A stretch of 40,020 bases of DNA from Deltaproteobacteria bacterium. Lineage in GTDB: Bacteria > Desulfobacterota > Desulfuromonadia > Geobacterales > Pseudopelobacteraceae. The stretch spans positions 1-40,020 of the forward strand of contig JAJYBH010000014.1 of NCBI GenBank assembly GCA_021779135.1, in the 5' to 3' direction. The position numbers and the translations under genes are program-made. The notes under the pieces were generated by a model, which saw nothing but the letters and a program-made list of their open reading frames with translations, was not told where the DNA came from and searched no databases. Position 1 is the stretch's first letter. Every line of letters starts with the position of its first letter. Of this stretch, positions 1-40,020 are shown piece by piece.

Positions 1-1
1 T

Positions 2-85
2 AAAAACCAGAACGTTGGCGCGGCAGTCAATGAATATCTGACCGAGGCCCGTAAGACGGCAAAAATCGAGTTGTTGCTCAAGTAA
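2..85 (+). CDS. 3' end of a probable PpiC/SurA-type peptidyl-prolyl isomerase (partial)
   Basis: An open frame enters from the left edge and ends at TAA (83-85). The 27 visible residues end in EYLTEARKTAKIELLLK. That pattern, an amphipathic helix followed by KI(E/K)-hydrophobic at the extreme C-terminus, resembles the end of periplasmic parvulin chaperones (PpiC/SurA family) in Geobacter-like bacteria. Too little is visible to see any catalytic domain, so the family call is inference. The next gene is convergent and shares a hairpin terminator with it. It could be another protein with a charged C-terminal helix. Confidence 0.4.
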   Translation, partial: KNQNVGAAVNEYLTEARKTAKIELLLK

Positions 86-89
86 GAAC

Positions 90-134
90 TTAAAAAGAGA
101 CCGGGGCCGGTCGGATGTTGCCGGCCGGCCTCGG
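90..134 (-). terminator. Hairpin terminator between convergent genes
   Basis: Arms 101-114 and 121-134 can pair over 14 bp with two G-U wobbles around a 6-nt loop. Read on the minus strand the hairpin is followed by TCTCTTTTTAAG, so it is a good intrinsic terminator for the DUF4139-like gene, whose stop is at 136-138. It may also stop transcripts of the plus-strand gene ending at 85, although that side has no T-run. Confidence 0.7.
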
Positions 135-135
135 A

Positions 136-1119
136 CTACATGCCCACGGAAATTACCTTCGTCCTTCCTGATGAAATCCCTTCAAACCTGAACCTGCCGA
201 CATACTCCCCGTTTTTGTAGAGGTTGGCCTCGCCACCTGGCAGAGACATCTGTTCCGGATTCTTCATAACAAAAGAAAACGAGCTCTGTATGCCTGTTCC
301 GAAATGTTCCCCCGTGACCGGCAGGCGAAAAGATCCCAGGCCTGAGAGCGGGCCGGGGCTGACCGGAAACACGCGGGCAGAATCACGATCAGCCAGCTTC
401 GCCGGAGAAGCCTGGAGCTGATAGCCTGAAAATGCCCCGCTGAACAGGCCCGAGAGATGCACATGGGCGCTTTCGTCGCCGTTCAAGTGGATGTCGTAGC
501 GTGGAGACCAGCCCTGTCCGGCAACGACGTAGCGTGCCGTGACCTTGCCCCGTGCCGGAGACACGAGTATGCGGGCAACGGTTCCCGATTCAATCGCGCT
601 GTTCTTTGCGGCGGTTATGCGGTTATCGATACGTCTGATCTCCAGCTCTGTCTTGCGCCGCGCGGTGTAGACCGCTTCCAGTTGCGCAATGGCAAATTCG
701 GTCCCCTGGCGGATTGTCAGCATGGGGTCTGGATTGACCTTGCTTTTGCGCGGAGATTTGCCGCTCTGGGATTTGGCGGCGGATTTGAAAATCTCTTCAC
801 GGGTTGTCAGCGCCTGCAGCCGGTCGCCCAATCGACTCCTCTGCTCAAGCAGCGCTTCCAGCCCCTTTTCGTCTTTGCCCAGATCCGTCCTGGCCGCCGT
901 GATATCAACCCGCTGCAGCGATGTGCCTTTGCCCGGCCTGATCCTCAGGGAGCCTTCCATCATGGAGGCGGGCAAGGGGATTTCAATCGTGCCTTTGGTT
1001 GCGGTTGCATCCTGATCGACCAGGTACCCATCCGAATAAAAGGTCACGCTGCTGCTTGCAGCCGGTAAAACATCCAGCGCGCACAGCGCCAAAGCCAGTA
1101 GGGTGATGAACATCTTCAT
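136..1119 (-). CDS. Exported DUF4139/DUF4140-like (MuiA-family-like) protein
   Basis: The encoded protein has 327 residues when started at the ATG at 1117-1119, which follows an AGGAG Shine-Dalgarno at 1126-1130; the longer open frame lacks a comparable site. Residues 1-24 form a signal peptide (MKMFITLLALALCALDVLPA), so the product is periplasmic or outer-membrane associated. The N-terminal part begins SVTFYSDGYLV, like DUF4140. A charged helical, probably coiled-coil stretch covers roughly residues 75-180. The motif GWSPRYDIHLNGD near residue 200 matches the start of a DUF4139 beta domain. MuiA-family proteins are usually about 500-600 residues, so this is a short version. No enzymatic function is known for the family. 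The gene stands alone between a terminator and a palindromic repeat. Confidence 0.7.
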   Translation of the reverse strand: MKMFITLLALALCALDVLPAASSSVTFYSDGYLVDQDATATKGTIEIPLPASMMEGSLRIRPGKGTSLQRVDITAARTDLGKDEKGLEALLEQRSRLGDRLQALTTREEIFKSAAKSQSGKSPRKSKVNPDPMLTIRQGTEFAIAQLEAVYTARRKTELEIRRIDNRITAAKNSAIESGTVARILVSPARGKVTARYVVAGQGWSPRYDIHLNGDESAHVHLSGLFSGAFSGYQLQASPAKLADRDSARVFPVSPGPLSGLGSFRLPVTGEHFGTGIQSSFSFVMKNPEQMSLPGGEANLYKNGEYVGRFRFEGISSGRTKVISVGM

Positions 1120-1237
1120 GATGAGCTCCTTTTCCTCGATGGTAATCAGAATCTTGCGCTTGCTGTCTGATGCGGCTATACTCCGCTGGCCCCGTATGCA
1201 GGTCAAGAGCGTACAGGGAAATATTATCGGACTACTA

Positions 1238-1355
1238 CCAATTCCAGATCAAGACCCTATCTTCGTTGGCTCGTCTTCGGCTGCTTAACGTACTGTATGT
1301 ACGCCTCGCAGCCTCAATCCTCGCCGCCTTGATGTCATCCTTGATCTGGAATTGG
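1238..1355. repeat. Symmetric 118-bp palindromic intergenic element
   Basis: The outer arms 1238-1253 (CCAATTCCAGATCAAG) and 1340-1355 are perfect 16-bp inverted repeats. In the centre is a second hairpin: GGCTGC at 1279-1284 pairs with GCAGCC at 1308-1313, and CGTAC at 1289-1293 pairs with GTACG at 1299-1303, separated by 4-nt internal loops and a 5-nt loop. The distances from outer to inner arms are 25 and 26 nt, so the whole is nearly symmetric. It sits in the gap between divergent genes. A structurally similar but diverged element lies at 14764-14876. It may be a REP/BIME- or MITE-like dispersed repeat; copy number elsewhere in the genome cannot be seen here. Confidence 0.75.
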
Positions 1356-1383
1356 AATAATCAACGAACGAAAGGTGTCTGCA

Positions 1384-2946
1384 ATGGATTACGAAGAGGA
1401 AGTATCCGTCAAGGACATAATAAATTTCTACATAAAAATCAACGATGCCGCAAAAGCCAAGAAAGATCTTGCCCAGCTTTCGTCCCGTGACAAGGCGGCC
1501 GCCCTCGAAATCATCGTGGCCTCTTCCGGCAGTCGGGAATTCAAGATCGAGATCGCCAAGTATTTCCTCTACGACCTGGATGCCCGCGTTCGGAAAAAAG
1601 CCGAATTCATGATGGAGGATCTCGTCCCGGACTGGGTGTCAGACCCGGCCGAGAGTATCCTTAAACTGCTCAAAAGCGCTGATGATAAAGGCCCCGCACG
1701 GCGCAACGCGGCTGTCAGATTCCTGTTCGGCATTGTCGACGCGGTCAGCCTGCGCGGCACATTCATGACGCTGCTCAGCAGCCGCAACCGCACAAACATG
1801 GCAGAAATCATCGCCATTTTGGAAGATTACATCGACGCATCCACTGATGAAAGCGAGCAGGTCAAAATCTTTGATGCCTGTCTGGACATCATCCTCTCGG
1901 ACGATGCGGACAACAACACGAAACATTACGCATCCACCCTGATGAGTGTTTTCTTCAAAAAAGTCCAGGCAACGAACCTGGGTGCGGTATTGCGACAGAA
2001 GTATATTGAAAAGCAGGTTGAAAAGGCTGACGCGGTTTATCGCTACCTGTGCAGCGGTACCTCGGGGCTTAACGCCACCTATCTCGAGGATCTCCTCCGG
2101 CCGCTTACCGGAGCCGGCAGTATCTATCAGGTGAAAATACTGACCTACTTCAATTATGTCATGGACAAGATCAGGCGCTCGGAAGACACCGATACGGTGC
2201 TGGACATCTACCCGGATTACTGGAATCAGGACGAGCCGGCCAAGGAAGACAAGGTCAGGGCCATCAGCCGCAGGATCATCGCTGCGGTTGATGAGCTGTG
2301 GGATTACAGTGATGATGCCGAGGTGCGCGGTCTGATCGTCAGGGTCAGGTATGGTGAGTATACCAACAAGCGTGAGTTGCTTGAACAGATCAGGTCGAAA
2401 ATAGAGGGCTCGGAACCGCTCGCCGAAGGCGCCCGCGAAAAAATTGCCCATATGCTGCAGTGCTTCCTGCTTCCCGAAGAGGACGAGACGCTCAAGCTGC
2501 TGGTCGCGCACCTCTTGCTCTTCAAGCTGGGCGGGAGGGAAAACCAGCTCCCGGCTCTGGGCTACCTGCAGTATTACGTTGAGAACAAGAGTCTCAACTA
2601 TGCAGAAAAAGGCAGTATTGCGGCGGTGATAGACGAGTTGTACAAGGACTCTGCCCTGGCGGACGATATCCGGGATATCGTCCGGTATATCCTGTTTTTA
2701 TCCGCTCCCGAGCGATTCACGAATGAAAATGAACAGAAAGAGATTCTGGAATACTTGAGCGGGAAAGTCGATGGTCAGGGGTTCGGGAGTGAGGCGGCGG
2801 AAATGCGTGTGGTGCAGTCCTTGATAATTCTGTCGGACAAGATGCTCAAGAAAGAAAAATACAAGAAGGCGGCCCAGCACCTGGAGTTCAAAATTCGCAA
2901 CCCCAACAGCGAACCAAGCCAGGTCAAGGCGAAGGTCAAAAAATAG
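1384..2946 (+). CDS. HEAT-repeat-like helical protein of unknown function
   Basis: This gene encodes 520 residues from the ATG at 1384, which has AAAGG (1371-1375) at good spacing; a GTG at 1375 in the same frame overlaps that site and is less likely. There is no signal peptide or membrane segment, so the product should be cytoplasmic. The sequence is almost entirely amphipathic helices of about 30-40 residues, with alternating acidic and hydrophobic positions (for example around residues 35-90), which looks like an alpha-solenoid (HEAT/ARM type). No catalytic motif is visible. The last residues are basic (VKAKVKK). The 3' end overlaps the convergent mnmA by 11 bp. A scaffold or protein-interaction role is inference only. 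Confidence 0.75.
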   Translation: MDYEEEVSVKDIINFYIKINDAAKAKKDLAQLSSRDKAAALEIIVASSGSREFKIEIAKYFLYDLDARVRKKAEFMMEDLVPDWVSDPAESILKLLKSADDKGPARRNAAVRFLFGIVDAVSLRGTFMTLLSSRNRTNMAEIIAILEDYIDASTDESEQVKIFDACLDIILSDDADNNTKHYASTLMSVFFKKVQATNLGAVLRQKYIEKQVEKADAVYRYLCSGTSGLNATYLEDLLRPLTGAGSIYQVKILTYFNYVMDKIRRSEDTDTVLDIYPDYWNQDEPAKEDKVRAISRRIIAAVDELWDYSDDAEVRGLIVRVRYGEYTNKRELLEQIRSKIEGSEPLAEGAREKIAHMLQCFLLPEEDETLKLLVAHLLLFKLGGRENQLPALGYLQYYVENKSLNYAEKGSIAAVIDELYKDSALADDIRDIVRYILFLSAPERFTNENEQKEILEYLSGKVDGQGFGSEAAEMRVVQSLIILSDKMLKKEKYKKAAQHLEFKIRNPNSEPSQVKAKVKK

Positions 2947-4024
2947 AGTTTCTCCCGATTCGCTGCTTTGGCGCGCGAAGCGCTGAAACAATTCTGCCCC
3001 CACCCAGCACTTCATCCCCCCGATAGAAGACCACCGACTGTCCCGGAGTAACGGATTTCTGCGGATTGTCGAAAGACACCTCGCTTGTTCCGTTCTCCAG
3101 AATACGGACCTGACAGGCAACCGGCTGGTGCCGGTAGCGAATCTTGCAACTGCTTGCAAATTCAGTCGCCGGCGGATCGATTATCCAGCTGAGGTCCGCC
3201 GCCAGCAATCCTTCCGCAAAGACGTGCTGCTGTTCCGCCACCACCACCCGGTTGTTTCCGGAATCAATCTCCACAACGTAAAGCGGCTCGCTCCAGGCGA
3301 TGCCCAGCCCCTTCCTCTGGCCAATTGTGTAACGGTGCGTGCCTCCGTGCCGCCCCAGCAGTGTCCCGTTCAGGTGAACAATGTCACCCCGCGTGTCAGC
3401 CCGCCCAGATGACGATTCCAGAAATGCGACATAATCATCTCCCGGGATGAAGCAGACCTCCTGGCTATCGCCCTTCTCCGCTACCGGCAGGCCGAATTCC
3501 CTGGCCAAACGGCGCACCTCGTCCTTGCTATCGATCTCGCCCAGGGGGAAGAGCAGGTGCCTGAGCCGCGCCTGGGTCAGGGTGTACAGAAAATAGGACT
3601 GATCCTTGCGGGTGTTGCGCGCCATGCGCAGGTGGCAGGTACCGTCCGGATCGGTACTCATTCTGACGTAATGACCGGTGGCAAGGAAATCGGCGCCCAG
3701 TTCGCGGGCCTTGTCCAGCAACAGACCGAACTTGATGAAGCGGTTGCAGCGGATGCAGGGGTTAGGGGTCTGGCCGCGGGTGTACTCCGCAATGAAATCG
3801 TCGATGATCAGATCGCGAAAGTCAGGTTCGAAATCCACTACATGATGGTTAATGTCCAGGTGCCGGGCGACAGCGGCAGCATCGTGGGCAGCCGAACCAC
3901 TGCCGGTTGTGCAGGGGGCGAACAGGCGCATGGTAATGCCGATCACCTCGTGCCCCTGTTGTTTCAGCAGGGCGGCCGTGACCGAAGAGTCCACTCCGCC
4001 ACTCATGGCGACGGCTACTTTCAT
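2936..4024 (-). CDS. mnmA: tRNA-specific 2-thiouridylase MnmA
   Basis: MnmA thiolates U34 of the Lys, Glu and Gln tRNAs using ATP and a persulfide relayed from a cysteine desulfurase. The protein has 362 residues, normal for the family. The PP-loop SGGVDSS is at residues 8-14. The two catalytic cysteines lie in NPCIRCN (C90) and DSQEVCFI (C191), the positions expected from E. coli C102 and C199. GHYVR and KDQSYFLY are further conserved family motifs. Its ATG overlaps the stop of the upstream thiF-like gene as ATGA, with GAAGGTG as Shine-Dalgarno, so translation is probably coupled. It is the last gene of the SAM-riboswitch operon, which puts tRNA thiolation under methionine-status control. 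The tail overlaps the convergent HEAT-like gene. Confidence 0.95.
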   Translation of the reverse strand: MKVAVAMSGGVDSSVTAALLKQQGHEVIGITMRLFAPCTTGSGSAAHDAAAVARHLDINHHVVDFEPDFRDLIIDDFIAEYTRGQTPNPCIRCNRFIKFGLLLDKARELGADFLATGHYVRMSTDPDGTCHLRMARNTRKDQSYFLYTLTQARLRHLLFPLGEIDSKDEVRRLAREFGLPVAEKGDSQEVCFIPGDDYVAFLESSSGRADTRGDIVHLNGTLLGRHGGTHRYTIGQRKGLGIAWSEPLYVVEIDSGNNRVVVAEQQHVFAEGLLAADLSWIIDPPATEFASSCKIRYRHQPVACQVRILENGTSEVSFDNPQKSVTPGQSVVFYRGDEVLGGGRIVSALRAPKQRIGRNSIF

Positions 4025-4827
4025 GCGACACCTTCCCCGAGAATACAGCGTACGACCTGATTGGCCTGGTGTCCGGCGGCGATCCCGACCCGCGGCGCCA
4101 TCAGGCCGCTGCCCGGTTGTGCCTCCGAGATGCCATCCCCGACCAGGTAGAGTCTGCCGGATATTTTCGAGGTGACAATGGCGTTGTTCGGTCCATGGCC
4201 GGCCAGTCCCGAGGCCGCAATAACGGTTGCCCCGGACAGCTGCTCCAGAACCGTATCCACCAGCATGGCCTTCATCTCGGCCCGGTCAAAGGCCTCCACG
4301 ATGACGGTGCATCCGGAAAATATGGCCGGGATATTTGCCGGATCGAGCAGGATAGCGTGAACTTTCACGGCAACGTAGGGGTTGATGCGCCCCAGATTCG
4401 CGGCCAGGGCCTGCACCTTGGGGAGGCCGATCTGGTCGATGAAATACTGCTGGCGATTGAGGTTGGAGGGCTCCACCACATCAAAGTCGGCGATTACCAG
4501 ATTTCCGACTCCCACGCGTGCCAGGGCCATCGCAACGGCCGAACCCAGGCCACCGACTCCGGCGATACCCACGGTTGCGGCCTTGAGCCGTGCATGAACG
4601 CCGGGTGTGTGCCGGGCGGCCATCAGGCCTTCCAGCTCCGCTTCTGACGGTATCTCTCCCCGCAGGATCAGGAACACCTCGTCGCCTTCATGGAGAATCG
4701 TTTCCGCCGGGACCGGGAATCCGTTGAGAATCAGCACATCGGCGCCAGGTTTATGGCAGGCGGCAAGTTCTCCCATGGTGAGACCATCGGTTATTGTGGC
4801 CAGTTTTTCGTTAAGTCGGATGTTCAT
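4021..4827 (-). CDS. ThiF/MoeB/HesA-type adenylyltransferase with fused N-terminal ThiS-like domain
   Basis: This E1-like enzyme family adenylates the C-terminus of a ubiquitin-fold sulfur carrier. Residues 1-55 look like ThiS (LNGFPVPAETILHEGDEVF is the typical ThiS core) but do not end in the GG needed for activation, and they run straight into the ThiF domain. That domain has the nucleotide loop GIAGVGGLGS near residue 88 and the DFDVVEPSNLNRQQ motif around 113-126, with the acidic Mg-site residue in EAFD. No CXXC zinc pairs are present and no obvious catalytic cysteine lies in the crossover region. The ATG at 4827 lies 5 nt after the stop of the PLP enzyme gene; a TTG at 4836 is possible but less likely. 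The 3' end overlaps mnmA. The carrier partner is not in the window. The role may be in thiamine or in sulfur transfer for cysteine/homocysteine. Confidence 0.8.
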   Translation of the reverse strand: MNIRLNEKLATITDGLTMGELAACHKPGADVLILNGFPVPAETILHEGDEVFLILRGEIPSEAELEGLMAARHTPGVHARLKAATVGIAGVGGLGSAVAMALARVGVGNLVIADFDVVEPSNLNRQQYFIDQIGLPKVQALAANLGRINPYVAVKVHAILLDPANIPAIFSGCTVIVEAFDRAEMKAMLVDTVLEQLSGATVIAASGLAGHGPNNAIVTSKISGRLYLVGDGISEAQPGSGLMAPRVGIAAGHQANQVVRCILGEGVA

Positions 4828-4832
4828 CTGCT

Positions 4833-5966
4833 TCAACCCATGGCCTGGTCCAGATCAGCGATCAGGTCGTCCGGATCTTCCAGGCCGACCGAGAGCCGCA
4901 CAAGGCTGTCGGTGATCCCTTTGCGCTGGCGTTCCTCCGCCGGAACCGAGGCGTGCGACATGCGCGCCGGATAGGAGATGATGCTCTCCACTCCGCCCAG
5001 ACTGACTGCGAAGGCTGCCAGCTTTGTGCCCTCCAGCAGTCGTTTGGTGGCCTCGAAGGAGTCCAGCTCGAAAGAGAACACCGCTCCCGGGCCATCGGCC
5101 TGGCCGGCATGTATCGTGTAGCCGGGATGATCGGCCAGGCCGGGGTAGTGAACCGCCGTGACCCGCTTGTGCTCTTTCAGCCAGGTTGCAATCCGCATGG
5201 TGTTCTGCTGGCTCTGGTCCATCCTGACTTTGAGGGTCTTGATACCGCGCAGGGTCAGGAAGGAGTCCTGCGGCCCCAGGCCGGTGCCGAAGGCGTTCTG
5301 GATGTAGCGGATGCGCTGTCCCAGCCCGGCATCCTTGACCACGGCAAAGCCGCAGATGACATCACTGTGGCCGTTGAGGAACTTGGTGCCGCTGTGCAGG
5401 ACGATATCGCAGCCCAGCTCCAGCGGACGCTGCAGGTAAGGGGTCATGAAGGTGTTGTCCACCAGGGTGATCAGGCCGTGTCGGCGGGCGATTGCCACTG
5501 CGCCGCGCAGGTCGGTGATCTTCAGCAGGGGGTTGGAGGGGGTCTCCAGGTAGATCCCTTTGGTCTCGGGCCGGATGGCCGCTTCAATCGCCGTCAGGTC
5601 GGTCGCATCCACAAAGGTGGAGGTGATGCCCAGGCGCGAAAAGATCGTTGAGAGCACACGGTAGGCGCCGCCATAGACATCGTCGCAGACCACCAGGTGG
5701 TCGCCGGGGGAGAAGATCAGCAGGCTCGTGGAGATGGCCGCCATGCCGGAAGAGAATGCCAGGCAGCGGCTGCCGCCTTCCAGCACGGCGATCGTCTCCT
5801 CCAGCGCCTCACGGGTCGGATTGTCCCCCCGGGCGTAATCGTACTTTCCGAAGTGATCGACCGAGGTCTGCCGATAGGTGGAAATCTGGTAGATCGGCAC
5901 CCCCAGCGCCCCGGTCTGGGGATCGATGGTCGGACCGCCGTGGATCATTCTGGTCGCAAGCTTCAT
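4833..5966 (-). CDS. Cys/Met metabolism PLP enzyme (cystathionine gamma-synthase/beta-lyase type), copy 2
   Basis: The protein has 377 residues, the usual size for the transsulfuration family, which makes or cleaves cystathionine or methionine-type substrates with pyridoxal phosphate. The Schiff-base lysine is K195 in HSGTKFLNGHSD. The phosphate-binding and subunit-crossing motif YDYARGDNPTR is at about 42-52, and SSGMAAIS at 72-79. The C-terminus has the expected SVGLEDPDDLIADLDQAMG. Sequence alone does not decide between cystathionine beta-lyase, gamma-lyase or gamma-synthase. The ATG at 5964-5966 follows AAGGAA. The gene is second in the SAM-riboswitch operon, 12 bp after its paralogue, so a methionine-biosynthetic role is favoured: one copy could form cystathionine and the other cleave it. 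Confidence 0.9.
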   Translation of the reverse strand: MKLATRMIHGGPTIDPQTGALGVPIYQISTYRQTSVDHFGKYDYARGDNPTREALEETIAVLEGGSRCLAFSSGMAAISTSLLIFSPGDHLVVCDDVYGGAYRVLSTIFSRLGITSTFVDATDLTAIEAAIRPETKGIYLETPSNPLLKITDLRGAVAIARRHGLITLVDNTFMTPYLQRPLELGCDIVLHSGTKFLNGHSDVICGFAVVKDAGLGQRIRYIQNAFGTGLGPQDSFLTLRGIKTLKVRMDQSQQNTMRIATWLKEHKRVTAVHYPGLADHPGYTIHAGQADGPGAVFSFELDSFEATKRLLEGTKLAAFAVSLGGVESIISYPARMSHASVPAEERQRKGITDSLVRLSVGLEDPDDLIADLDQAMG

Positions 5967-5978
5967 GGTAATTCCTTT

Positions 5979-7115
5979 CTAAAGTTCCAGCGCCTGTCGC
6001 AGGTCTTCGATCAGGTCGTCAACATCCTCGATACCCACCGACAGGCGCAGCAGCACGCTGTTGATCCCCAGCCGCGCGCGCAACTCCGCCGGAATATCGG
6101 CATGGGTCTGCACCTCGGGGAAGGTGATCAGGCTCTCCACCCCTCCCAGGCTCTCGGCAAACGAGATCAGCCGGGTCTTGAGCAGAACCTGCTCGACCAG
6201 GGAGTGGTCGTCCACCTCGAAGGCGATCATGGCGCCAAAACCGCGTGCATCGCGCTTCATCAACCCATGCCCGGGATGGTCGGCCAGGCCGGGATAAAAC
6301 ACTCTAACCACACGCGGATGATTTTTCAACCAATTGGCGATTCGGGACGCATTCTCCTGGTGGCGGTCGAGGCGCACCCCCAGGGTCTTCATGCCGCGGA
6401 TGGTCAGCCAGGCGTCCTGCGGCCCCAGCACGGCGCCCACCGAGTTCTGGTGGAAATAGACCTGCTCGGCCAACTGGGGGTCCTTGACAACTACCAGTCC
6501 TGCGACGGTATCGTTGTGCCCTGAAAGATATTTGGTTGCGCTGTAGACCGTGATGTCGGCGCCCAGCTCCAGGGGGCGCAGCAGGTAGGGGGTCAGAAAT
6601 GTGTTGTCGGCGATCATCAGCAGGCTGTGAGCGCGGCAGATGGCGGAAAGCGCACCAAGATCGGCAAATTTCAGGAGCGGATTGGTGAGGGTTTCGACGA
6701 ACAGGGCTTTGGTGGACGGCGTGACCGCAGCCTGTACGGCAGCGGTGTCGCTGGTGTCCACATAAGTGAAGCTCAGGCCGTACTGGCTGAAGATCCTGTC
6801 GAACAGCCGGCAGGTGCCGCCGTAGAGGTCTTCGGTGACGATCAGGTGGTCGCCGCTCTTGAACAGCAGCAGCAGGTTGGTGATGGCCGCCATGCCCGAG
6901 GAATAGGCGAACCCGCGGGCCCCGCCATCCAGGCGGGCAATACCGTCTTCCAGGGTCTGGCGGGTGGGGTTGCCGGAACGGCTGTAGTCGTAGCCGGTGC
7001 TCTGGCCGAGCCCGGGATGCCGGAAGGTGGCGGTCTGGTAGATGGGAACGGCCAGCGATCCGGTCCGTGTGTCCCACTCCAGTCCTGTCTGAACAGCCTG
7101 TGTCGAGATGTGCAT
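5979..7115 (-). CDS. Cys/Met metabolism PLP enzyme (cystathionine gamma-synthase/beta-lyase type), copy 1
   Basis: The protein has 378 residues from the ATG at 7113-7115, preceded by a strong GGAGG six bases away; the longer open frame (to 7148) starts upstream of that site and is rejected. The PLP lysine is K195 in YSATKYLSGHND. YDYSRSGNPTR is at about 42-52 and the aspartate of IADNTFLTPY at about 170 should contact the pyridine nitrogen. It is clearly paralogous to the next gene (same length, same motif spacing). It is the first gene after the SAM riboswitch, so it is probably repressed when S-adenosylmethionine is plentiful. Assignment as cystathionine gamma-synthase rather than beta-lyase is not possible from motifs alone. 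Confidence 0.9.
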   Translation of the reverse strand: MHISTQAVQTGLEWDTRTGSLAVPIYQTATFRHPGLGQSTGYDYSRSGNPTRQTLEDGIARLDGGARGFAYSSGMAAITNLLLLFKSGDHLIVTEDLYGGTCRLFDRIFSQYGLSFTYVDTSDTAAVQAAVTPSTKALFVETLTNPLLKFADLGALSAICRAHSLLMIADNTFLTPYLLRPLELGADITVYSATKYLSGHNDTVAGLVVVKDPQLAEQVYFHQNSVGAVLGPQDAWLTIRGMKTLGVRLDRHQENASRIANWLKNHPRVVRVFYPGLADHPGHGLMKRDARGFGAMIAFEVDDHSLVEQVLLKTRLISFAESLGGVESLITFPEVQTHADIPAELRARLGINSVLLRLSVGIEDVDDLIEDLRQALEL

Positions 7116-7146
7116 GTCATACCTCCGTATCCTGTTGAACAGGATC

Positions 7147-7183
7147 AAAAATGGAAATCCCCATCCGGGGTGGAAGGGGATTG
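7147..7183 (-). terminator. Intrinsic terminator of the SAM riboswitch
   Basis: On the minus strand AATCCCC and GGGGATT form a stem after the aptamer, followed by TCCATTTTT (A-run at 7147-7151 on the plus strand). It lies between the aptamer and the first gene's start, as expected for the expression platform of an S-box that ends transcription when SAM is bound. Confidence 0.8.
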
Positions 7184-7193
7184 CTCCATCCTT

Positions 7194-7298
7194 CCTTATC
7201 TGCCGGGATCAGGGTGATCCCGCTGGAATTGGCACCTTGCCTGTTCAGGCTGGTTGCCGCGACGTCCCAGGGCCAGTCCCTCGGTCGCTCTCGATAAG
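7194..7298 (-). promoter_or_regulatory. SAM-I (S-box) riboswitch
   Basis: Read on the minus strand the element begins CTTATCGAGAGC, continues with GAGGGACTGGCCC and CGGCAACCAGCC, then AAGGTGCCAATTCC, and closes with CAGATAAGG. These are the conserved S-box blocks in the right order. P1 is formed by CTTATC (7293-7298) and GATAAG (7195-7200). A terminator hairpin follows and then the first of four packed genes (two transsulfuration enzymes, ThiF-like, MnmA). Known S-box behaviour is premature termination when SAM is bound, so these genes should be on under methionine/SAM shortage. Confidence 0.95.
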
Positions 7299-7343
7299 TA
7301 GTGCAGGTATGTTTACTTTTTTGTGTGTAAACGTTGGTACTAC

Positions 7344-7372
7344 TGGTATCAGTATTACAGCGATCTTGTCAA
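7344..7372 (-). promoter_or_regulatory. Candidate promoter for the riboswitch operon
   Basis: TTGACA on the minus strand (7367-7372) has a full -35 match. Seventeen bases further is ATACCA (7344-7349), a poor -10; TAATAC is closer but too near. The position, about 45-70 bases before the aptamer, is right. The -35 is convincing and the -10 is not. Confidence 0.4.
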
Positions 7373-7449
7373 TAATAAAAATAATTGTAAGTTAAATAGT
7401 ACATCAAAACAGTGTAAAAACATCAGACAAACGGTTCAAAACCGTATAG

Positions 7450-7953
7450 TTACAGCAGCTGCTTGGTCATGATGTAATCGTCCATGACAAAGCCGTTGCC
7501 GATATCGACCACAACGGTTTCGGAAATCTTCCACCCGGCCCGTTCATAGGCGTGGATGGCCTTGGTGTTGTGCCGGTTGACGTTCAGGACCAGCTTTGTC
7601 GCGGCGTTGTCCCTGGCAATCCGCTCTACTTCGGTCAGCGCACGTGCTCCGATCCCCATTCCATGGTAGTCAGGGAGCAGGTAGAGCTTGTGCAGCTTCA
7701 TGGTATTCGGGGCGTAGGGACCAAGCGAGGCAAATCCGATCATGCTGTCACCGTGCCTGATAGCCAGCCAGATTACGCCCTGATGGTTCATCTCATCCAG
7801 AATAACCTGTCTGGTGTAGCCCCGCTCCAGCATGTAATCGATCTGTTCGGTTGTGATCATGCCGGGGTAGTGGGCATGCCAGATACGGTGAGCCAGGGGG
7901 ATGAGCGTATTGATGCCGGATTCGGTCAATCTGGTTATAGAAGTCGGGGTCAT
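7450..7953 (-). CDS. GNAT-family N-acetyltransferase
   Basis: The protein has 167 residues from the ATG at 7951-7953, which has AAGGA five bases upstream; an ATG six bases earlier would abut that site. GNAT enzymes move an acetyl group from acetyl-CoA to an amine. The acetyl-CoA loop appears as LYLLPDYHGMGIGARAL at about residues 90-106 and the C-terminal part has NRHNTKAIHAYERAGW, the usual beta5-alpha4 region. The N-terminal IWHAHYPGMITTEQIDYML is typical of a small-protein/amino-acid GNAT subgroup, but the substrate cannot be named. The gene stands alone downstream of the riboswitch operon's promoter region and is transcribed in the same direction. Confidence 0.88.
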   Translation of the reverse strand: MTPTSITRLTESGINTLIPLAHRIWHAHYPGMITTEQIDYMLERGYTRQVILDEMNHQGVIWLAIRHGDSMIGFASLGPYAPNTMKLHKLYLLPDYHGMGIGARALTEVERIARDNAATKLVLNVNRHNTKAIHAYERAGWKISETVVVDIGNGFVMDDYIMTKQLL

Positions 7954-8083
7954 GTCCATCCTTGCGCTAGAAAACGGTCCTGTTGCGTGAGCGGATTATA
8001 CCATCGGCAAAGGCCATTGTCATCCTCTCCTGACGGAGGAAAGCCTGATCCGGCAGATGCTTCGGGTGCTTTTGTCGATACGG

Positions 8084-8115
8084 GATTGGCCATCATCTGT
8101 CAATGATGGCCAATC
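8084..8115. repeat. Perfect 13-bp inverted repeat
   Basis: GATTGGCCATCAT at 8084-8096 and its exact complement at 8103-8115 enclose a 6-nt loop. There is no T-run on either side, so it is not a standard intrinsic terminator. It lies about 60 bases past the stop of the minus-strand hypothetical gene and about 130 bases upstream of the GNAT start, so it may act as a transcript 3' end or a protein-binding site. Apart from this hairpin and a weaker one near 8025-8045, I see nothing in 7954-8175. Confidence 0.6.
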
Positions 8116-8175
8116 TCGTGCAGAAATTTATTGATCATCTTTTAGGTGGGTTTCTAAATCAGTGTTATTTGGAAT

Positions 8176-8415
8176 TCATCCGGGATAACGTGAAGATTCG
8201 GCGATGGATGCATTGCTTACACAATATGCCGCCACCTCATTCTGTTGTTGCAGGTGTCTTTCATAGTAGGTTTCCTGTTTCCTCCAGATTGATTCCGTGG
8301 CATGGTCCATAACAAATCTGAGATTTTGAAGAGAAGAATTTTCGTAGTGTCTGGCAATTCTGTTCAAGACCTTACAGGTTCTGACCGGGTTGGTATACCA
8401 TGGCATTTTCCTCAT
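8176..8415 (-). CDS. Small hypothetical protein
   Basis: The open frame encodes 79 residues starting at the ATG at 8413-8415, preceded by AGGA five bases upstream; an in-frame ATG at 8404-8406 is an alternative. The product is hydrophilic, basic and probably helical, with aromatic residues at MPWYTN and two cysteines, and has no signal peptide or membrane segment. I do not recognise it. The region is richer in A/T than its neighbours. It is isolated between a 13-bp hairpin and an AT-rich gap next to a tRNA gene. The Shine-Dalgarno and amino-acid composition favour a real gene, but a chance frame is not excluded. Confidence 0.45.
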   Translation of the reverse strand: MRKMPWYTNPVRTCKVLNRIARHYENSSLQNLRFVMDHATESIWRKQETYYERHLQQQNEVAAYCVSNASIAESSRYPG

Positions 8416-8513
8416 CCCCTTCCTATGGTAGTTTGCTGAATCCGAAGAGATTTATCGGCAGCATAATAAAATTAACTTAAATCAAGCATATGGTGTGCCA
8501 ATTGATTAAAACA

Positions 8514-8538
8514 TAATTATAACAGTATGTTATAATTA
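8514..8538. repeat. AT-rich 10-bp inverted repeat upstream of the small hypothetical gene
   Basis: TAATTATAAC (8514-8523) and GTTATAATTA (8529-8538) are perfect complements around AGTAT. Each arm contains a -10-like TATAAT or TTATAA core, so this could be a promoter/operator for the minus-strand gene starting at 8415 or an extruded hairpin. The remainder of 8416-8610 is AT-rich and holds nothing else I can support. Confidence 0.45.
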
Positions 8539-8610
8539 GTAGGCCTGTACTGAAACAAACAGGCACAAACGGCTGTAAAATAATTCGACAGGATGCACGC
8601 CTTGAGAGAT

Positions 8611-8648
8611 AAAAACACAAAAGGGTTACAGCTTATAACTGTAACCCT
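8611..8648 (-). terminator. Terminator of the tRNA-Thr transcript
   Basis: AGGGTTACAG (8622-8631) and CTGTAACCCT (8639-8648) are perfect 10-bp arms with a 7-nt loop. On the minus strand the stem is followed by TTTTGTGTTTTT. It begins 10 bases after the tRNA 3' end. Confidence 0.9.
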
Positions 8649-8658
8649 CTATCTTGAC

Positions 8659-8734
8659 TGGAGCCATTTGTCGGAATCGAACCGACGACCTCATCATTAC
8701 GAGTGATGTGCTCTACCAACTGAGCTAAAATGGC
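8659..8734 (-). tRNA. tRNA-Thr (anticodon CGT)
   Basis: The minus strand folds as a complete 76-nt tRNA: acceptor GCCATTT/AAATGGC with encoded TCCA end (8659-8662), D-arm TAGCTCAGTTGGTAGAGCA, anticodon stem-loop with loop CTCGTAA (anticodon CGT, reads ACG), and T-arm GTCGG-TTCGATT-CCGAC. It is a single gene with its own terminator. Confidence 0.97.
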
Positions 8735-8855
8735 GATGAAATTATGAGGTTCATTTTCTATAACAAAAACGGACGGTCGTCAATGGTAAAGCACGGCCAT
8801 CATCCCTGGACCGATGCCGCCGGCAAAATTGATTATAGATCTCGGGAAATAATTC

Positions 8856-8884
8856 TTGACTCATTCAGTAAATATGTTTATCTA
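8856..8884 (+). promoter_or_regulatory. Probable promoter of the rrf2-family gene
   Basis: TTGACT (8856-8861) is followed after 17 bases by TATCTA (8879-8884), 15 bases before the start codon. The -10 overlaps the palindrome at 8881-8897, an arrangement that suggests autorepression. Confidence 0.5.
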
Positions 8885-8897
8885 TAGTCTTACTAGA
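8881..8897. promoter_or_regulatory. Candidate operator before rrf2 (TCTA...TAGA palindrome)
   Basis: TCTATAGTCTTACTAGA is an imperfect palindrome. Its complement reads TCTAGTAAGACTATAGA, which shares TCTAGTAA and CTNTAGA with the site before cysK (9377-9392). The shared site before a regulator and its neighbour is what an autoregulated Rrf2 factor would produce. Confidence 0.55.
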
Positions 8898-8898
8898 T

Positions 8899-9360
8899 AT
8901 GTTATCCAAAAAAACGATATATGCCTTCAAGGCGCTTATACATCTTGCCGGGGTACCCAGCGGGCAACCGGTGTTGATTGCCGACCTGGCCCGGGATGAG
9001 AATATACCCAGGAAGTTTCTGGAGTTCATCCTCTTGTCGCTGAGAAAGGGTGGTATACTCCAGAGCAGGGTTGGCAAGGGAGGCGGCTATACACTGGCGC
9101 TTCCGGCGAACAGGATAACTATCGGGTCGGTTGTCCGGACGCTGGAAGGTGACCTGTCACCTGTGCCGTGCCTGAGCAGCACAAACTATGCGCGCTGTGA
9201 AGAGTGCCAGGATGAGGCAACCTGCGGCATCCGCCTGACCATGGCCGATGCCAATGCGGCTCTCTCCGCTGTGCTTGACAACCTGACACTGGCGGACATG
9301 GTTGAACGCAGCGAGCACGAACGGAACCGGCGCCTAAACGTGGTTGATTTCAGCATCTAG
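8899..9360 (+). CDS. Rrf2-family transcriptional regulator (possible cysteine/sulfur or Fe-S sensor)
   Basis: The protein has 153 residues. The N-terminal winged helix-turn-helix is typical of Rrf2 (YAFKALIHLA at 8-17; IPRKFLEFILLSLRKGGIL at 36-54; wing SRVGKGGGYTLA at 56-67). Four cysteines at 91, 100, 103 and 109 sit where IscR/NsrR carry Fe-S ligands, with C103-x5-C109 spacing like part of the IscR pattern, so a cluster is possible but not proven. CymR, a family member, controls cysteine synthesis in Firmicutes. This gene lies 59 bp upstream of cysK, and both have a similar palindrome, which suggests it controls cysteine/sulfate assimilation. The start ATG has no clear Shine-Dalgarno. Confidence 0.88.
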   Translation: MLSKKTIYAFKALIHLAGVPSGQPVLIADLARDENIPRKFLEFILLSLRKGGILQSRVGKGGGYTLALPANRITIGSVVRTLEGDLSPVPCLSSTNYARCEECQDEATCGIRLTMADANAALSAVLDNLTLADMVERSEHERNRRLNVVDFSI

Positions 9361-9376
9361 ATTTTTGCCGGCTACG

Positions 9377-9392
9377 TCTAGTAATCTCTAGA
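9377..9392. promoter_or_regulatory. Candidate operator before cysK (TCTA...TAGA palindrome)
   Basis: TCTAGTAATCTCTAGA is a near-palindrome 28 bases before the cysK start. It matches the complement of the site before the Rrf2 gene over TCTAGTAA-N(1-2)-CTNTAGA. No convincing -10/-35 pair is seen around it, so cysK may be read from its own weak promoter or from the regulator's. Confidence 0.55.
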
Positions 9393-9419
9393 CAATCAAA
9401 TAGCTGAAAGGAGAGCAGC

Positions 9420-10373
9420 ATGAGCAAGATATACGCAGACAATTCCCAGTCCATCGGCAATACCCCGCTGGTGAAACTGAACCATGTCGTCGGGGACGCC
9501 AAGGCCACTGTCCTGGCCAAGGTGGAGGGGCGCAATCCGGCCTATTCAGTCAAATGCCGTATCGGCGCCAATATGATCTGGGATGCTGAAAAGCGCGGTA
9601 TTTTGAAGCCGGGTGTCGAGATCATCGAACCGACTTCCGGAAACACCGGCATTGCTTTGGCGTATGTTGCTGCTGCCCGAGGCTACAAACTGACCCTGAC
9701 CATGCCCGAGACCATGAGTGTCGAGCGTCGCCGCGTGCTGGCCGCCCTGGGCGCCAATCTGATCCTGACCCCTGGCGCCGAAGGCATGAAGGGCGCCATC
9801 AGCAGGGCCGAAGAAATCGCCGCGGCTGAACCGGAAAAATATTTCCTGCCGCAACAGTTCAAGAACCCGGCCAATCCGGAAATTCATGAAAAAACTACCG
9901 GCCCCGAAATCTGGAACGATACCGATGGCGCTGTCGATGTTGTTGTCGCCGGAGTCGGTACTGGAGGAACCATTACCGGGATTTCCCGCTATATCAAGAA
10001 CACCAGGGGCAAAAATATCATTTCGGTTGCGGTTGAACCGAAAGAGAGCCCCGTTATCAGCCAACAATTGGCCGGTCTCCCCATTCAGCCCGCCCCCCAC
10101 AAGATCCAGGGAATTGGCGCCGGGTTTATCCCGGACACACTGGACCTCTCGGTTGTAGACCGTGTTGAGCAGGTGGATAGTGCCGAAGCGATAGATTTCG
10201 CCCAACGCCTGGCAAAAGAGGAAGGCTTGCTGGTCGGGATCTCCTGCGGCGCGGCGGTGGCGGCGGCGGTCAGGCTGGCGCGGTTGGACGAATTCGCCGG
10301 CAAGACGATCGTGGTCATTCTGCCTGATAGTGCCGAACGGTATCTGTCAACGGCTCTATTCGAGGGGATCTAA
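9420..10373 (+). CDS. cysK: Cysteine synthase (O-acetylserine sulfhydrylase)
   Basis: CysK condenses O-acetylserine with sulfide to cysteine using PLP. The protein has 317 residues, the normal length. The PLP lysine is K45 in [11 protein letters not shown], the substrate loop is TSGNTGIAL at 72-80, the phosphate loop is [10 protein letters not shown] near 178-187, and GISCGAA near 272 holds the residue facing the pyridine nitrogen. AAAGGAG lies ahead of the ATG. It follows the Rrf2 regulator, and its TAA overlaps the ATG of the sulfite reductase gene (TAATG), so sulfide production and use are translationally coupled. Whether it is the CysK or CysM isozyme is not settled; motifs favour CysK. 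Confidence 0.93.
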
Positions 10374-11656
10374 TGTCAACTACCATTACCGAATACCGTC
10401 TGGACGGGATTTATCGCCAACGCCAGGATGGTTTTTTCATGCAGCGGGTCAAGCTGGCTGCCGGTGTAATCTCGGCTGATCAGGCCCGGGTAGTTGCCGC
10501 TGTATCCACCCGCTTCGGCAGGGGAACGGTCCATCTGACCACCCGCGGCAGCATGGAGATTCACTGGCTGAAGGAAGCCGACCTGCCGGCGGTCAAGAGC
10601 TCACTTTCGGCTGTCGGCTTGACGGCGCGCGGCGCTTGCGGCGGAGCTGTACGGGGGGTGACCTGCGCCAGTCAGGGTGCGCTCGGGTTCCCGGCGGTCG
10701 AGACAATGGCGCGCCGCCTTCATCGGCACTTTACCGCCAACCCCCGTTTCGAGCGGCTTCCCAAGAAGTTCAAGATCGGTGTCGAGGCCGACGCATCCGG
10801 ACGGCGCCACCTGATCCAGGATGCGGGCCTGGTGCTTTCCGGTACCGATGGAACCGGCGCCCGCTACGACCTGTTTGTGGCCGGTGGCTTGGGTCGCGAA
10901 CCGCAGCCCGGCTTCCTTTTTGAGGCCGGGGTCAGCGAGAATCGCGTCATCCCCTTGATTGAGGCTATCGCCAGGGTCTACGCCGCACATACCCCGGCCG
11001 GCAAGCGGCTCAAACACCTGGTCCGTGAGATTGGTGAGGCCGAGTTCCGCCGGCTGGTCGCAGCCGAGCCGTCTGCCGCGGAAGAGCTTCCTGCAGTGTC
11101 AGGGTTGCCGGAGAATCTGGTAGAGGTCGCCAATACCCGACGGATCGTAGCTCCTGTCCATGCCGGCGAACTGACCAGCGGCCAGTTGCTCGACCTGGCC
11201 GGTTTTGCCGACCGGTTTGGCGGCAGCGTCCTGATGGCGACCGCTGATCAGGACATCGCTTTTCATGTCGATGCGGCGCTTGAGGCGACGGATACGGCCA
11301 GTGCCTTGAAACAGATCGGGTTTGGCGAGCAGCAGGTTGCCTTCCGTATCTGCCCCGGCAGTCATCAGTGTCTGGTGGGGTTGTCCGCGACCCGTGATGT
11401 CGCCCTGACGCTGATCGAACAGATGGGACCAGCGGCATCGAACCTGGGTTGGGCGCTATCCGGCTGTCCTAATTCCTGTACTCAACCGCAATTGGCCGAC
11501 GTCGGTATTGTCAGTTCCAGCCTGGTAAAAGATGAGCACGGCAGGCGTTCTCCCCGCTTTGATCTGTACCGTTCGGGTGGTGAGGGATTGGGTAAGGTCA
11601 GGGAGAGTTCCCTGACCCTCGAAGAGCTGTGTGGCAAGGTGCGGGAGATCGGTTGA
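10373..11656 (+). CDS. Siroheme/4Fe-4S nitrite/sulfite reductase (assimilatory sulfite reductase likely)
   Basis: This family reduces sulfite to sulfide (or nitrite to ammonia) by six electrons at a siroheme-[4Fe-4S] centre. The 427-residue protein has the two ferredoxin-like half domains (residues about 10-80 and 255-320) and the cluster ligands C327-x5-C333 and C365-x3-C369 (ICPGSHQC and SGCPNSC). Siroheme-binding basic residues fit TTRGSMEIHW at 56-65 and CGGAVRGVTC at 89-98. It is shorter than the usual 480-570-residue sulfite/nitrite reductases. The one-base overlap with cysK argues strongly for sulfite as substrate. The electron donor is not encoded nearby and is probably ferredoxin. 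Confidence 0.88.
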   Translation: MSTTITEYRLDGIYRQRQDGFFMQRVKLAAGVISADQARVVAAVSTRFGRGTVHLTTRGSMEIHWLKEADLPAVKSSLSAVGLTARGACGGAVRGVTCASQGALGFPAVETMARRLHRHFTANPRFERLPKKFKIGVEADASGRRHLIQDAGLVLSGTDGTGARYDLFVAGGLGREPQPGFLFEAGVSENRVIPLIEAIARVYAAHTPAGKRLKHLVREIGEAEFRRLVAAEPSAAEELPAVSGLPENLVEVANTRRIVAPVHAGELTSGQLLDLAGFADRFGGSVLMATADQDIAFHVDAALEATDTASALKQIGFGEQQVAFRICPGSHQCLVGLSATRDVALTLIEQMGPAASNLGWALSGCPNSCTQPQLADVGIVSSSLVKDEHGRRSPRFDLYRSGGEGLGKVRESSLTLEELCGKVREIG

Positions 11657-11672
11657 TCCCTCGCGGTTTTTT
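11643..11672 (+). terminator. Terminator after the cysK-sulfite reductase unit
   Basis: GGGAGATC (11643-11650) and GATCCCTC (11655-11662) form a stem with one mismatch and a GGTT loop, followed by GCGG and six Ts (11667-11672). The stem overlaps the stop codon of the reductase gene. Confidence 0.6.
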
Positions 11673-11682
11673 CTCATATAAG

Positions 11683-11739
11683 TCTATTAAATAGATAGTT
11701 TTAATATTGTTGCGGCTTGATGCTGGCAGACACGCCAGC
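11683..11739 (+). promoter_or_regulatory. Control region of the sulfate-transport operon
   Basis: TCTATTAAATAGA (11683-11695) is a near-perfect palindrome with the same TCTA...TAGA ends as the rrf2 and cysK sites, though with a shorter centre. A 6-bp perfect hairpin (GCTGGC 11722-11727, GCCAGC 11734-11739) follows in the presumed leader. A clear promoter pair is not visible. Confidence 0.4.
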
Positions 11740-11763
11740 TAGTTGAAGTAGCCCGGACACTCT

Positions 11764-12576
11764 ATGATTCGTGCCATTGATTCTCATAAACTGAATATGT
11801 TGCGTGAGACGCCCGTCAATTATGCACAGCCGGACGATCTGCAAAGAGTGGGGAAGGTCTTTTTTATCGGCGGCAACCTTCCGATCTACAGCACCCTTGA
11901 AACCATGTACGAGAGCTATTGCCTGGAATCCAGCGAACTGTTTCATGTCACGTTCGGAACCGCGGGGCAGTTCGACCATAACCTCGAGATGGTCCGCCAG
12001 ATCAAGCGCAACTTTTCGATCCGGCTGATGGGCAGGACCAGCTATCCGTTATCCGCATCCCAGCTTGAACGGGTCTATCTGGCCGGCCTGGATGTCCTGG
12101 ATATTTCCCGGCAGGCTTTCAGCAACCATTCGGAGGCCAATACAGCAGGTGATGGCGCACAATGGCTGGAGGCCCTTGGCGCAGCCGTATCCGCCTTTCC
12201 GCGCTGGTCGATCGTTTCAACGATCCCCGTCGATCAGGCCACCCCGGATGAGGTCCGTGCCACAATCCATGATCTGCTGGGTCTCGGAGTCATACCTTTG
12301 CTTGACATTACCGGCAAAGACTGCGCCAGGGACCAGGCAGAAACCGGCGGCCTCTTCAGTTTTCTGGCCGCGGAATGGCATCGGCACCGGGTCCCCCTCA
12401 GGCCGGTCATGCCGCTGTTGAGGCTGACCACGCCCTTTGACATCGCCGAGTCATCCGGATTCCTGAGAGACGCCATCGGCAAGCTTCAGGATCGCGGGGT
12501 TATGGCAACATCCGACCTGCGCCGTCATCTGCGCACCAGCGGTGCCCAAGCGTCCTTTGACTCGGCAGGCCTGTAA
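11764..12576 (+). CDS. Unrecognised protein co-operonic with the sulfate transporter
   Basis: The protein has 270 residues and no signal peptide or membrane segment. I do not recognise a named family. Segments such as LSASQLERVYLAGLDVLDIS (about 99-118) and STIPVDQATPDEVRATI with a following LLGLGVIPLLDIT look like the strands and helices of a TIM barrel of the radical-SAM type, but the CXXXCXXC cluster motif is absent and only two cysteines are present (SYCLE and KDCAR). It may be a cluster-less relative, which is inference. It ends one base before the ATG of the DASS transporter (TAA-ATG), so the two are probably translated together. The start ATG has a weak Shine-Dalgarno; an internal ATG at residue 12 is possible. 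Confidence 0.75.
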   Translation: MIRAIDSHKLNMLRETPVNYAQPDDLQRVGKVFFIGGNLPIYSTLETMYESYCLESSELFHVTFGTAGQFDHNLEMVRQIKRNFSIRLMGRTSYPLSASQLERVYLAGLDVLDISRQAFSNHSEANTAGDGAQWLEALGAAVSAFPRWSIVSTIPVDQATPDEVRATIHDLLGLGVIPLLDITGKDCARDQAETGGLFSFLAAEWHRHRVPLRPVMPLLRLTTPFDIAESSGFLRDAIGKLQDRGVMATSDLRRHLRTSGAQASFDSAGL

Positions 12577-14025
12577 ATGGACCCGATCTCGTTAGACAAG
12601 CCGCTCAAGATCGACACACGCCCCATCTGGCTGATCGTGATGGATCGCACCGTGCGGTATCAGGTGCTGGCCGGGATCCTGCTGCTAACCGTGATTGCCT
12701 ATAAGCTGACGCCCCCGGCCGGCCTCACGGCGGCCGGTTACCACACCCTGGTGCTGTTCGGATTCACCATATTCCTGTGGGTGTCGGGACTGTTGCCGAT
12801 TGCGGCGACCGCACTGCTCTCCGTGGTCATGCTACCGCTGGCCGGTATCCTGCCTGCCAAGCAGACCTACTCGCTCTTTGGAAACGAGGCGGTGTTTTTT
12901 ATCCTGGGCGCCTTCATTCTGGGCGCCGCCATGGCCGGTACCGGTCTTTCCTCACGCCTGGCCCGCGCCATGCTGGTGCGGTTCGGCAGTACCCCGCGGC
13001 GGCTGGCGCTGACGGTCTTCCTGCTTGCCGCCGGTTTATCCTTCTGCATGAGCGAACATGCCGTGGCTGCCATGCTCTTTCCGGTCGTGCTGGAGATCTC
13101 CGCGAGCCTCGGGCTGAAGCCGGGCAAGAGCACCTATGCCAAACTGCTCTTCATGTCCATTGCCTGGGGCTGCATAATCGGCGGCATCGCCACCTACCTG
13201 GGCGGGGCCAGGGCGCCGCTGGCCGTGGGGATGCTGCGCGAGATCAGCGGCATCGACATCGACTTCTTTGACTGGAGCATGGCGGCGATCATGATTGTCC
13301 TGCCGCTCCTCTCCATCGGTTTCACCCTGCTGCTCTTCTTCTTTCCGCCCGACCTGGCCGGTGTGGAAGACGGTCTGCGCGTACTCAACCGAAAGAGGCT
13401 GGAAGTCGGCAAGATCAGCTATGACGAAATCATCACCGCCCTGGTCATGGTCGCCACCATCAGCGGCTGGGTGTTCTTCGGCAGGCAATTGGGTCTGGCC
13501 GCCATTGCCATTCTGGGAACGGCCGTCCTGTTCACCTTCCGTGTCGTTTCCTGGCAGCGGATCGAGGAGTACGTCAACTGGGGGATCATCCTCATGTACG
13601 GCTGCTCCATCGCCCTGGCCAGTGCCCTGGAAAAGACCGGTGCTGCCCTCTGGCTGGCCAACAAGGGCTTGACCACCTTTCCGCTGACGCCTTTCGCGAT
13701 CATCGCCCTGATCTCACTGGTCTCGATTCTCCTGACGGAATGCATCAGCAATGCCGCGGTCATCGCCATCCTCATGCCGATCGGTCTGAGCCTGGCCAGC
13801 GGTCTGGGGATCGACCCGCGGGTCATGACCCTTTCCATCGCCCTGCCCGCCGGGCTGGCCTATTGCCTGCCCATGGGCACCCCCGCCACCGCCATCGTCT
13901 TCGGCTCGGGATTTCTGAAAAGCCGTGATATGATCCTTCCCGGAGTTGTGGTCATGGGCATCTCCTGGCTGCTCTTCCTGGGCTCTGCCTGGTTTGTCTG
14001 GCCCCTGCTGGGATTGAAAATATGA
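12577..14025 (+). CDS. DASS/SLC13-family sodium:anion symporter, probable sulfate importer
   Basis: The protein has 482 residues with about 11-12 hydrophobic membrane spans after a 28-residue cytoplasmic leader. SLC13/DASS carriers take up sulfate or dicarboxylates with sodium. Family signatures visible are the two internal helical-hairpin regions: LSFCMSEHAVAAMLFPVVL (about 153-171) and LTECISNAAVIAILMPIGL (about 387-405), with the (S/T)xN/E-type substrate motifs SEHAVA and ECISNAA, and ending in LPMGTPATAIVFGSG. Position between the 270-aa gene and cysH points to sulfate as substrate. It would replace the CysTWA ABC importer, which is not in this window. Substrate choice is inferred from context. 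Confidence 0.88.
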   Translation: MDPISLDKPLKIDTRPIWLIVMDRTVRYQVLAGILLLTVIAYKLTPPAGLTAAGYHTLVLFGFTIFLWVSGLLPIAATALLSVVMLPLAGILPAKQTYSLFGNEAVFFILGAFILGAAMAGTGLSSRLARAMLVRFGSTPRRLALTVFLLAAGLSFCMSEHAVAAMLFPVVLEISASLGLKPGKSTYAKLLFMSIAWGCIIGGIATYLGGARAPLAVGMLREISGIDIDFFDWSMAAIMIVLPLLSIGFTLLLFFFPPDLAGVEDGLRVLNRKRLEVGKISYDEIITALVMVATISGWVFFGRQLGLAAIAILGTAVLFTFRVVSWQRIEEYVNWGIILMYGCSIALASALEKTGAALWLANKGLTTFPLTPFAIIALISLVSILLTECISNAAVIAILMPIGLSLASGLGIDPRVMTLSIALPAGLAYCLPMGTPATAIVFGSGFLKSRDMILPGVVVMGISWLLFLGSAWFVWPLLGLKI

Positions 14026-14036
14026 TTGGAGTCACC

Positions 14037-14732
14037 ATGAACACGAGTCTTCCCAAGCTTGCGAACGACGCAAGCGCCCTTGAAATCCTCAGAGCCGGCA
14101 TCGAAGCGGCCAATGGACCGGTCTCTCTGGCCTGCTCCTTCTCGATGGAGGATGTGGCCATAATCGACATCGCCCACCAGGCCGGCCTCACGCTGGGCGT
14201 GTTTGCCCTGGACACCGGCCGGCTGAACGAGGAGACCTACGAAGTCGCCGAAGCACTGGTCGAGCGCTACCGCCTCAAGATAGACTGGTACTTTCCTCGT
14301 CATGAGGATGTGCAGAAGCTGGAGGGCGCCGAAGGACTGTTCTCGTTCCGCGAGTCGCTGGACAAGCGCCAGGCCTGTTGCGCCATCCGCAAGATAGAGC
14401 CGCTCTCCCGTGCCCTCAAAGGGCTTGCGGGGTGGGTCACCGGCATGCGCCGCGAGCAGAGTGTCACCCGCACCGATCTGAGTGTGATCGAAACGGACGA
14501 GCTCAACGGCGGTATCCTCAAGATCAACCCGCTGCTTGACTGGAGCGAGGCGCAACTGGTCAGCTACACCGAAGAACAGCGTCTGCCGAAGAACCGCCTC
14601 TACAGCCAGGGGTACCGCTCCATCGGCTGCGCCCCCTGTACCAGGGCGGTCAAGCCGGGTGAAGATGCCCGGGCGGGCAGGTGGTGGTGGGAGAATGCGA
14701 AGAATAAAGAGTGTGGACTTCATAGACGTTGA
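14037..14732 (+). CDS. cysH: Adenylyl-sulfate (APS) reductase, assimilatory, [4Fe-4S] type
   Basis: The enzyme reduces adenylyl-sulfate to sulfite and AMP using thioredoxin. The protein has 231 residues from the ATG at 14037, which has TTGGAG at 14026-14031; an upstream ATG at 14022 overlaps the transporter's stop and lacks a site. The cluster cysteines are C114-C115 and C198-x2-C201 (RQACCAIRK and SIGCAPC), the pattern that marks APS-using reductases rather than PAPS-using ones. The catalytic cysteine is C226 in KECGLH near the C-terminus. SFSMEDV at 34-40 is the nucleotide-binding loop. The absence of an APS kinase in the neighbouring cysDN genes agrees with direct APS reduction. Confidence 0.94.
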   Translation: MNTSLPKLANDASALEILRAGIEAANGPVSLACSFSMEDVAIIDIAHQAGLTLGVFALDTGRLNEETYEVAEALVERYRLKIDWYFPRHEDVQKLEGAEGLFSFRESLDKRQACCAIRKIEPLSRALKGLAGWVTGMRREQSVTRTDLSVIETDELNGGILKINPLLDWSEAQLVSYTEEQRLPKNRLYSQGYRSIGCAPCTRAVKPGEDARAGRWWWENAKNKECGLHRR

Positions 14733-14763
14733 TCGATAGATATATATTAGATTTTTACCGGGT

Positions 14764-14876
14764 GCGGATTTTGCGTCAGAGCAAGGCTGTCAAGGGATTG
14801 CGCGGAGGCGTAGCAGCGCTACGCCGCACAAGGGATCCCGAAGACTTACGCAGCTCTGGCGTAAAAGCCACATCCG
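14764..14876. repeat. Palindromic intergenic element before cysD (relative of 1238-1355)
   Basis: TTTTGCGTCAGAGC (14769-14782) pairs with GCTCTGGCGTAAAA (14853-14866) with two wobbles, and CGGA at 14765-14768 can extend to TCCG at 14873-14876 after a bulge. The centre is a perfect 8-bp hairpin, GGCGTAGC (14807-14814) with GCTACGCC (14818-14825). Layout, size and the GGCGTA...TACGCC core resemble the complement of the first element. It ends 16 bases before the cysD ATG, so it will lie in the cysD leader if the promoter is upstream. Confidence 0.7.
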
Positions 14877-14892
14877 TACTACGGAGAAAACT

Positions 14893-15798
14893 ATGAACAG
14901 CAGCAATCTGACTCACCTGCAACAGCTTGAAGCCGAGAGTATCCATATCATCCGCGAGGTGGTGGCTGAATTTGGCAATCCGGTGATGCTCTATTCCATT
15001 GGAAAGGATTCGGCGGTCATGCTGCACCTGGCCCGCAAGGCCTTTTTCCCGGCAGCGCCCCCTTTTCCACTGATGCATATCGACACCACCTGGAAGTTCC
15101 GCGAGATGATCCAGTTCCGGGACCGGATGGCCGCCGAATGCGGCCTCGACCTGATCGTGCATGTCAATGAAGAGGGGGTCCGGCAGGGGGTTTCACCATT
15201 TACCCACGGGGCGCTCTATACCGATATCATGAAAACCGAGGGGCTCAAGCAGGCGCTCGATCGCTACAAGTTCGATGCTGCCTTCGGCGGTGCCCGCCGG
15301 GACGAGGAGAAATCGCGGGCCAAGGAGCGCATCTTCTCCTTCCGCAACGCCAATCATCGCTGGGACCCCAAGCTACAGCGCCCGGAGCTCTGGAAACTGT
15401 ACAATACGAGGATCAAGCCGGGTGAAAGTATCCGTGTGTTTCCCCTCTCCAACTGGACCGAGCTGGATGTCTGGCAGTATATCCATCTGGAGTCAATACC
15501 GATCGTGCCGCTCTACTATGCCGCTGTCCGTCCGGTGGTCGAGCGGGACGGCATGCTGATCATGGTGGACGATGACCGGCTGGAGCTCCAGCCGGGGGAA
15601 ACGGTGCAGTACAAATCGGTCCGATTCCGCACCCTGGGGTGCTACCCCCTGACCGCTGCCGTCGAATCGGAAGCGGACACGCTGCCACGGATCATCCAGG
15701 AGATGCTGCTGACCCGCACCTCGGAGCGCCAGGGGCGCCTGATCGATCATGATTCGGCGGGGTCGATGGAGAAGAAGAAACAAGAAGGATATTTCTAA
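14893..15798 (+). CDS. cysD: Sulfate adenylyltransferase subunit 2
   Basis: CysD is the PP-loop ATPase subunit of ATP sulfurylase, which joins sulfate to AMP giving APS. The protein has 301 residues, normal for the family. [18 protein letters not shown] at about 35-52 is the PP-loop, followed by [26 protein letters not shown] near 137, and [15 protein letters not shown] near 184. GGAG lies just ahead of the ATG. The partner cysN follows after a 115-bp gap of simple repeats, while the 5' side is a palindromic element, so cysD probably starts a transcription unit of its own or is attenuated there. Confidence 0.96.
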
Positions 15799-15800
15799 TG

Positions 15801-15900
15801 ATGAAGGATGATGGATGAGTGATGAGGGATGAGGGATGAATCGGCGGCTGATGACATTCAGAAGTAAAGGCCGGTATCCTTCATAATTCATAATTCATAC
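15801..15900. repeat. Heptad simple repeats between cysD and cysN
   Basis: From 15801 five 7-base units follow one another: ATGAAGG, ATGATGG, ATGAGTG, ATGAGGG, ATGAGGG. At 15880-15900 there are three more: TTCATAA, TTCATAA, TTCATAC. The outer ends ATGAAGGAT (15801-15809) and ATCCTTCAT (15876-15884) are perfect 9-bp complements, so the gap can fold back. The repeats leave the cysN Shine-Dalgarno (GAGGG, 15904-15908) just outside. Confidence 0.8.
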
Positions 15901-15913
15901 CTAGAGGGTATGT

Positions 15914-17593
15914 ATGGCACACCAATCAGATTTGATCGAAAAAGATATACTGGCCTACCTCAAAAGCCAGGAAGAAAAATCGCTGCTGCGCTTCATCACC
16001 TGCGGCAGTGTCGATGACGGCAAAAGCACCCTGATCGGGCGCCTGCTGTGGGATTCGAAAATGGTCTTTGAGGACCAGCTGGCTTCGCTGGAAGCGGACA
16101 GCAAAAGGGTTGGCACCCAGGGGGGCGCCATCGATTACGCCCTGCTGCTGGATGGGCTGCAGGCCGAGCGGGAACAGGGGATCACCATAGATGTGGCCTA
16201 CCGTTTCTTCTCCACCGACCGGCGCAAGTTCATCGTGGCCGACACCCCCGGTCATGAGCAGTATACCCGCAACATGGTTACCGGCGCTTCCACCGCCCAG
16301 GTGGCCGTGATACTGGTGGATGCCCGCAAGGGGCTTCTGACCCAGACCAGGCGTCACAGTTTTCTGGTCTCGCTGGTCGGCATCCGGCATGTGGTGCTGG
16401 CGATCAACAAGATGGACCTGGTCGGTTTTGATGCGGAGACCTTCGATGCGATCGAGCGCGACTATCGTCAATTCGCCGAACCGCTCGGATTTGCGTCCAT
16501 TACCGCCATCCCCCTCTCGGCCCTGAATGGCGACAACATGATCGAAGCCAGTGTCAATACGCCCTGGTATTCGGGACCGGCCCTGATGGACTTTCTGGAG
16601 ACCGTGCAGGTGGAAGGGGACAACCGGGCAGAGCCGTTCCGGATGCCGGTCCAGTGGGTGAACCGCCCCCATCTCGACTTCCGCGGTTTCTGCGGCGTGA
16701 TTGCCGCCGGCACGATCCGTCCGGGAGACGAACTGCGGGTGGCTGCATCCGGGCACACCAGCCGGGTGGCGCGCATCGTCACCATGAATGGCGACCTGGC
16801 CGAGGCGACCGCCGGCCAGGCGGTGACCCTGACGCTGACCGATGAGATCGATGTCAGCCGGGGCGACATGCTCACGGTCCCGGATTCTCCCCCGATCCAT
16901 GCCCGGCATCCGGAGGCGCATCTGGTCTGGATGCACGACGAGCCTCTGCAGCCGGGACAGATCTACCTGGTCAAAACCGCCACCGCCGTGACACCCGGCC
17001 GGGTCACCGCCGTGCAGTATGCGGTGGACGTCAATACCCTGGAGCAGAAACAGGTGCCGACTCTCGGGCTGAATGGAATCGGGGTGGTGCGCCTGGAGCT
17101 TGACCGCCCGATCTCGTTTGACACGTACCGGCAAAACCGGGATACCGGCAGCTTTATCATGATCGACCGCTTCACCAATGCCACCGTGGCTGCCGGTATG
17201 GTGATCGCGGCAGCGCCCCTGGAAGCGCGTAACACGTCGCTGACGGGACCCGGTCCGGACCTCGCGGAGCCTGACGGAGGGCATCTCCGTCGTATCAGCC
17301 TGAGTGAATCCTTCATCAGCGGCACAGGGGTGAGCGTGGTTGATCTTACTGGAGAGTGGGGTCCCATTGGATTCGATGTGACCGCCAGCTTCACAGACTA
17401 CCTCGGGAAGGGCAACCGGGTTCTTTTCCGTCTGCGCGATCTGGCCCAACTGGAAGCGGTGGCCCTGCTGGCGTACGACCAGACGTTGACATTTGAATTC
17501 GATCGCACCGCGGAAGGGGTCAGCATCCTGATCTTCAAACGGGGTATACGCTCCGAGGGCGGTTTGTTGACTGACGAAGGGACCGGCATATGA
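15914..17593 (+). CDS. cysN: Sulfate adenylyltransferase subunit 1 (GTPase) with extra C-terminal domain
   Basis: CysN is the GTPase subunit that drives APS formation by CysD. The G1 loop GSVDDGKST is at about 32-40, the G3 motif DTPGHEQY at about 111-118 and the G4 motif NKMDLV at about 165-170; EF-Tu-like beta barrels follow. The protein has 559 residues, whereas E. coli CysN has 475. The extra stretch from about residue 455 (RISLSESFISGTGVSVVDLT onward) has no P-loop and is therefore not the CysC APS kinase found in CysNC fusions; its function is unknown. ATG has GAGGG five bases upstream. The stop overlaps the larE start as ATGA. Confidence 0.94.
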   Translation: MAHQSDLIEKDILAYLKSQEEKSLLRFITCGSVDDGKSTLIGRLLWDSKMVFEDQLASLEADSKRVGTQGGAIDYALLLDGLQAEREQGITIDVAYRFFSTDRRKFIVADTPGHEQYTRNMVTGASTAQVAVILVDARKGLLTQTRRHSFLVSLVGIRHVVLAINKMDLVGFDAETFDAIERDYRQFAEPLGFASITAIPLSALNGDNMIEASVNTPWYSGPALMDFLETVQVEGDNRAEPFRMPVQWVNRPHLDFRGFCGVIAAGTIRPGDELRVAASGHTSRVARIVTMNGDLAEATAGQAVTLTLTDEIDVSRGDMLTVPDSPPIHARHPEAHLVWMHDEPLQPGQIYLVKTATAVTPGRVTAVQYAVDVNTLEQKQVPTLGLNGIGVVRLELDRPISFDTYRQNRDTGSFIMIDRFTNATVAAGMVIAAAPLEARNTSLTGPGPDLAEPDGGHLRRISLSESFISGTGVSVVDLTGEWGPIGFDVTASFTDYLGKGNRVLFRLRDLAQLEAVALLAYDQTLTFEFDRTAEGVSILIFKRGIRSEGGLLTDEGTGI

Positions 17594-18408
17594 ACGACAC
17601 TATCGATCCGCGGCTGGCGGAAAAGCTTGAGCACCTGGAACGGATTCTGGCCGGCATGGAAAGCGCGGTTGTCGCCTTCTCCGGAGGCGTGGATTCCACC
17701 TGCCTCCTGGCAGTGGCGGCCCGGGTGCTTGGAACGCGAGTCCTGGCGGTTACGGCGACCTCCGGGACCTATCCCGAGCGGGAACTGATCGAAGCCCGCT
17801 CACTGGCCGCGCAACTGGGGGCACGGCACCGCGAGGTCCTCTCAGAGGAGCTCGATATCCCCGAATTCAAGGACAATCCCCGTAACCGCTGTTACTTTTG
17901 CAAGCAGGAACTGTTCGGCAAATTGCGCAGTGTTGCCGATGAGGAAGGCTTGTTGCACGTGCTGGACGGTACCAATCTGGATGACCGCAGCGATCACCGT
18001 CCCGGACGCCAGGCCGCGGAAGAGCTTGGCGTGCGCAGCCCCCTGGAGGAGGCCGGTTTCACAAAAGCCGACATCAGGGACCTGTCGCGGCATATGGGCC
18101 TGCCGACGTGGGACAAGCCCGCCTTCGCCTGCCTCTCCAGCCGCTTCCCCTATGGAACCGCCATAACAGCCGAGCGCGTCGGCAGGGTGGGCCGGGCCGA
18201 GGAGGCCCTGCGCGATCTGGGTTTCCGTGTCCTGAGGGTTCGCTACCATGATACGGTGGCGCGCCTGGAACTGGGCCCGGAGGAGTTTGCCCTGGCAACC
18301 GGTCCGCTGCGCGACGATGTGTGCAGGCTGGTCAAGGCGGCCGGGTTTGTATACGTGGCGATCGATCTGCAGGGATACCGTACCGGAGCGATGAATGAGG
18401 CTCCATAG
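17590..18408 (+). CDS. larE: LarE-type ATP-dependent sacrificial sulfur transferase
   Basis: The protein has 272 residues of the PP-loop family typified by LarE, which gives up its own cysteine sulfur to the pyridinium biscarboxylate precursor of the nickel-pincer cofactor of lactate racemase. The PP-loop SGGVDS is at 31-36. NRCYFCK (C101, C104) and the conserved ACLSSRFPYGT (C181) are visible; C181 corresponds to the sacrificial cysteine of LarE. larB and larC are not in this window, and the gene overlaps cysN by four bases, so its role may instead be in sulfur handling tied to sulfate activation. Substrate is uncertain; family is sure. Confidence 0.88.
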   Translation: MNDTIDPRLAEKLEHLERILAGMESAVVAFSGGVDSTCLLAVAARVLGTRVLAVTATSGTYPERELIEARSLAAQLGARHREVLSEELDIPEFKDNPRNRCYFCKQELFGKLRSVADEEGLLHVLDGTNLDDRSDHRPGRQAAEELGVRSPLEEAGFTKADIRDLSRHMGLPTWDKPAFACLSSRFPYGTAITAERVGRVGRAEEALRDLGFRVLRVRYHDTVARLELGPEEFALATGPLRDDVCRLVKAAGFVYVAIDLQGYRTGAMNEAP

Positions 18409-18531
18409 TCTGTTTGTGGCAGATGACGGCGATTCATCGCCTAAGACAGCCCCCTCTGAACCCTTCATTTGACCTCCCATCCGCAAGCTGATGCAAAAAT
18501 GCAACAATCGTATTTGCTTCATTGAGCACTT

Positions 18532-20766
18532 ATGATATGTTTCTCAGCCATGGATATCAAACTGCCGGCACATGAGCGCAAAAAACGGGTCCGTGAGGGT
18601 GTGGTAATCGTCTTCGCCCTGGTCCTGATCATTTTCCTCACCCGGGCGGAAATACATCTTACACGAATGAGCGCCGATGCACCCATGGGGAGCAACATCG
18701 CTATCTTTGGTGTGATCAATGTAGTGATTCTGCTGGTGATCCTCCTCGTGTATCTCGTGTCGCGGAATGTGGTCAAGCTGTTCATGGAGAGCCGCTCCAA
18801 TCCGCTCACCACCCGCCTGCGCACCAAGCTGGTCCTTTCCTTTGTCGGCCTTTCGCTGGTTCCCACCATGCTCCTGTTCTTCGCCGCCGCCGGCTTTATC
18901 AACAACACGGTCCACAACTGGTTCAATACGCAGGTTGAAACGTCTTTGAGCGAGTCGCTGGAGGTTGCCCAGACCTATTACAAAAATTCTGCCTCCAACT
19001 CACTCTACTATGGCCGCCAGATCAGCGGCTTTATCAAGGCGCAGAAGCTCCTCAACCAGGAGAATCTGCCGCAGTTGAAGGCGCTGATCCGCCAGAAACA
19101 GAAAGAGTACAATCTTGGCGTCGTGGAAGTCTATTCGGCCCAACGTGAAGAGCTGGTGCAGGCGTCCAACCCGGAGGTGCCCAAGGGGGAGTTTACCAAC
19201 CCCGCCTCGGAGGATATCAACGTTGGATTGGCGGGGAGTGAGCTGACCCGCATCAATCAGGCCGGCAAGGCCGATCTGATCCGCGGTATTGTCCCGGTCT
19301 ATTCGACCTATAACCAGAAGGATGTCGTGGGTGTCGTGGTTGTGAACTACTACGTGCCGTATTCACTGGTTAACAAGATGAAGGAGATCACGGAATCCTA
19401 CCACGAATTCCGTCAGCTCAAGATTCTCAAGAACCCCATCCGAACCGGTTACATCATTACGCTCTTTCTGATCACGGTCGTCATCGTCTTTTTTGCGTAC
19501 TGGATGGGTGTCTATCTGGCAAACAGCATGACAAAACCGATCCAGGGTCTGGTCGAGGCAACCCGGGCCGTTGCCGATGGAAATCTCGATGTCCATATTG
19601 AATCGTTCTCGAAGGATGAGATCGGCATGCTAGTGCAGTCGTTCAACCGGATGACGGACGATCTCCGCTCAAAGCAACAGGCTCTCAATGCCTTCAATGA
19701 AGAACTCTCGCGAATCAACCAGGAGATCGAGCAGCGGCGCCGCTACATGGAGATCGTGCTCCGCAACGTGGCCGCCGGGGTCATATCCGTGGACAAGGAT
19801 GGGGTCATCACCACCATCAATACTTCGGCCGAGAAGCTTCTCAATATCAATACCGGCTCGGTGATGGGCAAGAATTTCCGGGACATCCTGCGTGAAACGC
19901 ATCTCGATATCGTCAAGGAGAGCCTGAAGGATCTGGTGATAGCCAAACAGGATACCATCAACCGGCAGATAACCCTGGAGGTCAGTGGCAGTCGGCTTTC
20001 ATTGCAATTGCATCTCACCATGCTGCGCGACGAGGCCGGCGACTTCATGGGGACCGTGCTGGTGCTGGACGATCTGACCCAGGTCATGAAAGCCCAGCGG
20101 ATGGCTGCCTGGCGCGAAGTTGCCCGGAGGATTGCGCATGAGATCAAGAATCCATTGACGCCGATACAGCTTTCGGCCCAGCGGTTGCGCAAAAGGTATC
20201 TTTCCCGTTTTGGAGATGACGAGAAGGTCTTTGACGAGTGTACCGAGATGATAATCAAGTCGGTTGACGAGATAAAGAACCTGGTCAACGAATTCTCCAA
20301 CTTTGCCCGCATGCCCGCAATCCAGCCGGAACTGAACGATCTGAACGCGCTGATCCGGGAAACGCTGACCCTGTACCAGGAGGCTCACCGGGGGGTTGAC
20401 TTCAAATTCACCCCGGACGATCAGCTCCCGCAGCTCAAGATCGATCGGGATCAGATCAAGCGGGTTGTGATCAATCTGCTGGAAAACGCCGTCGCGGCCA
20501 TGGAAGAGAAAGGTACCATCGAGATCAGCAGTCATTACGACCCTGAACTTAAGATTGCCGGTTTCCGTGTCGCGGATGATGGTCCGGGGATACCGCCAGA
20601 CGACCGTGCACGTCTTTTCGAGCCATACTTCTCGACAAAAAAAACCGGCACCGGCCTCGGCCTGGCGATCGTCAACAGCATCATAAACGATCACGGCGGC
20701 TTTGTGAGGGTCAAGAATAATGTTCCGCGCGGGGCCTGTTTTGTGGTGGAGCTGCCGGCGGGGTAG
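18532..20766 (+). CDS. NtrY-like membrane sensor histidine kinase
   Basis: The protein has 744 residues. Hydrophobic segments at about 23-37, 56-76 and 99-122 are followed by a roughly 180-residue extracytoplasmic sensing region, a fourth segment at about 305-328, then HAMP (about 330-385), PAS (about 405-515), HisKA with the phospho-acceptor H536 in RRIAHEIKNPLTP, and HATPase with NLLENAVAAM, DDGPGIPP and a TGTGLGLAIV loop. This order is that of NtrY kinases. It pairs with the sigma-54 activator 65 bp downstream. The ATG at 18532 has only a weak GAG ahead; an in-frame ATG at 18550 is an alternative. The signal sensed is unknown. Confidence 0.9.
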   Translation: MICFSAMDIKLPAHERKKRVREGVVIVFALVLIIFLTRAEIHLTRMSADAPMGSNIAIFGVINVVILLVILLVYLVSRNVVKLFMESRSNPLTTRLRTKLVLSFVGLSLVPTMLLFFAAAGFINNTVHNWFNTQVETSLSESLEVAQTYYKNSASNSLYYGRQISGFIKAQKLLNQENLPQLKALIRQKQKEYNLGVVEVYSAQREELVQASNPEVPKGEFTNPASEDINVGLAGSELTRINQAGKADLIRGIVPVYSTYNQKDVVGVVVVNYYVPYSLVNKMKEITESYHEFRQLKILKNPIRTGYIITLFLITVVIVFFAYWMGVYLANSMTKPIQGLVEATRAVADGNLDVHIESFSKDEIGMLVQSFNRMTDDLRSKQQALNAFNEELSRINQEIEQRRRYMEIVLRNVAAGVISVDKDGVITTINTSAEKLLNINTGSVMGKNFRDILRETHLDIVKESLKDLVIAKQDTINRQITLEVSGSRLSLQLHLTMLRDEAGDFMGTVLVLDDLTQVMKAQRMAAWREVARRIAHEIKNPLTPIQLSAQRLRKRYLSRFGDDEKVFDECTEMIIKSVDEIKNLVNEFSNFARMPAIQPELNDLNALIRETLTLYQEAHRGVDFKFTPDDQLPQLKIDRDQIKRVVINLLENAVAAMEEKGTIEISSHYDPELKIAGFRVADDGPGIPPDDRARLFEPYFSTKKTGTGLGLAIVNSIINDHGGFVRVKNNVPRGACFVVELPAG

Positions 20767-20831
20767 TTGCTGTCGCTGGCGCCGGCAGGTGGCGCATGCA
20801 CAGGTTATTCAGAAAATATGAGGGGTGAAGT

Positions 20832-22205
20832 GTGTCAAAAACAATACTCGTAGTGGATGACGAAAAAGACATCAGAATCTCTTTGACCGGTATCCTGGAG
20901 GATGAAGGGTATCAGGTCGTATCGGCGGTCAGCGGTGTCGAGGCGTTGGAAAAACTCCGCGAAGATCTGCCGGATCTGGTGCTGCTTGATATCTGGATGC
21001 CGGGGATGGATGGACTTGAAACACTGGAAAAGATTAAAAGCCTGCTGCCGCACCTCACGGTCATCATGATTTCGGGGCATGGCACCATAGAGACAGCCGT
21101 ACGGGCGACCAAGCTGGGCGCCTTCGATTTCATCGAAAAACCGCTGTCGCTTGACAAGGTACTGATTTCGGTGACCAACGCGTTGCGGATGAAGGACCTT
21201 TACACAGAAAATGAAGAACTGAAGCGGGTGGCGGGTAACGAACACGAGCTGGTTGGGGCCAACGAGCTGATCGTGGCGCTGCGTGAACAGATCATGCGTG
21301 TTGCTCCCACCAATGCCTCGGTGTTGATCAGCGGAGAAAACGGGACCGGCAAGGAGCTGGTGGCGCGATCGATACATTACTACAGCCAGCGGCACAACAA
21401 GGCCTTCATCGCCATAAACTGCGCGGCGATTCCGGAGGAGTTGATCGAGAGTGAACTCTTCGGTCATGAGAAGGGCGCTTTTACGGGGGCACTTGCCCAA
21501 AAAAAGGGCAAGTTCGATCTCGCCGATGGCGGCACGCTCTTCCTGGACGAGATCGGCGACATGTCTCTCAAGACCCAGGCCAAGATTTTGCGCATCCTGC
21601 AGGAGCGCTGTTTCGAAAGGGTAGGGGGAACCCGGCTGGTGTCGGTCGATGTGAGAATTATCGCGGCTACCAACAAGCAACTCGACGAAGAGATTCGTCA
21701 GGGCCGGTTTCGGGAGGATCTCTACTATCGGTTGAACGTGGTCCCGTTCAGGGTGCCGGCCCTGCGGGAACGAGCCGAGGATATCCCCATGCTGGTGCAG
21801 CACTTCATACATATGTTGTATCGAAAAGAGGGACGGGAACCCAAACAGTTCGACCCGGAAGCCCTTGAGGCCCTCAAACGGTACCACTGGCCGGGAAATG
21901 TCAGGGAACTGAAAAATATCATCGAGCGGATTATGATCATGACGTCCGGGATGTCGATCACCTGCGACGACATACCGGACCTGCACGGGGGGCACGCGGC
22001 GTCTCTCCCCGCCAGGGCCACGCTCGAAGGGGCGTTGTCGATGTCCACTCTGCGGGAAGCTCGTGAGGAGTTCGAACGTGAATATATCATCCAGAAACTG
22101 GAGGAGAACGACTGGAACATTTCGCGCACGGCCGAGATCATCGAACTTGAGCGAAGCAACCTGCATCGCAAGATCAAAGGCTACGGGATTGATGTGCGCA
22201 AGTAG
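20832..22205 (+). CDS. NtrX-like sigma-54-dependent response regulator
   Basis: The protein has 457 residues with a receiver domain (phospho-acceptor D53 in LLDIWMPG, lysine in IEKP near 103), an AAA+ domain (Walker A GENGTGKE 168-175, GAFTGA loop 215-220 that touches sigma-54, Walker B GGTLFLDE 233-240) and a C-terminal Fis-type helix-turn-helix (NISRTAEIIELERSNLHRKI). It starts at GTG 20832 after GAGGGG; there is no better ATG. Phosphorylation by the adjacent NtrY-like kinase should control it. It could act on distant sigma-54 promoters; the one at about 39000 is a candidate target with no direct evidence. Confidence 0.92.
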   Translation: MSKTILVVDDEKDIRISLTGILEDEGYQVVSAVSGVEALEKLREDLPDLVLLDIWMPGMDGLETLEKIKSLLPHLTVIMISGHGTIETAVRATKLGAFDFIEKPLSLDKVLISVTNALRMKDLYTENEELKRVAGNEHELVGANELIVALREQIMRVAPTNASVLISGENGTGKELVARSIHYYSQRHNKAFIAINCAAIPEELIESELFGHEKGAFTGALAQKKGKFDLADGGTLFLDEIGDMSLKTQAKILRILQERCFERVGGTRLVSVDVRIIAATNKQLDEEIRQGRFREDLYYRLNVVPFRVPALRERAEDIPMLVQHFIHMLYRKEGREPKQFDPEALEALKRYHWPGNVRELKNIIERIMIMTSGMSITCDDIPDLHGGHAASLPARATLEGALSMSTLREAREEFEREYIIQKLEENDWNISRTAEIIELERSNLHRKIKGYGIDVRK

Positions 22206-22304
22206 CGCCGGACTGGTTGAGTGCGCATCAGCTCCGGCAGGTGGGAATATCGTCAGGTTGGTCCTGCTTAACGTAAGATTGGATGTATGGGGTGCCTTTT
22301 CCTT

Positions 22305-23642
22305 ATGAAAAAACCGAAATTCAAATTCATGGTGTCAGCCGTACTGGCTGCTATCATTATCTGCCTGGCCCTGATCATTGCCAGTCGCTGGAAACCGCAG
22401 GGAAGACATCCCGATGCCGCCTATCTGTCACTGCTGCGGGAGGCGTACGCTGCCGTCAACAGGTCGTATGTGGACAAGCCGGACGGGAAGAAACTTGTCC
22501 TGAGCATGGTCAATGGCATGCTGGCCTCACTGGATCCTCACAGCGCCTACCTGCCTCCCGAGCCTTACAAGGAGATGGAGGTCCAGATGTCGGGCGCCTT
22601 TGGCGGCGTTGGCATCGAATTGGGGACAAAAGAGGGGCGGCTGACGGTGATCGCACCCATAGACGGTACGCCAGCTTTCCGAGCCGGAATCCAGGCCAAT
22701 GACCATATCTGGAGAATTGACGGGACCGCTACCCAGGGCATGAATATTTCAGCAGCAGTGAAGCGCATGCGGGGCGAAAAAGGGACACCGGTCACGCTGA
22801 CAATTTTGCGGGGAGATTCTACCCGGCCGCTGACGTTCAAACTGATTCGCGACATCATAAAAATAAAGAGTCTGAAATCCCGGGTGCTGGAGCAGGGGTA
22901 CGGATACATCAGGATAGCACAGTTCCAGGAACGTACCGGCAGCGAGTTCAGGCAGGCGCTCAAGGATCTGCACGCAGCCAGCGGAGGGGATCTTAAAGGA
23001 CTGGTCCTTGATCTTCGCTACAACCCCGGAGGGGTGCTCGGCCCGTCAATTGATGTGGTCAACTGTTTTATCGGAGATGATATCAAGAATACGCAAATCG
23101 TCTCCTTGAAGGGCCGGCTCCCCGATTCCAACCATGTATTCAATGCCACGGTGGGCACCAAGGAACCACATTATCCGCTTATCGTCCTGATCAACGGCGG
23201 CAGCGCCAGTGCCTCTGAGATCGTGGCCGGAGCGCTCCAGGATCACAAGCGCGCTATAATCATGGGGAAACAGAGCTTTGGCAAGGGATCGGTGCAGAGT
23301 ATTTTTCCAATGCGCGGGGATGCCGCTCTCAAGCTGACCACGGCGCGCTATTATACGCCCAGCGGGCGATCGATCCAGGCCAAGGGGATTGAGCCTGATA
23401 TAGTTGTAGACAGCGTGAAGCCGGTTCCTGCAAAGGGTGTCGTCGAAGGGACTCTGAAGGAGAAAGATCTTGAAAACCGGCTGGCGCCGGAACCAGGCAA
23501 GGAAGCAGCGAAACCGCTTGCGCCATTACCACACGGAATGGCTGCCGACGCGGATCTGGCCAAGGATTATCAGCTCCAGCGGGCGCTGGAACTGCTGCGT
23601 TCGTTGAATATGATTAAAGATCGGGGCTTCACTGGTAGATAG
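22305..23642 (+). CDS. S41-family C-terminal processing peptidase (CtpA/Prc type)
   Basis: The protein has 445 residues from the ATG at 22305; an ATG at 22287 would add six residues and cannot be excluded since neither has a strong Shine-Dalgarno. Residues 8-26 form an uncleaved or cleaved signal anchor, so it works in the periplasm. A PDZ domain covers about 92-180 (GVGIELG...APIDGTPAFRAGI). The catalytic dyad is S302 in GGSASASE and K327 in GKQSFGKGSVQ, exactly 25 residues apart as in Prc. It cleaves proteins near non-polar C-termini. The gene follows the NtrYX pair, a linkage that may be only positional. Confidence 0.93.
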   Translation: MKKPKFKFMVSAVLAAIIICLALIIASRWKPQGRHPDAAYLSLLREAYAAVNRSYVDKPDGKKLVLSMVNGMLASLDPHSAYLPPEPYKEMEVQMSGAFGGVGIELGTKEGRLTVIAPIDGTPAFRAGIQANDHIWRIDGTATQGMNISAAVKRMRGEKGTPVTLTILRGDSTRPLTFKLIRDIIKIKSLKSRVLEQGYGYIRIAQFQERTGSEFRQALKDLHAASGGDLKGLVLDLRYNPGGVLGPSIDVVNCFIGDDIKNTQIVSLKGRLPDSNHVFNATVGTKEPHYPLIVLINGGSASASEIVAGALQDHKRAIIMGKQSFGKGSVQSIFPMRGDAALKLTTARYYTPSGRSIQAKGIEPDIVVDSVKPVPAKGVVEGTLKEKDLENRLAPEPGKEAAKPLAPLPHGMAADADLAKDYQLQRALELLRSLNMIKDRGFTGR

Positions 23643-23648
23643 GGTGTC

Positions 23649-23876
23649 TCAGGTCAGTCCACGATTGCGGAAGATTCTCATCAGCAGCACACCGAGAACA
23701 GAGAGGCAGAGTCCCACGCAGAGGAAGAGGTAACCGATCGACCGTCCCTCGCCCCATCCCAACAGATCCTTGTTTTTCATGAAAAATATCAAGGCAATGC
23801 CGCCAAAGGTGCCGATGCCGCCGATGATGTACACTGCAAATGCTGCAACCGCCAAACCGATCCCCTGTCTTTTCAC
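23649..23876 (-). CDS. Small two-helix membrane protein downstream of trpC
   Basis: The gene encodes 75 residues starting with GTG (23874-23876) after GAGGGG nine bases upstream. Two hydrophobic helices, at about 6-32 and 45-67, are joined by a short polar loop (MKNKDLLGWGEGRS), and the ends are basic (MKRQG at the start, RIFRNRGLT at the end). It lies 21 bp after trpC in the same direction and just 6 bp from the convergent protease stop. I do not recognise the family. Confidence 0.75.
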   Translation of the reverse strand: MKRQGIGLAVAAFAVYIIGGIGTFGGIALIFFMKNKDLLGWGEGRSIGYLFLCVGLCLSVLGVLLMRIFRNRGLT

Positions 23877-23897
23877 GATCTGTTACCCCTCGCTGGT

Positions 23898-24707
23898 TTA
23901 TTGATTATTGAGCAATTCCCGCAACTTGGCTCCGATGTCAGCATCACGCATCAATGTCTCACCAATCAGAAATGCCGCGGCGCCATCTGCCTGCAGGCGC
24001 ACGATGTCGGCCCTGGTGTTGATGCCGCTCTCGGATACGAGAAGGCGACCTGACGGCAACATTCGGGCAAGACGGCCGGTGGTGCCCAGATCGGTCACGA
24101 ATGTTCTCAGGTTGCGATTGTTCACGCCGACCAGGGTGCAATCGGTTTGCAACGCGATCTCCATCTCCGCTTCGTCATGCACCTCCAGCAGCACATCCAG
24201 ATGAATCTCCCTGGCAATCGCATGGAACTCGCGCAGTTGATTCAGATCGAGCATGGCGGCAATCAGCAGGACGGCATCGGCCCCGCTGGAGCGGGCTTCA
24301 TAGATCTGATAGGGATCGCAGATGAAGTCCTTGCGTAACAGAGGCAGGGACACCGCCTCGCGGATCAGTGCCAGGTAACGTAAATGCCCGAAGAAGAACC
24401 TCTCGTCGGTCAGCACTGACAGGCAGGAGGCGCCGTTTTCCTGATAAATCCTGGCGATCTCCAAGGGATCAAAATCGGAGCGGATAACCCCCTTGCTGGG
24501 AGAACCTTTCTTGACTTCGGCAATGATGGCGGTCCAGTCAGATGCCACGGCTTCACGGAGATGGCGCTCGAAACCACGCGGCACGTCCTCCAGGTCATAT
24601 ATGCGGGCCTGCAGTTCGCTGACGGACGTGGACAACTTGGCCGCAGCCACTTCTTCACGTTTATGGGCGATTATCTTCTTCAGGATGTCAGGCGGGTTTG
24701 TGGTCAT
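23898..24707 (-). CDS. trpC: Indole-3-glycerol phosphate synthase
   Basis: TrpC closes the indole ring from CdRP, releasing CO2, in tryptophan biosynthesis. The protein has 269 residues, the length of monofunctional TrpC. The TIM-barrel motifs IAEVKKGSPSKG (about 61-72), LLRKDFI (about 120-126), LLEVHDE (about 170-176), GVNNRNL and SESGI are all in place, including the catalytic lysines and glutamates. The Shine-Dalgarno is weak. It follows trpD by 57 bp and probably shares its transcript; trpE, trpG, trpF and trpAB are not in the window. Confidence 0.96.
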   Translation of the reverse strand: MTTNPPDILKKIIAHKREEVAAAKLSTSVSELQARIYDLEDVPRGFERHLREAVASDWTAIIAEVKKGSPSKGVIRSDFDPLEIARIYQENGASCLSVLTDERFFFGHLRYLALIREAVSLPLLRKDFICDPYQIYEARSSGADAVLLIAAMLDLNQLREFHAIAREIHLDVLLEVHDEAEMEIALQTDCTLVGVNNRNLRTFVTDLGTTGRLARMLPSGRLLVSESGINTRADIVRLQADGAAAFLIGETLMRDADIGAKLRELLNNQ

Positions 24708-24764
24708 GGCTTTTGTCTCACTGGTTGATATGATTTACCGGCAACGGGGCAACGGAATCTGCTG

Positions 24765-25820
24765 CTAGACCTGATTTGTCATGGCCGCGAGTTTCTCAAG
24801 TTGTTGCAGTGCCCGGCCGGAGTCGATCGCCTCCGTGGCCAGGAGCATTCCGTCCGCGGGTGTGGCGACTTTGCCGGCGGCCACCAGGGCGTAGGCGGCA
24901 TTCAGGAGAACAATAGAGCGTCGAGGCCCTTTCTCACCTTTGAGTACCGATTGGACTATCTCTGCGTTGGCAATGGCGTCGCCCCCCTTGAGATCCGCCA
25001 TGTCGCAACGGGTCAGGCCATGCTGTTCCGGGGTGACGCTGCTCAGCCTGACCCCGTTCGACGTCACCTCAGCCACCAGGGTCTCGCCGGTCAGGGTTAT
25101 CTCGTCCATTCCGTCCGAACCGTGCACGACAAAGCCGTGGCGGCACCCCAGTTTGTGCAGGACACCGGCCAGTTTTTCCACCAGGTCGGCACGGTAGACG
25201 CCCATAACCTGACAATCAGCCCCGGCCGGGTTGGTCAGAGGCCCGAGGATGTTGAAGATTGTGCGGATGCCGATCTCGCGGCGCGGACCGATAGCATATT
25301 TCATGGCGCCGTGCAGCGCCGGCGCGAACAGGAACCCTATGCCGATATCGGCGATGCATTTCTCCACTGTTTCGGGAGTCACGTTCAGGTTGATGCCCAG
25401 CCTCTCCAGAACGTCGGCGCTGCCGCAGGCCGAGGAGACCGAACGGTTACCGTGTTTGGCCACCTTGACGCCACAGGCTGAAACCACGAAGGCGACGGTA
25501 GAGGAGATGTTGAAGGTGTTGGTGCCGTCGCCGCCGGTACCGACAACGTCCAGGATGGTCTCCCGGTCAATGTTGATGTCGTCGCGATCGATGTCTACCG
25601 TTCCTTTGCCGACGCGGATCGGCGTGGCCCTTTCACGCATGACTCGCGCAGCGCCGGTGATCTCCTCGACGGTTTCACCTTTCATGCGCAGGGCGGTAAC
25701 GAAGGCGCCGATCTGGGCCGGTGTGCATTCTCCTGACATGATCTGATTCATGACCTCGATCATCTCGCCTTCAGTCAGATCTTCGCGTTCGACAACCCTG
25801 GCAATGGCTTTTCTGATCAT
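24765..25820 (-). CDS. trpD: Anthranilate phosphoribosyltransferase
   Basis: TrpD joins PRPP and anthranilate in tryptophan biosynthesis. The protein has 351 residues, normal size. The PRPP loop [14 protein letters not shown] is at about 95-108, [18 protein letters not shown] at about 121-138 binds anthranilate/PRPP, and the C-terminal part has the Mg-binding LGPLTNPAG region. AGGAGGG lies seven bases before the ATG. A perfect hairpin terminator for the upstream gene ends about 20 bases before the start, so its promoter must lie within or very near that hairpin or upstream readthrough is used. Confidence 0.96.
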
Positions 25821-25837
25821 GCGCGTCCCTCCTGAAA

Positions 25838-25866
25838 CAAAAATGGGGATGCGTGAACATCCCCAT
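25838..25866 (-). terminator. Terminator of the response-regulator gene
   Basis: ATGGGGATG (25843-25851) and CATCCCCAT (25858-25866) are perfect 9-bp complements with a 6-nt loop, followed on the minus strand by TTTTTGTTTC. It lies 45 bases after the stop of the CheY-type gene and just before trpD. Confidence 0.9.
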
Positions 25867-25910
25867 AGTGCTTGTATGGACTTGTTATAGCAGGATAACT
25901 TCAGCCTGCC

Positions 25911-26909
25911 TTATTGACCTTCCTTTATCTTGCGGATGGCTTCCTTGATGAGCACCTCGGCCAGATCGGGTACAACCTCCCAGACGATTCGTTCGATAAC
26001 GTCCTTTGATGCCGAAGCAAGTGCTTCCCTAAGCTGAGCCTCAGTCAGTCCTGCCGGGGTTGACGTGGCTGCTGGCATGGCCGGTACACCGGCAGGTGCC
26101 TGCTCCATGACAGGAACGGCTTTAACTTCCGGGACGGGTGGCGGAACAGCGCTTGCACCAAAATCGCCATCACCGAACATGCTTTCCTCGACAGTTGGCT
26201 CCGGTACGCCAAAGGCAGGCGTCATGTGCTCATCTACAGTTTCTTCCTCGTATTCGAATGTTTCTTCCTCCACCGGAATCCACTGGGAACCGGTACCCTT
26301 GTCTGTCGAAGAAGAATCCGCTGATGGAGATGTCGTTGGCGCTTCAGGCTCTTCACCGACCATGTCGAAAATATCGAAACCTTCGGCCGGATCTGGAGCG
26401 GCTGGCGGTGTGGCAGCGGCAGCCACCGGCTCTTCAGGAGCCGTAAATGCGCCCCATATATCGTTGGCCGCTTCGGTTGCGACGGATGCTTCGGTTACAG
26501 ACGGTGCCACCGGTGCCACCGGTGCCGCGGTCCGAGGGGAACTCTGATCGACAAGTTCCTTGACCTTGGTCACGATCTGTTGAGATTCGAACGGTTTGGC
26601 CAGAAAGTCATCAGCGCCGCAGTTTTTTGCCTTTGTCTCATCGAATGGCTCGAATGAACCGGTCAGCAGGAGGATCGGCGTGGTCGAAATTGCCGGGGTG
26701 GCACGTACAGCCTCGCAGACTTCGTATCCGGACATGCCGGGCATCAGGGCATCGATCAGCAGGACATCAGGTTTGAGCTCCCGCGCCTTTTCGACGGCGG
26801 CCTTGCCATTGTCCACCACGGTAAGGGAGTATTCATCCCCTCCAAAAATGATGCCGACCACCTTTTGTATGGTGATGCTGTCATCGGCAAGGAGAATCTT
26901 GATGCTCAT
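25911..26909 (-). CDS. Response regulator with CheY receiver, long Pro/Ala/Glu linker and conserved C-terminal helix
   Basis: The protein has 332 residues from the ATG at 26907-26909, which has AGGAGGG upstream; the longer frame to 26987 is rejected. The receiver domain (about 1-120) has DD at 9-10, phospho-acceptor D53 in LIDALMPG and lysine in LAKPF. Residues about 125-285 are low-complexity (rich in P, A, E, V, with APVAPVAP encoded by 9-base tandem units). The last 45 residues are an ordered helix, DVIERIVWEVVPDLAEVLIKE, also seen in delta-proteobacterial regulators with this layout. There is no DNA-binding or enzymatic output, so it probably works by protein interaction. The kinase is not adjacent. 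Confidence 0.85.
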   Translation of the reverse strand: MSIKILLADDSITIQKVVGIIFGGDEYSLTVVDNGKAAVEKARELKPDVLLIDALMPGMSGYEVCEAVRATPAISTTPILLLTGSFEPFDETKAKNCGADDFLAKPFESQQIVTKVKELVDQSSPRTAAPVAPVAPSVTEASVATEAANDIWGAFTAPEEPVAAAATPPAAPDPAEGFDIFDMVGEEPEAPTTSPSADSSSTDKGTGSQWIPVEEETFEYEEETVDEHMTPAFGVPEPTVEESMFGDGDFGASAVPPPVPEVKAVPVMEQAPAGVPAMPAATSTPAGLTEAQLREALASASKDVIERIVWEVVPDLAEVLIKEAIRKIKEGQ

Positions 26910-26952
26910 GTGTCCCTCCTGAACAGGCTCATAACTGGCACGCAAAAAAAGC

Positions 26953-26999
26953 TCGAAAAAATTACCATACCGCTTATAACGTGTCAAGTTATAAGCGGT
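26953..26999 (-). terminator. Terminator of the beta-lactamase-fold gene
   Basis: ACCGCTTATAAC (26969-26980) and GTTATAAGCGGT (26988-26999) are perfect 12-bp complements with a 7-nt loop. On the minus strand they are followed within ten bases by TTTTTT (26956-26961). It lies just after the hydrolase stop (27009). Confidence 0.85.
26959..26987 (-). promoter_or_regulatory. Probable promoter of the response-regulator gene, embedded in the upstream terminator
   Basis: The terminator loop and arm carry TTGACA on the minus strand (26982-26987), and 17 bases further is TAATTT (26959-26964). This is the only good -35 before the gene starting at 26909. One 30-base element therefore seems to end one gene and start the next. 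Confidence 0.6.
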
Positions 27000-27008
27000 T
27001 CAGGGCCG

Positions 27009-28175
27009 TTACATGTTTTTAGATCCAGTGCCAATTTCCTGGTAGTGAGAAAAGACCGATGCGGCAATCGTGGAGATGTCTCTTCGGAGTCTGTTGATCT
27101 GCCGTGGATCTCGGTAGTTAATTCGTACGGTTAGCAGGATAACAAACAGGTCGCGCTCCGGGTCGATCCAGATGGAAGAGCCGCTGTAACCGGTGTGTCC
27201 GAACGACATTTCGGAGAACAATGTCCCGCGCGGTGATGAGTATGGCGAGGAAATATCCCATCCCAACCCACGTATCACTGCACCGTTATTGTAGAAATAG
27301 GGGGTGGTCATCTGTTCCAGTACCCGTTCGGTGAGGACCTGAATGCCGTTAAGTCTGCCGTTATTGAGGATCATCTGGGCGTAGCGGGACAAGTCCGAGG
27401 CGCTGCAGAAAAGTCCGGCGTGCCCGGCGATGCCACCCAGAAATCGGGCATTTTGATCCTGAACAATCCCGGTGAGAAATTCGTTGGCGATCCCCAGCGT
27501 TGGTGCAATGCTCCCGGCCAGCTCGATCGGCGGGAGGAACATGGTGTCTCCCATGCCTAGCGGACCGTACAGCTTTTCACGGCAGTAGCGGTCGAGCGAC
27601 TCCCCTGTAGCACGATGAACCAACTCGGCCAGCAGTATGTAATTTATGTCGGCATACTGGAAGTGGCTTCCGGGAAGCCTGACGTTTTTTTGAAGAGCTA
27701 CTTTGTGGATTGCAGTACTGAGCGGTTCAACAGAGCTGATGGCAATATCGCTGAGGCCCGAGGTGTGGGTAAGCAGATGGAGTATGGTGATGTCTTCCCG
27801 CTCGGTGCCCTCAAATTCGGGAAACCAGCGGGTGAGCGGATCAAGCAGGGTGATTCGCCCCTCCTCAAGCAGTTTCATGATCGCCGGCGCCGTGGCAACC
27901 ACCTTAGTGAGTGAGGCGATGTCGAAAATCGTTCTTTCAGTAAGTGCGGGTGAGTCCACCGCGAAACCGATTTTTCCGCGTGACGCGCTGTAGGTCACGC
28001 CCGAGCGGTTCCCCACCACTACAACGCCGCCATTGATAAATCCTTTTGCCACTGCCCGTTCCAGCATGTAATCAATAGTGGAGGCCCGGCCAGCATCCAG
28101 CAGGTCATCCGCGGCAAAGAGAGAAGAAGCCCGGAACAGCAGGCAGATTATAACAATGGTGCGGATAGTGCGCAC
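27009..28175 (-). CDS. Exported serine beta-lactamase-fold hydrolase (class C/esterase/DD-peptidase-like)
   Basis: The protein has 388 residues beginning at GTG 28173-28175 after GAGGTAGAAAC. Residues 1-21 form a signal peptide (cleavage near LFAAD), so it acts in the periplasm. The nucleophile is S88 in SLTK (88-91), the second motif is Y174-A-D176 (YADINY) and the third is HTG in FGHTGYSG near 336, in place of KTG. These are typical of penicillin-binding-like esterases and peptidases of the Beta-lactamase Pfam family rather than of true class C beta-lactamases. Possible substrates are peptidoglycan peptides or esters. It is transcribed toward the response-regulator gene and has its own terminator. 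Confidence 0.88.
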   Translation of the reverse strand: MRTIRTIVIICLLFRASSLFAADDLLDAGRASTIDYMLERAVAKGFINGGVVVVGNRSGVTYSASRGKIGFAVDSPALTERTIFDIASLTKVVATAPAIMKLLEEGRITLLDPLTRWFPEFEGTEREDITILHLLTHTSGLSDIAISSVEPLSTAIHKVALQKNVRLPGSHFQYADINYILLAELVHRATGESLDRYCREKLYGPLGMGDTMFLPPIELAGSIAPTLGIANEFLTGIVQDQNARFLGGIAGHAGLFCSASDLSRYAQMILNNGRLNGIQVLTERVLEQMTTPYFYNNGAVIRGLGWDISSPYSSPRGTLFSEMSFGHTGYSGSSIWIDPERDLFVILLTVRINYRDPRQINRLRRDISTIAASVFSHYQEIGTGSKNM

Positions 28176-28267
28176 GTTTCTACCTCAGTGAGTCAGGAGG
28201 GCATGATTTGAATGAGGGGAATCCCGACCCGAGATGGCTGATAAAAGGTGGCCAGCCAATGTCGGCA

Positions 28268-29449
28268 TCAGGTCCGGTAATCGGCATTGATGCTGACATA
28301 TTCGTGAGAAAGATCTGATGTGTACACCGTTGCGGTTCCGTTTCCAAGACCAAGATCGACGCAGACGGTAAATTCTTTCAGTTTCAGAACCTCTGTGCCA
28401 CGCGCCTCGGCATCCCCACCGGCAAAGACCCCTTCCCGTGCCATGCAGACGTCATTGAAGCTCAGTGACAGCCGTGACTGGTCCACGGCCGCTCCCGAGT
28501 AACCCACGGCGGCAAAGATACGCCCCCAGTTGGCGTCCTGACCGAAGAAAGCGGTCTTGACCAGGCTGGAATTGGCTATGGCCAGCGCCGCCCGCTTGGC
28601 ATCGGCATTGTTTGTGGCGCCGGTTACCCGTACTTCAACAAACTTGGTGGCACCTTCCCCGTCCTTCACGATCTGTTTGGCCAGGGAGAGCAGTACGTCG
28701 TGCAGCAGGTTTTCAAAGCCGTCTGCCTCGGGGGAACCGGCCGTTATGGGCGCGTTTCCAGCCATGCCGTTGGCCATGATCAAACAGGTATCGTTGGTGG
28801 ACATATCGCCGTCAACGGTAATGGCATTGAACGACGAATCCACGGCTTTTCGGAAAGCGGCATCCAAGAAGGCAGGCTCCACGGCGGCATCGCAGATTAT
28901 GAACGAGAGCATGGTGGCCATGTTGGGCATGATCATGCCGGCGCCTTTGGCTATTCCGGCCACTGTATAGCTGATGCCGCCGGCCTGACAGCTTCTGGCC
29001 TCCATCTTGGGAAACGTATCGGTGGTCATGATGGCCTGGGCGACGTCGTCCAGCGTGCCGGAGGAAAGGCCTGTGACCAGGGCCGGCACTGCGTTATTGA
29101 TACGGTCAACCGGCATCTGCACGCCGATTACGCCGGTAGACGAGACCTGAACAGCATCATCGGCAATAGCCAAGATCTCCGCCACCAGGTGCGAGGTCTC
29201 GCGGGCCACCACCATCCCCATCTCGCCGGTACAGGCGTTGGCGTTACCGCTGTTGACGAGCAGCGCCTGGGCGGACCCGGATGCGATACGTTCGACAGAG
29301 AGCAGCACCGGAGCCGCCTTGACCGCATTGACCGTGAAAACGGCGCAGGCCAGTGCCGGAACTTCCGAGAAGATCAGTGCCAGGTCTTTACGTCCCGGCT
29401 TCTTGATGGCCGCCTCTACGGCGGAGAATTGAAATCCTTTTATGTCCAT
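28268..29449 (-). CDS. argJ: Bifunctional ornithine acetyltransferase/N-acetylglutamate synthase
   Basis: ArgJ moves the acetyl group from N-acetylornithine to glutamate, recycling it in arginine synthesis. The protein has 393 residues, normal for the family. It is made as one chain that cuts itself before T179 in KGAGMIMPNMATMLSF (168-183), giving alpha and beta subunits; that threonine is the nucleophile. NSGNANACTG and STGVIG are further family motifs. The ATG at 29447-29449 has AAGGAG, but the site is inside a perfect 6-bp hairpin. It lies about 100 bases after secA in the same direction. Confidence 0.96.
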   Translation of the reverse strand: MDIKGFQFSAVEAAIKKPGRKDLALIFSEVPALACAVFTVNAVKAAPVLLSVERIASGSAQALLVNSGNANACTGEMGMVVARETSHLVAEILAIADDAVQVSSTGVIGVQMPVDRINNAVPALVTGLSSGTLDDVAQAIMTTDTFPKMEARSCQAGGISYTVAGIAKGAGMIMPNMATMLSFIICDAAVEPAFLDAAFRKAVDSSFNAITVDGDMSTNDTCLIMANGMAGNAPITAGSPEADGFENLLHDVLLSLAKQIVKDGEGATKFVEVRVTGATNNADAKRAALAIANSSLVKTAFFGQDANWGRIFAAVGYSGAAVDQSRLSLSFNDVCMAREGVFAGGDAEARGTEVLKLKEFTVCVDLGLGNGTATVYTSDLSHEYVSINADYRT

Positions 29450-29453
29450 GATA

Positions 29454-29468
29454 GTCTCCTTCGGAGAC
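29454..29468 (-). promoter_or_regulatory. Hairpin that hides the argJ ribosome-binding site
   Basis: On the minus strand GTCTCC and GGAGAC form a perfect 6-bp stem with a GAA loop, and the AAGGAG Shine-Dalgarno of argJ lies in the loop and 3' arm, four bases from the ATG. This would lower initiation unless opened. Confidence 0.6.
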
Positions 29469-29539
29469 AGGTTGAGGTAGAGGTAAAGGTTGAGATAATA
29501 CCTTTACCTGCGAGCGAAGCGAACGTCTACCTCTACCTG
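29468..29539. repeat. GAGGTA/ACCTCT inverted and tandem repeats between secA and argJ
   Basis: AGGTAAAGGT (29481-29490) pairs perfectly with ACCTTTACCT (29500-29509), loop 9 nt. CAGGTTGAGGTAGA (29468-29481) pairs with TCTACCTCTACCTG (29526-29539) with one mismatch. The arms themselves are tandem 6-7-base units (GGTTGAG, GTAGAG, GTAAAG). The block lies directly after the secA stop (29547) and may act as its 3' end; it has no T-run in the minus sense. Confidence 0.75.
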
Positions 29540-29546
29540 TTTTTGC

Positions 29547-32243
<2,697 letters not shown>

Positions 32244-32313
32244 TCACTTCTCCAGGACAAAATAATTTAAAAAATAGCTTATAAAACTAGCACAAATAAG
32301 AAAGGGACTCAAT

Positions 32314-32337
32314 AAAAAAGGGGATTATACAATTCCC
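32314..32337 (-). terminator. Terminator-like hairpin upstream of secA
   Basis: GGGGATT (32320-32326) and AATTCCC (32331-32337) form a stem with one mismatch and a 4-nt loop, followed on the minus strand by TTTTTT. It can end transcripts from the four-TM gene upstream. The loop also contains TATAAT on the minus strand (32324-32329), which could be a -10 for secA, but I see no matching -35. Confidence 0.55.
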
Positions 32338-32417
32338 ATCCCTTGAGCCCGTAACGCTCGGACTGGTTGAGGGGCTGAGAAGGAGGGCACACGACAGCGC
32401 CATTTACTGAATGAATT

Positions 32418-32445
32418 CCTGAAGAAGCGCAAGCCCTTCTTCAGG
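32418..32445 (-). terminator. Inverted repeat after the four-TM gene
   Basis: CCTGAAGAAG (32418-32427) and CTTCTTCAGG (32436-32445) are perfect 10-bp complements with an 8-nt loop. It lies about 70 bases past the stop of the four-TM gene on the minus strand. There is no T-run, only AATTCATTC, so it may be a weak or Rho-assisted 3' end. Confidence 0.5.
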
Positions 32446-32512
32446 GGGGAATAATCGGATGCCATGTTGGGGTAGGTTGCATGTCGCAAAAAAGATGAAT
32501 GCAGGAGACTGT

Positions 32513-33049
32513 TTATTCTTCAGGCGGTAAGCGACCGGTTTTGGCGAGGTACACCAATTGCTCATTTTTCTTTGATATGCTTTCCGAACAGTACGACCAG
32601 ATACGATAGCTCTCAACGCCGAGAATAGTAATGCCTGCGGCGGTGACGGCCCAGTAATTGTCGTTCAATGCCTTGGCGAAGTGGTAAAAGAGGAAAAATG
32701 CCGTCAGATAGCCGACATGACAGAAACTGCTGCGATGCTCGATGGCAGCGGTCATTCGCGAAAGACTGAGGATGATGGCGGAAAAAGTGTAGATCAGAAG
32801 CACCATGCTGATGGCCTGTGCGGAAGGGGGCTTGCCCAGAGAGGCAACGAATGATTCCGGCAGTTTTAAAAAAGAAAAATTATTCCAGGCAGCCATGCAG
32901 ACCAGGAGGAAGAGAGACATTGCCCACAGACCCCGGTTTGAAAATCGTCTGAGGCGTGCGATTTCACGCTGGATATCCTGGCTGTAGCTGTCCCGTTTTT
33001 CGGATTCAGAGTGGGGGGCGACAGCAGGTTGTTCGTTTTGTTTCATCAT
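32513..33049 (-). CDS. Four-helix membrane protein at the end of the cytochrome cluster (paralogue of the gene at 39489)
   Basis: The protein has 178 residues from the ATG at 33047-33049 (a second ATG follows directly; a TTG precedes). About 40 charged residues are followed by four hydrophobic helices near 40-58, 80-98, 110-128 and 133-150 and a polar tail with LGVESYRIWSYC. A homologous protein (same NRGLW/RSGLW before helix 1, same LGLQHYNVWNYY after helix 4) lies at the right edge of the window. No quinone- or haem-binding motif can be named. It follows the haem-sensor gene by about 60 bases and its Shine-Dalgarno is weak. Function unknown. Confidence 0.75.
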   Translation of the reverse strand: MMKQNEQPAVAPHSESEKRDSYSQDIQREIARLRRFSNRGLWAMSLFLLVCMAAWNNFSFLKLPESFVASLGKPPSAQAISMVLLIYTFSAIILSLSRMTAAIEHRSSFCHVGYLTAFFLFYHFAKALNDNYWAVTAAGITILGVESYRIWSYCSESISKKNEQLVYLAKTGRLPPEE

Positions 33050-33112
33050 CAAGATGTTTCCCGATGCGTTGCTGTCTGGAGAGTGGATCGAAGGACGTCT
33101 TCAGAAAAAATA

Positions 33113-33949
33113 TCATTCCTTTGGATGGCTGTCTATCGATTCCGTTCTGCTGTGATCGGAGTTCTCGTTTTTGACCAGGAGGTCATGGTAGCAGTGCGCT
33201 ATTCTGTCGAGATCCTGCGGGAGATGGGGTGGTGTGGCCAGCCGGCTGTTGCCGTTTGCGGACCCTTCCACGAATTTTCTCAGCTTCTGCATGGGAAGAA
33301 AAACACTTCTGCGCAGTAACGAGGTTACGCCGCCAATCGTCAGCACCAGGGTCATTACGGTGAAGATTATCATTTGTAGACGGATGGTTGCCAGTGATTT
33401 GATCAGTGAATCCTGAGAAAGTCCGATATCAAGAGTGCCGAGGATTTTCTGGTTTGGTGGGTGGAAGTGGCATGCAGCGTTGGAGCATTCCGGCTCGTTG
33501 TATATGGGGGCCGTAATGGCCAGTACCTCCTTGTTGTCGCTGTTATTGAATTTTCGTGCCTGTTGCATAGTCCCGAGGGTGGTTATGGGGACGGGGCCGC
33601 TGTGACATGAAATGCAGCCTTCCGACTTCTTGTCCAGTTGACGATTGACCTCCCCGGCCTTGGCGGAGATGTTCACGATACCCTTCTTGTTGAAAATCCT
33701 GACATGCTCTACACCCTTTTGTTCGCCGATATTGCGGATAATTGTGGCGAGCATCTCCCGGTCGGATTTGAGCATGGCATAGTGCGTTGACTTCAGGATG
33801 GTGTCGGCCAGGTTGGTGGCTTCCGAGATGGCATAGTCGTTAACGCCGTTTCGAATGGCCGAATAGAGGAGCAGGCAGCAAACTACGACAAAGCCGGTAA
33901 CTGCCAGACCTACCGGAACGAGCGCTCTTCCAGCGAGAGTTTTGAACAT
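33113..33949 (-). CDS. Membrane haem-binding periplasmic sensor with HAMP but no output domain
   Basis: The protein has 278 residues. A membrane helix at 12-31 and another at 192-212 enclose a periplasmic domain of about 160 residues with a CXXCH haem site (C112-C115-H116) and a CX4CH site (C155-C160-H161, in CSNAACHFHPP), as in the haem-containing sensor domains of Geobacter kinases and chemoreceptors. A HAMP-like segment follows (about 213-262), then the protein ends after a short acidic/polar tail: there is no kinase, cyclase or MCP signalling domain. GGGGAG precedes the ATG. It lies downstream of the 12-haem cytochrome gene. It may relay redox state to a partner, or be a truncated kinase. 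Confidence 0.82.
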   Translation of the reverse strand: MFKTLAGRALVPVGLAVTGFVVVCCLLLYSAIRNGVNDYAISEATNLADTILKSTHYAMLKSDREMLATIIRNIGEQKGVEHVRIFNKKGIVNISAKAGEVNRQLDKKSEGCISCHSGPVPITTLGTMQQARKFNNSDNKEVLAITAPIYNEPECSNAACHFHPPNQKILGTLDIGLSQDSLIKSLATIRLQMIIFTVMTLVLTIGGVTSLLRRSVFLPMQKLRKFVEGSANGNSRLATPPHLPQDLDRIAHCYHDLLVKNENSDHSRTESIDSHPKE

Positions 33950-33994
33950 GGCGTCTCCCCTTCGTCATTACCCGAATTCTGCAATCAGTTCCCC

Positions 33995-34063
33995 CTATGC
34001 ATCAAAGACACGGCAGTGTCACAGAAAGTATGCCCCTGCGACCCCCGTGTCTTCGATGCATAG
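33995..34063. repeat. 19-bp inverted repeat between the 12-haem cytochrome and sensor genes
   Basis: The arms 33995-34013 (CTATGCATCAAAGACACGG) and 34045-34063 are complementary at 18 of 19 positions around a 31-nt loop. It begins 9 bases after the stop of the cytochrome gene on the minus strand. There is no T-run. It could stabilise the 3' end of the cytochrome message, terminate partly, or be a mobile-element remnant. Confidence 0.8.
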
Positions 34064-34072
34064 TATCTCGAA

Positions 34073-35062
34073 TTACATCTTGTGGCAGGTATCACATTTG
34101 TCCTTCACGCTGAAGGCGGTTTTCGAGTCGTGGCACGCACCGCACGATTTCCCCTTTTCCATTTCCTGCATCGATACCTTCACCTTGCTACGTGTTGTCT
34201 GGAACTTTGAGACGTGGCAATCGGTGCATGTGTAGAGACCTAAGTGAAACTTATGACTGAATAGTACATTGCCGGCATCCTTGTCTTCGAATACCAGTTC
34301 CCGGGCCGGGTGACACTTTGTGCACTCTTTTATCGGGAACGCTTCTTTGGAATTGTGGCATGCACCGCATGATTTCCCCTTTTCCATATCAGCCATGCTG
34401 ACTCGCTTGTTCTTCTGATTTGGAGAATACAGGCCAGGATGACATTTGCCGCATCCGGCAACTTCAATGTGGAATTTATGACTGAAAAGAGTGGGACCGG
34501 TCTCCTTGACCTTGTACGTTATTTCCCTGACGGGGTGACACGTGACACATTTATCGAGTCCGAAGGCTTTCTTGCCATCATGACAGGCACCACACGATTT
34601 TCCTTTTTCCATGTCGCTCATGCTCCTACGCGGGTTGGAACCTGTTTTAAACAGTGTATTGTGGCATGTGCCGCATTCAGCGTTCTTCTTTAAATGAATT
34701 GTATGTTTAAACAACACGGGGCCAGTTTCCTTTACCTTGAAGGTAACGTCCCTGACCTTGTGGCAGGCTGTGCATTTGGCCAGAGCAAAGGCCTGTCTGC
34801 CGTTGTGGCACTGGCCACATGACTTGCCGCTTTCCATCTGTGCCATGGTGTAATGGACATTCTTACTCATGGCGTCATTATGGCAAGCCTTACAGCTTAT
34901 GTTCGGAGATTTGCTGTTTTTTTTCTTTAGATGAATGGCATGACTGAAAACAACCTTGCCGGCATTTTCAGTCGTAAATGTTACGTCCTTGATATCGAGC
35001 GCCCCCGCGGGGATGGTACAGCACATTATCACAGCTGTGAGAACTATCCAGCGAAGTCTCAT
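34073..35062 (-). CDS. 12-haem periplasmic c-type cytochrome (four c7-type modules)
   Basis: The protein has 329 residues with a signal peptide (about 1-21, ending AGALD). Twelve CXXCH haem sites are visible, arranged as four tandem units of about 75 residues, each with a LFSHKFHL-type histidine motif, then haems spaced as in triheme cytochrome c7, including SCGACH(D/N) in the second position. Similar dodecahaem c7 polymers of Geobacter act as electron-conducting periplasmic wires. AGGAG lies ahead of the ATG. A strong terminator lies between this gene and the upstream NrfD gene, so it is transcribed by readthrough or from its own promoter, which I cannot find. The exact partner is unknown; it is likely to accept electrons from the adjacent menaquinol oxidoreductase. 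Confidence 0.93.
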   Translation of the reverse strand: MRLRWIVLTAVIMCCTIPAGALDIKDVTFTTENAGKVVFSHAIHLKKKNSKSPNISCKACHNDAMSKNVHYTMAQMESGKSCGQCHNGRQAFALAKCTACHKVRDVTFKVKETGPVLFKHTIHLKKNAECGTCHNTLFKTGSNPRRSMSDMEKGKSCGACHDGKKAFGLDKCVTCHPVREITYKVKETGPTLFSHKFHIEVAGCGKCHPGLYSPNQKNKRVSMADMEKGKSCGACHNSKEAFPIKECTKCHPARELVFEDKDAGNVLFSHKFHLGLYTCTDCHVSKFQTTRSKVKVSMQEMEKGKSCGACHDSKTAFSVKDKCDTCHKM

Positions 35063-35102
35063 GATGGTCTCCTGATTGATTTAGAGTGTTGTAGGTGCCC
35101 AG

Positions 35103-35130
35103 AAAAATGGGGGGCTGTAAGGCCCCCCCA
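35103..35130 (-). terminator. Strong terminator after the NrfD-like gene
   Basis: On the minus strand a stem of seven G-C-rich pairs (35108-35115 with 35122-35130) and a short loop is followed by ATTTTTC. It comes 21 bases after the NrfD stop codon and marks the likely end of the six-gene transcript starting near 39000. Confidence 0.9.
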
Positions 35131-35150
35131 AGTATAATTGCACAATGGAG

Positions 35151-36527
35151 TTAGGATGTTATTGTCTCTGCGTTTCTGAAGGCCTTCGCTTCGGTTTTAC
35201 TGGCGAATACCAACGCAGGCTCGGTATCTTTTAGAATCGTTGTTTCAGGTTTGGCGGCATACGCAAGAGCATACTGTTCCTGGGTTTTCCACTGGTAGAA
35301 AATTGGAAGTCTGTAGAGTATAAAGCGATAAACCACGATATAGATGGTGTACACCGTGACGCAAATGGCAACTTCACGCCAGTGCGGGATTTCTCTTTCT
35401 GACAGCTTCCAGTTAAAGGTGATAAGAGCTGTATTAAGCCTGTTCAAGAAAATTCCTAATACAACAAGCAAGGCGCTGAAGCGAATGATCGGCAATTTTT
35501 TATGGTGTATCGCGTACGCAAACAGAGTCATTGGGATGATTACGCCAATCATGATCTCAACCAGGTACCATTGCCCGTATCCGGTGGTCAAATACGCCCA
35601 TTTGTTGTCGTGGGCAATACTCATGAGTTTTATGGTGAGGTAGGTCGCCAGGCCCATGCTGGCGCCTTTGGCCAGTGAAACCGTTACACGGTCCAGGCTG
35701 TCCTTGAAGCGTTGGTCAAAACGCCACGACATTGTCTTGCTGGCAATGGTGCTGACTGTGATCACCATGCAGAGTCCACCGGGGATGGATGATACAAAAA
35801 AGTGTATCCACTGGAATGATGACGAGTACCAGAGAGGGTGAACTTTACCGGGGGCATAGGTGAAGAGCGCACCGAGGGCGCCTTGATGAAGGGTGGAGAG
35901 GATGATCCCGGATACGGTGAGCCCCAGGGTGATTTTCCTGATGGCTCGCACGCCTATCGGGAAACCGATCCATTCGAAAAAGCTGACTGATACCTCGGCT
36001 ATCTGTACCGAAAGGTAGGTGGACACATGCCAGGCTACCAGAAAGAGCACTGCCGCCGGTCCGAATGACACCACCATCGGAAAGGGCAAACGCCAGGGCT
36101 GGCCAAGGTCAATCAGCAGAAAAACGACGGCGAAGAAGTATCCCAGGAGTCCGTTCAGGAGCCCCAGTCGCTCTATCGGTTCCAGGTCATGACGTCCAAA
36201 AACCTCGCAGGCGGTACCGAGCAGAAAGCCGGACGAGGAGAGCGGGACCATGCCGAAGAGGCCGAATGCGAGGAACAACCCCCAAGGGTAATCATTGGAG
36301 CTGTGCGTGACCCATGAGAGTCCGAAAATGAAACGGCCCAGGATGATTGGAATGCCGACTGCGAAAATGATTGCAATAATCCAGTTAAAGGGGTTGCGTA
36401 GGGCCTGTCCAATGTATTGCGGGAGTGTCAGGCCGAGAAAAAGCTTCTCCATGAAGGTCCATTTGCGATCAGAGGATTTCTGGGGAGAATTGACGGTTAT
36501 TGCACCGCTTGCGATCAATTTTTTCAT
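35151..36527 (-). CDS. NrfD/HybB-like integral membrane menaquinol-oxidoreductase subunit
   Basis: The protein has 458 residues with about 9-10 hydrophobic helices, typical of the NrfD/PsrC/HybB family, which bind quinol in the membrane and pass electrons to an FeS partner. The N-terminal 60 residues are cytoplasmic and polar. Helix motifs such as WGLFLAFGLFGMVPLSSSGFLLG and STLHQGALGALF are family-like. The start overlaps the stop of the FeS subunit (ATGA), and GAGGATGG precedes it, so the two subunits should be made together. The arrangement of pentahaem cytochrome, FeS protein and NrfD resembles Cbc4-like complexes of Geobacter, by inference. The C-terminal tail beyond the last helix is about 50 residues. 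Confidence 0.9.
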   Translation of the reverse strand: MKKLIASGAITVNSPQKSSDRKWTFMEKLFLGLTLPQYIGQALRNPFNWIIAIIFAVGIPIILGRFIFGLSWVTHSSNDYPWGLFLAFGLFGMVPLSSSGFLLGTACEVFGRHDLEPIERLGLLNGLLGYFFAVVFLLIDLGQPWRLPFPMVVSFGPAAVLFLVAWHVSTYLSVQIAEVSVSFFEWIGFPIGVRAIRKITLGLTVSGIILSTLHQGALGALFTYAPGKVHPLWYSSSFQWIHFFVSSIPGGLCMVITVSTIASKTMSWRFDQRFKDSLDRVTVSLAKGASMGLATYLTIKLMSIAHDNKWAYLTTGYGQWYLVEIMIGVIIPMTLFAYAIHHKKLPIIRFSALLVVLGIFLNRLNTALITFNWKLSEREIPHWREVAICVTVYTIYIVVYRFILYRLPIFYQWKTQEQYALAYAAKPETTILKDTEPALVFASKTEAKAFRNAETITS

Positions 36528-37441
36528 TTTTTGCCATCCTCCTGCTCAGAATGGTTATGGTGCTCATCTCCGTGGTCTTTGTTGCGTGTGGCGAGGAGGT
36601 GAATCCCGGAAAACAGCGCCGGCCATATTGTGAGAACCATCGGCACCATTCCGAGAAAGTCCTTGACGTTCGAGATAACCGGCTCGTTGCCGAGGGTCGT
36701 GTCAAGTCCGATCTGATCGTCCGGGACCCTGGAGAGGTAGAGCCAGCTGGTTCCTCCCATCTCTTTTTCACCATAAATATGGTCAATATAGCGGTCTGGT
36801 GTTTCCCTGATACGTTCGTGGCCCATCTTGATCAAATCGCTTCGAAGTCCAAATGTAAGCGCTTCCTGGGGACATATCTCAACACAGGCTGGCGGCTTTC
36901 CAAATTTGAGTCTCGTATGATAACAGAAAATACACTTTTTAATGAGCGGATCAAAAGCGCTTGAATAACTGTAAGCCGGGATATTGAAGGGACATGCTAC
37001 CATACAGGTTTTGCATCCTACGCAAACATTACCGTTGTAAATAACCGCGCCTTCCTTGGTTTTAGTGTAGGCATTGACGAAGCACGATGTTAAACAGCCG
37101 GGTTCGTTGCAATGATTGCACTGCATCTTGCGGTAGGGAGGTTTTTGACCATCGTTTGTCTCATAACGATTGACTACCGTGTAGGCCTTTTCCGTAGTTC
37201 TGCGTTTTTCTTCAAAAACGGAGGTGTCGTCGAAAGGGACATCCGGTTCGGGAAGTTTTTGCTCCTTGTTACAGGCTGCCTCGCAGCTTCGGCAGCCGAT
37301 ACAGCGGGTCGTGTCAACCAGTACGCCCATTGCGTCGGGGTATCCTTCGAAGGATCCGACTGCCCAACTCTTGGATGGCGCACCAAGAGAGGCAGCAGCT
37401 CCACCTATCAGGCAGCCTTTCAGGAAATCTCTACGTTTCAT
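36524..37441 (-). CDS. Tat-exported four-[4Fe-4S] ferredoxin subunit with C-terminal membrane anchor (HybA-like)
   Basis: The protein has 305 residues. It begins MKRRDFLKGCLIGGAAAS, a twin-arginine signal, so it is folded with its clusters and exported. Four cysteine sets for [4Fe-4S] clusters are present: CIGCRSCEAAC near 47-57, CNHCNEPGCLTSC near 107, CVGCKTCMVACP near 139, and CIFC with the later CVEIC near 168-188. A hydrophobic segment near 262-282 should anchor it, followed by a His-rich acidic tail (DHGDEHHNHSEQEDGKK). It should pass electrons between the NrfD-like quinol subunit and the pentahaem cytochrome. AAGGAG precedes the ATG. Confidence 0.93.
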   Translation of the reverse strand: MKRRDFLKGCLIGGAAASLGAPSKSWAVGSFEGYPDAMGVLVDTTRCIGCRSCEAACNKEQKLPEPDVPFDDTSVFEEKRRTTEKAYTVVNRYETNDGQKPPYRKMQCNHCNEPGCLTSCFVNAYTKTKEGAVIYNGNVCVGCKTCMVACPFNIPAYSYSSAFDPLIKKCIFCYHTRLKFGKPPACVEICPQEALTFGLRSDLIKMGHERIRETPDRYIDHIYGEKEMGGTSWLYLSRVPDDQIGLDTTLGNEPVISNVKDFLGMVPMVLTIWPALFSGIHLLATRNKDHGDEHHNHSEQEDGKK

Positions 37442-37489
37442 GATATTCTCCTTCGGTTCGAATGTGCATTTAAACGTATATTTAGAAAG

Positions 37490-38014
37490 TCAGTGGCCAT
37501 TGTGTTCACCCTTGGAGGGCTTGTTCTTGGGGGCATATGCACCGGAGTAATAAAAGGCGTCTCCCTCTTTTGTGCGTTGATGGCAATCCTGACATCCCAT
37601 TGGCCCCTTCATATTTTCATGACAGCCAAGGCAGTTGCGGTGCATTGCTGCCTTCAGGCTCGGCTTGTCCTTATGATAAGTTTTAGGATCTTTTTCATGC
37701 ATGGCGGTTGCCGAGAACGAATCAGTCTGGTGACATCCCTTGCAAGATACTTCCTGCGTTTCACTGCTGTTACGGTGACACCTGACACAGTTGGGGTCCT
37801 GCACTAGTGTGCCGGTCGTGTGGTGGTGACAGTTTGAGCATTCCTTCGTCAGCTGGATGTGCTTGGCATGGTTGAACGTAAATGGTTCATACAGTTTGCT
37901 TTGAGTGTTCAAAATAACCGTATCCGGAACGGTTATTCCCCGGCTTGTGTCTGGCACGGCTGCTAGAAACAAAACCACCAATACTCCGGCGAGCCAGATC
38001 CCTTTTGTTTGCAT
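37490..38014 (-). CDS. Pentahaem c-type cytochrome, electron-accepting subunit of the NrfD complex
   Basis: The protein has 174 residues from the ATG at 38012-38014, which has AAGGAG at good spacing; the frame to 38074 adds 20 unlikely residues and is rejected. Residues 1-26 form a signal peptide. Five CXXCH haem sites are visible (CSNCHHH, CVRCHRN, CKGCHQT, CLGCHEN, CQDCHQR), with extra histidines as axial ligands. The tail KPSKGEHNGH is polar. The order cytochrome, FeS, NrfD is that of periplasmic menaquinol oxidoreductases. It is 48 bp from the FeS gene and likely co-transcribed. A lipoprotein cysteine is not seen. Confidence 0.92.
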   Translation of the reverse strand: MQTKGIWLAGVLVVLFLAAVPDTSRGITVPDTVILNTQSKLYEPFTFNHAKHIQLTKECSNCHHHTTGTLVQDPNCVRCHRNSSETQEVSCKGCHQTDSFSATAMHEKDPKTYHKDKPSLKAAMHRNCLGCHENMKGPMGCQDCHQRTKEGDAFYYSGAYAPKNKPSKGEHNGH

Positions 38015-38140
38015 AATACTTTCTCCTTTATATGCTAGTTTTGCTCTAATCGTTCGTATCTCAGGTTGTTCCAATGCGAAATGTGTGTTGAGTGTATGAC
38101 AATTATTTTTCCCGTAAAGGATCGAGCAATGAAACGTGGC

Positions 38141-38314
38141 CTAGTGGCCGGCATCGGAGTTATTGTCCTCTTCCTTTTTGTTTATGTAGCGATAAAACAT
38201 CGGAAACCCTACAAAGAAGCCTATGCAGATCAGGTATTCCATGCTTTTGATGTACGTGTAGTAATCTACTAACGTGAAAACTTCTTTTACTTCGCCTACC
38301 GATGATAGATCCAT
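38141..38314 (-). CDS. 57-residue single-helix membrane protein in the respiratory operon
   Basis: The minus strand has an ATG at 38312-38314 with GGGAGGT eight bases upstream and a TAG at 38141-38143. The product is 57 residues: an acidic amphipathic start (MDLSSVGEVKEVFTLVDYYT), one membrane helix (YLICIGFFVGFPMFYRYI, about 27-44) and a charged tail (NKKEEDNNSDAGH). Small one-helix subunits are common in Hmc/Nrf-like complexes. It sits between two small membrane proteins and the pentahaem cytochrome, in line with them. The plus-strand frame overlapping it has a weaker start and is probably chance. Confidence 0.75.
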   Translation of the reverse strand: MDLSSVGEVKEVFTLVDYYTYIKSMEYLICIGFFVGFPMFYRYINKKEEDNNSDAGH

Positions 38315-38386
38315 GATGAGTTACCTCCCTGTATTCTTGTAAACTTTTAATAAATTATCTGCAATAATTTAGTTTGGATTATTTAG

Positions 38387-38641
38387 CTAGTTGTACTTGA
38401 CGCTTTCAGTTTGTCTTGTTCTGCTGCTTGCGGCGCCTTTGATCATGCCGTAGAGCATTATGATCGCAGGTATGCACTGCATAACCACCACTAGTGCGCA
38501 GAATCCGAGGAAGAGCAGGATCAGTGGGCCACTAATGAAAACCTTGTTGGTTGCGGCCGATGAAGCAAAGGCTGCCGTGCTGGTCGCGAGGCTGAGTGCG
38601 GCTGCGCTGATTACCGTTGTCAGTGTCCGTTTCGCATTCAT
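38387..38641 (-). CDS. Small exported single-TM protein (paralogue of 38670-38918)
   Basis: The gene encodes 84 residues from the ATG at 38639-38641, which has GAGGAG upstream. The first 26 residues look like a signal peptide (MNAKRTLTTVISAAALSLATSTAAFA), followed by one strong membrane helix at about 35-56, then a basic tail. Its helix pattern (LFLGFCALVVVMQCIPAIIMLYG) matches the sister protein 28 bp upstream (FFFAFGILIVLYQFTPGLMLIG), with shared Q and P. I do not recognise the family. Likely a small subunit or assembly factor of the NrfD complex. Confidence 0.75.
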   Translation of the reverse strand: MNAKRTLTTVISAAALSLATSTAAFASSAATNKVFISGPLILLFLGFCALVVVMQCIPAIIMLYGMIKGAASSRTRQTESVKYN

Positions 38642-38669
38642 GGTTGTCTCCTCTTTTATGTGATAACTG

Positions 38670-38918
38670 CTATTGCTGAATTGATGATTTTTTGGTTCCG
38701 GCATCCGAGACCTTCACGTCGATAGATGAAAACATTTCCTTGAGAAGTCTTCCGATCAGCATGAGGCCTGGGGTGAACTGGTACAGGACAATCAATATTC
38801 CAAAGGCGAAGAAGAATAATGTCATGAACCCAAGACGTTCGACTCCCATACCGACTGAGGCCGATGCGTTTGATACGGACAGCAGCATGGACGGTACGAT
38901 TATCGAAAAAGATTTCAT
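38670..38918 (-). CDS. Small exported single-TM protein, first gene of the respiratory operon
   Basis: The gene encodes 82 residues from the ATG at 38916-38918, with GGAGG upstream; a frame start at 38933 is rejected. It has a likely signal peptide (MKSFSIIVPSMLLSVSNASA), a membrane helix at about 34-55 with LYQFTPGLMLIG, and a soluble tail (EMFSSIDVKVSDAGTKKSS). It lies about 75 bases after a sigma-54 promoter. Homologous to the next gene. Function unknown. Confidence 0.75.
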   Translation of the reverse strand: MKSFSIIVPSMLLSVSNASASVGMGVERLGFMTLFFFAFGILIVLYQFTPGLMLIGRLLKEMFSSIDVKVSDAGTKKSSIQQ

Positions 38919-38990
38919 GACATCCTCCGTCACAGAATTAAAGTGTTAAGCCTCTTGGTTATGTACGGTTGGCGTGCTCTTAAACTAATC

Positions 38991-39010
38991 TTTAGCACTG
39001 AGCATGCCAA
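38991..39010 (-). promoter_or_regulatory. Sigma-54 (-24/-12) promoter of the respiratory operon
   Basis: The minus strand reads TTGGCATGCTCAGTGCTAAA. GG (39007-39008) and GC (38995-38996) are 10 bases apart, the fixed spacing of sigma-54 promoters, and the -24 block TTGGCATG is close to the consensus TTGGCACG. The -12 block is GTGCT instead of TTGCW. Transcription would start near 38983, 65 bases before the first ATG, so an enhancer-binding activator should control this operon. Confidence 0.7.
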
Positions 39011-39488
39011 ATTATAATTATGTAAAATTAATGTTATAACGATTTGAAATTGCAAATAAAATTAAATTAATGCTCGATTGTTGCGGTAATTAAGGTCGCT
39101 TTGGGGGGGATTGGAGTATACAGACGGTATACAAGCGCACTACTGCATCGTGAAGACATGGCTTCCATAACATTCCAAATTTGCACATAAAAGCCAGATG
39201 CTAGCTTGGTTTTTATATGCATAGTTTTTCTATACACCTGGCAAGACCTCAAAAAGGCCTTATGTTGTAACTTCAGAGAGTTGCGGGGTATGATACGCAA
39301 AGCGATCTCAAAGCGGAGAAGGGAATTGAACCAGTCGTACGTCTAATCGGTATAGAGAAAGGTGTTTCCTGTTGAGCCGGGTAGTATTCGCTCGAAGAGG
39401 CATATATTCCGGTAAACCTGGCGCCGATGCTTCCAATTGATTGAAGGCGCATGCATGACGATAATTGCACCCGGTAATTAGACTGACT
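39011..39488. other. Gene-free AT-rich region upstream of the sigma-54 promoter
   Basis: About 480 bases without a supportable gene. Short frames here lack ribosome sites and protein-like composition. A twin palindrome GTATAC-AGACG-GTATAC (39116-39132) lies about 120 bases upstream of the sigma-54 promoter, the usual distance for an enhancer-binding site. Nothing else clear is seen. Confidence 0.5.
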
Positions 39489-40019
39489 TTAATCCTGTTT
39501 TTTTGATAACCGGCTGGTATATATATTTATTTTGCTGCATTTGTCTGAACTCGTTTCAATGGCCCGCATGTAGTAATTCCAGACATTGTAGTGTTGAAGC
39601 CCGAGAACAACGAGTCCGGAAATGAACACCATATTGAAGTAATCTCCCAAGGCGGCAGAGATGAAGTACAGCAGGTAAAAGATCACCCGGAAGCACAGGT
39701 GAGTAAATGTATTACCCGGCGCCATCTCATGGTAGATCCTTCCGGCAATGCTAATCAGCGAACTGAGCGTGGATGCACCAAACACGCAATTGATAAGGAT
39801 GACGGAAGGAGTCGAACCGAGTTGCTCCATTATGTCGGACGGCAGTGAACCGGCCAGGCTCTGTTCCTTGAAGAAAAAGGCGAACGCACTGGTGCCCAGG
39901 AATATCAACAAGCCCCATAGACCACTGCGTGAATTGTCATACAGATCATCCAGGGTTGCATCAGCGGATTGATTCAGGTTGCTGCAACCGGTACTCTTTC
40001 CCAAGGAAGTGTGCAGTCG
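39489..40019 (-). CDS. Four-helix membrane protein, paralogue of 32513-33049 (5' end outside window)
   Basis: The frame is open from TAA-type stop at 39489 to the right edge. A TTG at 40004 has no ribosome site, so the gene probably begins beyond the window. The visible 176 residues show four hydrophobic helices near 29-46, 68-90, 103-124 and 125-145 (numbering from the TTG), with NSRSGLWG before helix 1 and LGLQHYNVWNYYMRAI after helix 4. These match the protein at 32513. The two copies flank the cytochrome cluster. The function is unknown. The small charged C-terminal tail ends SKKQD. Confidence 0.7.
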   Translation of the reverse strand, partial: RLHTSLGKSTGCSNLNQSADATLDDLYDNSRSGLWGLLIFLGTSAFAFFFKEQSLAGSLPSDIMEQLGSTPSVILINCVFGASTLSSLISIAGRIYHEMAPGNTFTHLCFRVIFYLLYFISAALGDYFNMVFISGLVVLGLQHYNVWNYYMRAIETSSDKCSKINIYTSRLSKKQD

Positions 40020-40020
40020 T

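Follow-up and report, generated by a model that had tools for sequence, protein, structure and literature searches.

The operon analysed here has its closest described relatives in the Cbc5 complex (CbcABCDE), the Hmc complex of Desulfovibrio (HmcABCDEF) and Geobacter Cbc3 (CbcVWX). The CbcBA pair of Cbc5 is a low-potential gateway in the inner membrane, and cbcL acts at higher potential. PMC10553843 lends partial support to these roles of CbcBA and cbcL. To our knowledge, there is no settled account of the way in which Geobacter-like bacteria select CbcL, CbcBA or another quinol oxidoreductase at falling redox potential.

The window, a stretch of 40,020 nt that is a whole contig, carries a minus-strand operon running from about 39236 to 32513 (Table 1). 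Genera with this operon include Geotalea and Citrifermentans. Judged from their sequences, CbcC-, CbcD- and CbcE-like genes, genes of a small membrane protein family (termed AB here) and a sigma-54 promoter like those of CbcABCDE-type loci flank an Hmc-like core that stands in the place of CbcB and CbcA. Our preferred reading, to which we give a probability of about 0.7, is that of an inner-membrane operon for electron export, of Cbc5 type, in which the quinol-oxidising core was swapped; it would form part of a haem-kinase/NtrC regulon that also has smA and smB as members. This would be a known parts list with the central enzyme exchanged, an entire core being replaceable inside a conserved operon. 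Every gene named in the initial annotation, from smA (38918) to the haem-sensor-like protein (33113), is present in the ORF listing of the window. That annotation left out the CbcE-like gene dup1, and the operon also has the two palindromes; its sigma-54 promoter is a real site that lies outside the interval 33113-38918 in which it had been placed.

Table 1. Features of the operon and its upstream flank in the window
Feature	Coordinates	Strand	Remarks
CbcE-like membrane protein (dup1)	32513-33046	minus	matches L186
CbcD-like two-haem sensory protein, no kinase domain	33113-33949	minus	one CXXCH and one CX4CH
12-haem cytochrome, CbcC (OmcQ)-like	34073-35062	minus	12 CXXCH; matches L186
HmcC-like NrfD-type membrane subunit	35151-36527	minus	NF045714 (HmcC), 354.7 bits, below cut-off 550; tree
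HmcB-like FeS subunit	36524-37441	minus	Tat signal; hydrophobic C-terminal tail 262-280; NF045715 (HmcB), 410.5 bits, below cut-off 420
Pentahaem c-type cytochrome subunit	37490-38017	minus	5 CXXCH; adjoins core in 60/60 loci
smD, HmcD-like one-TM peptide, 57 aa	38141-38314	minus	one hydrophobic segment; NCBIfam NF045712 (HmcD), 22.4 bits, cut-off 34
smB, B-type AB-family small membrane protein, 84 aa	38387-38641	minus	
smA, A-type AB-family small membrane protein, 82 aa	38670-38918	minus	signal peptide, one TM
Sigma-54 promoter site TGGCATGCTCAGTGCT	38994-39009	minus	site score vs random stretches
Proximal operator-like palindrome TGTATA-N7-TATACA	39115-39133	minus	1 mismatch
Distal operator-like palindrome TGTATA-N7-TATACA	39218-39236	minus	1 mismatch
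Second CbcE-like protein (dup2)	39489-40004	minus	26% identical to dup1

Cbc5-like surroundings

As a reference for Cbc5 we used L186, a locus of genus g11 regarded as Cbc5 on gene order and composition, which consists of a kinase and a divergent NtrC, AB-REC-AB-AB (REC, receiver) and genes for 7-haem, cytochrome b561, 12-haem, CbcD-like and CbcE-like proteins. The Cbc5 gene lists in PMC7726332 and PMC7894505 agree with it. Positions agree too for GSU0596 ("response receiver") and GSU0597 ("hypothetical") of G. sulfurreducens, as given in PMC10599522, and for GSU0591 and GSU0599, the two transducers with two haem motifs that PMC8396549 lists. The window proteins are 55% (12-haem protein), 62% (CbcD-like) and 51% (dup1) identical to their L186 counterparts, and across 189 residues the CbcD-like protein is also 34% identical to the sensory region of the haem kinase at L186. 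The haem numbers differ from those of G. metallireducens, for which PMC10989804 gives 11 in CbcC and one in CbcD, against 12 and two here. The window thus shares with Cbc5 a 12-haem CbcC, a two-haem CbcD and a membrane CbcE, and with the g11 locus an AB head and a sigma-54 site, the latter locus having receiver genes, the haem kinase and NtrC as well. In contrast to Cbc5, the 7-haem CbcA and cytochrome b561 CbcB are absent from the operon and exchanged for the pentahaem, FeS and NrfD genes, smD is added, and no receiver gene lies between smA and smB or elsewhere in the window. L186 gave no match to the present core at E 1e-20, and a CbcB search of G000 at the same threshold gave none either. 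The earlier statement that the core resembles Cbc complexes holds for these surroundings, whereas the core itself is Hmc-like.

The second CbcE-like gene, dup2, is probably the tail of a CbcBA-type operon severed at the contig end; sequence past 40020 is beyond reach because the window is the entire contig. In the closest relative, L063, and in L065, the gene order is AB-REC-AB-7-haem-227 aa cytochrome b-dup2; no smA was seen in L063. The kinase/NtrC pair of the window genome is on a different contig, C68, at whose end there is a CbcA-like start.

The NrfD subunit of the exchanged core would oxidise menaquinol, or operate in the reverse direction, and electrons would pass from the FeS protein via the pentahaem cytochrome and the 12-haem CbcC-like protein to periplasmic cytochromes. 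By analogy with HmcD in Hmc, smD would be a small structural subunit next to NrfD. The CbcD-like subunit, whose sensory domain is akin to that of the kinase, may signal the state of the complex.

The AB family of small membrane proteins

Although BLASTP produced no alignment between smA and smB, their annotation as paralogues is borne out by profiles: the A-type and B-type profiles match in HHalign at 99.8%, and a B-type profile built without the window rows recovered smA at 5e-8. At the level of sequence the two are one family. Pfam and NCBIfam contain no family for smA and no credible one for smB, a PDB search with the AB profile gave no credible match, and no description of the family was found in the open-licence literature in so far as its text was accessible. 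The AlphaFold2 model of smB (mean pLDDT 73, pTM 0.40) has a helix at 3-28, predicted to be the signal helix, and a single long helix at 38-82. The small genes look translated, with low dN/dS for smD (0.05-0.22 in unsaturated pairs, dS being saturated in one of four pairs) and smB (0.08-0.21 in pairs with unsaturated dS); for smA the ratio is higher, at 0.41-0.42.

Co-occurrence of the small genes with the NrfD core, proposed earlier as a check, was found for smD (see below) and for the AB family, which is present at 55/60 core loci having at least 3300 nt upstream, with at least two copies in 51/60, and was not found on the operon strand at 5/60. This position ahead of the core would also suit the proposal of the initial annotation, in which smA and smB are genuine small subunits of the complex in the membrane; copies elsewhere would then serve as a reserve, entering Cbc complexes in trans. 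Accessory subunits of one helix are a common feature of respiratory complexes, the family occurs with both NrfD and CbcBA cores, heading the operon at 13/20 CbcB loci examined, and its 25 aligned members have an invariant Q and P within the hydrophobic stretch. We nevertheless consider dedicated subunits unlikely: the family is missing at 7/20 CbcBA loci, AB pairs are kept after transporter-like genes in some genomes of the phylum, and some copies adjoin housekeeping genes (ruvC-, lepA- or glyQS-like, judged from neighbours) with a promoter of the same kind. Further copies are orphans remote from any core, and 1/20 further NrfD loci has one. A respiratory-only module was dropped as an explanation of the family because copies occur elsewhere. 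The AB family, as delimited by these profiles, is unnamed in Pfam and NCBIfam and wider than the present complex, and smA and smB are best read as regulon-wide small membrane proteins.

The initial annotation had presented smA, smB and smD as not described in any complex. Three subunits specific to this complex are rejected, since smD is HmcD-like and AB genes also head CbcBA operons and occur away from cores; what survives is that smA and smB belong to an unnamed family.

An Hmc-like core with a pentahaem cytochrome

The NrfD-type gene adjoins the FeS gene, and HmcC, HybB-type and QrcD models match its product; an NrfD/PsrC quinone module, namely, an NrfD-type membrane protein and its FeS partner, is recognisably present. 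By profile comparison smD, with a score of its own under the cut-off, is HmcD-like and probably not new in kind: 19/19 family members examined match NCBIfam HmcD at E below 0.1, and smD adjoins the core in 69/69 loci having at least 2000 nt upstream. The smD-family profile also finds genuine HmcD (L260, 79.6 bits). The gene is at 0/20 CbcB loci, tblastn against the plasmid collection gave no match, and PDB searches with the smD and NrfD profiles returned nothing credible.

An orthologue of Geobacter Cbc3, with which we compared the core through the published subunit list, would have the same composition, as the list printed in PMC7894505 is identical (FeS, cytochrome b/membrane and 5-haem subunits). 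However, two g11 genomes have no close relative of the window NrfD, their best match reaching just 1e-11, and the match in G064, viewed with about 1.5 kb on each side, has uptake-hydrogenase-like neighbours and no pentahaem gene. These results make orthology with Cbc3 very improbable, and we reject it, if less firmly than the ordinary Hmc complex of sulfate reducers. The latter is scarcely credible, contradicted as it is by missing subunits: although in NCBIfam the FeS, NrfD-type and smD genes match HmcB, HmcC and HmcD best, all three scores fall under the NCBI cut-offs, a pentahaem cytochrome takes the place of the 16-haem HmcA, no HmcE cytochrome b or HmcF turns up in the ORFs or family matches across 32513-40020, surroundings and gene order differ, and a tree separates the 19 rows of pentahaem type (100/100, branch 1.21) from loci with a 16-haem neighbour.

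Promoters, palindromes and a possible redox switch

The window promoter has both a GG-N10-GC core and distant activator-like sites. Sigma-54 scores of at least 21 were found upstream of the first small gene at 37/58 loci, compared with 2.1% of 1160 random stretches, loci from related species not being independent counts here or below. At a score of at least 20, the site is present at 23/24 AB genes without a core and 16/16 operon heads (control, 3.1% of 1600), and at only 40/58 core loci; overall, AB copies have it in 39/40 and 40/58 cases, with controls at 3-5%. The palindrome TGTATA-N7-TATACA is found at 84/112 AB-linked sigma-54 promoters, and with at most two mismatches it is at 17/21 orphans, 15/18 other operons and 51/72 named loci (shuffle means, 0.95, 0.60 and 1.95, respectively). 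The AB family seems to be under one common genetic switch. Among 20 CbcBA-type loci, the palindrome accompanies a divergent NtrC in 7/12 cases, a same-strand NtrC of another type in 0/5 and no visible NtrC in 0/3. Of the five divergent-NtrC loci lacking it (5/12), L240 has AB; the other four carry neither AB nor a receiver gene, and none of their sigma-54 sites scores higher than 19. From this co-occurrence we infer that the divergent NtrC acts at the palindrome; BccR is presumably the name of the regulator. No description of the operator was found in the accessible open-licence literature, and the main text of the G. sulfurreducens RpoN-regulon paper (PMC2725144) contains nothing on the items sought.

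Under the preferred reading, the haem-bearing kinase would sense the periplasmic redox state and phosphorylate the NtrC-type activator, which would bind the palindromes, located some 100-130 and 200-230 nt ahead of the sigma-54 site, and turn on the operon and the dispersed AB genes together. A tentative extension, which we hold to be possible but rather less than even in likelihood, is that the kinase and NtrC form a redox-potential switch among inner-membrane gateways. Paired palindromes would activate the sigma-54 promoters of low-potential CbcBA or Hmc-like operons along with the AB genes, the same palindrome close upstream of cbcL would turn that gateway down, and the AB proteins, as a new family of membrane factors, would tune the gateways after the switch. 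A shared operator, a haem-sensor domain repeated in a subunit of the complex and AB genes marking the same promoters would make gateway choice directly testable. The palindrome is also upstream of the CbcL-like gene in 16/30 genomes, and in 14 of these 16 it lies 41-103 nt before the start codon.

An Hmc-like core in Cbc5-like surroundings

The operon is transcribed from the minus strand in the order smA and smB (signal-peptide, one-TM proteins of the A and B types, respectively, of what we term the AB family), smD (a 57-aa one-TM peptide), a pentahaem cytochrome, an FeS protein with a Tat signal and a hydrophobic tail, an NrfD-type protein, a 12-haem protein, a two-haem sensory protein devoid of a kinase domain, and the small membrane protein dup1, after which comes secA. 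It is a known kind of system in a new variant form, which joins the surroundings of the Geobacter CbcABCDE complex (Cbc5) to a core resembling that of Desulfovibrio HmcABCDEF.

Coordinates of features discussed in the text
Feature	Location	Strand	Remark
dup1, CbcE-like small membrane protein	32513-33046	minus	last operon gene
dup2, second CbcE-like gene	39489-40004		at contig end; 26% identity to dup1
Two-haem sensory domain, kinase and CbcD-like subunit	window 33113-33949 and L184:8349-9908
CbcL-like loci of the operator analysis	L264 (site 2007-2025), L267, L268, L271, L278-L307

Searches with NCBIfam models matched the FeS protein to HmcB (410.5 bits; cut-off 420), the NrfD protein to HmcC (354.7 bits; cut-off 550), and smD to HmcD (22.4 bits; cut-off 34), each below its cut-off. 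By its sequence smD appears to be an HmcD-like peptide: 19 of 19 relatives match NF045712 at E < 0.1, and the smD profile recovers a 48-residue peptide, scoring 79.6 bits as HmcD, between the HmcC-like and HmcE-like genes of locus L260. HmcD-like stretches also occur at the N terminus of larger proteins near HmcC-like genes (L252, L253, L257, and L262); the remainder of the L252 protein matches GcvH, and the others read similarly. In a tree of 33 hand-chosen NrfD-type proteins, the window protein lies inside a 19-row pentahaem-type clade (support 100/100), outside which fall the loci with a 16-haem neighbor; 14 of these rows group together (98/93), and the remaining five join a Desulfobulbaceae locus (89/75). 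Four core relatives grouping with the latter (L245-L248) are devoid of AB genes, and proteins of 608 to 820 aa adjoin their cores.

At L186, from a genome of genus g11 without a close relative of the window core, the flanking genes are those of the window operon, but between them stand a 7-haem cytochrome and a cytochrome b561. This gene set fits the Cbc5 composition given in excerpts of published accounts, namely, 7-haem CbcA, b-type CbcB, 12-haem CbcC/OmcQ, two-haem CbcD with HAMP, and membrane protein CbcE (PMC7726332, PMC7894505, PMC11434368, PMC10599522); the counts differ in Geobacter metallireducens (CbcC, 11; CbcD, 1; excerpt of PMC10989804). The CbcD-like protein of the window aligns with the haem kinase of L186 across the kinase's sensor half (34% identity over 189 residues) and with a kinase on C68, another contig of the window's genome, at 30% over 247. 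The CbcD-like subunit carries a repeat of the kinase's two-haem sensory domain. Since a CbcBA-type cluster with a terminal dup2-like gene stands directly upstream of the core operon at L063 and L065, and the start of such a cluster lies at the end of C68, the two operons, here on separate contigs, are probably neighbors in this genome too.

Small genes and the AB family

The initial annotation regarded the three small proteins as unknown subunits accompanying the NrfD core. Their co-occurrence is borne out among the best 80 of 173 core loci plus the window: smD is found in 69/69 loci with at least 2,000 nt upstream. In the 60 of these 81 with at least 3,300 nt upstream of NrfD, smD, the pentahaem cytochrome, and the FeS protein are each present in all 60, a receiver-like gene in 51, and the AB family in 55 (at least two copies in 51), the AB counts being not fully independent, as the profile derives from 40 loci of relatives that include some of the organisms counted. 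AB is absent at L136, L143, L144, L163, and L178 of the 60; at L143 and L144 an AB gene lies near the core on the opposite strand. Of the three candidate unknown subunits, smD is the HmcD-like peptide, and smA and smB belong to an unnamed, mostly sigma-54-linked family.

Upstream of 20 CbcB places hand-picked from a longer list, AB was present in 13, the receiver in 11, and smD in none. Another 20 NrfD places were picked by hand, five from the same score tier and the other fifteen more distant; AB occurred at one of these and an HmcD-like stretch at 11, with L250 offering only ~1 kb upstream.

The AB family is present in 81/97 relatives and 29/297 genomes of a phylum sample and reaches 10 copies; its genes stand at the head of operons, in pairs, or singly. 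No credible family was retrieved for it from NCBIfam, PDB, or Pfam, with one of 25 members touching DUF6773 at 0.0074. Purifying selection is clear on smB and looser on smA. The receiver matches PF00072, and its usual phospho-acceptor aspartate appears, from our reading of the alignment, to be replaced. An excerpt of PMC10599522 labels G. sulfurreducens GSU0596 "response receiver" and GSU0597 hypothetical; their positions fit the receiver and an AB gene, to which they may correspond. The family is not purely respiratory, because at three loci of the bacterial family f13 (L210, L212, and L215) AB-AB-receiver sets adjoin genes that, from sizes and sequence, are ABC-transporter-like.

A putative sigma-54-linked operator

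The proposed regulon is the most interesting part of this reading, and it is testable. Upstream of the first AB gene, sigma-54 scores reach at least 21 in 37/58 core loci (control 2.1%) and at least 20 in 40/58 (control 5.1%); the latter threshold is attained by 23/24 AB genes without a core gene within 3.5 kb downstream versus 16/16 operon heads (control 3.1% of 1,600). Dyad counting recovered the palindrome TGTAT-N9-ATACA in 48/107 upstream stretches (shuffle maximum, 4). With up to two mismatches, the putative operator TGTATA-N7-TATACA occurs in 84 of 112 stretches, all with sigma-54 scores of at least 19: 17/21 AB genes away from a core (mean of 20 shuffles within 20-base blocks, 0.95), 15/18 other operons (0.60), 51/72 named core-locus entries, which include some AB genes not first in their operon (1.95), and the window (1/1; 0.10), whose promoter has two sites with one mismatch each. 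Relative to the sigma-54 site, the palindromes concentrate in two zones, ~100-130 and ~200-230 nt upstream.

At the 20 CbcBA-type loci, we looked for the operator in the 900 nt preceding whichever AB, receiver, or CbcA gene comes first. It was found at 6/7 with a divergent NtrC (60-69% to a reference) and AB (shuffled expectation 0.14), 1/5 with a divergent NtrC and no AB (0.26), 0/5 with a same-strand NtrC (34-39%; 0.38), and 0/3 without a visible NtrC (0.08). Thus, it accompanies one NtrC type, though not at every such locus.

Allowing one mismatch, a search of the window's whole genome yields five matches, against two for a control pattern. Two of the five are those of the window promoter, a third is at an isolated AB gene, a fourth lies elsewhere, and the fifth, an exact match, stands before a 629-residue protein, which is probably CbcL-like, judging from its layout of nine CXXCH motifs followed by hydrophobic segments. 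Among the best 30 of 57 CbcL-like genes, 13 have an exact operator and 16 have one with at most one mismatch (0.0 in shuffles; six of the 16 from one genus), while the other 14 have none. A weak sigma-54-like candidate (score 20) lies ~190 nt before the start in 3 of the 16, the others scoring 18 or less. The operator precedes the start codon by 41-103 nt in 14/16 and by 272-276 nt in two, and such closeness to the start suggests repression of the CbcL-like gene.
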